Part shown: piece after piece, positions 1 to 64,000 of the stretch
Numbering within the stretch: the first letter of the stretch is position 1
Layout: every line of letters starts with the position of its first letter
Assembly: GCF_002160255.1 (NCBI RefSeq)
Contig: NZ_NFKF01000006.1
Span: forward strand, 1 to 64,000
Length of the DNA: 64,000 nucleotides
From: Olsenella sp. An188
GTDB lineage: Bacteria; Actinomycetota; Coriobacteriia; Coriobacteriales; Atopobiaceae
Direction of reading: 5' to 3'
Notes under the pieces: generated by a model
Told to the model about the DNA's origin: nothing
The model's database searches: none
Seen by the model: only the letters and a program-made list of their open reading frames with translations
Translations under genes and position numbers: made by a program

Positions 1-144
1 ATAACCCCGGATTGCTAAGCAAAGACACGGGTTCTTCTCGCCATAACGCGGTTTTCCTAAGCGCGCCGAAGGGGGCGGCTGCCATTACCCCGGATCTTTA
101 AGCGCGCCGGGGCCACCGATTGCCATTACCCCGAATCTTTAAGC
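1..144. repeat. Four 20-bp direct repeats phased at 41-42 bp
   Basis: The units are at 1-20, 43-62, 84-103 and 125-144. The third reads ATTACCCCGGATCTTTAAGC and the others differ from it at one to about eight positions. Start-to-start distances are 42, 41 and 41 bp, about four turns of B-DNA, so all copies face the same side of the helix. The array may extend beyond the window edge. Intervening segments are 21-22 bp, two of them sharing a GCGCC start. A regulator-binding array upstream of the purine gene is one reading; a short tandem duplication is another. Confidence 0.75.
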
Positions 145-378
145 GGAGCGAGCGGAGGCCAGCGGGAAAGCGCCGCGCAGCGGCACAAGAAAAGCGCGCT
201 CGGTGGGATCGGGTGCCCGCCAGAGGCCCCTTATGGCTGCTGCCTCCCGGCCCTGACCAGGTTCGAGGTGTGACGTCACCCGAACCCACCGAACGCGCTC
301 GCAGAACACTCTAGCAAAGTCGGCCCCACCCCGCCAGCGCCGCGCTACCCTATTCCAAACCACAACCGAGGAGGCCCC
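1..378. other. Intergenic region upstream of adenine deaminase
   Basis: No coding sequence is supported here. Positions 1-144 hold four phased 20-bp repeats, listed separately. Positions 145-378 are GC-rich, with no clear riboswitch fold and no strong sigma-70 promoter. A good ribosome binding site (GAGGAGG) sits just before the ATG at 379. A copy of the recurrent GGTTCTTCTCG word lies at 30-40, between the first two repeats. Confidence 0.6.
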
Positions 379-2193
379 ATGCGCAACCGCTTCTGCAAGA
401 CCCCGCTCTGGGAGTGCAACGACGAGCTCGTGCGCGTCGCACAGGGCGAGAAGCCCGCTGACCTCGTGATTCGTCACGCAAACCTCGTGAGCGTGACCAC
501 CCACGAGATCCTGCCCGACACCGACATCGCCGTCGCCTGCGGGCGAGTTGCCTACCTGGGCCTGGGCGAGCACACGGCCGAGCACTGCATCGGGCCCGAC
601 ACGCTGGTCGTGGACGCCACGGGCCTCTACGCGACGCCGGGCTTCATGGACAGCCACATCCACGTGGAGAGCGCCATGATCGGCGTGGCCGAGTACGCGC
701 GCGCCGTGGTGCCGCGCGGCACGTCCGCCATCCTGTGCGACCCGCACGAGGTGGGAAACGTCGCGGGGCTCGCCGGGGTGCGCGCGATGTTCGAGGACGC
801 CGGGCGCGTCCCGCTCAAGGCCATGATGACGCCGCCCTCGTGCGTGCCGGCGGTCACGGGCGTCGAGGACACCGGCGCCGAGGTCACGGCCGCAGACATC
901 GCCGACACCATGGGGTGGGACAACGTCGTCGCCCTCGGCGAGATGATGAACTTCCCCGGCATCCTCTCCTGCGAGGAGAACGCCATCGACGAGGTGCGCG
1001 CCACGCTCGAGGCAGACCGCGTGGTGACCGGGCACTTCCCCTCGCCCGACCGCGACCGTGCGCTCAGCGCCTACGTGGCCTCGGGCGTCTCGTCCTGCCA
1101 CGAGTCGGGGAGCTTCGACGAGGTGCTCGCGAAGCTGCGCCTCGGCATGTACGTGCAGCTGCGCTACGGCTCGGCGTGGCTCAACCTGCCCGGCTACCTC
1201 CCGCAGCTCGTGGCGAGCGGCGTGGACACGCGCCTCTGCCTGCTGTGCACCGACGACTGCCACCCCGAGACCCTCGTCGGCGAGGGGCACATGGACCGCG
1301 TGCTCCGCACCGCCGTCGAACTGGGCCTCGACCCGGTGACGGCCGTCCAGATGGCCACGATCAACTGCGCCGAGTACTTCGGGCTCGCGCACGACCTCGG
1401 CTCCGTCACGCCGGGGAAGTGCGCCGACATCGTCCTTCTCGACGACCTGGAGGGCTTCCGCGCACGCAAGGTGTTCGTCGACGGCGAGCTCGTGGCCGAG
1501 GACGGGCGCGCCCTCTTTGAGGTCGAGCCCTACGCCTGGCCGGAGTGGATGACCCACACGATGAACCTCGGCTTCACGCCCACCGCCGAGACCTTCCGCT
1601 TTGACGCGCCCGGCCGCCCGGACGGCACGGCCCGCGTGCGCGCCATGGGCATCGAGCCCGGCGACACCCTCACGCGCGACATCGTGGTGGAGGTGCCCGT
1701 GCGAGACGGCGCGCTTCTCGCCGACCCGGCCCACGACGTCCTCAAGGTGTGCGTCTTTGACCGCCACCACGGGGCGGACGGCACGCACGCGCAGGGCTTT
1801 GTCACGGGCTTCGGCATCCACGGGGCGCTCGCCCAGACCGTCTCCCACGACGCCCACAACCTGCTGGTCATGGGCGACAACGACGAGGACATGGCGCTCG
1901 CGGCGCGCACGCTCGCCGAGTGCGGCGGCGGCGAGGTCGCCGTGGCCGACGGGCGGGTGCTGGCGCTGGTGGAGCTTCCGGTCTGCGGCCTCATGAGCAC
2001 CGAGCGCGTCGAGCAGGTGGCCGAGAAGGTCGCGCGGGCCCGCGCGGCGTGGGCGGAGATGGGTTGCACGATGCCCTCTCCGTTCATGACGATGGGCGTG
2101 ATGTCGCTCGCGTGCGTGCCCGAGCTGCGCCTCACCAACCGCGGCTACGTGAACTGCCTCACCTTTGAGATGGAGCCGCTCCTGGTGGACTAG
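379..2193 (+). CDS. ade: Adenine deaminase
   Basis: Hydrolytic deamination of adenine to hypoxanthine and ammonia in purine salvage. The 604-residue protein has the usual length of the amidohydrolase-superfamily adenine deaminases. The metal-binding motif MDSHIHVESAM is followed by an LCDPHEVGNVAG segment, a GHFPSPD motif, and a C-terminal adenine deaminase domain with the MTMGVMSLACVPELRLTNRG stretch. The ATG is preceded by GAGGAGG at good spacing. It stands alone on its strand, followed by a GC-rich hairpin. It fits the window's other purine genes (nucleoside hydrolase, purH, purC, purB). Confidence 0.93.
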   Translation: MRNRFCKTPLWECNDELVRVAQGEKPADLVIRHANLVSVTTHEILPDTDIAVACGRVAYLGLGEHTAEHCIGPDTLVVDATGLYATPGFMDSHIHVESAMIGVAEYARAVVPRGTSAILCDPHEVGNVAGLAGVRAMFEDAGRVPLKAMMTPPSCVPAVTGVEDTGAEVTAADIADTMGWDNVVALGEMMNFPGILSCEENAIDEVRATLEADRVVTGHFPSPDRDRALSAYVASGVSSCHESGSFDEVLAKLRLGMYVQLRYGSAWLNLPGYLPQLVASGVDTRLCLLCTDDCHPETLVGEGHMDRVLRTAVELGLDPVTAVQMATINCAEYFGLAHDLGSVTPGKCADIVLLDDLEGFRARKVFVDGELVAEDGRALFEVEPYAWPEWMTHTMNLGFTPTAETFRFDAPGRPDGTARVRAMGIEPGDTLTRDIVVEVPVRDGALLADPAHDVLKVCVFDRHHGADGTHAQGFVTGFGIHGALAQTVSHDAHNLLVMGDNDEDMALAARTLAECGGGEVAVADGRVLALVELPVCGLMSTERVEQVAEKVARARAAWAEMGCTMPSPFMTMGVMSLACVPELRLTNRGYVNCLTFEMEPLLVD

Positions 2194-2516
2194 GCGGCGC
2201 CCGGCCGGTCGGCGCGGGGCCGGCAGCAAGGCGCAAGACGAGGGAGCCAGATAATAGACGAGGGCCCGTCGACGCCGTGGCGTCCGGGCCCCCACTTTGG
2301 CAGCTGCCAAGCTTTTAAGCTCTACAGTGCGGGCCCGCGCGAATCCCTCTCGGCGCGCGCCCGCCCCCTGCGCAGTCAGTATCATTCCCCATCGCCGGCG
2401 TCTCAGACGCAAGGCTCCGGCGAACGGCGCTCTTCACCGGCCAAGCACATCTCGAAGACAAGTCCTCCACAGGGCGCTAGGATTTGTCTGGTAGGTAGAC
2501 CCGAAGGAGATCACGC
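2194..2516. other. Intergenic region between ade and the YcxB-like gene
   Basis: The main feature is a hairpin at 2262-2291, with GGGCCCG and GACGC arms and their complements around a short loop, separated only by a two-base bulge. It is followed by a poor T tract (ACTTTGG), so it is at best a weak terminator for ade. The rest shows no ORF and no convincing promoter, although a TAGGAT hexamer at about 2480 could be a -10 box for the next gene. Confidence 0.45.
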
Positions 2517-3089
2517 ATGAGCAAGAAGTCCCCGGCGCGCCACCGCGAGAGCGCGCCCGCACCCAGCTGGTTCGACGACGCGCGCTACGAGGACGTGCGC
2601 TTCTCGGCCACCTTCGAATACAACGAGCTCTCGCTCAACCGCGCGGCCGAGCAGATCGCCCCACGCCTCAAGGGCATCCTGACCGTCGCCGACTTTGGCT
2701 CGCTCGTCGTGCTCATCCTGCTCGCCATGGCCCTGAGGGACCAGACGCTGCTGCTCGTCATCGTCTTCCTGATCCCGGCGACGCTGCTCTACGTGACCAA
2801 CAACCTGAGCAGCCTCCAGGTCCGCTACGCGCGCGGCACCAACCTCGACCCGGTGACGATGGGCTCGCGCGTCCACGTCACCGTGTGCGAGAACTCCCTG
2901 CACCTCTGCAACGACGAGGGCGGCCAACAGGACTTTGACCTCTCCGACCTGCGCTTCGTTCACGACACGTCGGACTTTCTCGTGGCGGGCTTCGCACGGA
3001 GGCGCTACGTCTTCGTCCCGCGCAGCGCCCTCTCCGAGAACCGCTTCCACGACCTCGTCCGCTTCCTCGGCGAGAAGGCCGGGCGCTAG
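2517..3089 (+). CDS. YcxB-like membrane protein
   Basis: The 190-residue protein has a charged N-terminus, two adjacent hydrophobic segments at about residues 55-75 and 78-97, then a soluble C-terminal domain with the YcxB-type pattern: strands, an FVHDTSDFLVAG segment and a final VFVPRSALSENRFHDLVRFL. In this family such domains follow a two-helix anchor; no biochemical role is established. The start is supported by AAGGAGATCACGC before the ATG. It lies alone between ade and the esterase pair. Confidence 0.65.
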   Translation: MSKKSPARHRESAPAPSWFDDARYEDVRFSATFEYNELSLNRAAEQIAPRLKGILTVADFGSLVVLILLAMALRDQTLLLVIVFLIPATLLYVTNNLSSLQVRYARGTNLDPVTMGSRVHVTVCENSLHLCNDEGGQQDFDLSDLRFVHDTSDFLVAGFARRRYVFVPRSALSENRFHDLVRFLGEKAGR

Positions 3090-3337
3090 CGTCACCGCAT
3101 GCGCGCGGTCCGCACGCCCCGTCCCCGGGGCCGGCGCGGACCGCGCGCGGCCTGTCACGCGCTCCAGACCACGGCCTCGTACGGCCGCAGCGTCCTCGCG
3201 GCCGGGGCGTCTTCATAGTTGCCGAGAAGAACCTCGGCGCCGTCCGCCAGAAGGTGTGACGGCCCACCCTGTCCTGATCGTCGCGTCGCGCGCGCTATAC
3301 TGGCCCAAGTTCTTCTCGCCGTAAAGGAGGCACCCCC
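3090..3337. other. Spacer with small GAGAAGAAC hairpin and esterase promoter region
   Basis: A hairpin GCCGAG-AAGAAC-CTCGGC spans 3221-3238, its loop formed by the recurrent CGAGAAGAACC word. A TATACT -10-like hexamer at about 3297-3302 is followed immediately by another copy, GTTCTTCTCGCC, at 3309, then the AAAGGAGG ribosome binding site of the first esterase. Confidence 0.4.
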
Positions 3338-4195
3338 ATGGCACTCATCAGCGTCGACTACTTCTCCTCCTCCCTCATGCGCACCACCACGCTCGAGGTC
3401 ATCCTCCCCTTTGACGACCAGGGCGCCGCCTACGCGACCGACTCGATCATGCGCCACGCGAAGGGCGACTTCGCCGCCGAGACCTCGGCCTGGGAGCAGC
3501 GTCCCTACCCGCCGCGCAAGGAGCCGTACAAGACGCTCTTCCTGCTGCACGGCATCTCCGGCAACCACGCCGACTGGATCAGCGAGACGCGCATCCGCAA
3601 CTGGGCCGAGAGCCACGGGATCGCCGTGGTCATGCCCTCCGGCTACAACGCCTTCTACCTCGACCAGCCCGAGGTCCACAACTACTACGGGCGCTTCGTC
3701 GGGCAGGAGCTCGTCGAGGTGGCGCGGCGGATGTTCCCGCTCTCCTGCCGTCGCGAGGACACCTTCATCGGCGGCATCTCGATGGGCGCGTACGGCGCGC
3801 TCAGGAACGGCCTCAAGTACTGCGAGACCTTCGGCGCCATCGTGTCGCTGTCCTCGGCCATGATCATCGACAGCTTCGACCAGCTCATCTCCTCCGACGG
3901 CCTGTTCTTCCTCTCGCGCCCGTTCCTCGAGCACACCTTCGGGAACCTCGACGAGGTGCGCGGGAGCGACAAGGACCCGGCGCGCCTCGCGGCCGACCTC
4001 GTCTACTGCGACCGCCCGCGCCCGCGCATCTTCATGACGTGCGGCAACCAGGACCCGCTCGCCGAGCCCAACCGGGTTTTGGCCCAGCGCATGCGCGACA
4101 CCGGGCTCGACGTGACCTACCATGAGATGTGCGGTGGCCACGACTGGGACTTCTGGAACGCGGCCCTGCCCGAGGCGCTCAACTGGCTGCTCTAG
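3338..4195 (+). CDS. Alpha/beta hydrolase esterase, copy 1
   Basis: A 285-residue putative esterase of the esterase D/tributyrin esterase group, which cleaves short-chain acyl esters. The oxyanion-hole region LFLLHGISGNHADWI is near residue 70, and the nucleophile elbow GGISMGAYGA holds the catalytic serine. An acidic residue in CGNQDPLAEPNR and the histidine in GGHDWDFWN near the C-terminus complete the triad. No signal peptide is visible, so it is probably cytoplasmic. A paralogue follows 68 bp downstream in the same orientation, which suggests tandem duplication and co-transcription. The natural substrate cannot be read from sequence. Confidence 0.8.
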   Translation: MALISVDYFSSSLMRTTTLEVILPFDDQGAAYATDSIMRHAKGDFAAETSAWEQRPYPPRKEPYKTLFLLHGISGNHADWISETRIRNWAESHGIAVVMPSGYNAFYLDQPEVHNYYGRFVGQELVEVARRMFPLSCRREDTFIGGISMGAYGALRNGLKYCETFGAIVSLSSAMIIDSFDQLISSDGLFFLSRPFLEHTFGNLDEVRGSDKDPARLAADLVYCDRPRPRIFMTCGNQDPLAEPNRVLAQRMRDTGLDVTYHEMCGGHDWDFWNAALPEALNWLL

Positions 4196-4263
4196 CGAGC
4201 CGTCGGGCCCTTGGGACGCACGTTGTTTGAGCGGATCGACCGACCTCACGGGGAGGGACGCGC

Positions 4264-5133
4264 ATGGCACTTCTGAGGGTTGACTTCTACTCCCATTACC
4301 TCCAGCGCAACGTGATTCTGACGGCCGTCGTGCCCGCCGACAAGATGGACGGAGACAAGCTCGCCAAGAAGCGCCGCGGCCCGTACCGCACCGTCTACCT
4401 GCTGCACGGCCTCTTCGGCCAGGACGTGGACTGGATCGACCGCACGCACGTGGTCGAGACGGCCGAGGCGCGCGACGTCGTCCTCATCATGCCCTCCGGC
4501 GAGGACGGCCTCTACCTCAACAAGCCCGAGATCAACGAGTGGCACGGCAAGTTCATCAGCGAGGAGCTCGTCGACTTCACGCGCCGGCTGCTGCCGCTCT
4601 CCACCAAGCGCGAGGACACGGCGCTCGCCGGCATCTCCATCGGCGCGTACACCGCGCTCGTCAACGGCCTGCTCAAGCCCGACCGCTTTGGCAGCATCAT
4701 CGTGCTCTCGGGCGCCTTCATGCGCGACCGCGTGATCGAGGCCGTCGAGTCGCACTCGCCGCGCAAGCGCCGCTACTACGAGCGCTTCTTCGGCGACATC
4801 GACACGGTGATCGGGTCCGACAAGGACTACGTGGCGATCGTCGACAAGTTCCGCAACAACCCCGAGCTGCCCAAGCCGCGCTTCTACGTGGCCTGCGGCC
4901 TGCACGACAACCTCTGCCAGAACAACCGCGACCTCGTCCGCCTGCTCAAGAGCGCGGACTTTGACGTCACGTACTGGGAGCCCGAGATCGGCGCGCACGA
5001 GTGGCCGTTCTGGAACGCGTGGATCGACTGCGCGCTCGACTGGTACGCGCCCGGCGAGATGCGCCCGTCCTCGGCCAACGTGGACTACACGGCCCTCACC
5101 GAGCTGCGCCCGCCCGACAAGCAGCGGCGCTAG
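4264..5133 (+). CDS. Alpha/beta hydrolase esterase, copy 2
   Basis: Paralogue of the preceding gene, 289 residues. It has VYLLHGLFGQDVDWIDR, the nucleophile elbow AGISIGAYTA, an acid in CGLHDNLCQNNRD and the histidine in IGAHEWPFWNAW. A C-terminal extension of about 20 residues is absent from copy 1. GGGGAGGG precedes the ATG. Its stop codon lies within a CTAG that also supplies the stop of the convergent nucleoside hydrolase gene, so the two reading frames overlap by 4 bp and there is no room for an intergenic terminator. Confidence 0.8.
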   Translation: MALLRVDFYSHYLQRNVILTAVVPADKMDGDKLAKKRRGPYRTVYLLHGLFGQDVDWIDRTHVVETAEARDVVLIMPSGEDGLYLNKPEINEWHGKFISEELVDFTRRLLPLSTKREDTALAGISIGAYTALVNGLLKPDRFGSIIVLSGAFMRDRVIEAVESHSPRKRRYYERFFGDIDTVIGSDKDYVAIVDKFRNNPELPKPRFYVACGLHDNLCQNNRDLVRLLKSADFDVTYWEPEIGAHEWPFWNAWIDCALDWYAPGEMRPSSANVDYTALTELRPPDKQRR

Positions 5134-6107
5134 CGGCCGCCGAGGGCGCGGCGGACCCGCGTGCGGAACTCCCCGAGGAAGCGCGGGACGTCAACGCCAA
5201 GGGCCACGTCGCAGCGCTTCTCCGCGTCACGCAGGCGCGCGGGGTCGCAGACCGTGCGGCCGCGCGTGGGGCCCGTGAGGTCCACGCACAGGTTGGCCGA
5301 CAGGCACCTCACGAGCGTGGGGTCGATGGCCGCGGCCACGGCCAGGGGGTCGTGAAGGGCGCAGCCGCCGAGGCACGGGTTGTTCTTCTCGTAGATGCCA
5401 ATGTAGTAGTCGGCCATCTGGGCAAAGAGCCTCCCCGCGGCCCCGAGCTCGCGCCAGGCGGCGGTCTCCTCTCGGGTGAGGATCGCCTGGTGCGTGACGT
5501 CGAGCCCGACCATGCACGTCCGCAGCCCCGAGTGCAGCACGGCGTCCGCGGCCTCCGGATCGTTGTGGACGTTGGCCTCGGCGCAGGGCGTCACGTTGCC
5601 CGGCACGGTGAGCGCGCCGCCCATGAAGGTCACGCGCGGGAGGCGGGAGGCGAGCCCCGGCGAGCGCCGAAGGGCGGCCGCGAGGTTCGTGAGGGGCCCG
5701 GTCGGTACGTAGCAGAGCTCCCGATGCCGCATAACCCCCGCGTTTGCGATGAAATCCACCCCGTTTTGGCGGGTTGTGCGGCATCCGCAGGGCAGCACCG
5801 CCCCGCCAAGGCCGTTCTCCCCGTGTATGCGGACCACCCCCGGAGGCGGCGAGAAGGGTCCCGCGGACGCAGTCGGACGATCAAGTCCCAGGTAGACGGG
5901 AATGTCAGGCCGACCGAGAAGCTCGAGGAGGGCGCAGGTGTTGCGCGCGGCGGTCTCCATGGTCACGTTGCCGTAGCTCGACACCACGCCAACGAGCTCG
6001 ACCTCGGGGCTGCCGAGGGCGTAGGCCAGCGCGAGGGCGTCGTCGATGCCGGTGTCGAGGTCGAGCACGAGCGGGATGCGAGAGGTGCCCCGGATGTCGT
6101 CACTCAT
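5130..6107 (-). CDS. Nucleoside hydrolase (IUNH family)
   Basis: Hydrolyses the N-glycosidic bond of ribonucleosides, releasing base and ribose. The family signature DLDTGIDDALAL near the N-terminus provides the calcium-binding aspartates. MGGALTVPGNVTPCAEANVHNDPEA matches the conserved core, and CALHDPLAVAAAIDP near the C-terminus supplies the last Asp ligand. Two ATGs lie close together at 6113 and 6107; the second is better spaced from GGAGG and gives 325 residues. It ends in the shared CTAG with the esterase. With ade it suggests purine/nucleoside salvage, but the base preference is not visible. Confidence 0.88.
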   Translation of the reverse strand: MSDDIRGTSRIPLVLDLDTGIDDALALAYALGSPEVELVGVVSSYGNVTMETAARNTCALLELLGRPDIPVYLGLDRPTASAGPFSPPPGVVRIHGENGLGGAVLPCGCRTTRQNGVDFIANAGVMRHRELCYVPTGPLTNLAAALRRSPGLASRLPRVTFMGGALTVPGNVTPCAEANVHNDPEAADAVLHSGLRTCMVGLDVTHQAILTREETAAWRELGAAGRLFAQMADYYIGIYEKNNPCLGGCALHDPLAVAAAIDPTLVRCLSANLCVDLTGPTRGRTVCDPARLRDAEKRCDVALGVDVPRFLGEFRTRVRRALGGR

Positions 6108-6182
6108 AGCCATGCCTCCGCGTTCCCCGCGCTGGACGTCCCGACTGGGGCGCTCGGCCCCCGTCGCCCCGCACCCAAGACG

Positions 6183-7217
6183 TTACTCCTTCTTGCCAAA
6201 CGCGTTCATGAGGATGGTCACGATGGCGCAGAGCAGTCCGCCCACGACCCAGGCCATCCAGAACCACATGGCAGAGGTGCCCTCGGGGTTGAAGCTGGAC
6301 GGGTCGCCAGACGAGAAGACCGGGGCGAACAGCAGGACAAAGCCCACGATCGTGGCGACGATCATGATGACGCCGCACACCGCGCCGATCTTCTCGCCGG
6401 AGCGCTTCCGCTCAAGCAGGGCGGAGCGGACCTCCTCGTCAACCTGGGCACCCACGATGTCCTCCACCTCGAGTTCCTCGGCGACGCTCCTGTTGTACTC
6501 GGCCACGTTGGTGCGGCCGAGGAGAATCCCGTAATGGATGATGTTCCACACGCCCAGGGCGATGAAGAACATCAGGAAGAACAGGGCCACGTTCTCCCGC
6601 GCATGGTCCTCCCCCAGCACCAGCAGAAAGCCGATGCCCACAAAGATGAGCGCAATGCCGCCGACAAGCCCTGCCGAGAACGACTTGCGGGCGCGGGCCC
6701 GGTCGTCCTCGGTGTAGAAGTCCTCCACGTAGGGATGCGCCCTCTGGAAGGCAGCGTGGTCCATGCAGGCCGGGACCAGAAACACGAGACCCACCAGAAC
6801 GCCCGCCAAGACAATGAGGACGAACAGGCCGTCACGCGCGCCGACCGGGACGAGGTCGGCCGCACCCTCAAAGAAGAGGCCGATTGCGATTCCCGCGAGG
6901 ATGGCGGCCACGCCCGTGGGGACCTTCCACGCCAGCATGCGCTGGTGCTCGTCGTAGCCGCAGACGTCAGTGGGCGGGCCGGCGGGGACGGCGGCGGCCG
7001 GCTCCGGCGAGCGGCCGGTGAGGTCGCCCTGGACGAGGTCGTCGAGCGAGCACTCGAAGACCTGACAGATCTTGAGGAGCTTGTCCATCTCCGGATAGCT
7101 CTTCTCCGCCTCCCACTTGGTCACGGACTGGCGGGAGACGCCGAGCAGCATGGCGAGCTGCTCCTGGGTCATGTTGCGCGTTGCGCGGAGGTGCTGGAGG
7201 TTGTCGCGAAAGCTCAT
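6183..7217 (-). CDS. HTH (XRE) regulator fused to a membrane domain
   Basis: Residues 5-65 form a Cro/C1-type helix-turn-helix (NMTQEQLAMLLGVSRQSVTKWE). A short linker leads to a C-terminal part with about six hydrophobic segments grouped in pairs, and an acidic and charged cytoplasmic stretch between them. The 344-residue arrangement is known from Gram-positive membrane-bound XRE regulators, but no ligand or target is assigned. GAAGGG precedes the ATG. The nucleoside hydrolase lies about 75 bp downstream and could be in the same transcript. Confidence 0.75.
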   Translation of the reverse strand: MSFRDNLQHLRATRNMTQEQLAMLLGVSRQSVTKWEAEKSYPEMDKLLKICQVFECSLDDLVQGDLTGRSPEPAAAVPAGPPTDVCGYDEHQRMLAWKVPTGVAAILAGIAIGLFFEGAADLVPVGARDGLFVLIVLAGVLVGLVFLVPACMDHAAFQRAHPYVEDFYTEDDRARARKSFSAGLVGGIALIFVGIGFLLVLGEDHARENVALFFLMFFIALGVWNIIHYGILLGRTNVAEYNRSVAEELEVEDIVGAQVDEEVRSALLERKRSGEKIGAVCGVIMIVATIVGFVLLFAPVFSSGDPSSFNPEGTSAMWFWMAWVVGGLLCAIVTILMNAFGKKE

Positions 7218-7591
7218 GGCTGGCCCTTCGGTCGGGGTGCGGGTTCGTTGCCGGCACCACGTACGTTACGGTACCAGACGGTCGCGCTCCACCAACCCGA
7301 GGCTGCTTTTCGGCCGCCCTCCCGGCAACCGGGAGGCGCCTTGCGGTTGCCATCCGCAGGTAGATGGGGGTGTTGTGACTTTTGCGCTAGACAGCGTCCG
7401 GCGCAGGCGCTAGCCGGGGCCGACGCACGAGAGGAGTGCTGCCACAAAACGCGGGCGGTTGGGCGTTTGGCCCTCCGTGCGTCCGGCGCGGGGCCCTTCT
7501 CGCCAGAAACCCTGTGCGACTGGGCGCAACGTTTGATGTGGGGGGCCGCGAGGGGGCGTTATTCTCGCCAGATTGCCGCACTTTTGCTGAT

Positions 7592-7646
7592 ATTGGGTGG
7601 CATCCTTGATGGGTTGCGCGCCCGCGTATCAAACATGCCACCCAAT
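7592..7646. repeat. Long inverted repeat with 12-bp perfect arms
   Basis: ATTGGGTGGCAT at 7592-7603 is perfectly complementary to 7635-7646. Inside, after a symmetrical 2-nt mismatch, TTGAT (7606-7610) pairs with ATCAA (7628-7632), leaving a 17-nt loop. It is not followed by a T tract on either strand, so it does not look like a simple terminator. It lies outside any gene. Confidence 0.7.
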
Positions 7647-7753
7647 CGCGGGCCGTTTTGGCCGCGGCGGGCAAGGGCACGACACCGAGCGAGGCCGCAT
7701 CCGGGCGAGGAGGGCGAGCGGGGGCAGCGTCGGCGAGAAGAACCTCGACAGCC

Positions 7754-7792
7754 CAACAAAAGGGCCGCCGGGCGAGAAGTGCCCGACGGCCC
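7754..7792 (-). terminator. Rho-independent terminator of pgi
   Basis: GGGCCGCCGGGC (7762-7773) and GCCCGACGGCCC (7781-7792) form a 12-bp stem with one mismatch around loop GAGAAGT. On the minus strand the stem is followed by TTTTGTTG. The loop carries the recurrent ACTTCTC word. Confidence 0.85.
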
Positions 7793-7823
7793 AAGCGATC
7801 ACTGCGGGCGAGGCGCCCCCAGC

Positions 7824-9518
<1,695 letters not shown>

Positions 9519-9601
9519 GGGCTGCTCCTTCCCCGAGCTGCAACAGATAGGTTAAGGATAGCGCGAGCAGCCCCTCCGCGGGACCACGACCTCGCCTCCA
9601 G

Positions 9602-10213
9602 CTAGAACGGCTCGCCGAGCGGGGGAATCCTCTTGAGGCGCGCCCACATGACCTGCTTCTCGTGCGCGTCGACGAGCGCCGCCTCGAACCCGCCGAGGGC
9701 GAGCAGGCGCATCCCCCGGACGTGCGCCACCTCCCCGGGGGCGAGCATGGCCTCCTCGAGGCGCTCGAGGTCGGCGAGGTCGTCCGCGTAGGCCTCGCGC
9801 GCGAGGTCGGCCGCCGCGCCGTCGCACAGCACGAGCGTCGCGGGGTCGAGCGCGCAGACGGCCTCGGAGAAGAGCGCGGCGTCGAGCGGGTCCCCGCCCG
9901 CATCCGTCGCGAGCAGCCACCCCCAGTCCTCCGGCGCGTAGCCGAGGCGCTCGAGCGACGCCCTGAGGGCCTTCCCGTCGGCGCCCGAGAGGGGCTCGTC
10001 GCCTCCCCTCTCGGCCTCGGAGAGCTCGCCCTTGACGAGAAGGACCGCGGAGAACGCGTAGCCGCCCATGACGGCGCCGCGCGCCTCGAGCGCGTCCAGC
10101 TCCGCGGCGGTCTTGTCCAGGCACGCGCGACGGCGCGCATCCCTCTCTGACGGCATCTCCGCTCCTCCCGACGCCTGGGGCGGCGTCGCCGCCCAAACTG
10201 CCACCTCGCTCAT
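9602..10213 (-). CDS. Hypothetical protein
   Basis: Not recognised. The start at 10213 gives 203 residues and is preceded by GGAGA; an internal ATG 19 codons later (MPSERD) is an alternative. The longer reading frame reaching back into trxA is a GC-driven extension. The protein is soluble and acidic, rich in Ala, Leu and Asp, with no membrane segment and no motif I can name. It is divergent from trxA with an 81-bp spacer. Confidence 0.6.
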   Translation of the reverse strand: MSEVAVWAATPPQASGGAEMPSERDARRRACLDKTAAELDALEARGAVMGGYAFSAVLLVKGELSEAERGGDEPLSGADGKALRASLERLGYAPEDWGWLLATDAGGDPLDAALFSEAVCALDPATLVLCDGAAADLAREAYADDLADLERLEEAMLAPGEVAHVRGMRLLALGGFEAALVDAHEKQVMWARLKRIPPLGEPF

Positions 10214-10294
10214 GGCATTTTCTCCACGCGCGTTTGAACCAGTGTAAATCGGGCATAAGCCAATCAAGCAGAGAATCCGACCAGGGAGGTTCCC

Positions 10295-10612
10295 ATGGCC
10301 AAGGCAATTACCAGCATCGACTTCGACTCCGTCGTCTCCGGCTCCGCAAAGCCCGTCCTCGTTGACTTCTGGGCGTCGTGGTGCGGCCCGTGCCGCGCGC
10401 TCGGCCCCGTCGTCGACCAGGTCGCCCAGGAGATGTCCGACCGCCTGGACGTCTACAAGTGCAACGTCGACGACGAGCCCGACCTCGCCACGAGGTTCCG
10501 CATCGTCTCCATCCCCACGCTCATCCTGTTCAAGGACGGCAAGCCCGTCCACACCATGGTCGGCAACATGCCCAAGCCCGCGCTCGTCTCCGAGCTCGAG
10601 GCCAACCTCTAG
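10295..10612 (+). CDS. trxA: Thioredoxin
   Basis: A 105-residue cytoplasmic dithiol-disulfide oxidoreductase that donates electrons to enzymes such as reductases and peroxidases. The active site is WCGPC (Cys30 and Cys33), and the conserved cis-proline lies in VSIPTLILF. GGGAGG precedes the ATG. The PAP2 gene begins 3 bp after its stop, so the two are likely co-transcribed and end at the 11351 hairpin. Confidence 0.95.
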   Translation: MAKAITSIDFDSVVSGSAKPVLVDFWASWCGPCRALGPVVDQVAQEMSDRLDVYKCNVDDEPDLATRFRIVSIPTLILFKDGKPVHTMVGNMPKPALVSELEANL

Positions 10613-10614
10613 GC

Positions 10615-11316
10615 ATGGGTGCCAGGGGCAAGGAGCTCGCGCAGGGCGCCCGGGACATCACCCGCGGCGCCCTGTCGCTTGCGCGGGAGAACCTTCGCAC
10701 CGTCGTGCTGCTCGTGGCGGCGCTCGTCTTTGTGGTGCTGCTCAACGAGGTGGCCGAGGGCGAGATCATGAAGCTCGACACGATGGCCTACGACCTCTTC
10801 GTCGGCCGGATGCGCTCCGACGCGCTCACCCACGTCATGGAGGGCTTCACGTCGCTCGCCTCGGTCGTGGTCCTCGCCGTGATGGCGGCGGTCATCGCCG
10901 CGCTCGCCCCGGGCAAGGCGCCGGGGTGGTGCGTCTCGGTCAACCTGGTCTGCGTGGTCGTCCTCAACACGATTCTCAAGGAGATCGTGCAGCGGCCGAG
11001 GCCGGAGGGCTTCCGCCTCATCTCGGAGACGGGCTACAGCTTCCCCTCGGGGCACTCGATGGTGTCCATGGCGTTCTTTGGCCTGCTCATCTGGATGGTC
11101 TGGCGCTTCCACCGCAAGGACGTCATGCGCGTGGTGTGGTGCGTGGTCTTTGGGCTCGTCATCGTCATGGTGGGCGTGAGCCGCATCTACCTGGGGGTCC
11201 ACTACGCCTCAGACGTCATCGCCGGCTTCTGCGTCTCGCTCGTGTGGCTGGTCTTCTACACCAAGGTGGTGGCGCCGGCGTTTCTCGTCGTCGACCGGCC
11301 GCGGCAGGAGGGCTAG
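10615..11316 (+). CDS. PAP2-family phosphatase
   Basis: A 233-residue membrane phosphatase. The three PAP2 signature motifs are present in order: KEIVQRPRP, PSGHS within YSFPSGHSMVSMAF, and SRIYLGVHYASD. About five to six hydrophobic segments surround them. Family members dephosphorylate lipid phosphates such as phosphatidylglycerol phosphate or undecaprenyl pyrophosphate; which one applies here is not visible. The start ATG lies 3 bp after the trxA stop and no separate promoter is seen. Confidence 0.85.
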   Translation: MGARGKELAQGARDITRGALSLARENLRTVVLLVAALVFVVLLNEVAEGEIMKLDTMAYDLFVGRMRSDALTHVMEGFTSLASVVVLAVMAAVIAALAPGKAPGWCVSVNLVCVVVLNTILKEIVQRPRPEGFRLISETGYSFPSGHSMVSMAFFGLLIWMVWRFHRKDVMRVVWCVVFGLVIVMVGVSRIYLGVHYASDVIAGFCVSLVWLVFYTKVVAPAFLVVDRPRQEG

Positions 11317-11350
11317 GCCGCGGGCACAACCCGGGCCCGGGTCATGGCGT

Positions 11351-11394
11351 GGGCGAGAAGCACCTCGGCGCGAGGTTCTTCTCGCCCCGTTTTA
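11351..11394 (+). terminator. Terminator of the trxA-PAP2 transcript
   Basis: A long stem formed by GGGCGAGAAG and CCTCG with their complements (GGTTCTTCTCG word at 11374-11384) around a 3-nt loop, followed by GTTTTAT. The genes are convergent here, but there is no T run on the opposite strand. Confidence 0.85.
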
Positions 11395-11850
11395 TGCGAG
11401 GGTGATGATCTTGGCCTCGACGACCTTGCCGTCGTCCACCAGGATTCGACCCATGGAGGGACGCGAGCGGCGCGGGTAGGTGGGGCTGCCCGGGTTCATG
11501 ACGAGCGTGTGGGTCCACTCGTCGCGTTCCACGAAGGGCGTGTGGGTGTGCCCGCAGATCGCGACGTCGCACATCGTGAGGTTGAGATGCTGGCGATAGT
11601 GCGTGACCTGCCACTTGAGGCCGCTGCCGTAGAAGATCTTGCGGCCCTTCACGGCCGGGCCGTAGTCGTGGGACCAGTCGTTGTTGCCGAGGCACATCTG
11701 CACGCGGGCGATGCCGCACAGCGTCAGGTAGTCGGACGGCGAGCAGATGTCGCCGGCGTGCACGATCACGTCGGCGCCGGCGAGCTCGGCGAGGAGCTCG
11801 GGCGAGAGGTAGCCGTGGGTGTCGGAGACGATGTCGTAGCGCGTGAGCAA
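11392..11850 (-). CDS. YfcE/MJ0936-family metallophosphoesterase
   Basis: A 152-residue calcineurin-like phosphodiesterase of the short YfcE type, which hydrolyses phosphodiesters with two bound metal ions. Motifs in order are SDTHG (residues 9-13), HAGD, GNND and GHTH. The start is a TTG preceded by GGAGG at 5 bp; no better ATG exists. It starts 13 bp after the LytTR regulator gene and is the last gene of that operon. Its physiological substrate is unknown. Confidence 0.85.
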   Translation of the reverse strand: MLTRYDIVSDTHGYLSPELLAELAGADVIVHAGDICSPSDYLTLCGIARVQMCLGNNDWSHDYGPAVKGRKIFYGSGLKWQVTHYRQHLNLTMCDVAICGHTHTPFVERDEWTHTLVMNPGSPTYPRRSRPSMGRILVDDGKVVEAKIITLA

Positions 11851-11863
11851 GCGTGCCTCCAGC

Positions 11864-12580
11864 CTAGAGCCCGAGGGCGCGCTTGAGCGCGACGACGCGG
11901 CGGCGCGAGACGGAGATCTTCTTGCCCTCGATGCCGTTGATGCCCAGCTGCAGGATGCCGGAGGAGATGACCTCGACGTCCTCTACGTACTCAAGGTTGA
12001 CGATGTAGCCGCGGTGCACGCGGAAGAACCCGTGCGGCGCGAGCTTCTGTTCCAGCTTGGCCAGGCTGATGGTGGAGAGGAACCTGTCCACGTCGGTGTA
12101 GATGCAGGAGTAGTCGTCCTTGGCCTCGATGTAGCGAATCTGATCGATGGGCACCAGCACCTTGCGGCCGCTCTTGACCACCGGGATGCGCTCGACGGAG
12201 GAGTGGCTCTGGGGCTGGGGCTTCGAGCGCGCCTGGACCTTGTCGAGGGCCTGTGACAGGCGCTCGGGGTCGACCGGCTTCATCAGGTAGTCGATCGCGT
12301 CGACCTCGAAGGCCTCGAGCGCGTACTCGCTGTAGGCGGTCACGAAGACGATCGCGGGCGGGTTCTTGAGGCGGTGCAGGGCCTCGGCGAGCTGCATGCC
12401 GGAGGTCTTGGGCATCTGGATGTCGAGGAACATGACGTCGGCCTTGGCCTCCATCAGCTTCTCCACGGCCTCGCGGGCGCTCGACGCCTCCATGATGGCG
12501 TCAACGCGACCGGTCTCCTCGAGCAGGTACTTGAGCTCGGAGCGGGCCGGAGCCTCGTCGTCTACGATCATCGCGCGCAT
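11864..12580 (-). CDS. LytTR-family response regulator
   Basis: A 238-residue transcriptional regulator. The receiver domain has MIVDDE, the phospho-acceptor Asp53 in MFLDIQMP, and the conserved Lys in YLMKPV. The C-terminal LytTR DNA-binding domain (about residues 130-238) contains the KVLVPIDQIRYIEAKDDYS and FFRVHRGYIVN signatures. GAAGGGAAAG precedes the ATG at 12580. It lies about 50 bp after the sensor kinase gene. LytTR regulators commonly control cell-surface polysaccharide, lysis or competence genes. Confidence 0.92.
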   Translation of the reverse strand: MRAMIVDDEAPARSELKYLLEETGRVDAIMEASSAREAVEKLMEAKADVMFLDIQMPKTSGMQLAEALHRLKNPPAIVFVTAYSEYALEAFEVDAIDYLMKPVDPERLSQALDKVQARSKPQPQSHSSVERIPVVKSGRKVLVPIDQIRYIEAKDDYSCIYTDVDRFLSTISLAKLEQKLAPHGFFRVHRGYIVNLEYVEDVEVISSGILQLGINGIEGKKISVSRRRVVALKRALGL

Positions 12581-12632
12581 GAGTCTTTCCCTTCGCGTCC
12601 CCCCGCCCCCGGTCGCCCGGCGGCGTCGTGCC

Positions 12633-14000
12633 TTACTCCCTACCGCGCCGGTCACCGCCGGCGAGCTTGCGTCGCGCCCCGGCGAGCCGCAGCGTCACGC
12701 ACGTCCCCTCGCCGGGCTTGGAGACGATCTCGACGCCGGACCCGACGCCAAAGAACCGCTCGATGCGCTCGGCGACGTTGCGCAGCGCCATGCCCGTCCC
12801 GGCACCCGCGGCCGGCCCCCGCGACCTCCCGGGCTCCGTGGCGCCGGCGAGGAGCCTCTCGGCCACCGCCTTGTCCATGCCCAGTCCGTCGTCGGCGACG
12901 GCAATAAGAATATCATCCCCGTCGGTCGCAACCTGAACGTCCACATGAAGCGCGCCTTCGTCACGCATCGCGTGGCGCACGGCGTTCTCCACGATCGGCT
13001 GCACGAGAAACGACGGCACCTCGAGCTCGCCGCAGCCCTCCTCGACGTGCTCGGTCTCGACGATGCGGTCCTCGCCGAAGCGCGCCTTCTCGATCTTGAG
13101 GTAGCGCCGCGTCTGCTCGAGCTCCTGGGAGAGCGGGATGAGCGTCTTCTCCGAGCTCTCGAGGGTGCGCCGGTAGAAGGTCGAGAACTCGCGCAGCAGG
13201 TCGCGGGCGCGCGTGGGGTTGGTGCGCGTGAACGAGGCGATGGTGTTGAGCGTGTTGAAGAGGAAGTGCGGGTTGATCTGGGCCTGGAGCGCCTTGACCT
13301 CGGCGCGGGCAGTGAGCTCGGCCTGGCGGTCGAGCTCGTAGGAGGAGAGCTGCGTGGAGAGCAGCGAGCCGAGCCCCTCGGCGATGGCGAGCTGGGTGCG
13401 GTCGATGTCCACGTCGCGGCGGTAGTAGAACTTGATCGCGCCCACCGCGCGGTCCTGGACGAGCAGCGGGACGATGATCCCAAAGGCGTGCCCCTCGCGG
13501 CGGTTGCCCATCGAGAAGCGCCTCACGTCCTGGCTCTCGGCGTCAACCGAGACGAACGTCTCCATGCGCTTGCTCTCGAGCACCTCGAGCGTTGGCTTGG
13601 CGTTCTCGGTCCCGGGGACGTAGGTGGTGCTTATCGACCCCTCGTAGGCGAGCACGTGGGATCGGTCGGTGATGGCGATGCCCTCGGCGTCGGTCTCGGG
13701 CAGCAGCAGCGCGCAGATGGCGCGCGCGTTGTCCACCGTGAGGCCGCCGTGGAGGTGCTGCAGGGTGTTGGTCGCCACGCGCAGCGTGCGCTCGGTGGCC
13801 TCGGTGCGCGTGTCCTCCGGGGAGAGGTTGACCGCGCCGCCCATCACGATGACGAGCGCCAGGCCGCACCCCACCACCATGGCGGCGATCACCAGCCCGT
13901 CGCGCACGCTCCACACGAGCAGGCCTATCAGGGCGAGCGAGCACAGGACGAGAAGGACGCTCACGAGGTTGGCGCTCAGCCGCGCAGCGGGCCGCCTCAT
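12633..14000 (-). CDS. LytS-type sensor histidine kinase
   Basis: A 455-residue kinase. Two transmembrane segments (about residues 10-55) are followed by a GAF-like sensor region (about 70-220) and a His_kinase domain with QAQINPHFLFNTLNTI, in which His245 is the predicted phospho-acceptor. The ATPase domain has VQPIVENAVRHA and DDGLGMD. The ATG overlaps the stop of the glycosyltransferase gene (ATGA), showing translational coupling. It pairs with the LytTR regulator next to it. Unlike the classic LytS, it has few membrane helices. Confidence 0.9.
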   Translation of the reverse strand: MRRPAARLSANLVSVLLVLCSLALIGLLVWSVRDGLVIAAMVVGCGLALVIVMGGAVNLSPEDTRTEATERTLRVATNTLQHLHGGLTVDNARAICALLLPETDAEGIAITDRSHVLAYEGSISTTYVPGTENAKPTLEVLESKRMETFVSVDAESQDVRRFSMGNRREGHAFGIIVPLLVQDRAVGAIKFYYRRDVDIDRTQLAIAEGLGSLLSTQLSSYELDRQAELTARAEVKALQAQINPHFLFNTLNTIASFTRTNPTRARDLLREFSTFYRRTLESSEKTLIPLSQELEQTRRYLKIEKARFGEDRIVETEHVEEGCGELEVPSFLVQPIVENAVRHAMRDEGALHVDVQVATDGDDILIAVADDGLGMDKAVAERLLAGATEPGRSRGPAAGAGTGMALRNVAERIERFFGVGSGVEIVSKPGEGTCVTLRLAGARRKLAGGDRRGRE

Positions 14001-15292
14001 GAGAGGTCCCCCAGGCTCGGCAGGGACCCGGTGTCGGCGAGCGGGTCGGCGCCGTCGCGCGCCGCGTGCACGGCAGACGATATGGGTGCGCTCACCTCGC
14101 CGGTCGACAGGATGGCGCTCTGCAGGAAGCGATCCTCCCACAGGGCGGAGACGATCGTGGGCCAGACCATGGCGAAGGAGAGGTAGCGGGTGCTCGCGCT
14201 GCGCGCGAACTTGTCCGCCTCGTAGCGGCCCTTGGTGAGGATGCCCAGGTAGGCCAGCCGGTTGGGGCCCGTGACAAAGCGGCGCAGCGCGGTGCGGAAG
14301 ACGCGCTGGCGCACCTCCGCAGAAAGCCACGGCGCCGGGTAGGGCATGAGGGACTCGGGCGTGATCGTGCGCAGGTCGCGCCGCGCGTTCATGGCGTCGA
14401 GCTTGCGGTACTCGTAGAGCCAGCGGTAGACGTCCTGCATGAAGGTCGAGGGCACGGGCGCCATCTCCTCGGGCGGCTGCGCGCGGACGAACCACGCGTT
14501 GTCAAACCAGGCGTCGAGGCCGTTGGCACGCAGGTTGAGGACGTAGTCGAGGTCCTCGCCGCGCGTGATGTAGGGGTCGAAGGGCACGCGCGAGTAGGCG
14601 GCGGCGTGCAGGGCGCAGCACCCGCCGCAGAGGTGGTTCGAGCGCGTGATGCGCGACGCGCCCGTCTGCGCGCGCTCCATCACCTTGTTGAAGTCCGCCG
14701 CCTTCGACCAGTAGCGCTCGCTCCACTCCTCGGTGGGCTCGGCGTACGGGGAGTCGAACTCGTCCACGAAGAAGCCGCTCTTGGCAAGGACCTGCAGGTT
14801 CTGTCGGGTGAGCGAGCCCAGGCCGTAGACGGCGTTGACGAGGAAGTCGGCGTCGAGCACCACCTCGTCGTCGTCGAGAAAGACCACCACGTCGTGTCCG
14901 AGCACGGCGGCCACGGCGAGCCCCATGTTGCGGATGGCGCCGTAGCCGCGCAGCGACACGGTCTCCCCCGCCACGTGATGCGCCATGCGGGCGACCGCGC
15001 GCTCGACGTGGGCCGCCTCCTGGGCGCCGACCACGAGCGGGTTGAGGCCCACGTGGGCGCGGCAGATGCTGTTCACGCGCGCCCGCGCCGACTCCTCGCA
15101 CGAGGGCGGGGCCACGACGAGCACGATCACGCGCAGGATGCCACGGACCTGCTCGAGCGAGGCGAGGCAGCTCTCGAGCTCGGGCAGGGGCTTGTCGATG
15201 CGCGTGGTGTAGTCGTAGACGCCGCGCTCGCCGAGCGCACCGGGCTTCTCGCCCTGCGCCCAGAATGAGGGGATGACGACGACGGGGTTCAC
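13997..15292 (-). CDS. Family 2-like glycosyltransferase
   Basis: A 431-residue protein with a GT-A-type core: VVVIPSFW at the N-terminus, a YGAIRNMGLAVAAVLGHDVVVFLDDDEVV segment with the metal-binding acidic triplet, then ITRGEDLDYVLNLR resembling the ED catalytic region of family 2 enzymes. The C-terminal third is helical. Start is GTG, preceded by GGAG. It follows queT by 7 bp and overlaps the kinase gene by 4 bp. The gene is probably involved in surface polysaccharide or glycolipid synthesis; donor and acceptor are unknown. Confidence 0.75.
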   Translation of the reverse strand: MNPVVVIPSFWAQGEKPGALGERGVYDYTTRIDKPLPELESCLASLEQVRGILRVIVLVVAPPSCEESARARVNSICRAHVGLNPLVVGAQEAAHVERAVARMAHHVAGETVSLRGYGAIRNMGLAVAAVLGHDVVVFLDDDEVVLDADFLVNAVYGLGSLTRQNLQVLAKSGFFVDEFDSPYAEPTEEWSERYWSKAADFNKVMERAQTGASRITRSNHLCGGCCALHAAAYSRVPFDPYITRGEDLDYVLNLRANGLDAWFDNAWFVRAQPPEEMAPVPSTFMQDVYRWLYEYRKLDAMNARRDLRTITPESLMPYPAPWLSAEVRQRVFRTALRRFVTGPNRLAYLGILTKGRYEADKFARSASTRYLSFAMVWPTIVSALWEDRFLQSAILSTGEVSAPISSAVHAARDGADPLADTGSLPSLGDLS

Positions 15293-15299
15293 CTGGCTC

Positions 15300-15932
15300 C
15301 TACCCCTTTCTCGAGAGGGACTCGGGCAGCTCGGAGCCGAGCATGCGCGGCAGCGTGGTGCGCGCGAGGGCGCGCGCGAGCGGCAGCCCGAGCACGTACA
15401 TCACCGCGGCCTCGCCGATGCCGGTGGCGAGCAGGCCGAAGGCGTACATGGCCGGGTAGGCCCCGTCGAGCGCGATGTTGGTGAACGGGATGGTGTAGAA
15501 GCCCACGCCCTGCAGCATGAGCGGCAGGTAGGCCGGGACGATGAGCGCGTTGGCGATCACGGGGCCGAGCAGCGCGAGCGCGGGGTGGCTGCGGTTGCGC
15601 CAGGTGAAGTAGGCGCCGAGCGCGGTGGCGAGCGTGCCGAAGACCACGTCGAGCATGCCGAGCATGCCCGTGCCGGAGAGCACGATGTTGGCGAGGTTGG
15701 CGATGGCGCAGCCCAGCGCGAGGCCGGGGACGGCGTCGGCCGTGAAGAGCGCGAGGACGCAGAGGGCCTCGGAGACGCGGAACTGGACGGGACCCCAGGC
15801 AAGGCTGCCCAGGAAGAGCAGCGTGGCGAGGGTGAGCGCGGCGTAGGCCGCGGCTATCATGCCGATGCGGACGGTGCGACGGGCGCCTGCGGCGCGGTCG
15901 AGCGAGATCTCGTGGGTGCTGGCCTGCTTCAT
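15300..15932 (-). CDS. queT: QueT-type ECF transporter substrate-binding subunit
   Basis: A 210-residue integral membrane protein with about six hydrophobic segments and the family-specific GPVQFRVSEALCVLALF motif early in the protein. QueT proteins are predicted S components of energy-coupling-factor transporters for queuosine precursors. Start at 15932 follows AAGGAGAAAG. No ECF ATPase or T component is nearby, consistent with a shared module elsewhere. It is the first gene of a five-gene operon ending with the phosphodiesterase. Confidence 0.8.
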   Translation of the reverse strand: MKQASTHEISLDRAAGARRTVRIGMIAAAYAALTLATLLFLGSLAWGPVQFRVSEALCVLALFTADAVPGLALGCAIANLANIVLSGTGMLGMLDVVFGTLATALGAYFTWRNRSHPALALLGPVIANALIVPAYLPLMLQGVGFYTIPFTNIALDGAYPAMYAFGLLATGIGEAAVMYVLGLPLARALARTTLPRMLGSELPESLSRKG

Positions 15933-16060
15933 CTTCGGTTCTCTTTCTCCTTGGGAGGGCTTTGCTGGATGCCCGCGAGCGGGCATGTCGTGTCCGCGAC
16001 CTGCGGGATCCCGGTGGAAAGCACTCCAAAAGAAGCATCCCCGCGAGCACGACAGGAAAG
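15933..16060 (-). promoter_or_regulatory. queT leader with stable hairpin
   Basis: The roughly 125-nt leader contains the hairpin GATGCCCGC/GCGGGCAT at about 15968-15984, immediately upstream of the ribosome binding site region. A preQ1-type riboswitch would be expected biologically, but I cannot match the sequence to a known preQ1 class, so this is a structural note only. Confidence 0.35.
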
Positions 16061-16069
16061 ATACTAGCA
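16061..16069 (-). promoter_or_regulatory. Extended -10 promoter of the queT operon
   Basis: On the minus strand TGCTAGTAT is an extended -10 element (TGn plus TAGTAT). No good -35 hexamer lies 17 bp upstream. The same nine bases occur in the opposite orientation at 16115 for the MurT-GatD gene. Confidence 0.5.
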
Positions 16070-16114
16070 GAGTTGCGGGGGCACGCGGTCGGGTGCGGGC
16101 GGCGCCGCGGTCGC

Positions 16115-16123
16115 GTGCTAGTA
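16115..16123 (+). promoter_or_regulatory. Extended -10 promoter of murT-gatD
   Basis: TGCTAGTAT matches an extended -10 element and would give a leader of about 53 nt before the ATG at 16183. A CGAGAAGAAC copy lies directly downstream at 16129-16138. Confidence 0.5.
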
Positions 16124-16182
16124 TGGCAGCGAGAAGAACGGGCGGGCACGCGCCCGCACCGCCCGCGTCCTAAGGAGAGCGC

Positions 16183-18342
16183 ATGGGAGCCCGCTCGACA
16201 ATCGCCTGCCTGGCCGCCGACGCCGCGCGCTGGGGCACCACCCGCCTGCTGCACCGCGGCGGCGGCAACGCGCCCGGGGCCGTGGCGCTGCGCGTGGACC
16301 CGGGCATCATCGGGTCGCTCGGCGGGAGGCTCGAGCGCTCGGTGATGGTGACGGGAACCAACGGGAAGACCACCACCACGGGGCTTCTCGCCGACGCGCT
16401 CGCTGCGGACGGCACGCGCGTGGCCTGCAACCGGGCCGGCAACAACATGGAGTCCGGGATAGCCGCGGCCCTGGTGGAGACCCGCGCCACGCGCCCGCAG
16501 GCAGGCTGCTTCGAGTGCGACGAGCTCTACACCGTGCGCGTGATGCCGGCCCTGCGGCCGCGCGCCCTCGTGCTGCTCAACCTGTTCCGCGACCAGCTCG
16601 ACCGCTATGGCGAGATCGACCACACGCAGGACGTGATCGCCGAGGCGCTGCGCCGCTCGGGCAAGACCGCGCTCGTCTACAACGCCGACGACCCGCTGTG
16701 CGCCTCCATCGCGGCGCGCGTGGACAACCCCGGCCTGCCGTTCGGCATCGACGAGCCCACGGGGCTGGAGGCCGACCGCATCTCCGACAGCCGCTTCTGC
16801 GCCAGGTGCAACGCGCCGCTCGACTACGAGTACGTGCACTACGGCCAGCTGGGCGCGTACCGCTGCCCGGAGTGCGGCTGGAGGCGCCCGGAGCTGGCGT
16901 TTGCCGCGGTGAACGTGACCCTGACCTGCGGCGGGTTTGAGTTTGACGTGGAGGACCGGCGCGGCTCGGAGGTGGTGCGCCACCACGTGCGCACGCGCTA
17001 CAGCGGCCTCTACATGGTCTACAACGTGATGGCGGCGCTCGCCGGGTGCCTGGTCACGGGCGGCGACGCGGCGCGCTTCCAGGAGGTGCTCGACGCCTAC
17101 GAGCCGGCCAGCGGGCGCGGCAAGACCTTCTCGCTCGACGGCGGCTACCAGGCCGTGAGCATGCTCGCCAAGAACCCCACCGGTTTCAACCGCATGATCG
17201 CCCAGGTGCGCGCCGAGCAGGGCCGCTACCTCGCGCTCTTCCTCAACGACAACGACGCGGACGGCCACGACGTATCCTGGATCTGGGACATCGACCTCGA
17301 GCGCCTGCGCGACCTGCCCGACCTGCGCTGCGTTTTCGTGGGCGGCACGCGTCGCGAGGACATGGCCGTGCGCGTGAAGTACGCCGAGCTCCCCGGCGCC
17401 ATCGAGCTCATCGACGGTGTGGAGGACGCGCTGGCCCTCGTCGAGGCGGGCGAGAAGCTCCACGTCGTGGCCAACTACACGGCGTTTCCGCCCGTGGTGG
17501 CCGAGCTCGAGCGGCTCGAGCGGGACTGGCGCGCGCCCGTGAGCGCAACCAGCTCCGGGGTTTCCCACCCGGAGCGGCCGGGGACGTCGGGCCCGGCGAC
17601 GACCCTCGACCGGCCGCTGCGCATCGTGCACCTCTACCCGGACGCGCTCAACCTCTACGGCGACGGCGGCAACATCGCGTCGCTGTCCAAGCGCTGCGAG
17701 TGGCGCGGCATCCCCTGCCGCGTCGACCAGGTGCTCATGGGCCAGGAACTCGACCTCGCGGACGCGGACGTCGTGCTTCTCGGCGGCGGGGCCGACCGCG
17801 ACCAGCTGGCCGTGGCCAACGAGCTGCGCGGCCAGACGGACAAGCTCACGGCCTACGTGGCGGACGGCGGCGTGCTTCTCGCCATCTGCGGCGGCTACCA
17901 GCTGCTGGGCCACTACTACATGATGGGGGACCAGCGCGTCGAGGGGCTGCACGTCCTGGACCTCGAGACCACGGCCGGCGACACGCGCCTCATCGGCAAC
18001 GTTGCCGTGGACTCCCCCGTCTGCGACGCGCCGATCGTGGGCTTTGAGAACCACGCGGGCCGCACGCACCTCGCGTCGGGCGAGAAGCCCCTGGGGCGCG
18101 CGCTCGTGCACGGCTCCGGCAACAACGGCGAGGACGGCGGCGAGGGCGTGCTGCACGCGGGCGTGATCGGCACGTACCTGCACGGTCCCATCCTGCCCAA
18201 GAACCCCGGCGTCACCGACTGGCTGATCGCGGCCGCGCTGCGTCGCCGCGGCCTGGACGTGGAGCTCGCGCCGCTGGGCGACGAACTCGAGACGCTCGCG
18301 CACGACGTGGCGCTCAAGATCGCGGAGAAGGACCGCCGCTAG
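16183..18342 (+). CDS. murT-gatD: MurT-GatD fusion, lipid II isoglutaminyl synthase
   Basis: One 719-residue protein carries both subunits of the enzyme that amidates the glutamate of lipid II. Residues 1-450 are MurT: P-loop VTGTNGKTTTT with Lys62, the Mur ligase core, and a Cys4 zinc ribbon (Cys206, 209, 228, 231). After a linker rich in Ser, Pro and Gly (about 450-485), residues 486-719 are GatD, a class I glutamine amidotransferase of the CobB/CobQ type, with nucleophile Cys569 in LLAICGGYQLLG and catalytic His667 in TYLHGP. In staphylococci and streptococci these are two separate genes. The reading frame is continuous; the ATG follows AAGGAGAGC. Confidence 0.9.
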   Translation: MGARSTIACLAADAARWGTTRLLHRGGGNAPGAVALRVDPGIIGSLGGRLERSVMVTGTNGKTTTTGLLADALAADGTRVACNRAGNNMESGIAAALVETRATRPQAGCFECDELYTVRVMPALRPRALVLLNLFRDQLDRYGEIDHTQDVIAEALRRSGKTALVYNADDPLCASIAARVDNPGLPFGIDEPTGLEADRISDSRFCARCNAPLDYEYVHYGQLGAYRCPECGWRRPELAFAAVNVTLTCGGFEFDVEDRRGSEVVRHHVRTRYSGLYMVYNVMAALAGCLVTGGDAARFQEVLDAYEPASGRGKTFSLDGGYQAVSMLAKNPTGFNRMIAQVRAEQGRYLALFLNDNDADGHDVSWIWDIDLERLRDLPDLRCVFVGGTRREDMAVRVKYAELPGAIELIDGVEDALALVEAGEKLHVVANYTAFPPVVAELERLERDWRAPVSATSSGVSHPERPGTSGPATTLDRPLRIVHLYPDALNLYGDGGNIASLSKRCEWRGIPCRVDQVLMGQELDLADADVVLLGGGADRDQLAVANELRGQTDKLTAYVADGGVLLAICGGYQLLGHYYMMGDQRVEGLHVLDLETTAGDTRLIGNVAVDSPVCDAPIVGFENHAGRTHLASGEKPLGRALVHGSGNNGEDGGEGVLHAGVIGTYLHGPILPKNPGVTDWLIAAALRRRGLDVELAPLGDELETLAHDVALKIAEKDRR

Positions 18343-18360
18343 GCGCGCGACCGCACGCTC

Positions 18361-18512
18361 TTCTCGCCCAGACCGTCCGCAACTCGCATGTATCGGAGAC
18401 GCGTGCAGGTCGTGGACGCTTTTCTCGCCCAGACCGTCCGGAACTCGCACGCATCGGAGACACGTGCAGGTTGTGGACGCTTTCCGGGTCGATTCCGTCC
18501 GGAACCTGCGCG
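18361..18512. repeat. 61-bp tandem repeat, two and a half copies
   Basis: Units start at 18361 and 18422 and agree at about 55 of 60 positions, both beginning TTCTCGCCCAGACCGTCCG. A third, diverged partial copy starts at 18482 and retains CCGTCCGGAAC. They lie between the MurT-GatD stop and the PFOR terminator, outside any gene. Confidence 0.8.
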
Positions 18513-18534
18513 CTTCAATCCCACGCCCCAACGC

Positions 18535-18562
18535 AAAGGGCCCCCGGCTTGCACCGGGGGCC
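18535..18562 (-). terminator. Terminator of pyruvate:ferredoxin oxidoreductase
   Basis: GGCCCCCGG and CCGGGGGCC form a 9-bp stem with a 6-nt loop, followed on the minus strand by CTTTGCG. The T tract is short. Confidence 0.7.
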
Positions 18563-18594
18563 TTGCTGTGCGCTATGAGCTCAGCGAGGGGAGC

Positions 18595-22131
<3,537 letters not shown>

Positions 22132-22680
22132 ATCCTCTCCTTTTACCGGTTCGCCGAGGGCCCCCATGGCCTCGGCCAGCTCTCACTCACAAGGCGCATG
22201 ACTGAGAATGGGCATGTGCCCACACATCTCACAGTGTACCCCCGAGCCGCCACTCGCCATCCGACATTCCGCAACCGGAACAGTTTGTCGGTGAAAGCCG
22301 CCGCAGGTGGAATGCCTCGTTTACGCTAGGAATTAGCGGGCGGGGGCGGAGCGTGCTGGCAGGCCGCATCGGGCCCGCGGGGCCCGCACTTCCGCCCCGC
22401 ACTTCTGCACCGCACTCCTGCCCCGTATTCGCGAGTGCGGGCTCGGGGCGGCCCCAATCCCGCACTCCCGCGCATACGCTGAGAAGAACCCCGCACTCCC
22501 ACACGCCATCGGCCCGTACGGCCCGCACTTCTACCCCGCACTCGCGAGTGCGGGCCCGGCGCACGCGGCGGCGCGCCCGCCCTTCTCGCCGGGCGTCCAA
22601 GACGCGCGGTTTTGGCGTGGGTCCGAGCGCGACGGGAGGCACGGTGATAGAATCAGCGGGTGCACGCGACGGGAGGTGGC
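22132..22680. other. 549-bp non-coding region between nifJ and the C39 gene
   Basis: Divergent region. Near nifJ, AGTGTA at 22233-22238 gives a TACACT -10 on the minus strand, with a perfect palindrome GGGCATGTGCCC just downstream of it. The centre holds the 13-bp CCCGCACT array (22383-22554). Near the C39 gene, a TAGAAT -10 lies at about 22647. I see no protein gene or known RNA family. Confidence 0.55.
22383..22554. repeat. 13-bp CCCGCACT repeat array with two hairpin caps
   Basis: Block A is 22383, 22396, 22409 and 22422, exactly 13 bp apart (CCCGCACTTCYGC-like), ending in CGCGAGTGCGGG at 22441. Two single copies lie at 22459 and 22490. Block B is 22522 and 22535, again 13 bp apart, ending in the perfect 20-bp palindrome CCCGCACTCGCGAGTGCGGG (22535-22554). 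In block A the last unit is CCCGTATT, which still pairs with AGTGCGGG in RNA through G-U pairs. A copy of GAGAAGAACC lies at 22481-22490. Confidence 0.8.
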
Positions 22681-23493
22681 ATGGACAGCCAGACGCACGG
22701 GAAGGGTTCCACCCAGGCGCGGCTCGGCGGGCTTCTTGCCGGCCGGGGCGCGGTCGTGGCCGTTGCCGTCCTGGCCGTGCTGGTCATCGTACTGGTTGCG
22801 GCGGTCCTGCCCGCGGCGTGCTCGCCTGCCGAGAAGGACGGCGGCACCGTGCCCGTCACGCAGAACGGCAATGTGATCAGCCCCGACGAGGGCGACGTCG
22901 CGGCCGAGAACGGCACCGACGCAGAGACCGACACGACCGACCCCGCGTCCGACAGCGCCGCGGAAGAGACCGCCACGAGCACCCCGCGCGAGCTCTGGGC
23001 AAAGGGCACCATGCCCTACCTCTACCAGATCGATCCGCAGTGGTCCGACGCCAGCTACTCCGGGGGCACCCTCGCCGAGCAGGGCTGCGGCCCCACGGCG
23101 CTGTGCATGGTCTACATCTACCTCACGGGCGACACGAGCTACGACCCGGCCGGCATGGCAGACTTTGCCACCCAGAACGGCTACGCCACCGAGGGCAACG
23201 GAAGCTCCTGGGCCCTCATGACCGACGGGGCCGCCCAGCTGGGCGTCTACGGGCAGTCGATCGTGGCCACGGCCGACGCGCTGCGCTACGAGCTGGAGTC
23301 CGGCCGCCCGGTCATCTGCATCATGAACCCCGGGACGTTCACCGAGGTGGGCCACTACATCGTGCTCGAGCGCATGACCGAGGACGGCAAGGTGGTCGTC
23401 CACGACTCCAACAGCGTCGGGCGCAGCATGCGCACCTGGGACCTCGACCTCATCTGCTCGGAGGCGGCGGGCGCCTGGAGCTTCTCGGCCTAA
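22681..23493 (+). CDS. Membrane-anchored C39-like cysteine peptidase
   Basis: A 270-residue protein with a short basic N-terminus, one transmembrane segment (about residues 22-47), a low-complexity Asp/Thr/Glu linker (50-110), then a papain-like C39_2-type domain. The probable nucleophile is the Cys of EQGCGPTALCMV and the His is in EVGHYIVLERM. Family members are extracellular peptidases or amidases of unknown substrate. GGGAGG is spaced correctly for the ATG at 22681; an ATG seven codons upstream lacks one. It is convergent with the next gene. Confidence 0.72.
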   Translation: MDSQTHGKGSTQARLGGLLAGRGAVVAVAVLAVLVIVLVAAVLPAACSPAEKDGGTVPVTQNGNVISPDEGDVAAENGTDAETDTTDPASDSAAEETATSTPRELWAKGTMPYLYQIDPQWSDASYSGGTLAEQGCGPTALCMVYIYLTGDTSYDPAGMADFATQNGYATEGNGSSWALMTDGAAQLGVYGQSIVATADALRYELESGRPVICIMNPGTFTEVGHYIVLERMTEDGKVVVHDSNSVGRSMRTWDLDLICSEAAGAWSFSA

Positions 23494-23517
23494 GGGACGG
23501 CGGGCGGCCCGGGATCG

Positions 23518-24186
23518 CTACTTCCCGCGACGCCCCTCGAGCAGCTTCTCGTAGCCCTTCGCGAGCCTGAGCGAGCGGGTGCCGGCAAGGCCGTCCGCGG
23601 GGACCACGCCATGCTCGTCGGAGACGAGAAACGCCTCGTCGGGGCGCAGGGCGCCCGAGAGGACGGACCGGACGAGACCGGGATCGTAGCGCACGGGGAT
23701 GCCCACGGTCCGGGCCAGGTCGAGCGCGAGGGAGGTCGCCCCGGAGGGGGTGGAGTCCGCATCGGCGCCGACAACCAGGGCCTCGTCGCACGACGCCCAG
23801 AGCGTCTCGGGCGCAACGCCGCTCTCCAGGGCCTCGCGCGCCGCCTGGTCCGCGCGACGCGCGAGCTCCTCGAGCGAGGTCGGGGCGAGGGGCTCGTAGG
23901 GGCCGACGGTCATGGCCGCCTGGCCGCGCTCGTCCACGATCGTCATGAGCACGCCGTCCGGGTGCCGCGCCGCCCCGTCCTCGAGCGTCCACTCTATGTG
24001 CTGCTTCGCCCAGGCGACGAGCTGCGGGGAGACCCGGACGCCCCCCACGCTGCGGCGCGCCAGCGCGCGCAGGTGGCGGTTCTCAAGCGGAAGGGCCCGG
24101 TCGGCGATGCGCCAGCGGCAGACGATGGCGGGGCGCCCCAGCGTGAAGCGGCCCGTCTCCGCCCGCAGGTTCTTCTCGTCTCGCAT
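23518..24186 (-). CDS. Hypothetical protein
   Basis: Not recognised with confidence. The 222-residue soluble protein has an Arg/Leu-rich N-terminal half, a central TIVDERGQAAMTVGPYEPL segment and a C-terminal LVSDEHGVVPADGLAGTRSLRLAKGYEKLL. These faintly recall a class IV aminotransferase fold (DEHG then a GTxxxx loop), but the signature lysine is not evident. The ATG follows GAGGGGAGGAAG. The first codons (DEKNL) encode one copy of the CGAGAAGAACC word. It lies downstream of purH with a terminator between. Confidence 0.55.
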   Translation of the reverse strand: MRDEKNLRAETGRFTLGRPAIVCRWRIADRALPLENRHLRALARRSVGGVRVSPQLVAWAKQHIEWTLEDGAARHPDGVLMTIVDERGQAAMTVGPYEPLAPTSLEELARRADQAAREALESGVAPETLWASCDEALVVGADADSTPSGATSLALDLARTVGIPVRYDPGLVRSVLSGALRPDEAFLVSDEHGVVPADGLAGTRSLRLAKGYEKLLEGRRGK

Positions 24187-24229
24187 GCTTCCTCCCCTCG
24201 CCGGCCCGCGTCAGTACGGACCGCCCCGT

Positions 24230-24268
24230 AAGAACTCGGTCGCCGGGCTCGGGGCCCGACGACCGAGT
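24230..24268 (-). terminator. Terminator of purH
   Basis: ACTCGGTCG (24234-24242) pairs with CGACCGAGT (24260-24268), with a further GGGC/GCCC stem inside. On the minus strand the stem is followed by TCTTACG. A CGAGTGCGGG word overlaps it at 24264-24273. Confidence 0.7.
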
Positions 24269-24296
24269 GCGGGAATCGACCGAGCTTCCCGTGCGC

Positions 24297-25931
24297 CTAG
24301 TGGCGGAAGTGGCGCGCGCCGGTGAAGACCATCGCGATGCCGTGCTCGTTGCAGGCCTCGATGGACTCGTCGTCGCGCTTGGAGCCGCCGGGCTGGATGA
24401 TGCAGGTCACGCCGTGCTCGGCGAGCACGTCCACGTTGTCGCGGAACGGGAAGAAGGCGTCGGACGCGCAGGCGTAGCCGCCCTTCTCGACGCCCATGCG
24501 CTCGCAGGCCTCGTCGGCGCGCTGGCAGGCGAGAAGCGCGGAGTCAACGCGGTTGGGCTGGCCGGGGCCCATGCCGATGCCGGCCTTGCCCTTGGAGACG
24601 AGGATGGCGTTGGACTTCACGCCCTTGCAGACGCGCCACGCAAACATGAGCTCGTCCATCTCCTCGGGCGTGGGCTTGCGCTCGGTCGGGCAGGTGAAGG
24701 TCTCGGGGTCCTCGGAGACCGTGTCCACGCACTGCACGAGCACGCCGCCGTCGACGGAGCGCAGCTCGAGGCGAGCGTGGCCCTCGGCGCCGCCGGTGGC
24801 AAGCACGCGCAGGTTGGGGCGCTTGGCCATGCGCTCGAGCGCCTCGGGCGTGTAGCTCGGGGCGATGATGACCTCCACGAACTGGCCGTTCTCGTCGAAG
24901 GCGTGCTCGACCAGCTCAAAGGGGACCTCGCGGTTGCAGGCGATGATGCCGCCGAAGGCGCTCTTGGGGTCGCACGCGAAGGCGCGGTCGTAGGCGCACG
25001 TAACGTCGTCGGCAACGGCGGAGCCGCAGGGGTTCTGGTGCTTGAGGATCACGCAGGCCGGGCCGTCGAACTCGCGCACGAGGTTCCAGGCGGCGTCGGC
25101 GTCGAGGTAGTTGTTGTAGGAGAGCGGCTTGCCCTGGATCTGCTCGGCGCCCACGAGCGGGTTGGCGGAGGAGCCCAGGTCGGCGAAGTCGTCGGCAAAG
25201 CGGTAGACCGCGGCGCTCTGCTGGGGGTTCTCGCCGTAGCGAAGGTCGTCGACCTTCTCGAGGTAGAGGCCGAACTCGTCGGGCGTGGGGGAGGCCTCGT
25301 CGTCGGCCTCGGCGTCGGCGAACTCCTCGTCGTAGCGGTCCGCGAGCCAGTTTGCGATGGCCATGTCGTAGCAGGCGGTGGTCTCGTAGACCTTGAGCTG
25401 CAGGTAGCGACGCAGCTCGAGCGTGGTGCAGCCGTCCATGGCACGCATGGTGTCGAGGACCTCGTCGTAGTCGTCCGGGTCTGAGACCACGGTCACGGAG
25501 TCGGCGTTCTTGGCGGCGGAGCGCAGCATGGAGGGGCCGCCGATGTCAATGTGCTCGATGGCGTCCGCGAAGGTGACCTCGGGGTTGGCCACGGTCTTCT
25601 CGAACTCGTAGAGGTTCACGCAGACGAGGTCGATCATGCCAATCCCGTGCGCCTCGGCCTCGGCCATGTGCTCCGGGTTGTCGCGCCGGGCGAGCAGGCC
25701 GCCGTGGACCTTGGGGTGCAGCGTCTTGACGCGGCCGTCCATCATCTCGGGAAAGCCCGTGTACTGCTCGATCGGGACCACGCGCACGCCAGCCTCCTCG
25801 AGCACGCGGGCCGTCCCGCCGGTGGAAATCACCTCGACGCCGAACTCGTCCTCGAGCGCCTTGACGAAGTCGACCACGCCCGTCTTGTCCGTAACCGAGA
25901 CGAGCGCGCGCCTGATGGGAGTATCTGCCAT
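24297..25931 (-). CDS. purH: Bifunctional AICAR formyltransferase/IMP cyclohydrolase
   Basis: Catalyses the last two steps of de novo IMP synthesis. The 544-residue protein has the N-terminal IMP cyclohydrolase domain ([45 protein letters not shown]) and the C-terminal transformylase domain with [22 protein letters not shown] and [14 protein letters not shown]. The ATG follows GGAGGGG. It is divergent from an acetyltransferase gene, with a palindrome between them. Confidence 0.96.
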
Positions 25932-25961
25932 GTAAGCCCCTCCTTGGAAATAGCGACCGCT

Positions 25962-25990
25962 TGCGGTACCGTCTCCTTAACGATACCGCA
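25962..25990. promoter_or_regulatory. Interrupted palindrome between purH and the acetyltransferase
   Basis: TGCGGTACCGT (25962-25972) and ACGATACCGCA (25980-25990) are complementary except at one position, separated by 7 bp. It sits between the divergent starts, where an operator for either gene would be expected. It could also form a hairpin in the acetyltransferase mRNA. Confidence 0.5.
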
Positions 25991-26003
25991 GCGAGGAGGC
26001 AAC

Positions 26004-26657
26004 ATGTCACAGAACGCGGCCCAACTCGTCCTGAGGCCCTTCGAGGAGCGGGACTTCTACCCCCTTGCGGGCCTCATGGCCAAGACCTGGCTCCCCGACT
26101 TCCCGGGCTACCCCGGCGAGCTGGCCGCCACGGTGGAACTCTGTGACTACCTGGCGCAGACCACCTGGTCGCTCGTCGCCGAGCGCGGGGGCACGCTGCT
26201 TGGCGCCATCCTGCTGGGCGAGAAGGACCGCGAGGTCGCGGATGCCGACGAGTGGCGCAGGCGCGGTGCGGAGGCGGAGCGCGAGGCCGCGGGCAACCCG
26301 GACGCCACGCGGGCCATGGACCTGGAGATGGCCGGGGTCGTGGAGGAGGCCGGGCTCGCACACGAGTACGAGCTGACGGGCGCGGCGGAGGTTGCCTGCG
26401 TAGTCAAACTGCTCATCGTGTCGCCGGAGGCGCGCGGGCTGGGACTGGGGCGGCGCCTGTTCGACGCCGTGCGCTCCTACCTGCGCGAGCGCGGCGCGGC
26501 TGGCTACCACCTGCTCACCGACGACTCCTGCGACGTCTCCTTCTACGAGCACATGGGCCTCGCGAGGGCCATGGACCGCAAGTCCGAGGTGGCCTGGCCC
26601 GGCGGCGATCCCGCCACGGACGACTTCCACGTCTACGTCTACAGCGAGCGCCTGTAG
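26004..26657 (+). CDS. GNAT-family N-acetyltransferase
   Basis: A 217-residue acetyl-CoA-dependent acyltransferase. The cofactor-binding motif A is VVKLLIVSPEARGLGLGRRLFDAV, and the C-terminal DDSCDVSFYEHMGLARAM matches the fold's strand 6-7 region. An acidic/Arg-rich insertion (about residues 75-115) separates the first sheet from motif A. GAGGAGG precedes the ATG. The substrate cannot be inferred. gluQ begins 45 bp downstream. Confidence 0.82.
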   Translation: MSQNAAQLVLRPFEERDFYPLAGLMAKTWLPDFPGYPGELAATVELCDYLAQTTWSLVAERGGTLLGAILLGEKDREVADADEWRRRGAEAEREAAGNPDATRAMDLEMAGVVEEAGLAHEYELTGAAEVACVVKLLIVSPEARGLGLGRRLFDAVRSYLRERGAAGYHLLTDDSCDVSFYEHMGLARAMDRKSEVAWPGGDPATDDFHVYVYSERL

Positions 26658-26702
26658 CGCGGCGGGCGGCGAGAAGAGCGCGTGCAGGAGGGCCGACGCC
26701 TC

Positions 26703-27671
26703 ATGGTCGAGAAGAACCCCCGGGTGAGGGGGCGCTTTGCGCCCACGCCGTCTGGGCGCATGCACCTGGGCAACGTCTTCTCGGCGCTCGTGGCCTGGCT
26801 CTCCGCGCGGGCCGCGGGCGGAACCGTGGTGCTGCGCATCGAGGACCTCGACCCGCGCGCGCAGAGTCGCGAGCGCGCCGACACCCTGATGGGAGACCTC
26901 GAGTGGCTCGGCCTCACCTGGGACGAGGGACCCTTCTTCCAGAGCGAGCGCGCGGGCGTCTACCAGGAGGCGCTTGACCGGCTTGCCGGGGCCGGGCTCA
27001 CCTACCCCTGCTTCTGCTCGCGTGCCGAGCTGCACGCCGCCACGGCGCCGCACGCCTCCGACGGCACGCCCGTCTACGCGGGGACGTGCCGGGACCTCTC
27101 GGCAGACGAGGTCGTGCGGCGCTCCGCGGAGCGGCCGCCCGCCACGCGCCTGCGCGTGCCCGAGGCCGACGACCCGGCCGGGACCGTCGAGTTCCGCGAC
27201 CTCGCCTACGGGCCGCGCCGCGAGGTGCTTGCGCGCGAGTGCGGCGACTTCCTCGTGCGCCGCAGCGACGGCGTCGTTGCCTACCAGCTCGCAGTGGTGG
27301 TCGACGACGCCCTCATGGGCGTCACCCAGGTCGTGCGCGGGCGCGACCTGCTCGGCTCCTGCGCGCGACAGATCTACCTCGGCCGCCTCCTGGGCCACCC
27401 CGCCCCGCAGTACGGACACGTCCCCCTGCTCGTCGCCCCGGACGGACGGCGCCTCTCCAAGCGCGACCGCGACCTCGACCTCGGCGTCCTGCGCGAGCGC
27501 GGCGTGGCGCCGGAGCGCATCGTCGGTGCGCTGGCAGCCGCGGCCGGCCTCGTGGACGGCGGTACCGGCCTCACGCCCACCGAGCTCGTGGCGTCCTTCT
27601 CGTGGGAGAGGATCGCCGCACACCGCGATGACGTCGTCGTGGACGAGGCTTTTCTCGCCCGCCTGGGATAG
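26703..27671 (+). CDS. gluQ: Glutamyl-Q tRNA(Asp) synthetase
   Basis: Activates glutamate and attaches it to queuosine-34 of tRNA(Asp). The 322-residue protein has only the catalytic core of glutamyl-tRNA synthetase and lacks the anticodon-binding domain, as GluQRS does. Motifs: RFAPTPSGRMHLGN (HIGH type), RIEDLDPRAQSR, a zinc site CFC with a later YAGTC, and LSKRDRDLDLG (KMSKS type). I chose the ATG at 26703, preceded by AGGAGGG; a GTG at 26682 is possible. Queuosine modification also fits queT in this window. Confidence 0.85.
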   Translation: MVEKNPRVRGRFAPTPSGRMHLGNVFSALVAWLSARAAGGTVVLRIEDLDPRAQSRERADTLMGDLEWLGLTWDEGPFFQSERAGVYQEALDRLAGAGLTYPCFCSRAELHAATAPHASDGTPVYAGTCRDLSADEVVRRSAERPPATRLRVPEADDPAGTVEFRDLAYGPRREVLARECGDFLVRRSDGVVAYQLAVVVDDALMGVTQVVRGRDLLGSCARQIYLGRLLGHPAPQYGHVPLLVAPDGRRLSKRDRDLDLGVLRERGVAPERIVGALAAAAGLVDGGTGLTPTELVASFSWERIAAHRDDVVVDEAFLARLG

Positions 27672-27717
27672 GGACGCACCATCGCAGCGTCCGACGGGCG
27701 GATTTTCCGACAAGACG

Positions 27718-27746
27718 TTGTGAGTTGGCCCGTTGTGGGGTATGAT
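27718..27746 (+). promoter_or_regulatory. Sigma-70-type promoter of tRNA-Ser
   Basis: TTGTGA (27718-27723), 17-bp spacer, TATGAT (27741-27746), 16 bp before the tRNA 5' end. Confidence 0.8.
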
Positions 27747-27762
27747 GCTCAGGCACCTACTT

Positions 27763-27854
27763 GGAGAGCTGACCGAGAGGCCGAAGGTGCTCGCCTGCTA
27801 AGCGAGTATAGGATGCAAATCCTATCTGGGGTTCGAATCCCCAGCTCTCCGCCA
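27763..27854 (+). tRNA. tRNA-Ser (GCT)
   Basis: A 92-nt class II tRNA with long variable arm, acceptor GGAGAGC pairing with GCTCTCC, encoded CCA end, T-arm GGTTCGAATCC and anticodon loop CTGCTAA (anticodon GCT, reading AGC/AGT). Confidence 0.96.
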
Positions 27855-27864
27855 GACTGTGAGG

Positions 27865-27899
27865 GACCCGTCGCGCCACCGCGCGGCGGGTCTTTTTTT
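27865..27899 (+). terminator. Terminator of tRNA-Ser
   Basis: GACCCGTCGCGC pairs with GCGCGGCGGGTC (one G-T pair) around loop CACC, followed by seven Ts. Confidence 0.92.
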
Positions 27900-27961
27900 G
27901 ATTGCATGACCCCCTCTGACCAGCACCTCCTCACCTTCTCCAACTTTTTTCTCCCTGAGGC

Positions 27962-27990
27962 TTGACGGCAGTGGGCACACGTGGCAATAT
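27962..27990 (+). promoter_or_regulatory. Promoter of tRNA-Arg (ACG)
   Basis: TTGACG (27962-27967), 17-bp spacer, CAATAT (27985-27990), 12 bp before the tRNA. Confidence 0.7.
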
Positions 27991-28002
27991 ATCCAACTGC
28001 AC

Positions 28003-28079
28003 GCGGCGTTACCTCAGCTGGATAGAGGACCTGACTACGAATCAGGGCGTCATAGGTTCGAATCCTATACGCCGCACCA
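28003..28079 (+). tRNA. tRNA-Arg (ACG)
   Basis: A 77-nt cloverleaf with acceptor GCGGCGT/ACGCCGC, encoded CCA, T-loop GGTTCGAATCC and anticodon loop CTACGAA (ACG; A34 presumably becomes inosine). Confidence 0.96.
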
Positions 28080-28088
28080 CGCAAAGTA

Positions 28089-28119
28089 CGGGAGGCTTCT
28101 TCGGAAGCCTCCCGTTTTG
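28089..28119 (+). terminator. Terminator of tRNA-Arg (ACG)
   Basis: Perfect 11-bp stem CGGGAGGCTTC/GAAGCCTCCCG with a TTCG tetraloop, followed by TTTTGC. Confidence 0.92.
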
Positions 28120-28153
28120 CTATGCGCGGACGGCGCGGGCCGCCCGACGGAAC

Positions 28154-28864
28154 CTACACCTCGAGGTAGTCCGTCCCCGCCTCCTCCATGAGCGCGCGCA
28201 GCTCCTCGATCACCGTGACGCTTCTCGTTGCGCCAACGCGCGTCGCCCCGGCGCCGACCATGGACAGGAACGTCTGGGCCGAGCGGATGCGGCCGGCCGC
28301 CTTCACGCCGACCCGCGCGTCGACGCGGCCCCGCATGAGGCGCACGTCCTCCACGGTTGCCCCTCCGGTCGAGAAGCCCGTCGAGGTCTTCACGAAGTCG
28401 GGCAGCACCTCGCTCGCCACGTCACACAGGCGCAGCTTCTCCTCGTCCGTGAGCAGGCAGGTCTCGAAGATGACCTTGGAGGTTGCCCCGACCTCGCGGC
28501 AGGCGGCCACGACCTGCGCCATCTCCTCGGTGACGTAGTCCCAGTTGCCAGCCTTGACCTCGGTGAGGTTCACCACGTAGTCGATCTCGTTGGCACCCGC
28601 GCGGAGCGCGTCGCGCGTCTCGAACACCTTGGACGCAACAGATATCTGCCCCAGCGGAAAGCCGATCGCGGCGCCCACGTGAACGTCGGTCCCCGCGAGC
28701 AGCTCGGCGCAGAGCGCCGACTGGACCGGGTTTATCGCCACCATCCTAAAGTGGTAGCGCACCGCCTCGTCGCAGAGTCGCTCCATGTCCGCGCGCGTGG
28801 CGTCCGGCTGAAGGTTGGTGTGGTCGATGAGCTGGGCAAAGTTGTCAATCGTGTAGCGCCTCAT
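28154..28864 (-). CDS. deoC: DeoC-family aldolase, copy 1 (atypical phosphate site)
   Basis: A 236-residue TIM-barrel aldolase related to deoxyribose-phosphate aldolase, which splits 2-deoxyribose 5-phosphate to acetaldehyde and glyceraldehyde 3-phosphate. The Schiff-base Lys159 is in [19 protein letters not shown], with proton-relay Lys188 and Asp95 present. However, the usual GG after the second Lys is G191-R192 (KAAGRIRS), and the C-terminal GASS-type loop reads GATRS, so phosphate-binding glycine and serine positions are changed. It follows a small hypothetical gene behind SOS-like boxes. A second, canonical copy lies at 55807. Confidence 0.85.
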   Translation of the reverse strand: MRRYTIDNFAQLIDHTNLQPDATRADMERLCDEAVRYHFRMVAINPVQSALCAELLAGTDVHVGAAIGFPLGQISVASKVFETRDALRAGANEIDYVVNLTEVKAGNWDYVTEEMAQVVAACREVGATSKVIFETCLLTDEEKLRLCDVASEVLPDFVKTSTGFSTGGATVEDVRLMRGRVDARVGVKAAGRIRSAQTFLSMVGAGATRVGATRSVTVIEELRALMEEAGTDYLEV

Positions 28865-28896
28865 GGTGGCCCCTTCCCACGTGTCCTTACCCCATC

Positions 28897-29286
28897 CTAC
28901 TCGAGCGGGGCGCCCTCGCGCCCACCCTGGCCCGACCAGCCCGCCGGACGGAACTGAATCCCGCTCGAGGGGCCGATGCCGGTAAACGCATAGGGAACGC
29001 CCCGGGCGTCGCAGAGGTCCATGAGGTCCACCACGTCATGCCTCTCGCAGGAGAGGTATCCCCTCAGCGATCCGCCCTCCTGGACCGTCCCGAGTGCATC
29101 GAGCAGCGCCGGGACCGCCTCCCGGGCAAACGTCACCCGGAGGCTGCGCTGCTCGTCTCCGTACGCGACGAGCGTCGAGGGGCCGCTCAGGTCCTCCCTC
29201 ACGACGACGCACCCCTCCTCCTCGCCGATAAGAACCCTGCGCACGTCACCCGCTCGCTCGAAGTGTGCCACCTCAACCGTCTGCAT
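28897..29286 (-). CDS. Hypothetical protein behind SOS-like boxes
   Basis: Not recognised. The 129-residue soluble protein is probably beta-rich, with segments VRRVLIGEEEGCVVVRED and RSLRVTFAREAVPALLDALG, then HDVVDLMDLCDARGVPYAFTGIGPS and a Gly-rich tail. GGGAAGGGAGAGGGC precedes the ATG. It begins an operon with the atypical deoC 32 bp downstream. Its promoter contains two LexA-like boxes, the only visible clue to function. Confidence 0.6.
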   Translation of the reverse strand: MQTVEVAHFERAGDVRRVLIGEEEGCVVVREDLSGPSTLVAYGDEQRSLRVTFAREAVPALLDALGTVQEGGSLRGYLSCERHDVVDLMDLCDARGVPYAFTGIGPSSGIQFRPAGWSGQGGREGAPLE

Positions 29287-29319
29287 GCCCTCTCCCTTCC
29301 CTCGCTATCCGTTGGCACC

Positions 29320-29356
29320 AGTATACCAAACATATGTTCTTAAGAACGTGTGTTTG
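29320..29356 (-). promoter_or_regulatory. Promoter with two SOS (LexA) box-like sites
   Basis: TATACT on the minus strand (29320-29325) is the -10. Directly upstream are CAAACATATGTTCT (29327-29340) and AGAACGTGTGTTTG (29343-29356). Each agrees with the Gram-positive LexA consensus CGAACRNRYGTTYC at about 12 of 14 positions, and together they form one larger palindrome centred on GTTCTTAAGAAC. Their place in the spacer and -35 region fits repression. Confidence 0.65.
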
Positions 29357-29379
29357 TAATAGCTTTTGGGGGAGGCCCC

Positions 29380-29417
29380 ACAGAAGAGGCCGCCCGCGCC
29401 TTGGCGCGAGCGGCCTC
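29380..29417 (-). terminator. Terminator of serS
   Basis: GAGGCCGC and GCGCC arms pair with GGCGC and GCGGCCTC around a 2-nt apex, with small internal bulges. On the minus strand TTCTGTGG follows. A GGTTCTTCTCG copy lies between this stem and the serS stop (29439-29449). Confidence 0.7.
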
Positions 29418-29462
29418 CGCAAGGGGCTGCTTTCAGACGGTTCTTCTCGACGCGAGGTCGGA

Positions 29463-30758
29463 CTACGCCTCGGGCCGGATGACCTCGACGCCGCCCATGT
29501 AGGGGCGCAGGGCCTCGGGCACCGTGATGGAGCCGTCGGCGTTCTGGTAGTTCTCCATGATGGCGGCCATCGTGCGGCCCACGGCCAGGCCCGAGCCGTT
29601 CAACGTGTGCACGAAGCGCGTGCCCTTGAACTCGGCCGGGTCCTTGTAGCGGATGTTGGCGCGACGGGCCTGGAAGTCCCAGCAGTTGGAGCAGGAGGAG
29701 ATCTCCTTGTAGGCGTTGTAGCTGGGCAGCCAGACCTCGAGGTCGTAGCACTTGCAGGCGGAGAAGCCGATGTCGCCGGTGCACAGCGTCACCACGTGGT
29801 AGGGCAGGCCGAGGGCCTGGAGAACCGCCTCGGCCTCGGCGACCATGCTCTCGAGCTGGTTCATGGAGTCCTCGGGCTTGGCGAACTTGACCATCTCGAC
29901 CTTGTCGAACTGGTGCACGCGGATGATGCCGCGCGTGTCACGCCCGGCAGAGCCCGCCTCCTCGCGGAAGCACGGCGTGAAGGCGGTGTACCACAGCGGC
30001 AGCTGGGAGGCGTCGAGCACCTCGCCGCGGTGCAGGTTGGTGAGCATGACCTCGGCGGTGGGGATGAGGTACATGTCGGGCTGCACGTGGTAGAGGTCGT
30101 CCTCGAACTTGGGCAGCTGACCGGTGCCAAAGAGGGTGTCGCGGTTGGTGATGACGGGCATCCACCACTCCTTGAAGCCCGCCTTGACGTGCATGTCCAC
30201 CATGAAGCTGATGAGCGCGCGCTCCATGCGGGCGCCCATGCCGCCGAGCACGTAGAAGCGGGTGCCGGCCACCTTGACGCCGCGGTCGAAGTCGATCATG
30301 CCCGTGGCGGGGCCGAGGTCCCAGTGCGCCTTGGGCTCGAAGCCGTCCGCCGCGAAGTCGCGCGGGGTGCCCCAGCGGCGCACCTCGGGGTTGTCGGAGT
30401 CGTCGCGCCCGTAGGGCACGCTCTCGTGCGGGATGTTGGGGATGGCGGCCACCAGGTCAAAGAGCTCCTGCTCGACGGCGCCGCGACGCTCGTCGAGGGC
30501 GGCGATGCGGTCCTTGTTGGCGGCGACCTGGGCCTTGGCGGCCTCGGCCTCGTCCCTCTTGCCCTCGCGCATGAGCTGGCCGATCTGTTTGGAGACGGCG
30601 TTGCGCTCGGCCTGGAGCTTCTCGACCTCGGAAATCACGGAGCGGCGCTCCTCGTCGAGCTCGAAGAACTTCTCGCGATCCCAGTGGGCGTTCTGGCGAG
30701 ACTCGCACGCCCTGTCCACGGCGTCGGGGTTCTCGCGAACGAACTTGATGTCGAGCAT
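29463..30758 (-). CDS. serS: Seryl-tRNA synthetase
   Basis: Charges tRNA-Ser with serine. The 431-residue class II synthetase has the N-terminal coiled-coil tRNA-binding arm (about residues 30-100, ISEVEKLQAERNAVSKQIG), motif 2 FREEAGSAGRDTRGIIRVHQF and motif 3 GSGLAVGRTMAAIMEN. Start at 30758 follows CAAGGAGCC; the longer frame to 30986 overlaps the divergent small gene's promoter and is rejected. No T-box leader is visible. Confidence 0.96.
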   Translation of the reverse strand: MLDIKFVRENPDAVDRACESRQNAHWDREKFFELDEERRSVISEVEKLQAERNAVSKQIGQLMREGKRDEAEAAKAQVAANKDRIAALDERRGAVEQELFDLVAAIPNIPHESVPYGRDDSDNPEVRRWGTPRDFAADGFEPKAHWDLGPATGMIDFDRGVKVAGTRFYVLGGMGARMERALISFMVDMHVKAGFKEWWMPVITNRDTLFGTGQLPKFEDDLYHVQPDMYLIPTAEVMLTNLHRGEVLDASQLPLWYTAFTPCFREEAGSAGRDTRGIIRVHQFDKVEMVKFAKPEDSMNQLESMVAEAEAVLQALGLPYHVVTLCTGDIGFSACKCYDLEVWLPSYNAYKEISSCSNCWDFQARRANIRYKDPAEFKGTRFVHTLNGSGLAVGRTMAAIMENYQNADGSITVPEALRPYMGGVEVIRPEA

Positions 30759-30815
30759 GCTGGCTCCTTGCTCCGGGTTGCTGACTCGCCGCCGGCGCCT
30801 CCGCGTCGGCTCCCC

Positions 30816-30827
30816 AAGTATATACTT
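30816..30827. promoter_or_regulatory. Shared palindromic -10 region
   Basis: AAGTATATACTT is a perfect 12-bp palindrome providing a TATACT -10 hexamer on both strands, for serS (minus) and the small membrane gene (plus). No clear -35 elements. If both are used, the two promoters are mutually exclusive. Confidence 0.45.
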
Positions 30828-30864
30828 GTGCGGAAAAAACGACGCGTTTCTCAGGAGGCGGCAC

Positions 30865-31056
30865 ATGCAGGCGATCGGCGACTTCTTCACGTGGCTCTTC
30901 AACGACACGACGGGCGTCATCTGCCTCATCGGCGGCGGAATCGTCATCTGCCTGCTCATCGCCCTGCTCATGGAGCGCAAGACCAAGCAGCGCTACTTCA
31001 ACCACGAGAAGACCGACAGCGACTGGGACCTCTTCGACGACGATGACGACGAGTAG
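30865..31056 (+). CDS. Small single-pass membrane protein
   Basis: A 63-residue protein with an amphipathic start (MQAIGDFFTWLFN), one transmembrane helix (about residues 17-37), a basic patch (ERKTKQR) and a very acidic tail (DSDWDLFDDDDDE). CAGGAGG precedes the ATG. The basic-inside rule suggests a cytoplasmic acidic C-terminus. Function unknown; the clean ribosome binding site and typical membrane topology argue that it is real. Confidence 0.7.
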   Translation: MQAIGDFFTWLFNDTTGVICLIGGGIVICLLIALLMERKTKQRYFNHEKTDSDWDLFDDDDDE

Positions 31057-31104
31057 CGGGCCCACGGTTCTTCTCGCCCGCCGCGACCTGTAGGACGCAG
31101 TCTC

Positions 31105-31211
31105 GCATCGTGTACACCGCCGCCAGGCCAAGGTTCTTCTCGACAAGCCGTCTAGCTGGGCGTTTGCGAGAAGGACCTTGGCTCGGACCTCCCCTGGGGT
31201 GTACACGATGC
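31105..31211. repeat. 107-bp nested inverted repeat
   Basis: Outer arms GCATCGTGTACACC (31105-31118) and GGTGTACACGATGC (31198-31211) are perfect over 14 bp. Inner arms GCCAAGGTTCTTCTCG (31127-31142) and CGAGAAGGACCTTGGC (31167-31182) match at 15 of 16, the exception being a G-U pair in RNA. The 24-nt centre contains CTAGCTGGGCG. The element lies between the small membrane gene and tRNA-Leu, with another GGTTCTTCTCG just outside at 31066. Confidence 0.8.
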
Positions 31212-31269
31212 GGAACGGACGCCGCGCCCCGGGAGAGGGCGGCACGGAGGCCGCGCCCCGGCCCGCACG

Positions 31270-31301
31270 AAAAAGGGCCCCGGCGCTGCCGCCGAGGCCC
31301 C
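31270..31301 (-). terminator. Terminator of tRNA-Leu
   Basis: On the minus strand GGGCCTCGGCG pairs with CGCCGGGGCCC around GCAG, followed by TTTTT. Confidence 0.85.
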
Positions 31302-31310
31302 TCTCATTCA

Positions 31311-31397
31311 TGGTGCGGGCGAAAGGACTTGAACCTTCATGGGGTTGCCCCCATACGGACCTGAACCGTACGCGTCTGCCAATTCCGCCACGCCCGC
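31311..31397 (-). tRNA. tRNA-Leu (CAG)
   Basis: An 87-nt class II tRNA with acceptor GCGGGCG/CGCCCGC, encoded CCA, long variable arm, T-loop GGTTCAAGTCC and anticodon loop TTCAGGT (anticodon CAG). Confidence 0.95.
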
Positions 31398-31407
31398 GTG
31401 CTGGGAT

Positions 31408-31436
31408 ATAGTACCGCAACCCTCCTCCGCTGCCAA
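31408..31436 (-). promoter_or_regulatory. Promoter of tRNA-Leu
   Basis: On the minus strand TTGGCA, 17-bp spacer, TACTAT, 10 bp before the tRNA 5' end. Confidence 0.8.
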
Positions 31437-31523
31437 GTGCTTTTTCTTGAGAAGTGCGTGGCGCGACCACGGCGCGGTAGAATGGCCCTGCACGGCCGCA
31501 AGCAGCTTAAACGAGGAGGAGCC

Positions 31524-33290
31524 GTGAACGAGACGCCCACACGGGAGCGCGTGCCGATGCGCGACGGCGCCCCCCAGCAGCAGACCCCGCACGACGAGGT
31601 CCTTCTTGGCAGGTACCGCGTTCTCGAGCGGCGCGGGACGGGCGGCTTTGGGACGGTGTGCACCTGCTGGGACACCCGGCTGCAGCGTCGCGTGGCGATC
31701 AAGCGCATGCCGCTCGCCGCCGAGACGGGCGCCACCGCCGAGGAGGCCCTGGCCGAGGCGCGCACGGTCTCCCTGCTCGCCCACCCCAACATCGTCACCC
31801 TCTACGACTACGAGACGCAGGGCGCCTACGCCTACCTCGTGATGGAGTACGTCGACGGCCTCAACCTCGCCGAGTTGCTCGCCCGCGTGGAGGGCGGGCG
31901 CCTCACGCCCGACGAGTGCGCCCACGTGCTCGACTCCGTGGCCCGGGCGCTCGACTACGCGCACGAGAACCGCGTGCTGCACCTCGACATCAAGCCGACC
32001 AACATCATGATCGACCGTCGCGGCACGGTTAAGCTGGCCGACTTTGGCATGGCGACGCTCGCATCCGCGGCGGGCTACGGCGACGCGCGCGGCGGGACCG
32101 TGGGCTACATGCCCCCCGAGCAGATCGAGGGGATGCTCGTGGACGAGCGCGCCGACGTGTTCTCGCTCGCCGTGGTCGTCTGGCAGGCGCTCACCGGGAG
32201 CAACCCCTTCCTGGCCCGCACCGCCGCCGAGTCGCTCTCGAAGATCAACCGCGGGCCGTCCGGGCGCACCCGCCCCGAGCTGGACGCCGAGGGCCAGCAG
32301 GCCCTGCTCGAGGCGCTCTGCCCCTCGCCCTCGGGGCGCATGGCCTCGGCCCTGCAGCTCGCCGAGGAGCTCGACGCCAGCCTCGGCGACGCCCAGGAGG
32401 GGGCAGCCTCCCTTCGCGAGCTCGTCGAGCAGGCCGAGGAGGACGACGGGCAGGACAGCCGGCGGCCGAGAAGAACCCCCGCTCTGACGCTCGACGCCCC
32501 GCGCGCGGCGGCCGTCCTGCGCCGCGGCCTCACCGCGCTCGGCACCTTCGCCGTCCTGCGCGTGGTCCTGCCCGCCGCGCCGGGGGCAACGCCTCAGGTC
32601 GTGGCCGTGGCGTCGCTGCTGTGCTGCGCGGCCGCGGCGGCGTGGCCGCCGCTCGGGGCGCCCCTTGCCGCCCTCGCCCTCGCCTACGTCCTCGCCGCCA
32701 CGAGCGTGACGGGCGCGACGCTGCTGATCGCCATGGCGCTCGGCGCGGGCGTCGTCGTCTGGTGGGCGCTCGCGGGCAGGAGGGACCACCTCTCCTCGCT
32801 CGCCGTCCTGCTCCCCTGCTGCCTCCCCTCGCCCGTCTCGGGCGCGGCGCTCGCGGGCTTTGCGCTCGACCCCGCCCCCGCCGCGGCCACCGGGGCGCTC
32901 GGCTACCTCGTTGGGGTGCTCTTCCACGCGTGCGCGACCTCGGGGTTTGCCGGCGGGGCGCTGCTCGTGGCGCTCGGGTCGACCTGCTCCGACCCCACCT
33001 TCTGGGTCATGCTCGCCGCGAGCGCGGCGTGCGCGGCCGTCTCCTCGGCCGTGGCGCTCAGGGGCTCGGTCGCCGCGGGCATACTCGGTCAGGCGCTCGG
33101 CCTCGCCTGCCTGCTTGGCTCTGGGGTTCTCGCCGCCAGCGTGGAGAATGCCGGTATATGGGCCTCCCTCGACTGGGACACGATGGTCGTTGCGATACTC
33201 TTGTTTGTGCTTTTGTGCATTGCGACTGTCCTGAGAGGCCCGCTCTACGAGGGCCCGGAAGGCGGGGGTACCCATGAGTTTCCTCAGTGA
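31524..33290 (+). CDS. Ser/Thr protein kinase with polytopic membrane C-terminus
   Basis: A 588-residue kinase, first gene of the envelope-signalling operon. The kinase domain (about residues 29-285) has the glycine loop GTGGFGTV, Lys60 in VAIKRM, catalytic loop HLDIKPTN (Asp155) and DFG at 173. The usual HRD arginine is leucine, as in kinases not regulated by activation-loop phosphorylation. A cytoplasmic linker follows, then about nine hydrophobic helices (325-575), instead of the single helix and sensor domain of PknB. Start is GTG after GAGGAGG. A TAGAAT -10 lies at 31478-31483. It overlaps fhaA by 17 bp. Confidence 0.85.
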   Translation: MNETPTRERVPMRDGAPQQQTPHDEVLLGRYRVLERRGTGGFGTVCTCWDTRLQRRVAIKRMPLAAETGATAEEALAEARTVSLLAHPNIVTLYDYETQGAYAYLVMEYVDGLNLAELLARVEGGRLTPDECAHVLDSVARALDYAHENRVLHLDIKPTNIMIDRRGTVKLADFGMATLASAAGYGDARGGTVGYMPPEQIEGMLVDERADVFSLAVVVWQALTGSNPFLARTAAESLSKINRGPSGRTRPELDAEGQQALLEALCPSPSGRMASALQLAEELDASLGDAQEGAASLRELVEQAEEDDGQDSRRPRRTPALTLDAPRAAAVLRRGLTALGTFAVLRVVLPAAPGATPQVVAVASLLCCAAAAAWPPLGAPLAALALAYVLAATSVTGATLLIAMALGAGVVVWWALAGRRDHLSSLAVLLPCCLPSPVSGAALAGFALDPAPAAATGALGYLVGVLFHACATSGFAGGALLVALGSTCSDPTFWVMLAASAACAAVSSAVALRGSVAAGILGQALGLACLLGSGVLAASVENAGIWASLDWDTMVVAILLFVLLCIATVLRGPLYEGPEGGGTHEFPQ

Positions 33291-34410
33291 TTTCGAGGCG
33301 CGCATAGGATCTGTGTTCGGCGCGGCTCCGCAGGGCTACACCGAGCCCTTCTCTTTCAAGAAGCTCGCCAAGCGTGCGGCGCGCGAGATGGAGAACGAGA
33401 CCTACGAGATTGACGGCGTGGACACCGCCCCCGCCCTCTACACCGTGCTCGTCTCCGCCTCCGACGACTCCCTCATGCGCCCGCTCTACGAGCAGATCAC
33501 CTACGAGACCGCGTCCTTCGTGACGGCCCAGGCCCAGAAGAAGGGCTACGCCTTCGTGGGCAACCCGCTCGTCCGCTTCATGGTCGACCCCTCGCTCAAG
33601 TCCGGCAAGTTCGCCGTCTTTGCCGAGAACGTCGACGCCGGCACCCTCGCGCGCCTTCGCGAGGAGGAGCGCGCCTTCCTGGCCGGCAACTCCAGCGCCG
33701 GCGGCGCGGCGGCCCAGCTCCACCCCCGCGGAGACCGGCCGCACCGCAGGCAGGCGGCCGCACAGGCGACGCCGAGCGTCCCCGCGCCCACGCCCGCGCC
33801 GCTCGCCGGCAACGACGCCGGCCTCGACGTCATCCCCAGCGACTTCTCCGCGGACTTCCCCGAGCCCGCCCCCGTGGCGTCGGCCTCCTCGTCCACGCCG
33901 ATGCCGGTGCCCGTCGTTCCCGCCGCCCCCATCGCGGCGGCCGAGGCCCCGGCGTCCGTGCCCGTCTCGGTGCCCCAGACCCAGCGGCGCAACGTCCCGC
34001 TCGTCGACGTGAGGCGCGGCGTCGGGACCGAGGCCGTGGCGGGTGCCGCCGTTGCCGGCGCCGCCGTCGCGGGCGTCGCGGCCGGGGCCGGGCGTCCCGC
34101 GGGCGCCCACGACTCCTCGGCGTCCTGCCTGCTCATCGACCGCCAGACCGGCCGCACCTTCACCGGGCGCGCCCCCTTGGCCGTCATCGGCCGCGAGCGC
34201 TCCCAGGCCGACGTGGTCCTGCGCGACCCCAACGTCTCCCGTCGCCACGCCCAGCTCACCTTCGACGGGCGCGACTGGCGCATCACCGACCTCAACTCCA
34301 CCAACGGAACGCTCGTCAACGACGTCGACGTCTCCGAGTGCGTCCTGCGCGACGGCGACCTCATCACGGTCGGCCTCGTCAACCTCGAGTTCAGGGAGAA
34401 CCCGCGATGA
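33274..34410 (+). CDS. fhaA: FhaA: DUF3662 and FHA domain protein
   Basis: A 378-residue phosphothreonine-binding adaptor. Residues 1-125 form the DUF3662 domain (FLSDFEARIGSVFGAAPQG, then a conserved FVTAQAQKKGYAFVGNPLVRFM). A long Pro/Ala-rich linker runs to about 285. The C-terminal FHA domain (about 295-375) has GRERSQADVVLRDPNVSRRHAQL and DLNSTNGTLVN. In mycobacteria FhaA binds phosphorylated partners of PknB and modulates peptidoglycan synthesis. It overlaps both neighbours, so translation is coupled. Confidence 0.93.
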   Translation: MSFLSDFEARIGSVFGAAPQGYTEPFSFKKLAKRAAREMENETYEIDGVDTAPALYTVLVSASDDSLMRPLYEQITYETASFVTAQAQKKGYAFVGNPLVRFMVDPSLKSGKFAVFAENVDAGTLARLREEERAFLAGNSSAGGAAAQLHPRGDRPHRRQAAAQATPSVPAPTPAPLAGNDAGLDVIPSDFSADFPEPAPVASASSSTPMPVPVVPAAPIAAAEAPASVPVSVPQTQRRNVPLVDVRRGVGTEAVAGAAVAGAAVAGVAAGAGRPAGAHDSSASCLLIDRQTGRTFTGRAPLAVIGRERSQADVVLRDPNVSRRHAQLTFDGRDWRITDLNSTNGTLVNDVDVSECVLRDGDLITVGLVNLEFRENPR

Positions 34411-34820
34411 TCGACATCGTCCTGTTCGTGGGGCGCGTCCTTCTCGTCGTCGTCCTGTACGTCTTCCTCTTCGCCGTCATGCGCACCGGCGTGGGCCTCG
34501 TCAAGGGGCAGCGCCGCGACGCCGCCATCTGGGCCGTCGACGTCGAGAAGGGCACGCGCTCGCTGCGCGGCCTGCACGTCGACATCCTCGGCCCCGTGGT
34601 CATCGGCCGCTCCCCGTCATCCGACATCGTGATCGACGAGCCCTACGTCTCCTCCACCCACGCGCGCCTCACCCTCCAGGGCCCCGCGCTCGTGCTCGAG
34701 GACCTCGGCTCCACCAACGGCACCCTCGTCAACGGCCACGTCATCGGGCAGCCCGTCACGCTGCGCGAGGCCGACGAGGTCCAGATCGGCGACACGATCA
34801 TGAGGGTGAGCCGCGGATGA
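34407..34820 (+). CDS. fhaB: FhaB: membrane-anchored FHA domain protein
   Basis: A 137-residue protein with an N-terminal transmembrane helix (about residues 5-25) and an FHA domain (55-137) with GRSPSSDIVIDEPYVSSTHARL and DLGSTNGTLVNG. This is the actinobacterial FhaB/FipA layout, which recruits phosphorylated division or envelope proteins. Start and stop overlap neighbours by ATGA. Confidence 0.92.
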   Translation: MIDIVLFVGRVLLVVVLYVFLFAVMRTGVGLVKGQRRDAAIWAVDVEKGTRSLRGLHVDILGPVVIGRSPSSDIVIDEPYVSSTHARLTLQGPALVLEDLGSTNGTLVNGHVIGQPVTLREADEVQIGDTIMRVSRG

Positions 34821-36112
34821 TGAGCCCGGAGCCCTCCATGACCGCCCCGCTCGAGCCCGCCAACGCCCCCGGACGCGCCGAGATGCCCGTCGAGGGGCGC
34901 GCCGGCGCGGACGCCGTCTCCGGCGCCAACGAGTTCATCTCGTGGGGCGCGCGCAGCGACGTCGGGCTCGTGCGCGGCCACAACGAGGACTCCTTCCTGC
35001 TCAGGACGCCCCTGTTCGTGGTGTCCGACGGCATGGGCGGCCACGCCGCAGGCGAGGTCGCGAGCTCCATCGCGGTCGAGACCATAGGCGAGCGCGCGCC
35101 CGGGACCGCCGACGACGTCCTTCTCGGCGCGGCCGTCGAGGCGGCCAACGCCAGCGTCATCGCCGCGGCCGAGGCGGGCATCGGCAAGCCCGGCATGGGC
35201 TGCACCGCCACGGCCGTCCTCATCGAGAAGAACAAGATGGCCGTGGCCCACGTGGGAGACTCGCGGGCCTACGTCCTGCACCACGGCACGCTCGTGCGCA
35301 TCACCCACGACCACTCCTACGTGGAGGAGCTCGTTGACTCCGGCCAGATCACGGCCGACGAGGCGCGCACGCACCCCTCCCGCTCGATCATCACCCGCGC
35401 CCTCGGCTCGGACCCGGACATGTACGCCGACCACTTCTCGCTCGAGGTCAACGACGGGGACCGCGTCATCCTGTGCTCGGACGGCCTCTCGTCCATGATC
35501 TCCGACAGCGAGATCGAGTCGGTCGCCGTCTCGAGCGCCACGCCGCAGCAGGCGGCCGACAACCTCGTCGCCGCGGCCCTCACGGCCGGCGGCGCCGACA
35601 ACGTGACGGTCGTCGTCGTGGACGTGCTCAACGACGGACTCGCCGAGGCGGCGCGCAGGCGCCTGTTCAGGCGGGGAGCCGCCTTCGCGGGCGTCTTCGT
35701 GGGGATCGTCGTGGTGACGCTGCTCGTCGCCCTGGCGTTCATCCGCGGGGAGTGGTACCTCGGCGTCAACGGGACGACCGTCGGCCTCTACCGCGGCGTC
35801 AAGGGCGAGTTCCTGGGAATCTCCCTGAGCGAGCTCGTGGGCGAGAGCGCCGTCGAGATCTCGGACCTGCCCGTCTCCCTCCAGGACCAGCTCGAAAGCG
35901 GCATCCGCGTCGCCAACGAGCAGGCCGGGCGGGACACCATCGACTCCTACCACCAGCAGATAGACGCCGAGAAGACCCGTGCGGCCGAGCTGGCCGAGAC
36001 GACGCGCTCGGAGACCGACCCGAGCGCCGTCGCCGACTCCGGCGGCACCGAGGCGAGCCCCGGGGCCGAGACCGAGTCGGACGGGACCGCATCTGAGAAC
36101 GGGGGTGAGTGA
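34817..36112 (+). CDS. pstP: PP2C-family Ser/Thr phosphatase
   Basis: A 431-residue phosphatase that reverses Ser/Thr kinase signalling. The catalytic domain (about residues 40-275) has [42 protein letters not shown] and [12 protein letters not shown], supplying the metal-binding aspartates. A transmembrane helix (287-308) and an external region of about 120 residues rich in Ser, Thr and Glu follow, as in mycobacterial PstP. It overlaps fhaB by 4 bp; the SEDS-PBP gene starts 1 bp after its stop. Confidence 0.94.
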
Positions 36113-36113
36113 C

Positions 36114-39080
36114 ATGCCGAGAAGAAGCAGGTACACGGGAGCGATATCGCGCTCCCAGATGGAGGCGGTCGCCGCCCCGGCGCCCGTCGGCGCCCCGGTC
36201 GCAGGCGGTCACGGTCGCCGCAACACCGAGCTCATGCTCCTGTGCCTCGCGGCGGTGCCGGTCATCCTGCTCTACGCGATGTACGTGCTGCACTCCAACG
36301 CGCAGCTCTCCCTCACCACGCTCGGCGTGCCGATCGGCCTGTTCGCAGCCTTCGCGGCGGCCCACGTGGCCATCAGGTTCCTCGCCCCGGGCGCGGACCC
36401 GGCCATCCTGCCCATCGTCTTCGCCCTCTCGGGCGTGGGCATCACCTTCCTCACGCGGCTCTCCCCCGAGGGAGCCGTCAACCAGGTGATCTGGCTCTTC
36501 CTCTCGGTGGCCGCCATGGTGGCCGTCCTCGTCGTGGTCAGAGACCTCGACTCGCTCGCGGACTACAAGTACACGCTCGGGATCGCGGGCGTAGTCCTTC
36601 TCATCCTGCCCATGATTTTGGGCACCGAGCAGAACGGCTCCAAGCTCTGGATCTACATCGGCAGCTTCTCCATCCAGCCTGGCGAGTTCGCCAAAATCCT
36701 CATCACGCTCTTCCTGGCGTTCTACCTGGCAACCAACCGCGAGGCCCTCTCCGCCTCCATGCGGCGCTTTGGCCCCTTCAGCCTGCCGCGCCTGAGGATG
36801 CTGCTCCCGCTGCTCGTGATGTGGGGCATCAGCCTGCTCGTGGTGGTCTTTGAGACCGACCTGGGCAGCGCCCTTCTGTTCTTCGCCTTCTTCGTCATCA
36901 TGATCTACGTGGCCACGGGTCGCGTGAGCTACGTCGTGGTGAGCCTCGCGCTGCTCGCCGCCGGCGGCGTGGCCTGCTACTTCCTGTTCGGCCACGTGCA
37001 GAACCGCGTCAACATCTGGCTCGACCCCTGGTCGGCGGCCTCGAGCGGCGGCTACCAGATCGTGCAGTCGCTCTACTCGCTGGCCGACGGCGGCCTGGTG
37101 GGCGTCGGCATCGGCAACGGCCTCTCCACCACGATCCCGTTCGTGCAGAGCGACTTCATCTTCTCCGCCATCGGCGAGGAGATGGGGCTTCTCGGCTCCT
37201 CCGCCGTCCTCATCATGTTCCTGCTCTTCTGCGTCCGCGGGCTCGCCACGGCGGCGCGCGCCAAGTCCGACTGCTCGGCCTTCGCGGCCGTCGGCCTCAC
37301 GTGCGCGATCTCCTTCCAGGCGTTCCTCATCGTGGGCGGCGTCACCAAGCTGCTCCCGCTCACGGGCGTGACCCTACCCTTCATGAGCCAGGGCGGCACG
37401 TCGCTTCTCGCCAGCTTCCTCATCGTTGGCCTGCTGCTGCGCGCCGGCGACGAGGGCACCGGACGCGAGGTCGAGCTCCGCAGCGGGACCGAGCGCGCCA
37501 GCGAGCGCCGCGACCCGCTGCTCACCCTCGCGGGCCAGGCGGGCGCCGGCGCAGGCGCGCACGCCGCCTCGGTGGTCCACGGCAGCCACGCGCGCGGCTC
37601 CTTCGGCCTCACCACGGCCGAGTCGGGCGTCCTCGGGCGCGTCGCCCTCGGCAAGCGCCTCACGAGCCTCATCACGGTCTTCGCGCTCTTCTTCGCCGCG
37701 CTCGTGGCCAACCTCACCTACGTCCAGCAGATCGACGCCTCGCGCATCCAGAACCTGCCGAGCAACAACCACACGATCGCCAAGAGCGCCTACGTGCAGC
37801 GCGGCGCGATCATCACCTCCGACGGCGTCACGCTCGCCGAGAGCGTGCAGCAGGCCGACGGCACCTACCTGCGCAACTACCCCCAGGGCTCGCTCGCGCA
37901 GCACACGGTGGGCTACGTCTCCACCCAGTACGGCAGCGCGGGCATCGAGGCCTCGATGAACGAGACCCTGACCGGCCACAAGGACTACTCAAACTGGCGC
38001 AGCGCGCTCTACTCCATGGCGGGCGTCTCGCAGAGCGGCTCCACCGTCGCGCTCACCATCAACTCGCAGATTCAGCGCGCCGCCGAGCAGGCGCTTGAGG
38101 GCTACACCGGCGCGATCGTGGTCCTCGACCCCAAGACCGGGGCGGTTCTCGCCAAGGCGTCCTCGCCGACCTACACGGTCTCCGAGCTCGATGCCGCCAT
38201 CCAGGGCACCAACGGCGAGCTGCTCGACCGCACCACGCAGGCGCTCTACTCGCCCGGCTCCACGTTCAAGGCCGTCACCCTCTCCGCCGCGCTCGACTCC
38301 GGCACCGTGACGCTCGACGACGTCTACTACGCCGGCCCCTCGCTCGAGATCGGCGGCGCCGAGGTGACCAACTACGGCGGCAACGACTACGGCAGCCCCA
38401 CCCTGCGCGAGGCCTTCGCGCTCTCCTCGAACACGGCGTTCGCCCAGGTGGGCACCGAGCTCGGCGCGAGCACGCTCGTGAGCTACGCCAACGCCTACGG
38501 CTACGGGCGCAAGATCGGCCAGGACTTTGACTGCCTCACCTCGCTCATGCCCGACCCCTCCGAGATGACGGAGTGGGAGACCGCGTGGGCGTCCTGCGGC
38601 CAGCCCGTGGGCCAGCACGAGAGCCCGGCCGGCCCGCAGACCACCGTCATGCAGAACGCCGTGGTGGCCCAGACCATCGCCAACGGCGGCGTGGCGATGG
38701 ACCCCTACGTCGTTGACCACGTCCTCTCCCCAGAGGGCGTCGTGACCTCCCAGACCACGCCCCGCTCGCTCGGGCAGGTCATCTCCTCCCAGACGGCCGA
38801 CCGGATGAAGGAGGCCATGCTCGGCGTCGTCGACCACGGCACCGGACGTCGCGCCCAGGTCGCGGGAGTGCAGGTTGCCGGCAAGACCGGCACCGCGGAG
38901 GTCGAGAACGGCAACATAAACTCGTTCTTCATCGGCTTCGCGCCGTACGACAACCCGACGCTGGTCATCTCGGTCTGCGTCGAGGGCCAGGGTGAGGACG
39001 TCGAGGGGTTTGCCGCCGGCCTGGCCGGCCAGGTGCTCGCCTCGGCGCTCCAGGTCCAGGCGTCAGGCGCGGGCAGCTGA
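36114..39080 (+). CDS. SEDS glycosyltransferase fused to class B penicillin-binding protein
   Basis: A 988-residue protein joining two peptidoglycan enzymes that are normally separate. Residues 40-443 are a FtsW/RodA SEDS polymerase of about ten helices, with [12 protein letters not shown], essential Asp304 in [21 protein letters not shown] and [14 protein letters not shown] Gly/Ala-rich cytoplasmic linker (444-515) leads to one helix (520-538), a pedestal region and a transpeptidase domain with SxxK (Ser716, Lys719), SxN (Ser771-Asn773) and KTG (924-926). In other actinobacteria rodA and pbpA are adjacent genes at this operon position, which supports a gene fusion. The reading frame is uninterrupted. 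Whether it acts in elongation or division is not visible. Confidence 0.93.
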
Positions 39081-39202
39081 TGGGGGTGTGACGAGAGGAA
39101 CCACCAGACGAAGCCCAAACGCAGCAGAAACGACCACCCCGGCGCCCGAGGGCGCCCCAGCGAGAAGGACGCGGCCCAGCCGCGGGGAATAGGAGAGATG
39201 CG

Positions 39203-41206
39203 ATGTCAGCGATGATGCTCGGCGGACGCTACCAGGTCCAGGACAAGATCGGCGCGGGAGGCATGGCCACGGTGTACCGTGGCCTCGACGAGGTGCTCGG
39301 GCGTACCGTGGCCATCAAGACGATGCTGCCCCAGTACGCCAACGACCCCTCCTTCGCTGCGCGATTCAAGCAGGAGGCGCAGGCCGCGGCGGCGCTCCAG
39401 AGCCCCTACATCGTGAGCGTCTACGACTGGGGCAAGGACGCCGACACCTACTACATCGTCATGGAGTACCTGCGCGGAACCGACCTCAAGAGCGGCATCC
39501 GCAAGCACGGCGCCCTCGACTGCAAGAAGGTCGCCCAGATCGGCTCGCAGATCGCGCAGGCGCTCTCGGTGGCCCACAGGCACGACATCATCCACCGCGA
39601 CATCAAGCCGCAGAACATCATGGTGCAGCCCGACGGCAACATCAAAGTGATGGACTTCGGCATCGCGCGCGCCAAGAACAGCCACCTCACGCAGGACAAC
39701 TCCGTCCTCGGCACCGCGCACTACGTCTCCCCCGAGCAGACCCAGGGCAAGGAGCTCGGCCCCACCACCGACATCTACTCGCTCGGCATCGTGATGTACG
39801 AGGCCGCCACGGGACAGGTCCCCTTCCAGGGCGACGACGCCATCTCGGTTGCCCTCAAGCAGGTCAACGAGCAGCCCAAGCCGCCCAGCCAGCTCAACCC
39901 CGCCGTTGACCCGAGCCTCGAGTCCATCATCCTCAAGTGCATGCAGAAGAACCCCGCCGAGCGCTTCCAGACGGCCGACGAGCTCTACCGCACCCTGCGC
40001 GACTACCTCGCCGGGCGCATGCAGGCGGTCAACAGCGCCACGGCGATGCTGCCGGCCCAGCCCACCAACAAGCTCGACCGCGGAGCGGGCACCATCCCCG
40101 CCGCCGGCGGGACCGCCTCCATGCCGCGCGTCGAGCGCGCCAACCGCTACCGCGGCCAGAGCGCGACCGAGCAGGCCGCCGAGCAGGAGGCCGAGCGCCA
40201 GCGCAAGCGTCGTCGCAACATCATCCTCGGCGTCATCGGGGGCATCGCGGTTCTTGCCGTGGTAATCTTTGCCGTCACGAGCCTGCTCGGCTCCGGGACG
40301 ACCATGCGCACGGTCCCCAACCTCATCACGCTCACCCAGGATGAGGCGATCGAGGAGATCGAGGCCGCCGGCTTCGTCGCGGGCACGCCTGAGGAGGTCT
40401 ACAGCAGCAGCTACCCCGAGGGACAGGTCTGCGAGCAGGACCCGCGCGCCTACCGCGAGATGCCCGAGGGCTCCACGATCAACTTCAAGGTCTCCAAGGG
40501 CGAGGAGCCCGTGGAGCAGACGAGCGTCCCCGACCTCACCAACAAGACCGAGGAGGAGGCGCAGGCGCTTCTCGCCGAAGCCAACCTCAAGGGACGCGCG
40601 GGTGAGGAGCGCGAGGACGCCAACATCGAGCAGGGGCTCATCTGCGACCAGGACTACGATCCCGGCAGCAGCGTCGACGTGGGCACCACCATCACCTACT
40701 ACGTCTCCAGCGGCAGCGGCCAGGAGGTCATCCCCAACGTCGAGGGCGACGACGAGAGCACCGCACGCTCGCGCCTCGAGTCCGCCGGCTTCGTCGTGAG
40801 CAGCCAGACCTCGAACAGCGACACGGTGGCCGAAGGCCACGTCATCTACACCACGCCCGGCGTCGGCGAGACCGCCGACGTGGGCTCCACCGTCACCATC
40901 TACGTCTCCTCCGGACCTGCCGCGCCCAAGGAGTACGACGTGCAGTACGTGGTGGGCTGGACCTACGCGGAGGCCTACGCCGCCCTCACCAACCAGGGAT
41001 TCAGCCCCGTCCTGGCCACCGGCAACTCCGCGGAGGGCATCGTCTCGAGCCAGTCCGTGACCGGGACCGCGCCCAAGGGCGCCGAGATCGTCCTCACCAC
41101 GCGCACGCCTGACACCGGCTCCGGAGACGGCGAGGGCACCGATGGCGAGACCGAGGGCAACGGGGCTCAGGGAATCACCGGGCTCTCGGCCAACACTGGG
41201 GCATAG
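39203..41206 (+). CDS. pknB: PASTA-domain Ser/Thr protein kinase
   Basis: A 667-residue transmembrane kinase sensing muropeptides or lipid II. The kinase domain (about residues 9-270) has IGAGGMATVYRG, Lys39, HRDIKPQN (Asp133) and DFG (151). A basic juxtamembrane stretch precedes the single helix (339-361). Four PASTA repeats begin near residues 370 (VPNL), 441 (VPDL), 509 (IPNV) and 578, the last degenerate. A Thr/Gly/Asp-rich tail follows. AGGAG precedes the ATG. It lies 122 bp after the SEDS-PBP gene and ends the operon at a strong terminator. Confidence 0.95.
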   Translation: MSAMMLGGRYQVQDKIGAGGMATVYRGLDEVLGRTVAIKTMLPQYANDPSFAARFKQEAQAAAALQSPYIVSVYDWGKDADTYYIVMEYLRGTDLKSGIRKHGALDCKKVAQIGSQIAQALSVAHRHDIIHRDIKPQNIMVQPDGNIKVMDFGIARAKNSHLTQDNSVLGTAHYVSPEQTQGKELGPTTDIYSLGIVMYEAATGQVPFQGDDAISVALKQVNEQPKPPSQLNPAVDPSLESIILKCMQKNPAERFQTADELYRTLRDYLAGRMQAVNSATAMLPAQPTNKLDRGAGTIPAAGGTASMPRVERANRYRGQSATEQAAEQEAERQRKRRRNIILGVIGGIAVLAVVIFAVTSLLGSGTTMRTVPNLITLTQDEAIEEIEAAGFVAGTPEEVYSSSYPEGQVCEQDPRAYREMPEGSTINFKVSKGEEPVEQTSVPDLTNKTEEEAQALLAEANLKGRAGEEREDANIEQGLICDQDYDPGSSVDVGTTITYYVSSGSGQEVIPNVEGDDESTARSRLESAGFVVSSQTSNSDTVAEGHVIYTTPGVGETADVGSTVTIYVSSGPAAPKEYDVQYVVGWTYAEAYAALTNQGFSPVLATGNSAEGIVSSQSVTGTAPKGAEIVLTTRTPDTGSGDGEGTDGETEGNGAQGITGLSANTGA

Positions 41207-41229
41207 CGGATCCTACCATCACGATACGC

Positions 41230-41270
41230 GGCGCGGCCGCCGAGGTTCTTCTCGGCGGCCGCGCCCTTTT
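41230..41270 (+). terminator. Terminator of the envelope-signalling operon
   Basis: Perfect 15-bp stem GGCGCGGCCGCCGAG/CTCGGCGGCCGCGCC, loop GTTCTT, followed by CTTTTAT. The loop and flanks spell GGTTCTTCTCG. Confidence 0.93.
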
Positions 41271-41315
41271 ATGCATACGGTCGGCATGGTTTGGGGTCTC
41301 CCGGAAATGGGCCGC

Positions 41316-41353
41316 ACAAAAAGACAGGCCAGTCGAGAAGTACGACTGGCCTG
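41316..41353 (-). terminator. Terminator of tRNA-Arg (CCT)
   Basis: CAGGCCAGTCG and CGACTGGCCTG form a perfect 11-bp stem with loop AGAAGTA; the minus strand continues TCTTTTTGTG. Confidence 0.92.
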
Positions 41354-41362
41354 CGTAATTTC

Positions 41363-41438
41363 TGGTGCCCCCGGGCCGATTCGAACGGCCGACACCCGCT
41401 TTAGGAGAGCGGTGCTCTATCCCCTGAGCTACGAAGGC
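41363..41438 (-). tRNA. tRNA-Arg (CCT)
   Basis: A 76-nt cloverleaf with acceptor GCCTTCG/CGGGGGC (two G-U pairs), encoded CCA, T-loop CGTTCGAATCG and anticodon loop CTCCTAA (anticodon CCT, reading AGG). Confidence 0.94.
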
Positions 41439-41447
41439 GTGCAAGCT

Positions 41448-41476
41448 ATTCTATCACCGGTTTGACCCGGCGACAA
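41448..41476 (-). promoter_or_regulatory. Promoter of tRNA-Arg (CCT)
   Basis: On the minus strand TTGTCG, 17-bp spacer, TAGAAT, 9 bp before the tRNA. It abuts the 3' end of the upstream membrane-protein gene. Confidence 0.75.
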
Positions 41477-41479
41477 AAG

Positions 41480-42112
41480 CTACTTCTTGCGGCGCTCCTC
41501 CTTCTGGCGGCGCTTCTCGAGCTGCGCGGCGCGGTCCTGCTCGAAGAGCTCAAGCATGCGCTTGTCGGACATGGAGTGGACCATGACCTCGGCCTTCTTG
41601 CGGTAGGGACGACGACGCACGAGGTCGTAGATGAACGAGCCGATGATGAGGATGTAGGCGCCGCCGAGCGTGACGACCGTGGCGATGCCCTGCCAGGTGC
41701 CGAGGTCGGGCTGCTGGCCGTAGAAGTAGGTGAGGGCCAGGGAGACGACGGCAAGCGCCATGCCGACGCCGATCACGATCCAGAAGTTGCGCTCGGAGCG
41801 GCGGTACTCGGGCATGCTGTGCAGCACGAGGTCGTAGGCGCGGTTGCGCGCGTCCTGGGCCTCGCGCTCGCGACGCTTGCGCTCGCGCTTCTCGTCCTTG
41901 GTCTCGCTGACCCAGGGATCGGCCGACTTGGGCTTGGAGGCCATGCGCACGGAGGACGCCGCCTCGCGCGCGGGCTTGGCCTTGGCAGCGGAGGGGCGCG
42001 AGAAGCCCTTCTTCTCCTCGTCGGTCACGGCGGCCGCCTCCTTCTTGGGCCGGCCGATGACGTTGCCCTCGGCCTCGCGGCGAGCGCCCTCGATGGTGTC
42101 TTTCAGAGACAT
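41480..42112 (-). CDS. Conserved-looking membrane protein, unknown function
   Basis: A 210-residue protein with a long charged N-terminal region (Lys/Arg/Glu-rich, residues 1-105), two transmembrane helices (about 109-130 and 142-165) joined by a short loop, and a charged C-terminal helix ending in RRQKEERRKK. This hairpin-in-membrane layout with charged cytoplasmic tails recalls small actinobacterial DUF families, but I cannot assign one. GGGAGAG precedes the ATG. It lies 9 bp after purC and is probably in the same transcript. Confidence 0.65.
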   Translation of the reverse strand: MSLKDTIEGARREAEGNVIGRPKKEAAAVTDEEKKGFSRPSAAKAKPAREAASSVRMASKPKSADPWVSETKDEKRERKRREREAQDARNRAYDLVLHSMPEYRRSERNFWIVIGVGMALAVVSLALTYFYGQQPDLGTWQGIATVVTLGGAYILIIGSFIYDLVRRRPYRKKAEVMVHSMSDKRMLELFEQDRAAQLEKRRQKEERRKK

Positions 42113-42121
42113 TGCTCTCCC

Positions 42122-43003
42122 TTACGCCCTCACGGGCTTGAACTCGATTCCGGTGATGATCTGGAATGCCTCGGCGTAGCGGGCGGAGGTGCCCTCGACG
42201 ACCTCGGCGGGGATGCGCGGCGGCTCGCCGGTCATGTCCCAGTTGGCACGCAGCCAGTCGCGCACGTACTGCTTGTCGTAGCTCGGCTGGACGTGGCCCT
42301 CGGCGTAGCCCTCCGCCGGCCAGAAGCGGCTGGAGTCGGGCGTGAGGCACTCGTCGATGAGCGTGAGCTTGCCGTCGATGAAGCCAAACTCGAACTTGGT
42401 GTCGGCGATGATGATGCCGCGGGTCGCCGCGTAGTCAGCGGCGGCCTGGTAGATGGAGAGGGAGGCGTCACGCAGCTGCTCGGCCACGTCGGTGCCCACG
42501 ATCTCGCAGCAGCGCTCGAAGGAGATGTTCTCGTCGTGGTCGCCCTGCTCGGCCTTGGTGGACGGGGTGAAGATGGGCTCGGGGAGCTTGGACGCCTCGG
42601 TGAGACCCGCGGGGAGCTTGATGCCGCAGACGGTTCCGTCCTCGTCGTAGGTCTTCTTGCCGGAGCCGGTGAGGTAGCCGCGCACGATGCACTCGATGGG
42701 CACGGTCTGGGCCTTCTTGACCAGCATGGAGCGGCCGGCGAGGTAGTCCGCGTAGGGCTTGAACTCCTCGGGGAGGTCCGCCACGTCGCAGGAAATCATG
42801 TGGTTGGGGATGAGGTCCGCAAAGCGCTCGAACCAGAACGCCGAGATGCGCGTGAGGATCTCGCCCTTGTGGGGGATCTCGTCGGGCAGGATGAAGTCAT
42901 AGGCGCTGATGCGGTCGGACGCCACCATGAGCAGGCTGTCGCCGCAGTCGTAGATGTCGCGCACCTTGCCGCGCGAGTCCGGACGAAGTTCCATCTCAGC
43001 CAT
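42122..43003 (-). CDS. purC: SAICAR synthetase
   Basis: Joins CAIR and aspartate with ATP hydrolysis in de novo purine synthesis. The 293-residue protein is the bacterial/yeast-length form, with GKVRDIYD, the nucleotide-binding VASDRISAYDFILPDEIPHKG, CIVRGYLTGSGKK, and IIIADTKFEFGF plus LIDECLTPDSSRFWP. Start at 43003 follows AAAGGA; a TATACT -10 lies at 43040-43045 (minus strand). The longer frame to 43051 would include the promoter. Confidence 0.95.
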   Translation of the reverse strand: MAEMELRPDSRGKVRDIYDCGDSLLMVASDRISAYDFILPDEIPHKGEILTRISAFWFERFADLIPNHMISCDVADLPEEFKPYADYLAGRSMLVKKAQTVPIECIVRGYLTGSGKKTYDEDGTVCGIKLPAGLTEASKLPEPIFTPSTKAEQGDHDENISFERCCEIVGTDVAEQLRDASLSIYQAAADYAATRGIIIADTKFEFGFIDGKLTLIDECLTPDSSRFWPAEGYAEGHVQPSYDKQYVRDWLRANWDMTGEPPRIPAEVVEGTSARYAEAFQIITGIEFKPVRA

Positions 43004-43116
43004 GCTGCCATCCTTTCGATGTCGTATCCACAAACTCCCAGTATACGTCACTGGGGCCAGGCGTGTGGGGGATGGACGGGCGCCGCGTGGCGCGGCCGGC
43101 GCGTCCTGCCGGGGTG

Positions 43117-44637
43117 CTACTCGTCGCGCGGCTTGCGCGGGCGCCGCAGCGGGATGCGCAGCGTGAAGGTGGTGCCCTTGCCGAGCTCGGACTCCACGAG
43201 GATCGTCCCGTTGTGGCGGTCCACAATCTCCTTGGTGATGGCCAGGCCCACGCCCAGGCCGCCCGAGACGCGCTCGCGGCTCACGTCGGAGCGCCAGAAG
43301 CGCGAGAAGGTCTGGGGGATGTCCTCCTTGGCGATGCCGATGCCCGTGTCCTGCACGGAGACGAGCACGTCGGAGCGGTCCTGGCGCAGCGAGACCTTGA
43401 CCCAGCCGTCTGCGTTCGTGTAGCGCATCGCGTTGCTCATGAGGTTGACCACGGCCTCGCGGATGAGGTCGGGGTCGACGTCGGCGTAGAGCTCGCCGTG
43501 CGTCTCGTCCACGAAGCGCAGGTGCAGCCCGCGCTCGTGGAAGAGCTGGTGCTGGGCGGAGACGAGGCTGCGCACGAGATAGACCATGTCGGTCCGCTCG
43601 GCCTTGACCTCGGTGGTGCCGTTCTCGAGACGCGAGAGCCTCAGCATCGCGTCGATCAGGCGCGAGAGCCTGCGCACCTCGCCGGCGATGGTCTCGAAGT
43701 GCTCGTCGTCGGCCGGCAGCACGCCGTCCTGCATGGCCTCGATCGTTGCCTGGAGCGCCATGAGCGGCGTGCGCAGCTCGTGGGCGACGTCGCCGGTGAG
43801 CCGGTGCTCGAGCTTGAGGTCGCGCTCGATCGTGCTCGCCATGTCGTCGAACGTCTCGCCGAGCTGGCCGATCTCGTCGGAGCCCGTCACGCCGGAGCGC
43901 GCCGTGAGGTCGCCGTTCCTGATCTGCTTGGCCGTGGAGGTGATGCGCTGGATGGGCCGCGCGATGGAGCGCGAGACGAAGTAGCCGATCACGCAGGCGA
44001 GAACCGCGGCGATGGCGGCCGCCGTGGCGATGGCCCCGTAGGAGTTGGAGCGGAAGGCGGAGTCGGTCTTGGTGAGCAGCGCGTCAGACCCGAAGGCCCA
44101 CAGGCGCACCGTGCCCACGACCTCGCCGTCGGGCGCCGTGATGGAGGCGCTCACCACGGCCTCGTGCGAGGTGGGGACCTGCGAGGGAACGGGCTTCTCG
44201 CCGCGGGCGGAGCCGGTCGAGTCGGCCGAGGCCCAGGTGTCGTCGTACAGGACGGTGCCGTCGGCGGCCGTCACCTGGACCACGATGTCCGGGGAGACCG
44301 ACGAGGCGGACTCCGCCACCGCCGCCACGTCCTCGTCGAGCTCGCCCTCGCGCGCGTAGGCCTCGGAGATTGAGGCGGCCGTGGAGTCGGCGATGGCCTG
44401 CATGTTGGAGCGGGTGTAGGCCATGAACTGGCCCTCCCACACCACGCCGAGCACCGCGACGAGCACGAGCGCCGTCATGACCGCGGTGAGCGCGAAGGCG
44501 AAGCTCAGGCTCGTCGCGTACGGGCGCCCGCCCTTAGGGCGCGGCTTTATGGTGTTCCACGAGCTGCGCGAGGACGAGGCACGCTCGGGCGCCTCGTCGG
44601 GATGGGCGTCGTGCCCCGTCACAAAGCGAGCCGACAC
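43117..44637 (-). CDS. Sensor histidine kinase (HAMP type)
   Basis: A 506-residue membrane kinase. After a cytoplasmic N-terminus, helix 1 lies near residues 45-68, an external sensor region runs to about 190, helix 2 to 215, then HAMP (SRSIARPIQRI), a HisKA domain with DVAHELRTPL (His286) and an ATPase domain with NLMSNAMRY, DTGIGI and GGLGVGLAI. Start is GTG 6 bp after the regulator stop; no strong ribosome binding site is visible, so the exact start is uncertain. It pairs with the OmpR-family regulator upstream. Confidence 0.9.
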   Translation of the reverse strand: MSARFVTGHDAHPDEAPERASSSRSSWNTIKPRPKGGRPYATSLSFAFALTAVMTALVLVAVLGVVWEGQFMAYTRSNMQAIADSTAASISEAYAREGELDEDVAAVAESASSVSPDIVVQVTAADGTVLYDDTWASADSTGSARGEKPVPSQVPTSHEAVVSASITAPDGEVVGTVRLWAFGSDALLTKTDSAFRSNSYGAIATAAAIAAVLACVIGYFVSRSIARPIQRITSTAKQIRNGDLTARSGVTGSDEIGQLGETFDDMASTIERDLKLEHRLTGDVAHELRTPLMALQATIEAMQDGVLPADDEHFETIAGEVRRLSRLIDAMLRLSRLENGTTEVKAERTDMVYLVRSLVSAQHQLFHERGLHLRFVDETHGELYADVDPDLIREAVVNLMSNAMRYTNADGWVKVSLRQDRSDVLVSVQDTGIGIAKEDIPQTFSRFWRSDVSRERVSGGLGVGLAITKEIVDRHNGTILVESELGKGTTFTLRIPLRRPRKPRDE

Positions 44638-44643
44638 GGGGGC

Positions 44644-45366
44644 CTACTTGGCCGAGGCGTCCGCGGCCTTCTCGGGGGCCTCGAAGCGGTAGCCGACGCC
44701 GTGGACGGTGTAGAGCCAGCGCGGGTTGCGCGGGTCGTCGCCGAGCTTGGCGCGCAGGTTCTTGACGTGGGAGTCGATGGTGCGCTCGTAGCCCTCGAAG
44801 TCGTACCCGAGGACCTTCTCGACGAGCTCCATGCGCGTGTAGACGCGACCCGGGTAGCGGGCGAGCGTGGTGAGCAGCTTGAACTCGGAGGCCGTGAGGT
44901 CGACCTCCTTGCCCTCCACGAGCACCTTGTGACCGGAGATGTCGATCACGAGGTCGCCGAAGTCGAGGACCTCGAGGGCCGGCTCGGCCTCGGTGTGGGC
45001 GCGGCGCAGCAGGGCGCGCACGCGGGCGACGAGCTCGCGCGGGCTGAAGGGCTTGATGAGGTAGTCGTCGGCGCCGAGCTCGAGGCCGATGATGCGGTCC
45101 TCGACCTCGCCCTTGGCCGTGAGCATGATGATGGGCACGTTCGAGGTCTCGCGGATGGCGCGGCACACGCGCTCGCCCGAGAGCTTGGGGAGCATGAGGT
45201 CAAGGATGACGAGGTCGAAGGTGTGCTTCTCGAACTCCTCGACGGCGCTCTGGCCGTCACCGACCCCGCGCACGATGTAGTTCTCGCGCTCGAGATAGGC
45301 GGCGACGGCGTCGCGGATGGCCTTCTCGTCCTCGACCAGCAGGATCTTCTTCTCGTCTGAAGCCAT
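44644..45366 (-). CDS. OmpR-family response regulator
   Basis: A 240-residue regulator. The receiver domain has LLVEDE, phospho-acceptor Asp56 in LVILDLMLP and Lys in YLIKPF. The winged-helix domain (about 135-228) has LTASEFKLLTTLARYPGRVYTR and RTIDSHVKNLRAKLG. GGGAGG precedes the ATG. The order lipoprotein, regulator, kinase suggests that the lipoprotein may take part in sensing, as LpqB does with MtrAB. Confidence 0.93.
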   Translation of the reverse strand: MASDEKKILLVEDEKAIRDAVAAYLERENYIVRGVGDGQSAVEEFEKHTFDLVILDLMLPKLSGERVCRAIRETSNVPIIMLTAKGEVEDRIIGLELGADDYLIKPFSPRELVARVRALLRRAHTEAEPALEVLDFGDLVIDISGHKVLVEGKEVDLTASEFKLLTTLARYPGRVYTRMELVEKVLGYDFEGYERTIDSHVKNLRAKLGDDPRNPRWLYTVHGVGYRFEAPEKAADASAK

Positions 45367-45456
45367 CTGGGGGCCTCCCTGTGTCTGCTCGCGTTGCCAC
45401 GGACGTGGCCCGTAGTGACACTAGTGTACCCCACCGGCCTGCGGGCGATTCACAGG

Positions 45457-46668
45457 TTACAGGCGGAAGGTACGTACCGACACGGAAGCGGGGTAACCGG
45501 TGTCCGCGTCCTTGACCGTCGAGAAGGTCACGAAGAGGTCGCACTCCCCCGCGCGCGCCGGGAACTCGCCGTAGTCGAGCGAGCGGTCCACCGAGGATAT
45601 GCCCGAGTAGGTCCGGTTTGCCACGTCGACCACGTAGTAGGCGGACGCGGCGTTGAGGACCTTCACGATGACGACGTCGCCCTTGCCGCAGCCCCCCTCG
45701 GAGGGCTCGGCGGAGATGCGGAAGAAGCCGCCGTCCGCGGTGCCGATGTAGGTCCCCATCTGCCCGAGGAGGCCGCCCGAGCTGTAGCTGGCCTCGACGG
45801 ACACGAGGAAGCGCTCGCCCACGCGCGAGGCGCGGAAGGGCCGCACGCTCTGGGGCATCACGAGCTGGTCGACCCTGGTGGCGAGGTCATCGTCGAGCGA
45901 GTAGGCCGTCACGCCGTAGTAGACGCCCTGGTCGGCGCGGACGCGGGGGGTGAGCGTCACCACGTCTCCCGAGACGGTCGGCGCCGTGGCGAAGCGGCCC
46001 GGCGACTCCACGACGGCCTTGGCCTCGGAGTCCCCGGAGCGCCACAGGTAGCAGTGCGAGCTCTCCGCGGTTCTCGACCCGCCGACCGCAGGCTGCACCT
46101 GCCAGATCACCAGGTCGCCCGTGACCGCGAACGGCGCCGGGTCAAAGTCGGAGTCCCCCTCCCAGAGCGTCTTGGTGTCGCCGGTGAGCTCGCCGCCCGA
46201 GAAGGACGACGCGTAGAGCGTCCAGGCGCGCGTGACGAGGTCGAGCTCGACCCAGGCGTAGACGGAGTCCGAGCAGCGGACGTCGTAGATGACCGTGGTG
46301 GTCGACTGCCCCATCGGCACCGACACCACCTCGACGAGCTGCCCGGACGAGACCGAGAGCGCGGAGCCCTTTACCATGGGCGTGGCCGACGAGCCCGCCG
46401 TGGTGACCGGGATCCAGGCGCCCTCGGCGGGGTGGAGCACGTTGCCGAGGGCGATGGTCCAGGCGTTCTCCTCCACGAGCGTGGAGTCGACCTGCTCGAA
46501 CGAGTCGAGCACGTTCTCGGCGGAGTCCTCGTCCACGACGACCGGGTCCGAGGTCTGCTCGTCAGAGGTGTGCGTGCAGCCGGAGAGGACCCCCACCGCG
46601 GCGGCGACGGCGGTGCCGGCGGCCGCGGTCTTGAAGAACGAGCGCCTGGTCAGCCTGGGGAAGCGCAT
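45457..46668 (-). CDS. Tat-exported lipoprotein, possible beta-propeller
   Basis: A 403-residue protein with a twin-arginine signal (TRRSFFKTA) and lipobox LSGC, so it should be exported folded and lipid-anchored. The mature part is rich in Ser, Thr, Val and Gly, with recurring strand patterns spaced about 45 residues apart, compatible with a beta-propeller. No catalytic motif is seen. It starts 3 bp after the TSCPD gene, and the two-component genes follow after 90 bp. A TACACT -10-like site at about 45424-45429 may drive those separately. Confidence 0.75.
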   Translation of the reverse strand: MRFPRLTRRSFFKTAAAGTAVAAAVGVLSGCTHTSDEQTSDPVVVDEDSAENVLDSFEQVDSTLVEENAWTIALGNVLHPAEGAWIPVTTAGSSATPMVKGSALSVSSGQLVEVVSVPMGQSTTTVIYDVRCSDSVYAWVELDLVTRAWTLYASSFSGGELTGDTKTLWEGDSDFDPAPFAVTGDLVIWQVQPAVGGSRTAESSHCYLWRSGDSEAKAVVESPGRFATAPTVSGDVVTLTPRVRADQGVYYGVTAYSLDDDLATRVDQLVMPQSVRPFRASRVGERFLVSVEASYSSGGLLGQMGTYIGTADGGFFRISAEPSEGGCGKGDVVIVKVLNAASAYYVVDVANRTYSGISSVDRSLDYGEFPARAGECDLFVTFSTVKDADTGYPASVSVRTFRL

Positions 46669-46671
46669 GGG

Positions 46672-46941
46672 CTAGGCCTGGGCGATCGCGGCCTGGGCCT
46701 CCGTGAGCGCGCGCGAGAGCTGGTCGGCGCACGAGGTCTTGCGCGGGCCACAGGTGTTGCCCTCGAGGATGCTGGCGATCTCGGCGGCGGGCTTGCCTGC
46801 CACGAGGCGCCCGATGGCCTTGAGGTTGCCGTTGCAGCCGCCCTCGAAGGAGACGGCCTCGATGGTCTTGCCGTCGTCGGACAGGTCGATGTGGATGGCG
46901 CGCGAGCAGACCCCGCGCGGGGTGTAGTCAAAGTGCTGCAT
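46672..46941 (-). CDS. TSCPD-domain protein
   Basis: An 89-residue protein matching the TSCPD domain found at the C-terminus of some ribonucleotide reductases and as stand-alone proteins (TIGR03905 type). Cys12, Cys36, Cys64 and Cys71 are placed to bind a metal ion; SFEGGCNGNLKAIGRLVAGK is the conserved core. The ribosome binding site GGGGAGAAG is itself part of a GAGAAGAACC copy at 46945-46954. The function of the free-standing form is not established. Confidence 0.8.
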   Translation of the reverse strand: MQHFDYTPRGVCSRAIHIDLSDDGKTIEAVSFEGGCNGNLKAIGRLVAGKPAAEIASILEGNTCGPRKTSCADQLSRALTEAQAAIAQA

Positions 46942-46996
46942 GGTGGTTCTTCTCCCCTCGTTGCTTGCTCACAGCAGTATACCCGCCCAGCCGCGC

Positions 46997-47034
46997 GCAA
47001 GACGGCCCCGCGGGCGAGAAGTGCCCGCGGGGCC
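46997..47034 (-). terminator. Terminator of purB
   Basis: GGCCCCGCGGGC and GCCCGCGGGGCC form a perfect 12-bp stem around a GAGAAGT loop. The minus-strand tail TCTTGCG is poor in T, so termination may be partial. Confidence 0.7.
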
Positions 47035-47058
47035 GAGACGCGTCACGTGACGCGGCGC

Positions 47059-48402
47059 CTAGAACTCGAGCTGCTCCAGGCGATCGAAGACCACGCCGGC
47101 ACGCGTGAGGAAGGCACGCGGGTCGAAGATGGCGTCGAGCTCCTCCGCGGGCACGGTGCAGCGCGGGTCCGCCTCGAGCTTCTCACGGAAGGTGCTGCCG
47201 GCCTCGCACTGCTGGACCTCGCGCCACGTGGCCATGGCGTTCTCCTGCACGATGGCGTAGGCCTCCTCGCGCGTGATGCCGGTCTCCACGAGGGCGAGCA
47301 GCACCTTGGAGGAGTAGATGAGGCCGCGGGTCTTGTTGAGGTTGGCCATCATCTGGGCCGGGTAGAGGATGAGGCCGTCCACGATGCGGATGAGGCACTG
47401 GAGCATGTGGTCGAGCGCGATGAAGCTGTCCGCCTGCGCCACGCGCTCGGCGGAGCTGTGCGAGATGTCGCGCTCGTGCCAGAGGGCCACGTTGTCAAAG
47501 GCGACCTGCGCGTTGGCCTTGACCACGCGGGAGAGGCCGCAGACCTTCTCGAGCGTGATGGGGTTGCGCTTGTGCGGCATGGCGGAGCTGCCCTTCTGGC
47601 CCTTCTTGAACGGCTCCTCGGCCTCCAGGGTGTCGGTCTTCTGGAGGTTGCGGATCTCCGTGGCGATGCGCTCGCAGGTGGCGGCGGTGGTGGCCAGGAC
47701 GCCGGCGAGGTAGGCGTGGTGGTCGCGGCTGATGACCTGCGTGGACAGCGGGTCGTGGACCAGGCCCAGGTGCTCGCAGACGTACTCCTCCACGAACGGG
47801 TCGATGGAGCTGTAGGTGCCCACAGCGCCGGAGATGGCGCCAAAGGCCACGTTCTTGCGCGCGTCCACGAGGCGGTCGAGGTCGCGCTTGAGCTCCCAGG
47901 CCCAGCTGCCGAACTTCATGCCAAAGGTCATGGGCTCCGCGTGGATGCCGTGCGTGCGGCCCACGCAGAGGGTGTCGCGCTCCTCGAAGGCGCGGCGCTT
48001 GCAGATCTCGCCAAGCCTGCGCACGTCCTCGATCAGGATGTCGGTGGCCTGGACGAGCTGGTAGCACAGGGCGGTGTCGCCCAGGTCGGACGAGGTCATG
48101 CCAAAGTGCACCCAGCGGGAGGGCTTGGGCTCGCCCTCGGGCACGTCGCGGTCGATGTACTCGCCCATGTTGGTGAGGAAGGCGATGACGTCGTGGTTGG
48201 TCACGGCCTCGATGGCGTCGACCTCGTCCTTGTTGAAGTCCGCGTGCTCGCGGATCCAGGCGGCCTCCTCGCGCGTGATGCCGATCTTGCCCATCTCGGC
48301 GTGCGCCTCGCAGGCCAGGACCTCGATCTCCTGCCAGATGCGGTACTTGTTCTCCAGCGAGAAGATGTGGCCCATCTCGGGGCGGGTGTAGCGATCAATC
48401 AT
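47059..48402 (-). CDS. purB: Adenylosuccinate lyase
   Basis: Releases fumarate from SAICAR and from adenylosuccinate in purine synthesis. The 447-residue protein has the fumarase/lyase superfamily signature GSSAMPHKRNPI and the conserved FGMTSSDLGDTA and VGRTHGIHAEPMTFG segments with the catalytic His. GAAGGAG precedes the ATG. A TAGAAT -10 (48440-48445, minus strand) gives it its own promoter, directly downstream of a CGAGAAGAACC copy, although argH lies just upstream. Confidence 0.96.
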   Translation of the reverse strand: MIDRYTRPEMGHIFSLENKYRIWQEIEVLACEAHAEMGKIGITREEAAWIREHADFNKDEVDAIEAVTNHDVIAFLTNMGEYIDRDVPEGEPKPSRWVHFGMTSSDLGDTALCYQLVQATDILIEDVRRLGEICKRRAFEERDTLCVGRTHGIHAEPMTFGMKFGSWAWELKRDLDRLVDARKNVAFGAISGAVGTYSSIDPFVEEYVCEHLGLVHDPLSTQVISRDHHAYLAGVLATTAATCERIATEIRNLQKTDTLEAEEPFKKGQKGSSAMPHKRNPITLEKVCGLSRVVKANAQVAFDNVALWHERDISHSSAERVAQADSFIALDHMLQCLIRIVDGLILYPAQMMANLNKTRGLIYSSKVLLALVETGITREEAYAIVQENAMATWREVQQCEAGSTFREKLEADPRCTVPAEELDAIFDPRAFLTRAGVVFDRLEQLEF

Positions 48403-48466
48403 GTGGGGCTCCTTCGGCGTCGCGCTGCATACCAGCCTGATTCTACCGCAGGGGCGAGAAGAACCT

Positions 48467-49858
48467 CTACGCCACGCGGCCCTCGTCCGCGGCCAGCGCC
48501 GCGCGGGCCTCCCCGAGCTGGACCACCACGGCGTCGTGGCCGGTTCCGCCGTAGGTCACGCGGGCGTTGGCAATGCCGGCCGGGTCGAGGTCGCGGGCGA
48601 CGTCCTCCTCGAACAGCGGGCTCGCGGCGGCAAACTCCTCGGCCGTGAGGTCCTCGAGGCCCTTGCCATGCTTCTCGCAGTAGAGCACGAGCTCGCCCAC
48701 CACGCGGTGCGCCTCGCGGAAGGGCATGCCCTTCTTGGCCAGGTAGTCGGCCACGTCCGTGGCGGCCGAGAAACCCGTGCCCGCCTGCGCGAGCATGGCG
48801 TCGGCGTTCACGGTCATGGTCTCGACCATGCCCGCGGCGATCTCCATGCAGTCGCTGAGCGTGCGAGCGGCGTCGAGCGGGCCCTCCTTGCACTCCTGGA
48901 GGTCCTTGTTGTAGGCGAGCGGCAGGGACTTCATCGTGGTGAGCAGCGCCATGAGGTCGCCGTAGACGCGGCCGGTCTTGCCGCGCGTGAGCTCGGCGAA
49001 GTCGGGGTTCTTCTTCTGCGGCATGATCGAGGAGCCCGTGGAGTAGCTGTCCGAGAGCGTGATGAAGCCGAACTCGGTGGAGCTCCACAGCACGATTTCC
49101 TCGCACAGGCGCGAGAGGTGCATCATGGAGACGGCGCAGGCGTACTCGAGGTCGAGCAGGTAGTCGCGGTCGGAGACGGCGTCGAGCGAGTTGGGGATGG
49201 TGCGGCCAAAGCCCAGGAGCTCGGTAGTGCGCTGGCGGTTCAGCGGGTAGGTGGTGCCGGCGAGCGCCGCCGCGCCGAGCGGGTTGGCGTCCGCGGCGTC
49301 GCGCGCGGCGACGAGGCGGACGTGGTCGCGCGTGAACATCCAGAAGTAGGCGAGCAGGTGGTGGGAGAGCAGCACCGGCTGGGCGTGCTGCAGGTGGGTG
49401 TAGCCGGGCATCACCACGTCGAGGTTCTTCTCGGCAACGTCGAGAAGGACGCGACGCAGGGCGCGGTTGCCGGAGAGCAGCTGGTCGCAGAGGTCCTTGG
49501 CGAGCAGGCGGATGTCGGTGGCCACCTGGTCGTTGCGCGAGCGGCCGGTGTGCAGGCGGCCGCCGGGCGTGCCGATGTTGCGGGTGAGCGCGCCCTCCAC
49601 GGCCATGTGGACGTCCTCGTCGTTGACGTCCCAGACAAAGGTGCCCTCCTCGATCTGGGCGGCGATGTCGGCGAGGCCCTCGTCGATGGCGGCCTGGTCC
49701 TCGGCCGAGATGATGCCCTGCTCGGCGAGCATGCGAGCGTGCGCGCGGCTGCCGGCTATGTCCTGGGCCGCCATGCTCTTGTCGACCCCGAGGCTTGCGC
49801 CAAACTCCTGCGTGAACTGGTCAACGCCCTTCTCGAACCTGCCGCCCCACAGCGCCAT
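48467..49858 (-). CDS. argH: Argininosuccinate lyase
   Basis: Last step of arginine synthesis: argininosuccinate to arginine and fumarate. The 463-residue protein has GGRFEKGVDQFTQEFGASL, the HTGRSRNDQVATD catalytic loop, HLQHAQPVLLSHH and the signature GSSIMPQKKNPD. AAGGAGG precedes the ATG. It is about 4.4 kb from argG, with an unrelated two-component system and accessory gene between. Confidence 0.96.
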   Translation of the reverse strand: MALWGGRFEKGVDQFTQEFGASLGVDKSMAAQDIAGSRAHARMLAEQGIISAEDQAAIDEGLADIAAQIEEGTFVWDVNDEDVHMAVEGALTRNIGTPGGRLHTGRSRNDQVATDIRLLAKDLCDQLLSGNRALRRVLLDVAEKNLDVVMPGYTHLQHAQPVLLSHHLLAYFWMFTRDHVRLVAARDAADANPLGAAALAGTTYPLNRQRTTELLGFGRTIPNSLDAVSDRDYLLDLEYACAVSMMHLSRLCEEIVLWSSTEFGFITLSDSYSTGSSIMPQKKNPDFAELTRGKTGRVYGDLMALLTTMKSLPLAYNKDLQECKEGPLDAARTLSDCMEIAAGMVETMTVNADAMLAQAGTGFSAATDVADYLAKKGMPFREAHRVVGELVLYCEKHGKGLEDLTAEEFAAASPLFEEDVARDLDPAGIANARVTYGGTGHDAVVVQLGEARAALAADEGRVA

Positions 49859-50064
49859 GAGCCCTCCTTGCTCGCGTTTTGTCCCAACAAGCTTACCAAA
49901 GCGGGAACGGGTCCTTGCGCGAGCGCCCGTCGCGTAGCATGGGTTTTACGGACCGCCCGGCGAACGCTTGCCGCCGTCCGCAGCTGCCCCGCGCCCGGGC
50001 GGCAAGGGGTGTGATACCCTACCGGCCACCGCGCGGCCCCCATCGCACAACGAAAGGGGTCGCC

Positions 50065-51162
50065 ATGCTGATTTGCGTCAACAAGACGTCTGCGCTCGCA
50101 CTTCTGCGACACGTCCGGGCAACCGGGGAGCTCGCGCACGCCCAGATCCGCGGCCTGCCCGAGCCGGACCCCCTCCCGCAGCGCAGGTGGACTGCGCGGC
50201 TCATCCCCCACGAGCTACTCGGCCTGCGCGACGCGCCCAGTCCCGAGCGGCGCGTGTGCGTGGCCGTCCCCTCGCAGGAGACGCGGCCGCTCGCCTCCTT
50301 CTTCTCAAGCACGGTGTATTCCACGGGATTGCCCCCAGGATCGTTCTTACAGCTGAGCGATGATCTGGTCATTCCCTGTCCCGAGCTGCTCTTTATCGAG
50401 CTCGCCAGAGTCATGCACCCGGCCGTGCACGAGCTCCTCGGCTATGAGCTCTGCGGGACGTTTGCCCGCAGCCCAATTGACCCCCGCACGGGCGGCGTGA
50501 CTCATGGCCTCGACCCCGTTACGGATGTTCTGCGCATCGGTGACTATATCGACCGGTGTCAGGGGATTGCCGGAATGCCCGCGGCGAGGCGTCACCTGAA
50601 GAACGTGCGGGACAACGCGTGGTCGGCAATCGAGGCTGTGATGGCGTTGATGGTCGTGCGGCCCGTCAGGGATTTGGGGTATGGAATCGAAAAGATCACC
50701 CTCAACAAGCGGCAGGGCAATCCACGCGCACTCGTCCAGCGCGGGTGCATGAGCAGCAGGGTTCCCGACATTGTGCTCGACGACCTCCCTGTCGGCTTCA
50801 ACTACGACGGCCACGATCATCTCAACCTCTCGTCAATCATCAAATCCATTAGCAACTCCACGGAGCTGAGGGCATCGCTTGCCCAGCTGAGGAATAAGTA
50901 CGTAGACGACCGCAAGCGCGACAGGGAGCTCGCCGCACAGGGACGGGTGGTCATGCCGGTTGTTGCCGAGGACGTTTTTGCGTGTGGCGGCCTTGATACG
51001 GTGGTCCTTGAGGCCCTGATGGCATCAGAGCGGCTCGGCGGACCCGCGGCGGCCAGCGTCGTCGAAGACGGGGCGTGGGATCACCAGGTGGAGCAGGCAA
51101 GACAGCAGCTCGTCTGGTCCCTTCTGCCCTGGGAGGGAGGAAAATCTCTGGGGGCCTTCTGA
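50065..51162 (+). CDS. Accessory hypothetical protein with nuclease-like motif
   Basis: A 365-residue protein, not assigned to a family. The C-terminal half contains VPDIVLDDLPVGFNYDGHDHL, which resembles the D-x(n)-EYDG-x2-H pattern of DUF559-type PD-(D/E)XK nucleases but with Asn in place of the Glu, so activity is doubtful. From about 50300 onward G+C is visibly lower than in neighbours, and codon choice differs from the GC-rich first 80 codons, suggesting transfer or a chimaeric gene. GAAAGGGG precedes the ATG. It is followed by a perfect 20-bp AT-rich inverted repeat. Confidence 0.6.
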   Translation: MLICVNKTSALALLRHVRATGELAHAQIRGLPEPDPLPQRRWTARLIPHELLGLRDAPSPERRVCVAVPSQETRPLASFFSSTVYSTGLPPGSFLQLSDDLVIPCPELLFIELARVMHPAVHELLGYELCGTFARSPIDPRTGGVTHGLDPVTDVLRIGDYIDRCQGIAGMPAARRHLKNVRDNAWSAIEAVMALMVVRPVRDLGYGIEKITLNKRQGNPRALVQRGCMSSRVPDIVLDDLPVGFNYDGHDHLNLSSIIKSISNSTELRASLAQLRNKYVDDRKRDRELAAQGRVVMPVVAEDVFACGGLDTVVLEALMASERLGGPAAASVVEDGAWDHQVEQARQQLVWSLLPWEGGKSLGAF

Positions 51163-51186
51163 TTGGGGCCACATTAGAGGGACCCG

Positions 51187-51276
51187 CGGGAAATTAATCC
51201 ACATTTCAGGGCGCTCAGAAAACAGCCAACTGGCCTTTTGCTCGATTCACAAAACCAAATGTGGATTAATTTCCCG
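51187..51276. repeat. Perfect 20-bp AT-rich inverted repeat
   Basis: CGGGAAATTAATCCACATTT (51187-51206) is exactly complementary to 51257-51276, with 50 bp between. The centre contains GCCAACTGGCC followed by TTTTG, which can form its own small hairpin. It lies between convergent genes. No target-site duplication is visible. A similarly built element, also with GCCAACTGG in the centre, is at 62527-62648. Confidence 0.85.
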
Positions 51277-51298
51277 TCACCGGGCGGCGCGCCTCCGC

Positions 51299-52627
51299 TC
51301 AGCGTCGCGGAATCCGCACGGTGAAGCGCGTGCCCACGCCCTCGTGCGAGACGAGGTCGATCGTGCCGCCGTGCTCTTCCACGATCCAGCGCGCTATGGC
51401 CAGCCCCAGGCCCGTCCCCTCCTTGGACGCGTCGCGCGCGGCGTCGGCGCGCCAGAAGCGCTCGAAGACGTGGGTGGCCTCCTCGGGTGACATGCCCATC
51501 CCCTCGTCGCGCACAGAGTAGGAGACGGAGTCGGCATCTGCCGCCACGTCCAGCAAGATCCTCGTGCCCGTCGCCGAGTAGCGCGCCGCGTTCTGCACGA
51601 TCACGCGCGCGGACTGCTTGACCATCGACGCGTCACAGGTCACGACGAAGCGCTCGTCGCTCGCGGCGTTGGTCGAGAAGCCCAGCTCGTAGGCGTGGTC
51701 GGCGTCGATCATGGCCGACTCGCCCGCCACCTCGCTCACCAGCGCGGCGAGGTTCACGGGCGCGAGCTCGAGCGTGTTGCGCCCCGAGTCCCCGCGCGCG
51801 AGAAACAGCAGCTGCTCCACCAGCTCCTGCATGTGCGCGCCCTCGGCCTTGAGCGCGGCGATGGACTCCTCCAGGACCGCTCGGTCGTCCTTGCCCCAGC
51901 GGTCGAGCATGTTCACGTAGCCCTGGATGACCGCGATCGGCGTGCGCAGCTCGTGGCTCGCGTCGGAGACGAAGCGAATCTGCTGGAGCTTGGCCTCCTG
52001 CATCTGGCGCAGCAGCCCGTTGAGCGCCACCTCGATGCTCGCCAGGTCGTCGACGCCGGTCTTTACCTGCGGCGAGTCGACCGACGCCCGCTCGATGGCC
52101 TGCTCGAGGCTCTCGATCTTGCTCGCGTCCATGATGTCCTTGGACCCGAGCGCCTCCGCGCTCAGGGCGAGCGCGTTCAGGGGCTGCAGCCTGCGCCGGA
52201 TTCGTCGGACGTCCGAGAAGATGCCCAGCAGGCTCAGCAGCTCGACGGCAAGAAGGGCGGCGCCCGCGGGCCACAGGGAGATGAGGTCAGAGCCGGGCTC
52301 GAAGAAGAACCAGTCGCCCGCCGGGGTCGGACCCGTCTTGACGGCGAGCGTCAGCGCATCGAGCCCGCTGCGGTCCGTGCTGAAGAAGAGCTCGCAGGTC
52401 ACGTGGTCAGCTGGGATGATGCCGTAGGCGAGCGCGTCGGCCGGGAGGTCCCGGGCGTACCCCACCCAGAGCGCGGCAAGCACGGCGAGAAGAGCGATCA
52501 GGTCCACGAGGACCCACCGCACGAGCCGCCTCCACCAGAAGCCGAGCGCGATTCTCCACGCAATCGAGGAGGAGCGCTTCTCGCCCGCCGCGAGCTGGGT
52601 GCTGGGAGGCTCAGCCTTCTCTGACAA
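51299..52627 (-). CDS. Sensor histidine kinase
   Basis: A kinase of about 442 residues overlapping the regulator gene. Two transmembrane helices (near residues 35-55 and 115-140) flank an external region of about 60 residues; HisKA has SDASHELRTPIAVIQGY and the ATPase domain QNAARYSATG, DEGMGM and GTGLGLAIARWIVEEHGG. No ATG fits: the frame opens with TTG codons, of which 52627 (after GAGGGG) is my choice and 52669 the alternative. This suggests low, coupled translation. It partners the regulator at 52611. Confidence 0.85.
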   Translation of the reverse strand: MSEKAEPPSTQLAAGEKRSSSIAWRIALGFWWRRLVRWVLVDLIALLAVLAALWVGYARDLPADALAYGIIPADHVTCELFFSTDRSGLDALTLAVKTGPTPAGDWFFFEPGSDLISLWPAGAALLAVELLSLLGIFSDVRRIRRRLQPLNALALSAEALGSKDIMDASKIESLEQAIERASVDSPQVKTGVDDLASIEVALNGLLRQMQEAKLQQIRFVSDASHELRTPIAVIQGYVNMLDRWGKDDRAVLEESIAALKAEGAHMQELVEQLLFLARGDSGRNTLELAPVNLAALVSEVAGESAMIDADHAYELGFSTNAASDERFVVTCDASMVKQSARVIVQNAARYSATGTRILLDVAADADSVSYSVRDEGMGMSPEEATHVFERFWRADAARDASKEGTGLGLAIARWIVEEHGGTIDLVSHEGVGTRFTVRIPRR

Positions 52628-53300
52628 CGTAACCAACCCCTCGGACGGTGGTGATGAGCTTGACGCCAAAGCGGTCGTCGAGCTTGGCGCGCAGGTGGGC
52701 TATGTGCACGTCAACCACGTTGGTCTCCCCCACGTAGTCGTAGCCGAGGGCCTCCTGCGCGAGCTGGACCCGCGTGAGCACGCGCCCCGGGTGCTCCATG
52801 AGGGCGCGCAGGACCTCGAACTCGCGGTTGGTGAGCTCCACGGGCTCGTCGCGCACGGAGACCACGTGGCGCTCGGGGTCGAGCGTCACCCCGCAGGCGG
52901 CGAGAACGCCCGCGGCGTCGGGCTCGGACAGGGCGGCGGGGGCGTGCCTCTTGAGCGCCACCCGCACGCGGGCGAGAAGCTCCTCGATGGCAAAGGGCTT
53001 GGTCACGTAGTCGTCCGCGCCGGCGTCGAGGCCGGCGACCTTGTCCATCACCGCGTCGCGCGCCGTGAGCATGATGACGGGGACGTCCTTCTCGCGCCGG
53101 ATGCGCCGCAGGACCTCCATGCCGTTGAGCTGGGGCAGCAGGATGTCCAGGAGGACGAGGTCGAAGTCCACGTCCAGCGCCCGGTCCACGGCCGAGCGCC
53201 CGTCCGCGACCCACGTGACCTCGTAGCCCTCGTGCGCGAGCTCGAGCTCGACGAAGCGCGCAAGCTTCTCCTCGTCCTCGACGAGCAGGACCCTAGTCAT
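52611..53300 (-). CDS. OmpR-family response regulator
   Basis: A 229-residue regulator with LLVEDE, Asp52 in LVLLDILLP, Lys in YVTKPF and a winged-helix domain with LTNREFEVLRALMEHPGRVLTR and NVVDVHIAHLRAKLDD. Its ATG overlaps the stop of the UBA/DUF4342 gene by 8 bp, and its 3' end overlaps the kinase. The three genes are therefore translated as a unit. Confidence 0.93.
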   Translation of the reverse strand: MTRVLLVEDEEKLARFVELELAHEGYEVTWVADGRSAVDRALDVDFDLVLLDILLPQLNGMEVLRRIRREKDVPVIMLTARDAVMDKVAGLDAGADDYVTKPFAIEELLARVRVALKRHAPAALSEPDAAGVLAACGVTLDPERHVVSVRDEPVELTNREFEVLRALMEHPGRVLTRVQLAQEALGYDYVGETNVVDVHIAHLRAKLDDRFGVKLITTVRGVGYVVREG

Positions 53301-54051
53301 GGCTCGGCTCCTCGGCGCCGCGCGCCTCGGGCTCGGGCTCCGGCGTCGCCGCCTTGTTGTCCGGCGAGAAGGACGCGGGCTCGTCGGCGGGCTCGGAGTC
53401 CGCACGCTCCTCCGCACGCGGCGCGGGCGCCGGGGTCGCCGGCCGCGGGGCGTAGGCCGGTGCGGGCGCCGGGGCAGGCGCGGGGGCCGTCGCGCGAGTC
53501 GCGGCGCGCGGCTCCTCCGCCTCCTCCGCCGGCCTCTCTATCCGACAGAAGAAGACCAGGTAGGCGAGGAAGAACACGGGAAGGATGAGCGCCATCCACC
53601 AGACGGGCTGGAACGGGCCCAGGTAGACGGCGCGCCCGGTCGAGGCCGACGAGAGCAGCAGCCACAGCACCTCGCCCAGCACGGTGGGCAGAAGCGGCAG
53701 CTGCACGGACTTCTCGCCGTTGCGGTAGGAGACCACCTTGCTGTCCATGCCGCGCCGCAGGAAGCGCCGGCACGCCGCCGCCATCCGCGAGAGCCAGCCC
53801 GCGGCCGCGCGCGGCCCCGACTGCGCCGAGCGTGCGTAGGCGTCCTGCGCCGCTCGCATCTCGCTCGAGACCCCCGCGCCCGGCGCGCCGGTCGACGCGC
53901 GCGCCGTCCCCGTCTGCGAGTAGCCACGCTCCTCCAGCCACACCAGGGCGTCCAGGACGTCGTCCCCGCAGGCGTCGAGTGCCGCCTTCGCGTCCGCGTA
54001 GCCCACGCCGGCCTTCTCGCGCACGGTCTCCACAAGCTCGATCTTCTCCAT
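53293..54051 (-). CDS. UBA-like plus DUF4342-like membrane protein
   Basis: A 252-residue protein. Residues 1-45 are a UBA-like helical domain (IELVETVREKAGVGYADAKAALDACGDDVLDALVWLEE) as in elongation factor Ts and DUF4342 proteins. A central region with SKVVSYRNGEKSVQLPLLPTVLGEVLW resembles DUF4342, with hydrophobic segments near 118-133 and 148-170. The last 80 residues are Pro/Ala/Glu repeats. It leads a regulator-kinase operon. Its role is unknown. Confidence 0.7.
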   Translation of the reverse strand: MEKIELVETVREKAGVGYADAKAALDACGDDVLDALVWLEERGYSQTGTARASTGAPGAGVSSEMRAAQDAYARSAQSGPRAAAGWLSRMAAACRRFLRRGMDSKVVSYRNGEKSVQLPLLPTVLGEVLWLLLSSASTGRAVYLGPFQPVWWMALILPVFFLAYLVFFCRIERPAEEAEEPRAATRATAPAPAPAPAPAYAPRPATPAPAPRAEERADSEPADEPASFSPDNKAATPEPEPEARGAEEPSHD

Positions 54052-54111
54052 GGCAATCCCCTCTCTCGGTCGGTTGCCAGATCCGTCTCTGAGAACATGG
54101 TCCCAGGGCCA

Positions 54112-54140
54112 GATTAACCTCACCTTGAGAGGGGATTAAC
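54112..54140 (-). promoter_or_regulatory. 22-bp-spaced GATTAAC direct repeat
   Basis: GATTAAC occurs at 54112-54118 and 54134-54140, exactly 22 bp apart (two helical turns), 60-90 bp upstream of the UBA/DUF4342-regulator-kinase operon. This is the arrangement expected for an OmpR-type regulator binding its own promoter. Evidence is limited to spacing and position. Confidence 0.4.
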
Positions 54141-54203
54141 GTTTTCCCCAGCTTTGTCGGCCGGCGGGCCGGAAGGGATACGAAGGGACCGTCCCCTTGT
54201 CTC

Positions 54204-55433
<1,230 letters not shown>

Positions 55434-55475
55434 GGTGATTCCCTTCGGTTGGTTGGCTAGCAGCTTGACGTGCAT

Positions 55476-55501
55476 ACAAGAAAGCCCCGACGTCGCGGGG
55501 C
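55476..55501 (-). terminator. Attenuator terminator upstream of argG
   Basis: GCCCCG/CGGGGC 6-bp stem with a 6-nt loop, followed on the minus strand by TTTCTTG, about 45 nt before the argG ATG and about 55 nt after the leader-peptide stop. Placed as a transcription attenuator. Confidence 0.65.
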
Positions 55502-55556
55502 GCTTGGAGCCGAGGCTGGCGATAAGAACCGGCAAGCTTGAAGCGACACGCGACAT

Positions 55557-55634
55557 CTAGGGCGTGATTCGTCGGTTCTGGCGTCGGGAGGGGAGGAGGG
55601 CCGCAGCGGGCGTCTGCGCGCTGTGAACGTTCAT
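55557..55634 (-). CDS. Arginine-rich leader peptide of argG
   Basis: A 25-codon ORF beginning ATG AAC GTT CAC and preceded by GAGGAGG at 9 bp spacing. Its C-terminal part reads SRRQNRRITP: four arginines in six codons (CGA, CGC, CGA, CGA), of which CGA is generally rare in high-GC genomes. The stop TAG is directly followed by an in-frame ATG for the argG reading frame. A terminator hairpin lies between it and argG. The layout is that of amino-acid-responsive attenuation, where ribosome stalling at Arg codons prevents termination. Alternative RNA pairings were not computed. Confidence 0.65.
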   Translation of the reverse strand: MNVHSAQTPAAALLPSRRQNRRITP

Positions 55635-55750
55635 AAACGTTGGCCTCCTCAAGTACGTTGAGCGGGCGCGGGCTATTGGCCCGCGGCTGTCTGACGAGGC
55701 TGACTATAGACCGCCGCGGCGGCGTGGTCCGGAATTGAATTCGAGTGGAA

Positions 55751-55787
55751 ACAAAAAGGGCCGGACGCCGAGAAGGACGTCCGGCCC
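55751..55787 (-). terminator. Terminator of the PTS-transketolase-deoC operon
   Basis: Perfect 10-bp stem GGGCCGGACG/CGTCCGGCCC with a loop containing GAGAAGGA, followed on the minus strand by TTTTTGT. Confidence 0.92.
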
Positions 55788-55806
55788 GAGGGCTGCGGGA
55801 GCGCGG

Positions 55807-56448
55807 CTATCCGGCCACGATGGCGATACCGCTGCTCGTGCCGATGCGGTCGGCACCGGCGTCGACCATGGCCTGGGCCTCGGCGGCGTTGTGGATGCCG
55901 CCGGACGCCTTGACCTTGCAGCGGTCCCCCACGGTCTTGCGCATGAGGGCCACGTCCTCGACGGTGGCGCCGCCGGTCGAGAAGCCCGTGGAGGTCTTCA
56001 CGAAGGTGGCGCCCGCCTCGACGGAGAGCTCGCAGGCGCGCACGATCTGCTCCGGCGTGAGCAGGCAGGTCTCGAGGATCACCTTGACGCAGCGGCCGCG
56101 GGCGGCCTCCACGACGGCGGCGATGTCGGCGCAGACCGCGTCGTCCTCCCCGGCGAGCAGCCAGCCGACGTTGATGACCATGTCGAGCTCGTCGGCGCCG
56201 TCGGCGACGGCGCAGGTGGCCTCGGCCACCTTGCCGGCGGTGGACATGGCGCCGAGCGGGAACCCGATGACCGTGCAGACCTTGACCGGGCTGTCGGCAA
56301 GGCGCTCGGCGGCCGTGGCCACCCAGCACGAGTTCACGCAGACGGAGGCAAAGCCGTGCTCGGCGGCCTCGTCGCAGAGGCGCTCGACCTGCTCGCGCGT
56401 GGCGTTGGCCTTGAGGACGGTGTGGTCGATGATCGATGCGAGGCTCAT
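55807..56448 (-). CDS. deoC: Deoxyribose-phosphate aldolase, copy 2
   Basis: A 213-residue class I aldolase with all DERA landmarks: Asp89 in [11 protein letters not shown], Schiff-base Lys151 in [18 protein letters not shown], Lys180 in [10 protein letters not shown] (the GG phosphate loop intact) and GTSSGIAI at the C-terminus. It is the last gene of the PTS-transketolase operon, its ATG overlapping the transketolase stop. In this context the substrate may be a sugar phosphate other than 2-deoxyribose 5-phosphate. Confidence 0.92.
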
Positions 56449-57404
56449 GCGAGGCCTCCCTTGACCGAGGCCACGAGGTCGTCGGCGGTGAGGTGGAAGT
56501 CCTTCTGGAGCCACGCGGGGTCGCCCACCTGGCCGAAGCGCTCCTTCACGCCGTGACGGACGAGCTTGACGCCCGCACCGGCCTCGGCGAGCGTAGCGGC
56601 GACGGCGTCGCCCAGGCCGCCGATGACGCCGTGGTTCTCGAAGGTGACCACGAGCTTCTTGCCGGCCGCCTCGGAGAGCACGAGCTCCTCGTCGAGCGGC
56701 TTGACGCAGAACATGTCGACCACCGAGCAGGAGACGCCCTCGGCCTCGAGCGCCTCGGCGGCGTCGAGGGCCTCGCTCACGAGCTGGCCGCACGCAACGA
56801 TCAGCACGTCGGAGCCCTGGCGCAGCAGGTTGCCCTTGCCGAACTCGAACGTGGAGCCCGGCTCGTAGACGTTGCGGACGTTCTTGCGGTTGGCGCGGAT
56901 GTAGTGGATGCCCTCCATCTTGGCGTACTCGGCCACGATCCAGCGCATCTGGGTCTCGTCGGCCGGGTCGCAGACGATGGCGCCGGGGATGGTGCGCATG
57001 AGCGCCATGTCCTCCCACGTGGTGTGCGTGCCGCCGTTGATGCCCACGGCAAAGCCCGGGTCGGAGCCGAAGATGTTGAGCGTGTTGTGCGCGTAGGCGC
57101 CCGAGAGGAAGATCTGGTCGAAGACGCGGCGCGTGGAGAAGGGCCCGAAGGTGTGCGTGAAGGGGTGGTAGCCCTCGGAGGACATGCCGGCGGCCACGCC
57201 GATCATGTTGGCCTCCGCGATGCCGCACTGGATGAGGCGGCCCGGATACTTCTTGGCGATGTTGGTGAAGCGGCTCGCGCCGCCGAGGTCGGCCTCGAGC
57301 GCGACGACGCGCTCGTCGTCTGCCATGGCGAGCTCGATGGCGTCGACCATGACGTCGCGCAGCTCCATGCCCTTCTCGTCACGGTTCTTGGCAAGCGTGA
57401 ACAC
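56445..57404 (-). CDS. Transketolase, C-terminal subunit
   Basis: A 319-residue subunit with the pyrimidine-binding and C-terminal domains of transketolase: [46 protein letters not shown] and [20 protein letters not shown]. It must pair with the N-terminal subunit to form an active enzyme transferring two-carbon ketol units. Start is GTG, sharing one base with the preceding TAG stop, so translation is tightly coupled. Confidence 0.93.
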
Positions 57405-58258
57405 TATGCCTCACTCCCCTCGATGTAGGCGGTCAGCTCGGCGATGGCGGCGTCGGCGGCCTCCTTGCAGGCCGGGTCGGAGAACTTGACCGAGTGGTTG
57501 CCCGCGTAGGTCTCGAAGAACGGGACGCCGGCGCCCTTGACGGTGTCCATGACGACGCAGGTGGCCGAGTCGGTGACGGCCTCGGCGGCGGCGAGCGCCT
57601 CGTCGAGGGCCTCGATGTCCTGGCCGTTCACCTGCTGGACCGCAAAGCCGAAGGCGCGCATCTTCTCTGCGATGTCGAAGGGGTTCATGACCTCCTCGCA
57701 GGTGCCGTCGAGCTGGCGCTTGTTCCAGTCGATGACCACGACGCAGTTGTTCAGCTTGTAGTGGGCGAGGTACTGGAAGGCCTCCCAGCACTGGCCCTCG
57801 TTGAGCTCGCCGTCTCCCACGATGAGGTAGACGCGGCTCTTGCTGCCCTTCATGCGCAGCGCGGTGGCGATGCCGGCCGCCGTGGACGTGCCCTGGCCGA
57901 GCGAGCCGGTCGTCATGTCGACGCCCGGGGTCTTGGTGCGGTCGGGGTGCGAGGGCAGGTTGGTGCCGCCCACGTTGAGGGTCAGCAGCATCTCGCGGTC
58001 AAAGAAACCGCTCTCCGCGAGGGCGGAGTACCAGCCGGGGCCGGCGTGGCCCTTGGAGAGCACCACGCGGTCGCGGTCCTCCCAGCGCGGGTTCTTGGGG
58101 TCGTAGTTGAGTCGGCGTCCGTACAGAACGCTCATGAGCTCCACGATGGACATGGAGCCGCCGAGATGGCCGGATCCGGCCTTCTCCAGCATGACGAGGA
58201 TGTCGCGGCGAATCTTTGCGGACAGCAGCTTGAGTCCGGAAAGCTCCTCAGGCGTCAT
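57404..58258 (-). CDS. Transketolase, N-terminal subunit
   Basis: A 284-residue TPP-binding subunit: SGHLGGSMSIVELMSVLYG, the histidine in SKGHAGPGWYSAL, and GDGELNEGQCWEAFQYLAHYKLNN, the diphosphate and metal site. Split transketolases often serve special pathways (for example apiose or amino sugar metabolism) rather than the general pentose phosphate pathway. GGGAGG precedes the ATG. A hairpin separates it from the PTS IIB gene. Confidence 0.93.
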   Translation of the reverse strand: MTPEELSGLKLLSAKIRRDILVMLEKAGSGHLGGSMSIVELMSVLYGRRLNYDPKNPRWEDRDRVVLSKGHAGPGWYSALAESGFFDREMLLTLNVGGTNLPSHPDRTKTPGVDMTTGSLGQGTSTAAGIATALRMKGSKSRVYLIVGDGELNEGQCWEAFQYLAHYKLNNCVVVIDWNKRQLDGTCEEVMNPFDIAEKMRAFGFAVQQVNGQDIEALDEALAAAEAVTDSATCVVMDTVKGAGVPFFETYAGNHSVKFSDPACKEAADAAIAELTAYIEGSEA

Positions 58259-58313
58259 TGAGCGATCCTCCCTTTCCTTGTCGTTTGCAGCAGGTCACGT
58301 GCTCGACACACAA

Positions 58314-58345
58314 GGGGAGCCCGAACGCAGGCGAACGGGCTCCCC
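58314..58345 (-). terminator. Intercistronic hairpin between PTS IIB and transketolase
   Basis: Perfect 10-bp stem GGGGAGCCCG/CGGGCTCCCC with a 12-nt loop. The minus-strand tail (TTGTGTG) is not a T tract, so it may be a partial terminator or an mRNA-stability/processing stem that sets different levels for PTS and transketolase. Confidence 0.55.
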
Positions 58346-58359
58346 AAGCAGGTCAGATC

Positions 58360-58644
58360 TTACAGACCGAACTTCTCGCGCAGCTTGCCCTCGAGCTCGT
58401 TCTTGTCGACGATGTTCTGGAGCACCACGACGTCCTCGGAGGGAACGTCCTTGATGAAGTCGGCGAGGTCGCGGCCGATGACGAAGAGGTCAGCGGCGCC
58501 GGGGTGAACATCGGAGGTGGTGGAGTGAACGACCTCCACGCCGTCGACGCCCATCTTCTTGAGGACGTCCTGGATGTTCATCTCGACCATGAGGCTCGAG
58601 CCGAGGCCGGAGCCGCACGCGCACATGATCTTCCTGATTGCCAT
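58360..58644 (-). CDS. PTS sugar transporter subunit IIB (ascorbate/SgaB type)
   Basis: A 94-residue cytoplasmic phosphotransfer protein. CACGSGLGSSLMV near the N-terminus carries the phosphorylated Cys (Cys10) of the UlaB/SgaB and galactitol-type IIB group. It receives phosphate from the IIA protein encoded upstream and passes it to sugar carried by IIC. AAAGGAAG precedes the ATG. Confidence 0.9.
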   Translation of the reverse strand: MAIRKIMCACGSGLGSSLMVEMNIQDVLKKMGVDGVEVVHSTTSDVHPGAADLFVIGRDLADFIKDVPSEDVVVLQNIVDKNELEGKLREKFGL

Positions 58645-58689
58645 GTTCCTACTTCCTTTCTCGTGTGACGCCTGACGTCACAACCTAGG

Positions 58690-60105
58690 CTACTCCTTGG
58701 CCTTGGGCTTGGGAGCAACGATGTTGTAGATAATCGGCAGGAGGAAGCAAATGACGCAGACGGCGAACAGCGGCCAGCCCGGGATGGCCTGGGCGAGGTT
58801 GCCGAAGACGATGCCCATCCAGGAGAAGTCGGCGTCGGAGAACGTGGCGGAGGTGAAGCCGAGGGCCGTGAAGACCGGCATGCAGATGGCCGGCAGGAAG
58901 GTGATCAGCAGGCCGTGGGCGAAGGCGCCGGCGATGCAGCCCTTGAGGCCACCCTCGGCGTTGCCGAAGACGCCCGCGGAGGCGCCGCAGAAGAAGTGCG
59001 GGACGACGCCGGGGAGGATGAGGGCAACCGGGGTGATGTTGGCGTTGATGAGGGTCAGGATGACCAGGCCAACGATGCCGGCGACGAACGAGGTCAGGAA
59101 GCCGATGATGACCGCGTTAGGGGCGTACGGGAAGCACACCGGGCAGTCGATGGCGGGCTTGGCGCCGGGGACGAGCTTCTCGGCGATGCCCTTGAAGGCG
59201 GGGACGATCTCGCCGACGATCAGGCGGACGCCGGAGAGGATGATGTAGACGCCGCCGGCGAAGGACATGCCGGAGGTCAGCGACCACACGAGCCAGTTGG
59301 TCTGGGTCTCGGTGCCAACGTTGAGCAGCGTGTTGAGGTACTGGAACTGCGTCGGGTCCTCGGCGAGGAGGCCGCGGCCCACGGCGACGCCGGTGACGAC
59401 CACGAAGATGACCATCATCGTGATGGAGATGGAGACGGTGGTGTCACGCAGGAAGATGAGGCGCTTCGGGAAGTTGATGTCCTCGGTGGACTTGCCGCCC
59501 TTGAAGAAGTGGCCGATCCAGCCGGCGAAGGCGTAGCCGATGCCGCCGAAGTGACCGAAGGCAATGCCGTCGGAGCCGGTGATCTTGCGGAAGGTGGGCT
59601 GGCAGTAGGCCGGGGAGAGGACCATGATGAGGCCGAGCAGGCAGCCGCCGGCAACGTAGAGGGTCCAGCCCTCGAGGCCGCCGATGGAGAGGACGACGGC
59701 GAACATGCACGCCATGTAGAGCGTGTGGTGGCCGGTCAGGAAGATGTACGGCATGCGGGAGAAGCGCGCCAGCACGATGTTGAGGATCATGCCGATGCAC
59801 ATGATGAGGGCCGAGGCCTGGCCGAAGTCGTTCAGGGCCATGGACACGACGGCCTCGTTGTTGGGAACGACGCCCTGCATGTCAAAGGCGTAGTTGAAGA
59901 CCTCGCCGAAGGCCAGCAGCGAGCCGGACTGCAGGAAGCTGGAGCCCGCCTCAAGAACGAGGAAGCCGACGATGGTCTTGACGGTGCCGGTGACGATGTC
60001 CTCGATCGGCTTGCCCTGGAGGGCGAGGCCGACGAGCGAGAGAAGACCGACGAGGATGGCCGGGGTGGACAGGATGTTGACGATAAAGTCGAGAACTGCC
60101 TCCAT
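58690..60105 (-). CDS. PTS sugar transporter subunit IIC (UlaA/SgaT type)
   Basis: A 471-residue permease with about eleven hydrophobic segments and family landmarks GFLVLEAGSSFLQSG, TGHHTLYMACM, and FCGASAGVFGNAEGGLKGC. UlaA homologues import L-ascorbate, but paralogues with other, unknown sugars exist. No UlaG lactonase or UlaDEF enzymes are present here, which argues against ascorbate. Confidence 0.9.
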   Translation of the reverse strand: MEAVLDFIVNILSTPAILVGLLSLVGLALQGKPIEDIVTGTVKTIVGFLVLEAGSSFLQSGSLLAFGEVFNYAFDMQGVVPNNEAVVSMALNDFGQASALIMCIGMILNIVLARFSRMPYIFLTGHHTLYMACMFAVVLSIGGLEGWTLYVAGGCLLGLIMVLSPAYCQPTFRKITGSDGIAFGHFGGIGYAFAGWIGHFFKGGKSTEDINFPKRLIFLRDTTVSISITMMVIFVVVTGVAVGRGLLAEDPTQFQYLNTLLNVGTETQTNWLVWSLTSGMSFAGGVYIILSGVRLIVGEIVPAFKGIAEKLVPGAKPAIDCPVCFPYAPNAVIIGFLTSFVAGIVGLVILTLINANITPVALILPGVVPHFFCGASAGVFGNAEGGLKGCIAGAFAHGLLITFLPAICMPVFTALGFTSATFSDADFSWMGIVFGNLAQAIPGWPLFAVCVICFLLPIIYNIVAPKPKAKE

Positions 60106-60153
60106 CTTCTCTACCTCACTTTCCTTTTCTAGTGCCTGTTATACATGCCGTCT

Positions 60154-60179
60154 GCCGGCGGCCTCTCCCCGCCGCCGGC
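60154..60179 (-). other. Intercistronic hairpin between PTS IIA and IIC
   Basis: Perfect 9-bp stem GCCGGCGGC/GCCGCCGGC with an 8-nt loop in the 94-bp gap between IIA and IIC. No T tract follows on the minus strand; it probably affects mRNA stability or partial read-through. Confidence 0.5.
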
Positions 60180-60199
60180 CTGAAAGCCAAATCTGTGCC

Positions 60200-60652
60200 C
60201 TACTCCTCGGGCGCGGTGAAGTAGTCGTAGATCTCGTCGGCCGAAGGGGCCTCGGCGATCTTGGTGATGTTGTCCGGGTCGCAGAACATGGTCGCGAGGC
60301 GACGCATGACCTCGATGTGGCCGTCGGCGTCGGTCGCGGCGAGGGTCACCAGGACGCGCACGTCCGGGCCCTCCTCCTTGAAGCGGACGGGCTCGCGCAG
60401 GACCGTCACCGCGAGCTGACGCTTGAGGACGCCCTGGTCGGGGCGGGCGTGCAGGAGCGCCAGGTCCGGGCAGATCACGAAGTAGGGGCCGAACTCCTTG
60501 GCGTTGGAGATGATGCCGTCGATGTAGCGGCTCTCGACGTAGCCCTGGTCCACGAGCGGCTGGACGGCCACGTGGACGGACTCCTCCCAGGAGTCCACCT
60601 TCTCGACGATCTGGACGTTCTCGCGCTTGAGCATGGATGCCATACCGGCCAT
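60200..60652 (-). CDS. PTS sugar transporter subunit IIA (fructose/mannitol type)
   Basis: A 150-residue PTS_EIIA_2 protein. His68 in CPDLALLHARP is the predicted phosphorylation site, followed by the DVRVLVTLAATDADGHIEVMRRLA core. It takes phosphate from HPr and passes it to IIB. First gene of the six-gene operon; GGAAGGGGG precedes the ATG, although two further in-frame ATGs follow within seven codons. Confidence 0.9.
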   Translation of the reverse strand: MAGMASMLKRENVQIVEKVDSWEESVHVAVQPLVDQGYVESRYIDGIISNAKEFGPYFVICPDLALLHARPDQGVLKRQLAVTVLREPVRFKEEGPDVRVLVTLAATDADGHIEVMRRLATMFCDPDNITKIAEAPSADEIYDYFTAPEE

Positions 60653-60689
60653 GAAGCGCCCCCTTCCACTCTTGACTCAGACCCTACCT

Positions 60690-60695
60690 ACTATA
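60690..60695 (-). promoter_or_regulatory. -10 of the PTS operon promoter
   Basis: TATAGT on the minus strand; no -35 consensus at 17 bp, where the tandem operator lies instead. A factor-dependent or repressed promoter is likely. Confidence 0.5.
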
Positions 60696-60701
60696 GCGTT
60701 C

Positions 60702-60725
60702 TTTTTCCTGATTTTTCCTGTTTTG
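60702..60725. promoter_or_regulatory. Candidate operator, site 1 (tandem TTTTTCCTG)
   Basis: Two TTTTTCCTG copies 10 bp apart followed by TTTTG, between the divergent PTS operon and the DeoR-family regulator gene. Positions 60704-60725 are identical over 22 nt to 62431-62452 upstream of the TalC gene. Confidence 0.75.
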
Positions 60726-60852
60726 TTCACAACACGTCCAAATTCGGCGAGTGGTCTTTTGGGGAGCGCCGGCGCGCCTTCAGCCACGTCGCCACCAATT
60801 GCCGTATCCTGATAAGTTGCTGACGAAGTTGTACGAAAGGCGTGGACACAGG

Positions 60853-61647
60853 GTGTTTCCCAAGCAGCGACGCGAGAAGATCCTCGAGATCCTCGACTCG
60901 GCCGGTCACGTGACCGTCGAGGAGCTCTCCGTCCTGTTTGGCGTGAGCCTCGACAGCATCCGCAAGGACCTCAAGGCCCTCGCCGACGCCGGGAAGTGCC
61001 GCCGCGAGTACGGCGGGGCCTTCCGCGTGGGCGAGCCGTCGCGCCCGGCGACGCCCGTCCCGGCGGAGTCCCCCGCCCTGGCCAACCTCAACGACGACAC
61101 GCTGCTCGGCAACGAGAACCGCATGGCGGTCGCGCGGCGCGCCTACATGGAGATCAACGACGGCGACACCATTTTCCTGGACATCTCGCGCACCAACCTC
61201 TGCCTGGCCGACATCATCGCGGCCGGCGACAAGCGCCTCGTGGTGACGACCAACATGATCGAGATCCCCAAGCGGCTTGCCGGGAACCCGCACGTCACTG
61301 CCCTCTCCACCGGCGGCTACCTCAACGCCCAGCTCACCGGCTTCATCGGCTCGGCCACGATCAGCCTGCTCGAGCCGCTCCTCTTTGCCAAGGCCTTCAT
61401 CGGCGCCGAGGGCGTCGACCTGCAGACGAGCGCCGTGCTCGCCTACAACATGGACGACGGTTCGGTCAAGCAGCGGGCGCTACAGAACGCCTCGTACAAG
61501 TTCCTGCTCGCCGACCGCTCGAAGTTCAGGATCCACAAGGGTTACCGCTTTGCCTCGGTGAACGACTTCACCGCCGTCATCACCGACGAGACGAACCCCG
61601 ACATCCTGCGCGCGATCGTGAGGACGGGTACCCCCGCCCTCTGCTAG
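60853..61647 (+). CDS. DeoR/GlpR-family sugar regulator
   Basis: A 264-residue regulator. The N-terminal DeoR winged helix (residues 3-60) reads QRREKILEILDSAGHVTVEELSVLFGVSLDSIRKDLKAL; the C-terminal sugar-phosphate-sensing domain has INDGDTIFLDISRTNLCLADII, VVTTNMIEI and AFIGAEGVDLQTSAVLAYNMDDGSVKQRAL. Such proteins usually repress sugar operons and release DNA on binding a phosphorylated intermediate. Start is GTG at 60853. It is divergent from the PTS operon and convergent with the TalC gene. Confidence 0.9.
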   Translation: MFPKQRREKILEILDSAGHVTVEELSVLFGVSLDSIRKDLKALADAGKCRREYGGAFRVGEPSRPATPVPAESPALANLNDDTLLGNENRMAVARRAYMEINDGDTIFLDISRTNLCLADIIAAGDKRLVVTTNMIEIPKRLAGNPHVTALSTGGYLNAQLTGFIGSATISLLEPLLFAKAFIGAEGVDLQTSAVLAYNMDDGSVKQRALQNASYKFLLADRSKFRIHKGYRFASVNDFTAVITDETNPDILRAIVRTGTPALC

Positions 61648-61689
61648 GCGGCGCCGGACCCGCGTCGCACCCGCGGGCCCGGCCGCACC

Positions 61690-62361
61690 CTATCTCTCGA
61701 AGAGCTGGTCGCGTCCGTACGCGGAGCGCCAGCCCGCGCTGAACTCCTCGACCGCGCGCTCGGTCCCGGGGTGCTCCACCATGAGGGAAAGGATGTTGGG
61801 CGGGAGCGTGAGCGCGTGGATGCCCGCGCGGATGAGCTCGTGGACCTCCTCGACGTTGTGGAACGAGGCGCCCATGACCCGGGCGTCCAGCCCGTTGACC
61901 GTGACCATGTCGATGAGGTCGATCACGCGGCCCACGCCGTCGCCGTAGTTGCACATGCGGTTGACGTAGGGCGCCAGGTAGTCGGCCCCGCTCATCGCGG
62001 CAAGGAACCCCTGCTCGGCGGAGTGGATGCCGGTGGCCAGCACGGAGAGCCCCTCGCGCTTGGCCTCCTTGATGGCGCGCAGGCCCGCGCGCGTCACGGG
62101 GATCTTGGCGTAGGTGTTCTCCGGGCGCAGGGCGCAGATGGCGCGCGCCTCCTCCATGATGCCCTCGAAGTCGGTCCGCACGACCTGGGCAAAGAACTTC
62201 TGGTCGGGGCGCAGGTAGCCCAGGATGTCGTCGATCGCACGCTCCGGGGACTTTCCGCTCTTGATGATGATCGAGGGGTTGGTGGTCACTCCGGACACCT
62301 CGAGCAGGGAGTCAAACTCCTTCACGGCCTCGAGGTCGGCGGAGTCAACGATGAGTTCCAT
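61690..62361 (-). CDS. TalC/MipB-type transaldolase or fructose-6-phosphate aldolase
   Basis: A 223-residue small aldolase of the FSA/TalC group, which cleaves fructose 6-phosphate to dihydroxyacetone and glyceraldehyde 3-phosphate or transfers dihydroxyacetone. Schiff-base Lys86 is in NTYAKIPVTRAGL; GVTTNPSIIIKSG is the N-terminal signature. AAGGAAG precedes the ATG. It has its own operator copy, linking it to the PTS operon. Confidence 0.9.
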   Translation of the reverse strand: MELIVDSADLEAVKEFDSLLEVSGVTTNPSIIIKSGKSPERAIDDILGYLRPDQKFFAQVVRTDFEGIMEEARAICALRPENTYAKIPVTRAGLRAIKEAKREGLSVLATGIHSAEQGFLAAMSGADYLAPYVNRMCNYGDGVGRVIDLIDMVTVNGLDARVMGASFHNVEEVHELIRAGIHALTLPPNILSLMVEHPGTERAVEEFSAGWRSAYGRDQLFER

Positions 62362-62430
62362 GGTCTTCCTTTCGCCGCAGACGTCACGTCAAGCAGACTG
62401 TAACCGCTTTCGGGACGCGCGGCGGCCGGA

Positions 62431-62452
62431 TTTCCTGATTTTTCCTGTTTTG
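62431..62452. promoter_or_regulatory. Candidate operator, site 2 (tandem TTTCCTG)
   Basis: Identical over 22 nt to the site at 60704-60725; contains two TTTCCTG cores 10 bp apart. It lies about 70-90 bp upstream of the TalC gene, approximately 30 bp upstream of its probable -10. Confidence 0.75.
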
Positions 62453-62526
62453 GTCGGCGGGCGCGGGCGCGGGGTTCTTCTCGCCCGTTGAGCGGAGTGG
62501 GGCACGGCGCCATCCCCCCCTCTCGC

Positions 62527-62648
62527 CGAGTGCGCGAAATTCGAGGTTTCTCTCTTGGGCTGCGACCTCCGCCCCTGACCGCCAACTGGGCAAACGCCGA
62601 GTTTGTGTCGGTAAACTCAAAAAGTTGAGGCCGAATTTCGCGCACTCG
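62527..62648. repeat. 122-bp element with perfect 17-bp inverted repeats
   Basis: CGAGTGCGCGAAATTCG (62527-62543) and its exact complement (62632-62648) enclose 88 bp. Inside are GCCAACTGG (62581-62589), a GAGTTT/AAACTC hairpin and a CTCAA/TTGAG hairpin. No target duplication or ORF. The GCCAACTGG core is shared with the element at 51187-51276. Confidence 0.8.
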
Positions 62649-62716
62649 ATGGAGGTGTGGGGGATGGAGGCGCAGGAGCACGGCCAAAAGGGCACGGCGA
62701 GAAGAACCTCCCGCCG

Positions 62717-62754
62717 CACAAGAGGCCCCCGGCCGCGGGTCCGCTGCCGGGGGC
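62717..62754 (-). terminator. Hairpin downstream of tRNA-Lys
   Basis: GCCCCCGGC/GCCGGGGGC 9-bp stem with a 12-nt loop; the minus-strand tail CTCTTGTG has few Ts, so terminator strength is uncertain. Confidence 0.5.
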
Positions 62755-62764
62755 GTGCGATCGG

Positions 62765-62840
62765 TGGTGCGCCGTCAGGGCTTCGAACCCTGGACCTTGG
62801 GATTAAAAGTCCCCTGCTCTACCAGCTGAGCTAACGGCGC
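62765..62840 (-). tRNA. tRNA-Lys (TTT)
   Basis: A 76-nt cloverleaf with acceptor GCGCCGT/ACGGCGC, encoded CCA, T-loop GGTTCGAAGCC and anticodon loop CTTTTAA (anticodon TTT). A TAGAAT -10 lies 10 bp upstream (62850-62855, minus strand), overlapping the sequence just beyond the aminopeptidase stop. Confidence 0.96.
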
Positions 62841-62868
62841 GCGGTGACGATTCTACCACGGAGCGAGG

Positions 62869-64000
62869 CTACTCCCAGGCCCACTGGCCGTTCACGAAGA
62901 CGGGGGTCTCCGTCCCGTCGGCCGAGATGCCAAAGACGTTGAGGTCGTCCGTGCCGATCATGAAGTCCACGTGCGTGGAGCTCTGGTTGACGCCACGGGC
63001 GAGAAGCTCCTCCTTGCCGAGGTTCACGCCCCCCTCGAGACACTCGGGGAACCCCATGCCCAGGGCCAGGTGGCAGCTCGCGTTCTCGTCGTAGAGGGTG
63101 CTGAAGAACAGCGTCTCGCTCTGGCGGATGGGCGTGTTCTTGGACACGAGCGCGACCTCGCCGAGGCGACGGGCGCCCTCGTCGGTCTCGATGATGTGGC
63201 GCAGGACCTCGCGGCCCTGCTCGGCGCCAAAGTCGACCACGCGGCCGCCCTCGAAGCGCAGCCAGAAGTTGCGCACGATCTGGCCGGAGCGCACGAGCGG
63301 CAGCGCGGAGTGAACCACGCCGTCGGCGCGCAGGCGGTCGGGGGAGGTGAAGACCTCCTCGGTGGGGATGTTGGGGAAGAAGGTCACGCCGTCCTGGGTG
63401 CGGCCCGCGCCGCCGTCCCAGACGTGCCCCTCGGGCAGGCCGACCGTGAGGTCGGTGCCGTTGTCGGACTCGTAGCGCAGCGCGTCGAAGCGCCGGGAGT
63501 TGAGGAAGCGCTTGGTCTTCTCGAAGGAGGCGTTGTGGGTCTCCCAGGAGCTCTCCGGGTCCTCGCCGTCGGCGCGGGAGACCTCGAGGACGAGGACCCA
63601 CAGGCGGTAGAGGGCCTCGGCCGGCGAGAGGTCGGGGAAGACCTCGCTCGCCCAGGCCTGGACGGGCACGCCGGCGATGCACCAGACGTTGCGCCCGAAG
63701 TCCATGCCGTCGCGGAAGGAGCGGCACTCGGTGTTCCTGGCGCGCGCCGCGGCGGCCGGCTTGGCGGGGTCGACGTCCTTGAGCGCGGAGGGGTCCGACC
63801 CCTCCAGGAAAAGGAACGCCGCGCCGTCCTCGGCGAGGGAGTTGAGCTGCTCGACCTGCCAGCTGGGCGTGTGCTCGAAGAAGGAGAGGTCGCAGTTCTC
63901 GTACGTGAGGCGAGTGACCTGGTCGTCGGCCCAGATGACCGTGACGTGGCCCGCGCCGGCACGGTAGGCCGCGCGCACCACGCGACGGGCGAAGTCGGCG
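62869..64000 (-). CDS. M29-family aminopeptidase (5' end beyond the window)
   Basis: The last 377 or so codons of a metallo-aminopeptidase of the AmpS/thermophilic family, usually about 410 residues, so only about 35 N-terminal residues are missing. Metal-ligand segments are FPNIPTEEVFTSPDRLRADG, SETLFFSTLYDENASCHLALG and SSTHVDFMIGTDDLNVFG. It releases N-terminal residues from peptides in the cytoplasm. The frame remains open to the window edge (ADFARRVVRAAYRAG), so the ATG at 63981 is internal. Confidence 0.92.
   Translation of the reverse strand, partial: ADFARRVVRAAYRAGAGHVTVIWADDQVTRLTYENCDLSFFEHTPSWQVEQLNSLAEDGAAFLFLEGSDPSALKDVDPAKPAAAARARNTECRSFRDGMDFGRNVWCIAGVPVQAWASEVFPDLSPAEALYRLWVLVLEVSRADGEDPESSWETHNASFEKTKRFLNSRRFDALRYESDNGTDLTVGLPEGHVWDGGAGRTQDGVTFFPNIPTEEVFTSPDRLRADGVVHSALPLVRSGQIVRNFWLRFEGGRVVDFGAEQGREVLRHIIETDEGARRLGEVALVSKNTPIRQSETLFFSTLYDENASCHLALGMGFPECLEGGVNLGKEELLARGVNQSSTHVDFMIGTDDLNVFGISADGTETPVFVNGQWAWE

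Follow-up and report, generated by a model that had tools for sequence, protein, structure and literature searches.

A fused rodA-pbpA frame in a kinase operon

The window, by which we mean the whole 64,000-nucleotide stretch analyzed here (positions 1 to 64,000 of contig NZ_NFKF01000006.1 of Olsenella sp. An188), contains a Ser/Thr kinase operon with the order fhaA-fhaB-pstP-[rodA=pbpA]-pknB; coordinates refer to the window and all of the features described are on the forward (+) strand. A Ser/Thr kinase gene without PASTA matches (31398 to 33290, Pfam; its start codon is unsure) is followed by an fhaA-like gene with FhaA_N and FHA domains (33274 to 34410, Pfam), an fhaB-like gene coding for a second FHA protein (34407 to 34820), the ATG of which overlaps the fhaA stop, and a PP2C phosphatase gene at the pstP position (34817 to 36112). 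The rodA=pbpA fusion gene comes next (36114 to 39080), and a pknB-like kinase gene with four PASTA stretches lies downstream of it (39203 to 41206, Pfam). The initial annotation of this DNA had listed two kinases, a phosphatase and two FHA proteins around the fusion, all of which are present by domain matches, and had placed the fusion at the rodA-pbpA position of an fhaA-pknB kinase operon, an assignment backed by domains, synteny and trees. An FHA and/or PP2C gene precedes the fusion and a kinase gene follows it at all 56 loci compared for synteny (L008-L043 and L135-L154), with the PP2C and FHA order altered in four of them (L146, L147, L152 and L154).

The fusion gene is one stop-free frame of 988 residues (103.0 kDa), identified from the frame itself, its Pfam domains and its recurrence in relatives. 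Its ATG starts 1 base past the PP2C stop, and a Shine-Dalgarno-like stretch around GGGGGTGA (36100 to 36107) lies just 5' of it in the 3' end of the phosphatase gene; the start codon is well supported by these two features, and several relatives carry a similar GGAGGTGAGTAG at their fusion starts. The chain is organized with the SEDS polymerase first, then a predicted disordered linker, a PbpA-type pedestal and the transpeptidase. The SEDS domain (residues 102-444; 36417 to 37445) matches PF01098 (FTSW_RODA_SPOVE) across the domain with 251 bits (profile positions 17-350 of 356), above the curated family cut-off. The PBP half starts with a transmembrane helix at about residues 516-538 by hydropathy (37659 to 37727; 506-540 in the structural model) and continues with the pedestal, PBP_dimer_2 (residues 563-645; 37800 to 38048; PF21922, 80 bits), and the transpeptidase domain (residues 666-966; 38109 to 39011; PF00905, 188 bits). 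All three transpeptidase motifs that had been claimed are found, as S716TFK719, S771SN773 and K924TG926, and the 988-residue protein has no Pfam match to a GT51 domain at an E value of 0.001, consistent with a class B PBP. The reading of the locus as one uninterrupted frame joining a RodA/FtsW polymerase to a class B transpeptidase is therefore borne out by translation, Pfam and recurrence.

An AlphaFold2 model of the fusion, a prediction that the initial annotation had proposed, was made with 37 sequences and has a mean pLDDT of 79 and a pTM of 0.57, a value that does not fix the relative placing of the two halves. It contains twelve helices of at least 19 residues in the SEDS half, falls below a pLDDT of 50 at residues 449-507, and then forms the helix at 506-540 that returns the chain into the membrane. 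SEDS structures (8bh1, 8tj3, 6pl5 and others) were matched by sequence only, and a fold search covering the transpeptidase half only gives Mycobacterium tuberculosis PbpA, with Z of about 50, as the next fold after the entries of the class itself. The latter are from Atopobium parvulum (4jbf, 4n1x, 4qjg, 4r0q, 4r1g, 4r23, 4r3j and 4ra7; 64-68% identity) and Eggerthella lenta (4mnr; 44-47% identity) and represent the same family of transpeptidase half as in the fusion, but they contain the soluble half alone, and their titles describe a (putative) peptidoglycan glycosyltransferase and name no fusion. The A. parvulum titles report complexes with seven beta-lactams (penicillin G and V, cloxacillin, dicloxacillin, nafcillin, cephalothin and cefapirin), and residue numbering in the A. 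parvulum chains runs to 953; the source chain is therefore at least that long.

The genome of the window codes for three SEDS genes and four transpeptidase genes. A check for further unfused pairs finds the two other SEDS genes, each unfused and with a transpeptidase gene nearby: a pair on contig C12 is labelled FtsW/FtsI, and a pair on contig C1, less than 5 kb from mreB, is labelled RodA/PBP2. The fourth transpeptidase gene is on contig C9. The fusion is not the MreB-linked RodA/PBP2, as mreB adjoins the C1 pair instead and the fusion forms a separate clade in the SEDS tree.

The predicted catalytic aspartate and the junction

Conservation was read from an alignment of 89 rows, comprising the window sequence and 88 others, in which seven row pairs are the same gene under two locus identifiers; the 92 fused Coriobacteriia loci (36, 35 and 20 from the three sets described below, plus L126) are the source, and L054, L058, L066 and L126, which are cut or broken, were left out. 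In the PBP half, S716, K719, S771, N773, K924 and G926 are invariant and T925 is present in 88 of the 89. In the SEDS half, the initial annotation had offered Asp304 within WLDPW as the diagnostic residue, without explicitly naming it catalytic. The WLDPW motif is there, but its aspartate is not fixed (Asp in 76 rows, His in 7, Asn in 3 and Gln in 3), and the published catalytic aspartate of SEDS proteins lies further along the chain, in a motif within ECL4 (E. coli RodA D262 and FtsW D297). RodA D262 (chain 8tj3_B) aligns with fusion residue D347 in IPFVQSDF (codon at 37152 to 37154), which is Asp in all 89 rows. W179, Q188, E191 and D249 are likewise invariant and align with E. coli RodA W102, Q111, E114 and D159, residues that are discussed together with D262 in PMC10449877. 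The predicted catalytic aspartate of the fusion is thus D347, not D304; Asp304 was rejected as the catalytic residue on the published E. coli residues and the alignment, and the idea that the catalytic aspartate had been lost was dropped once the E. coli papers placed the residue at D347.

The linker (residues 445-516, 72 residues; 37446 to 37661, from the alignment and the model), with GDEGTG at one end, is the longer form of a segment that is highly varied in length, spanning 28 to 125 residues over the 89 rows (28-35 in 48 rows, 36-60 in 6 and more than 60 in 35, with the longest in L038). Its middle is unconserved, and in the window it is predicted to be disordered (449-507), but its ends are kept: GDExTG stands where the chain leaves the membrane, and LGRxALxxR precedes the PBP helix. 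T449 (codon at 37458 to 37460) is the sole broadly conserved linker threonine, with Ser or Thr in 82 of the 89 rows and the exceptions being Pro in five, Val in one and His in one; the juxtamembrane LGR motif (residues 507-509; 37632 to 37640) has L in 89, G in 87 and R in 88 rows. The suggestion that a linker of about 70 residues is an obvious site for phospho-control consequently stands only in part, in that T449 and LGR are kept, whereas the length is variable and the middle is not conserved.

Mean identity to the window is 0.67 for the SEDS half, 0.39 for the linker and 0.58 for the PBP half. When 29 fused rows are compared with 12 unfused ones, transpeptidase identity is alike (0.50 versus 0.48), and juxtamembrane identity is 0.69 versus 0.24, although the unfused value may include residues upstream of the true PbpA starts. 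The fusion thus seems, from these comparisons, to have brought a new constrained junction. Fused rows are no less alike than unfused ones in the pedestal (identity 0.53 versus 0.42) and in ECL4 (0.62 versus 0.51), so this first look showed no relaxation of the interface by tethering.

Distribution and origin of the fusion

A protein scan of named genomes gave 39 loci, 36 of which are from Coriobacteriia and have both halves in one frame (36/36 loci, L008-L043). The remaining three are L045, a fragment of 97 residues that is not counted, and L044 (Lachnospiraceae) and L046 (Bacilli), which were rejected as fusions because SEDS and PBP are in separate frames; the L046 PBP is also split by a stretch with a recombinase-like frame. 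A single frame is present in a further 35/35 loci (L047-L081) and 20/20 loci (L135-L154), these 55 having been preselected for a long frame or for matching the pedestal; some genomes occur in more than one of the sets. Of the 396 Coriobacteriia genomes sampled, 389 have a PF21922 match, a count that takes in weak hits on other PBPs, and among the best matches listed all but five are in frames of at least 890 residues. A full pedestal match is present in 57 of 65 genomes picked for family breadth (frames over 900 residues in 52 and of 629-808 residues in five), with a weak match or none in the other eight (G311, G145, G014, G065, G069, G093, G103 and G131).

A PF01098 search of 47 genomes over the class identifies a SEDS frame of at least 900 residues in 41, and for 40 of these there is a pedestal of the same frame length; for G094 there is none among the matches listed. 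In G027, G373 and G385, SEDS and pedestal share a shorter frame, giving a fused frame in 44 of the 47 genomes, with G094 counted on its SEDS frame length. The G027 frame, in a single-contig genome, is cut to 782 residues and has FFFFKQKTAYE at the break, which we take to be a translated Illumina adapter. No fused frame was found in G311, G065 or G069, which also lack an FhaA_N match, and true loss of the operon is possible in some of them; G065 has a transpeptidase piece (48% identical) at a contig edge, and G093, which is outside the 47, has a SEDS piece (53% identical). The fusion is near-universal in class Coriobacteriia, with possible losses, and as to the taxonomic range that the initial annotation had asked about, it is common to nearly all sampled members of the class and is not a quirk of one genome.

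A PF21922 search covered 296 genomes of the phylum, including 34 from Coriobacteriia, and frames from other classes are mostly 475-820 residues among the matches listed. Fifteen genomes outside the class have frames of 814-1043 residues, and none of them has a fusion among the matches listed, as a PF01098 re-search places an adjacent SEDS gene in a frame of different length in all 15; SEDS and PBP are also separate in three further genomes with PF21922 frames of 740-771 residues. The closest relatives in organization are the separate RodA and PbpA of the actinobacterial fhaA-fhaB-pstP-rodA-pbpA-pknA-pknB operon, with which the fusion shares gene position and order, the PF21922 pedestal and tree side; these are two frames at 12/12 loci (L114-L125), in contrast to the one frame of the Coriobacteriia. 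In a SEDS tree of 70 rows, 30 fused rows are on one side of a branch with an SH-aLRT of 100 and join the unfused operon RodA, away from FtsW-like and mre-linked rows, and in a PBP tree of 54 rows the same 30 are on one side of a branch with an SH-aLRT of 96, on the unfused PbpA side; both trees were built quickly, with no bootstrap, and were midpoint-rooted for drawing only, and group labels (ftsW_like, mre_rodA_like, etc.) were preassigned from context and BLAST scores. Because each half forms one clade on the unfused actinobacterial RodA/PbpA side, a single ancestral fusion of operon RodA and PbpA, in the ancestor of class Coriobacteriia, is likely.

Natural SEDS-PBP fusions are also present on Rhodococcus plasmids (L112, L113, H17, H18, H32 and H33). 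L112 is a single gene of 946 residues with a PF03717 pedestal and has two relatives at 78-79% identity; L113 is a single gene of 883 residues with no pedestal match, adjoins FHA and PP2C genes on pLW2, which types as a conjugative plasmid, and has a relative at 45% identity on R. fascians D188 plasmid records. Like the window gene, each is one annotated gene with SEDS first, and the SxxK, SxN and KTG motifs are intact in L112 and L113, but they differ in being 26-28% identical to the window protein, in having a PF03717 pedestal or none, in being plasmid borne, and in lying outside the Coriobacteriia clade. In the SEDS and the PBP tree alike, L112 and L113 sit outside that clade on very long branches, and only the PBP tree has starred branches that force the two apart; the Rhodococcus fusions are apparently independent of the Coriobacteriia fusion, judging from these placements, although the exact history of L112 and L113 is unsure.

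The initial annotation could not say whether such a fusion had been described, and the kind is already in print: PMC10449877, citing the Rhodococcus RHA1 genome paper, states that SEDS-PBP fusion ORFs exist naturally, and the A. parvulum and E. lenta transpeptidase halves are in the PDB. A literature search by titles and the starts of abstracts, with most subscription papers outside its scope, found no paper on the Coriobacteriia fusion and no biochemistry on its full-length natural form. Engineered RodA-PBP2 fusions are active (PMC6207328, PMC10449877), and those of RodA-PBP2, SpoVE-SpoVD and FtsW-PBP3 resemble the natural gene in being functional with SEDS first and PBP second, but have man-made linkers (TSGSGSGS or GGGSx3) and join other pairs than that of the window. 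Class A PBPs similarly combine a polymerase and a transpeptidase in one chain, although their polymerase domain is described as having no homology to SEDS.

A putative single-chain synthase

It is probable that the gene codes for a single-chain peptidoglycan synthase, which arose, probably in a single event in the Coriobacteriia ancestor, by end-to-end joining of the actinobacterial RodA and PbpA of the pknB operon. The SEDS half, with about twelve predicted membrane helices and the predicted catalytic D347, would polymerise lipid II; the chain would pass via the linker along what is presumably the cytoplasmic face and re-enter the membrane by the PBP helix, and S716 would crosslink the new strand outside the cell. 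Pairing and a 1:1 ratio would be built in by the single chain, covalent 1:1 stoichiometry following if the chain is uncleaved, and activation would still proceed as it does in separate pairs, by way of the interface between pedestal and ECL4. The fusion would be a third synthase beside the FtsW/FtsI-like pair and the mreB-linked RodA/PBP2 pair, and is likely to be tuned by the neighbouring PknB/PstP/FHA module. We infer polymerase activity, a lack of cleavage in the cell, kinase control and the growth mode that the enzyme may serve.

That the frame is instead a sequencing or assembly artefact, or two genes merely sharing a frame, is barely credible. Errors at the locus do occur, but the one in G027 interrupts the gene instead of creating a fusion, and the single frame recurs in all 36 loci L008-L043 from independent assemblies, excluding both local assembly error and chance. 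Moreover, GC3 is 0.95-0.97 throughout SEDS, linker and PBP of the window gene, and motifs are kept at both linker ends. Cutting of one translated chain in the linker, or production of the PBP half from an internal start as well, would give a working enzyme of two proteins, which we regard as improbable. The predicted disorder of residues 449-507 would suit cleavage, and an engineered RodA-PBP2 fusion is partly cleaved within its linker (PMC6207328), but linkers of 28-35 residues are common (48/89), and the fusion is kept across the class though a single stop would split the gene. An in-frame start after a Shine-Dalgarno-like 5-mer lies near the junction in 14 of 88 relatives by a crude test with no control, but by the same test there is none in the other 74, and window codons 440-524 contain no ATG and, besides CTG, only GTG487, which is without a ribosome site.

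A SEDS half that has no catalysis of its own and merely anchors or activates the transpeptidase is likewise very improbable; the variation at Asp304 would fit such a scaffold, but D347, W179, Q188, E191 and D249 are invariant, and mean identity to the window is higher for the SEDS half than for the PBP half. The junction could also be a phospho-switch, in which PknB phosphorylates the linker, with T449 as the best candidate, and an FHA protein binds and sets both halves, a reading that is tentative and on balance unlikely. The gene order at all 56 synteny loci, the conservation of T449 and LGR, and the juxtamembrane identity in fused rows argue for it, but unfused pairs adjoin a kinase in the same kind of operon (12/12 loci, L114-L125), so that nothing in the operon setting points to the linker in particular; the extended middle of the linker is unconserved, and position 449 is Pro, Val or His in seven rows. 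A broader proposal, more tentative still and also unlikely, is that one of the three SEDS-class B PBP synthases of the class is an obligate single-chain enzyme that became fixed once, in the ancestor, and that the new junction (GDExTG ... LGRxALxxR) is a docking or phospho-control point for PknB/PstP/FHA, providing one switch for polymerisation and crosslinking.

Taking the single-chain synthase as the preferred reading, what is new here is its near-fixation in the class, its conserved junction and the corrected catalytic residue. In most bacteria the strand polymerase and its crosslinking partner are two proteins, whereas here and in nearly all sampled relatives of the class they are encoded as one chain. 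The pairing and activation of SEDS and class B PBPs have been debated mostly from two-protein systems and engineered fusions, and a natural fusion can show whether the interface loosens once the partners are covalently joined, the first look indicating that it does not. A class-wide natural fusion would also be a complex of set 1:1 composition, open to purification and structure determination, and with the Atopobium transpeptidase half crystallised with beta-lactams, half of that structure is in hand.

Neighbours and linker of the rodA-pbpA fusion

Around the fused rodA-pbpA gene of the window, the opposite (-) strand carries a seryl-tRNA synthetase gene (window positions 29463-30986), the SAICAR synthetase gene purC (42122-43051), and a histidine kinase with a response regulator (43117-45366). 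In the alignment of 89 fused Coriobacteriia proteins, which includes that of the window, the longest linker is that of the L038 fusion, with 125 residues, and AGAHAQA-like repeats are abundant in it.

Undetected and interrupted genes

Searches of three Coriobacteriia genomes (G311, G069, and G131) yielded no FhaA_N match and no fusion; either the kinase operon has been lost as a whole or the assemblies have gaps there. The fusion gene at L126 (G027:C1:2358000-2364500) is interrupted by a stretch that translates to FFFFKQKTAYE, which we take to be the translation of an Illumina adapter, and the break is thus probably a fault of the assembly (given as one contig). At L046 (1959-3671), in a Bacilli genome, a class B PBP gene is split in two by an intervening frame that by eye is recombinase-like.

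Fusions on Rhodococcus plasmids

SEDS-PBP fusions are also present in two plasmid lineages. One is represented by L112 (3791-6631) of Rhodococcus pseudokoreensis plasmid unnamed4, which has a PF03717 pedestal and relatives (78-79%) on two other Rhodococcus plasmids. The other is L113 (1468-6199, neighbours included) of Rhodococcus sp. LW-XY12 plasmid pLW2, a plasmid typed as conjugative, with a relative (45%) in the plasmid records of R. fascians D188. The L113 fusion adjoins genes for a PP2C phosphatase and an FHA protein, and is a further SEDS-PBP fusion with a regulatory neighbourhood similar to that in the window.
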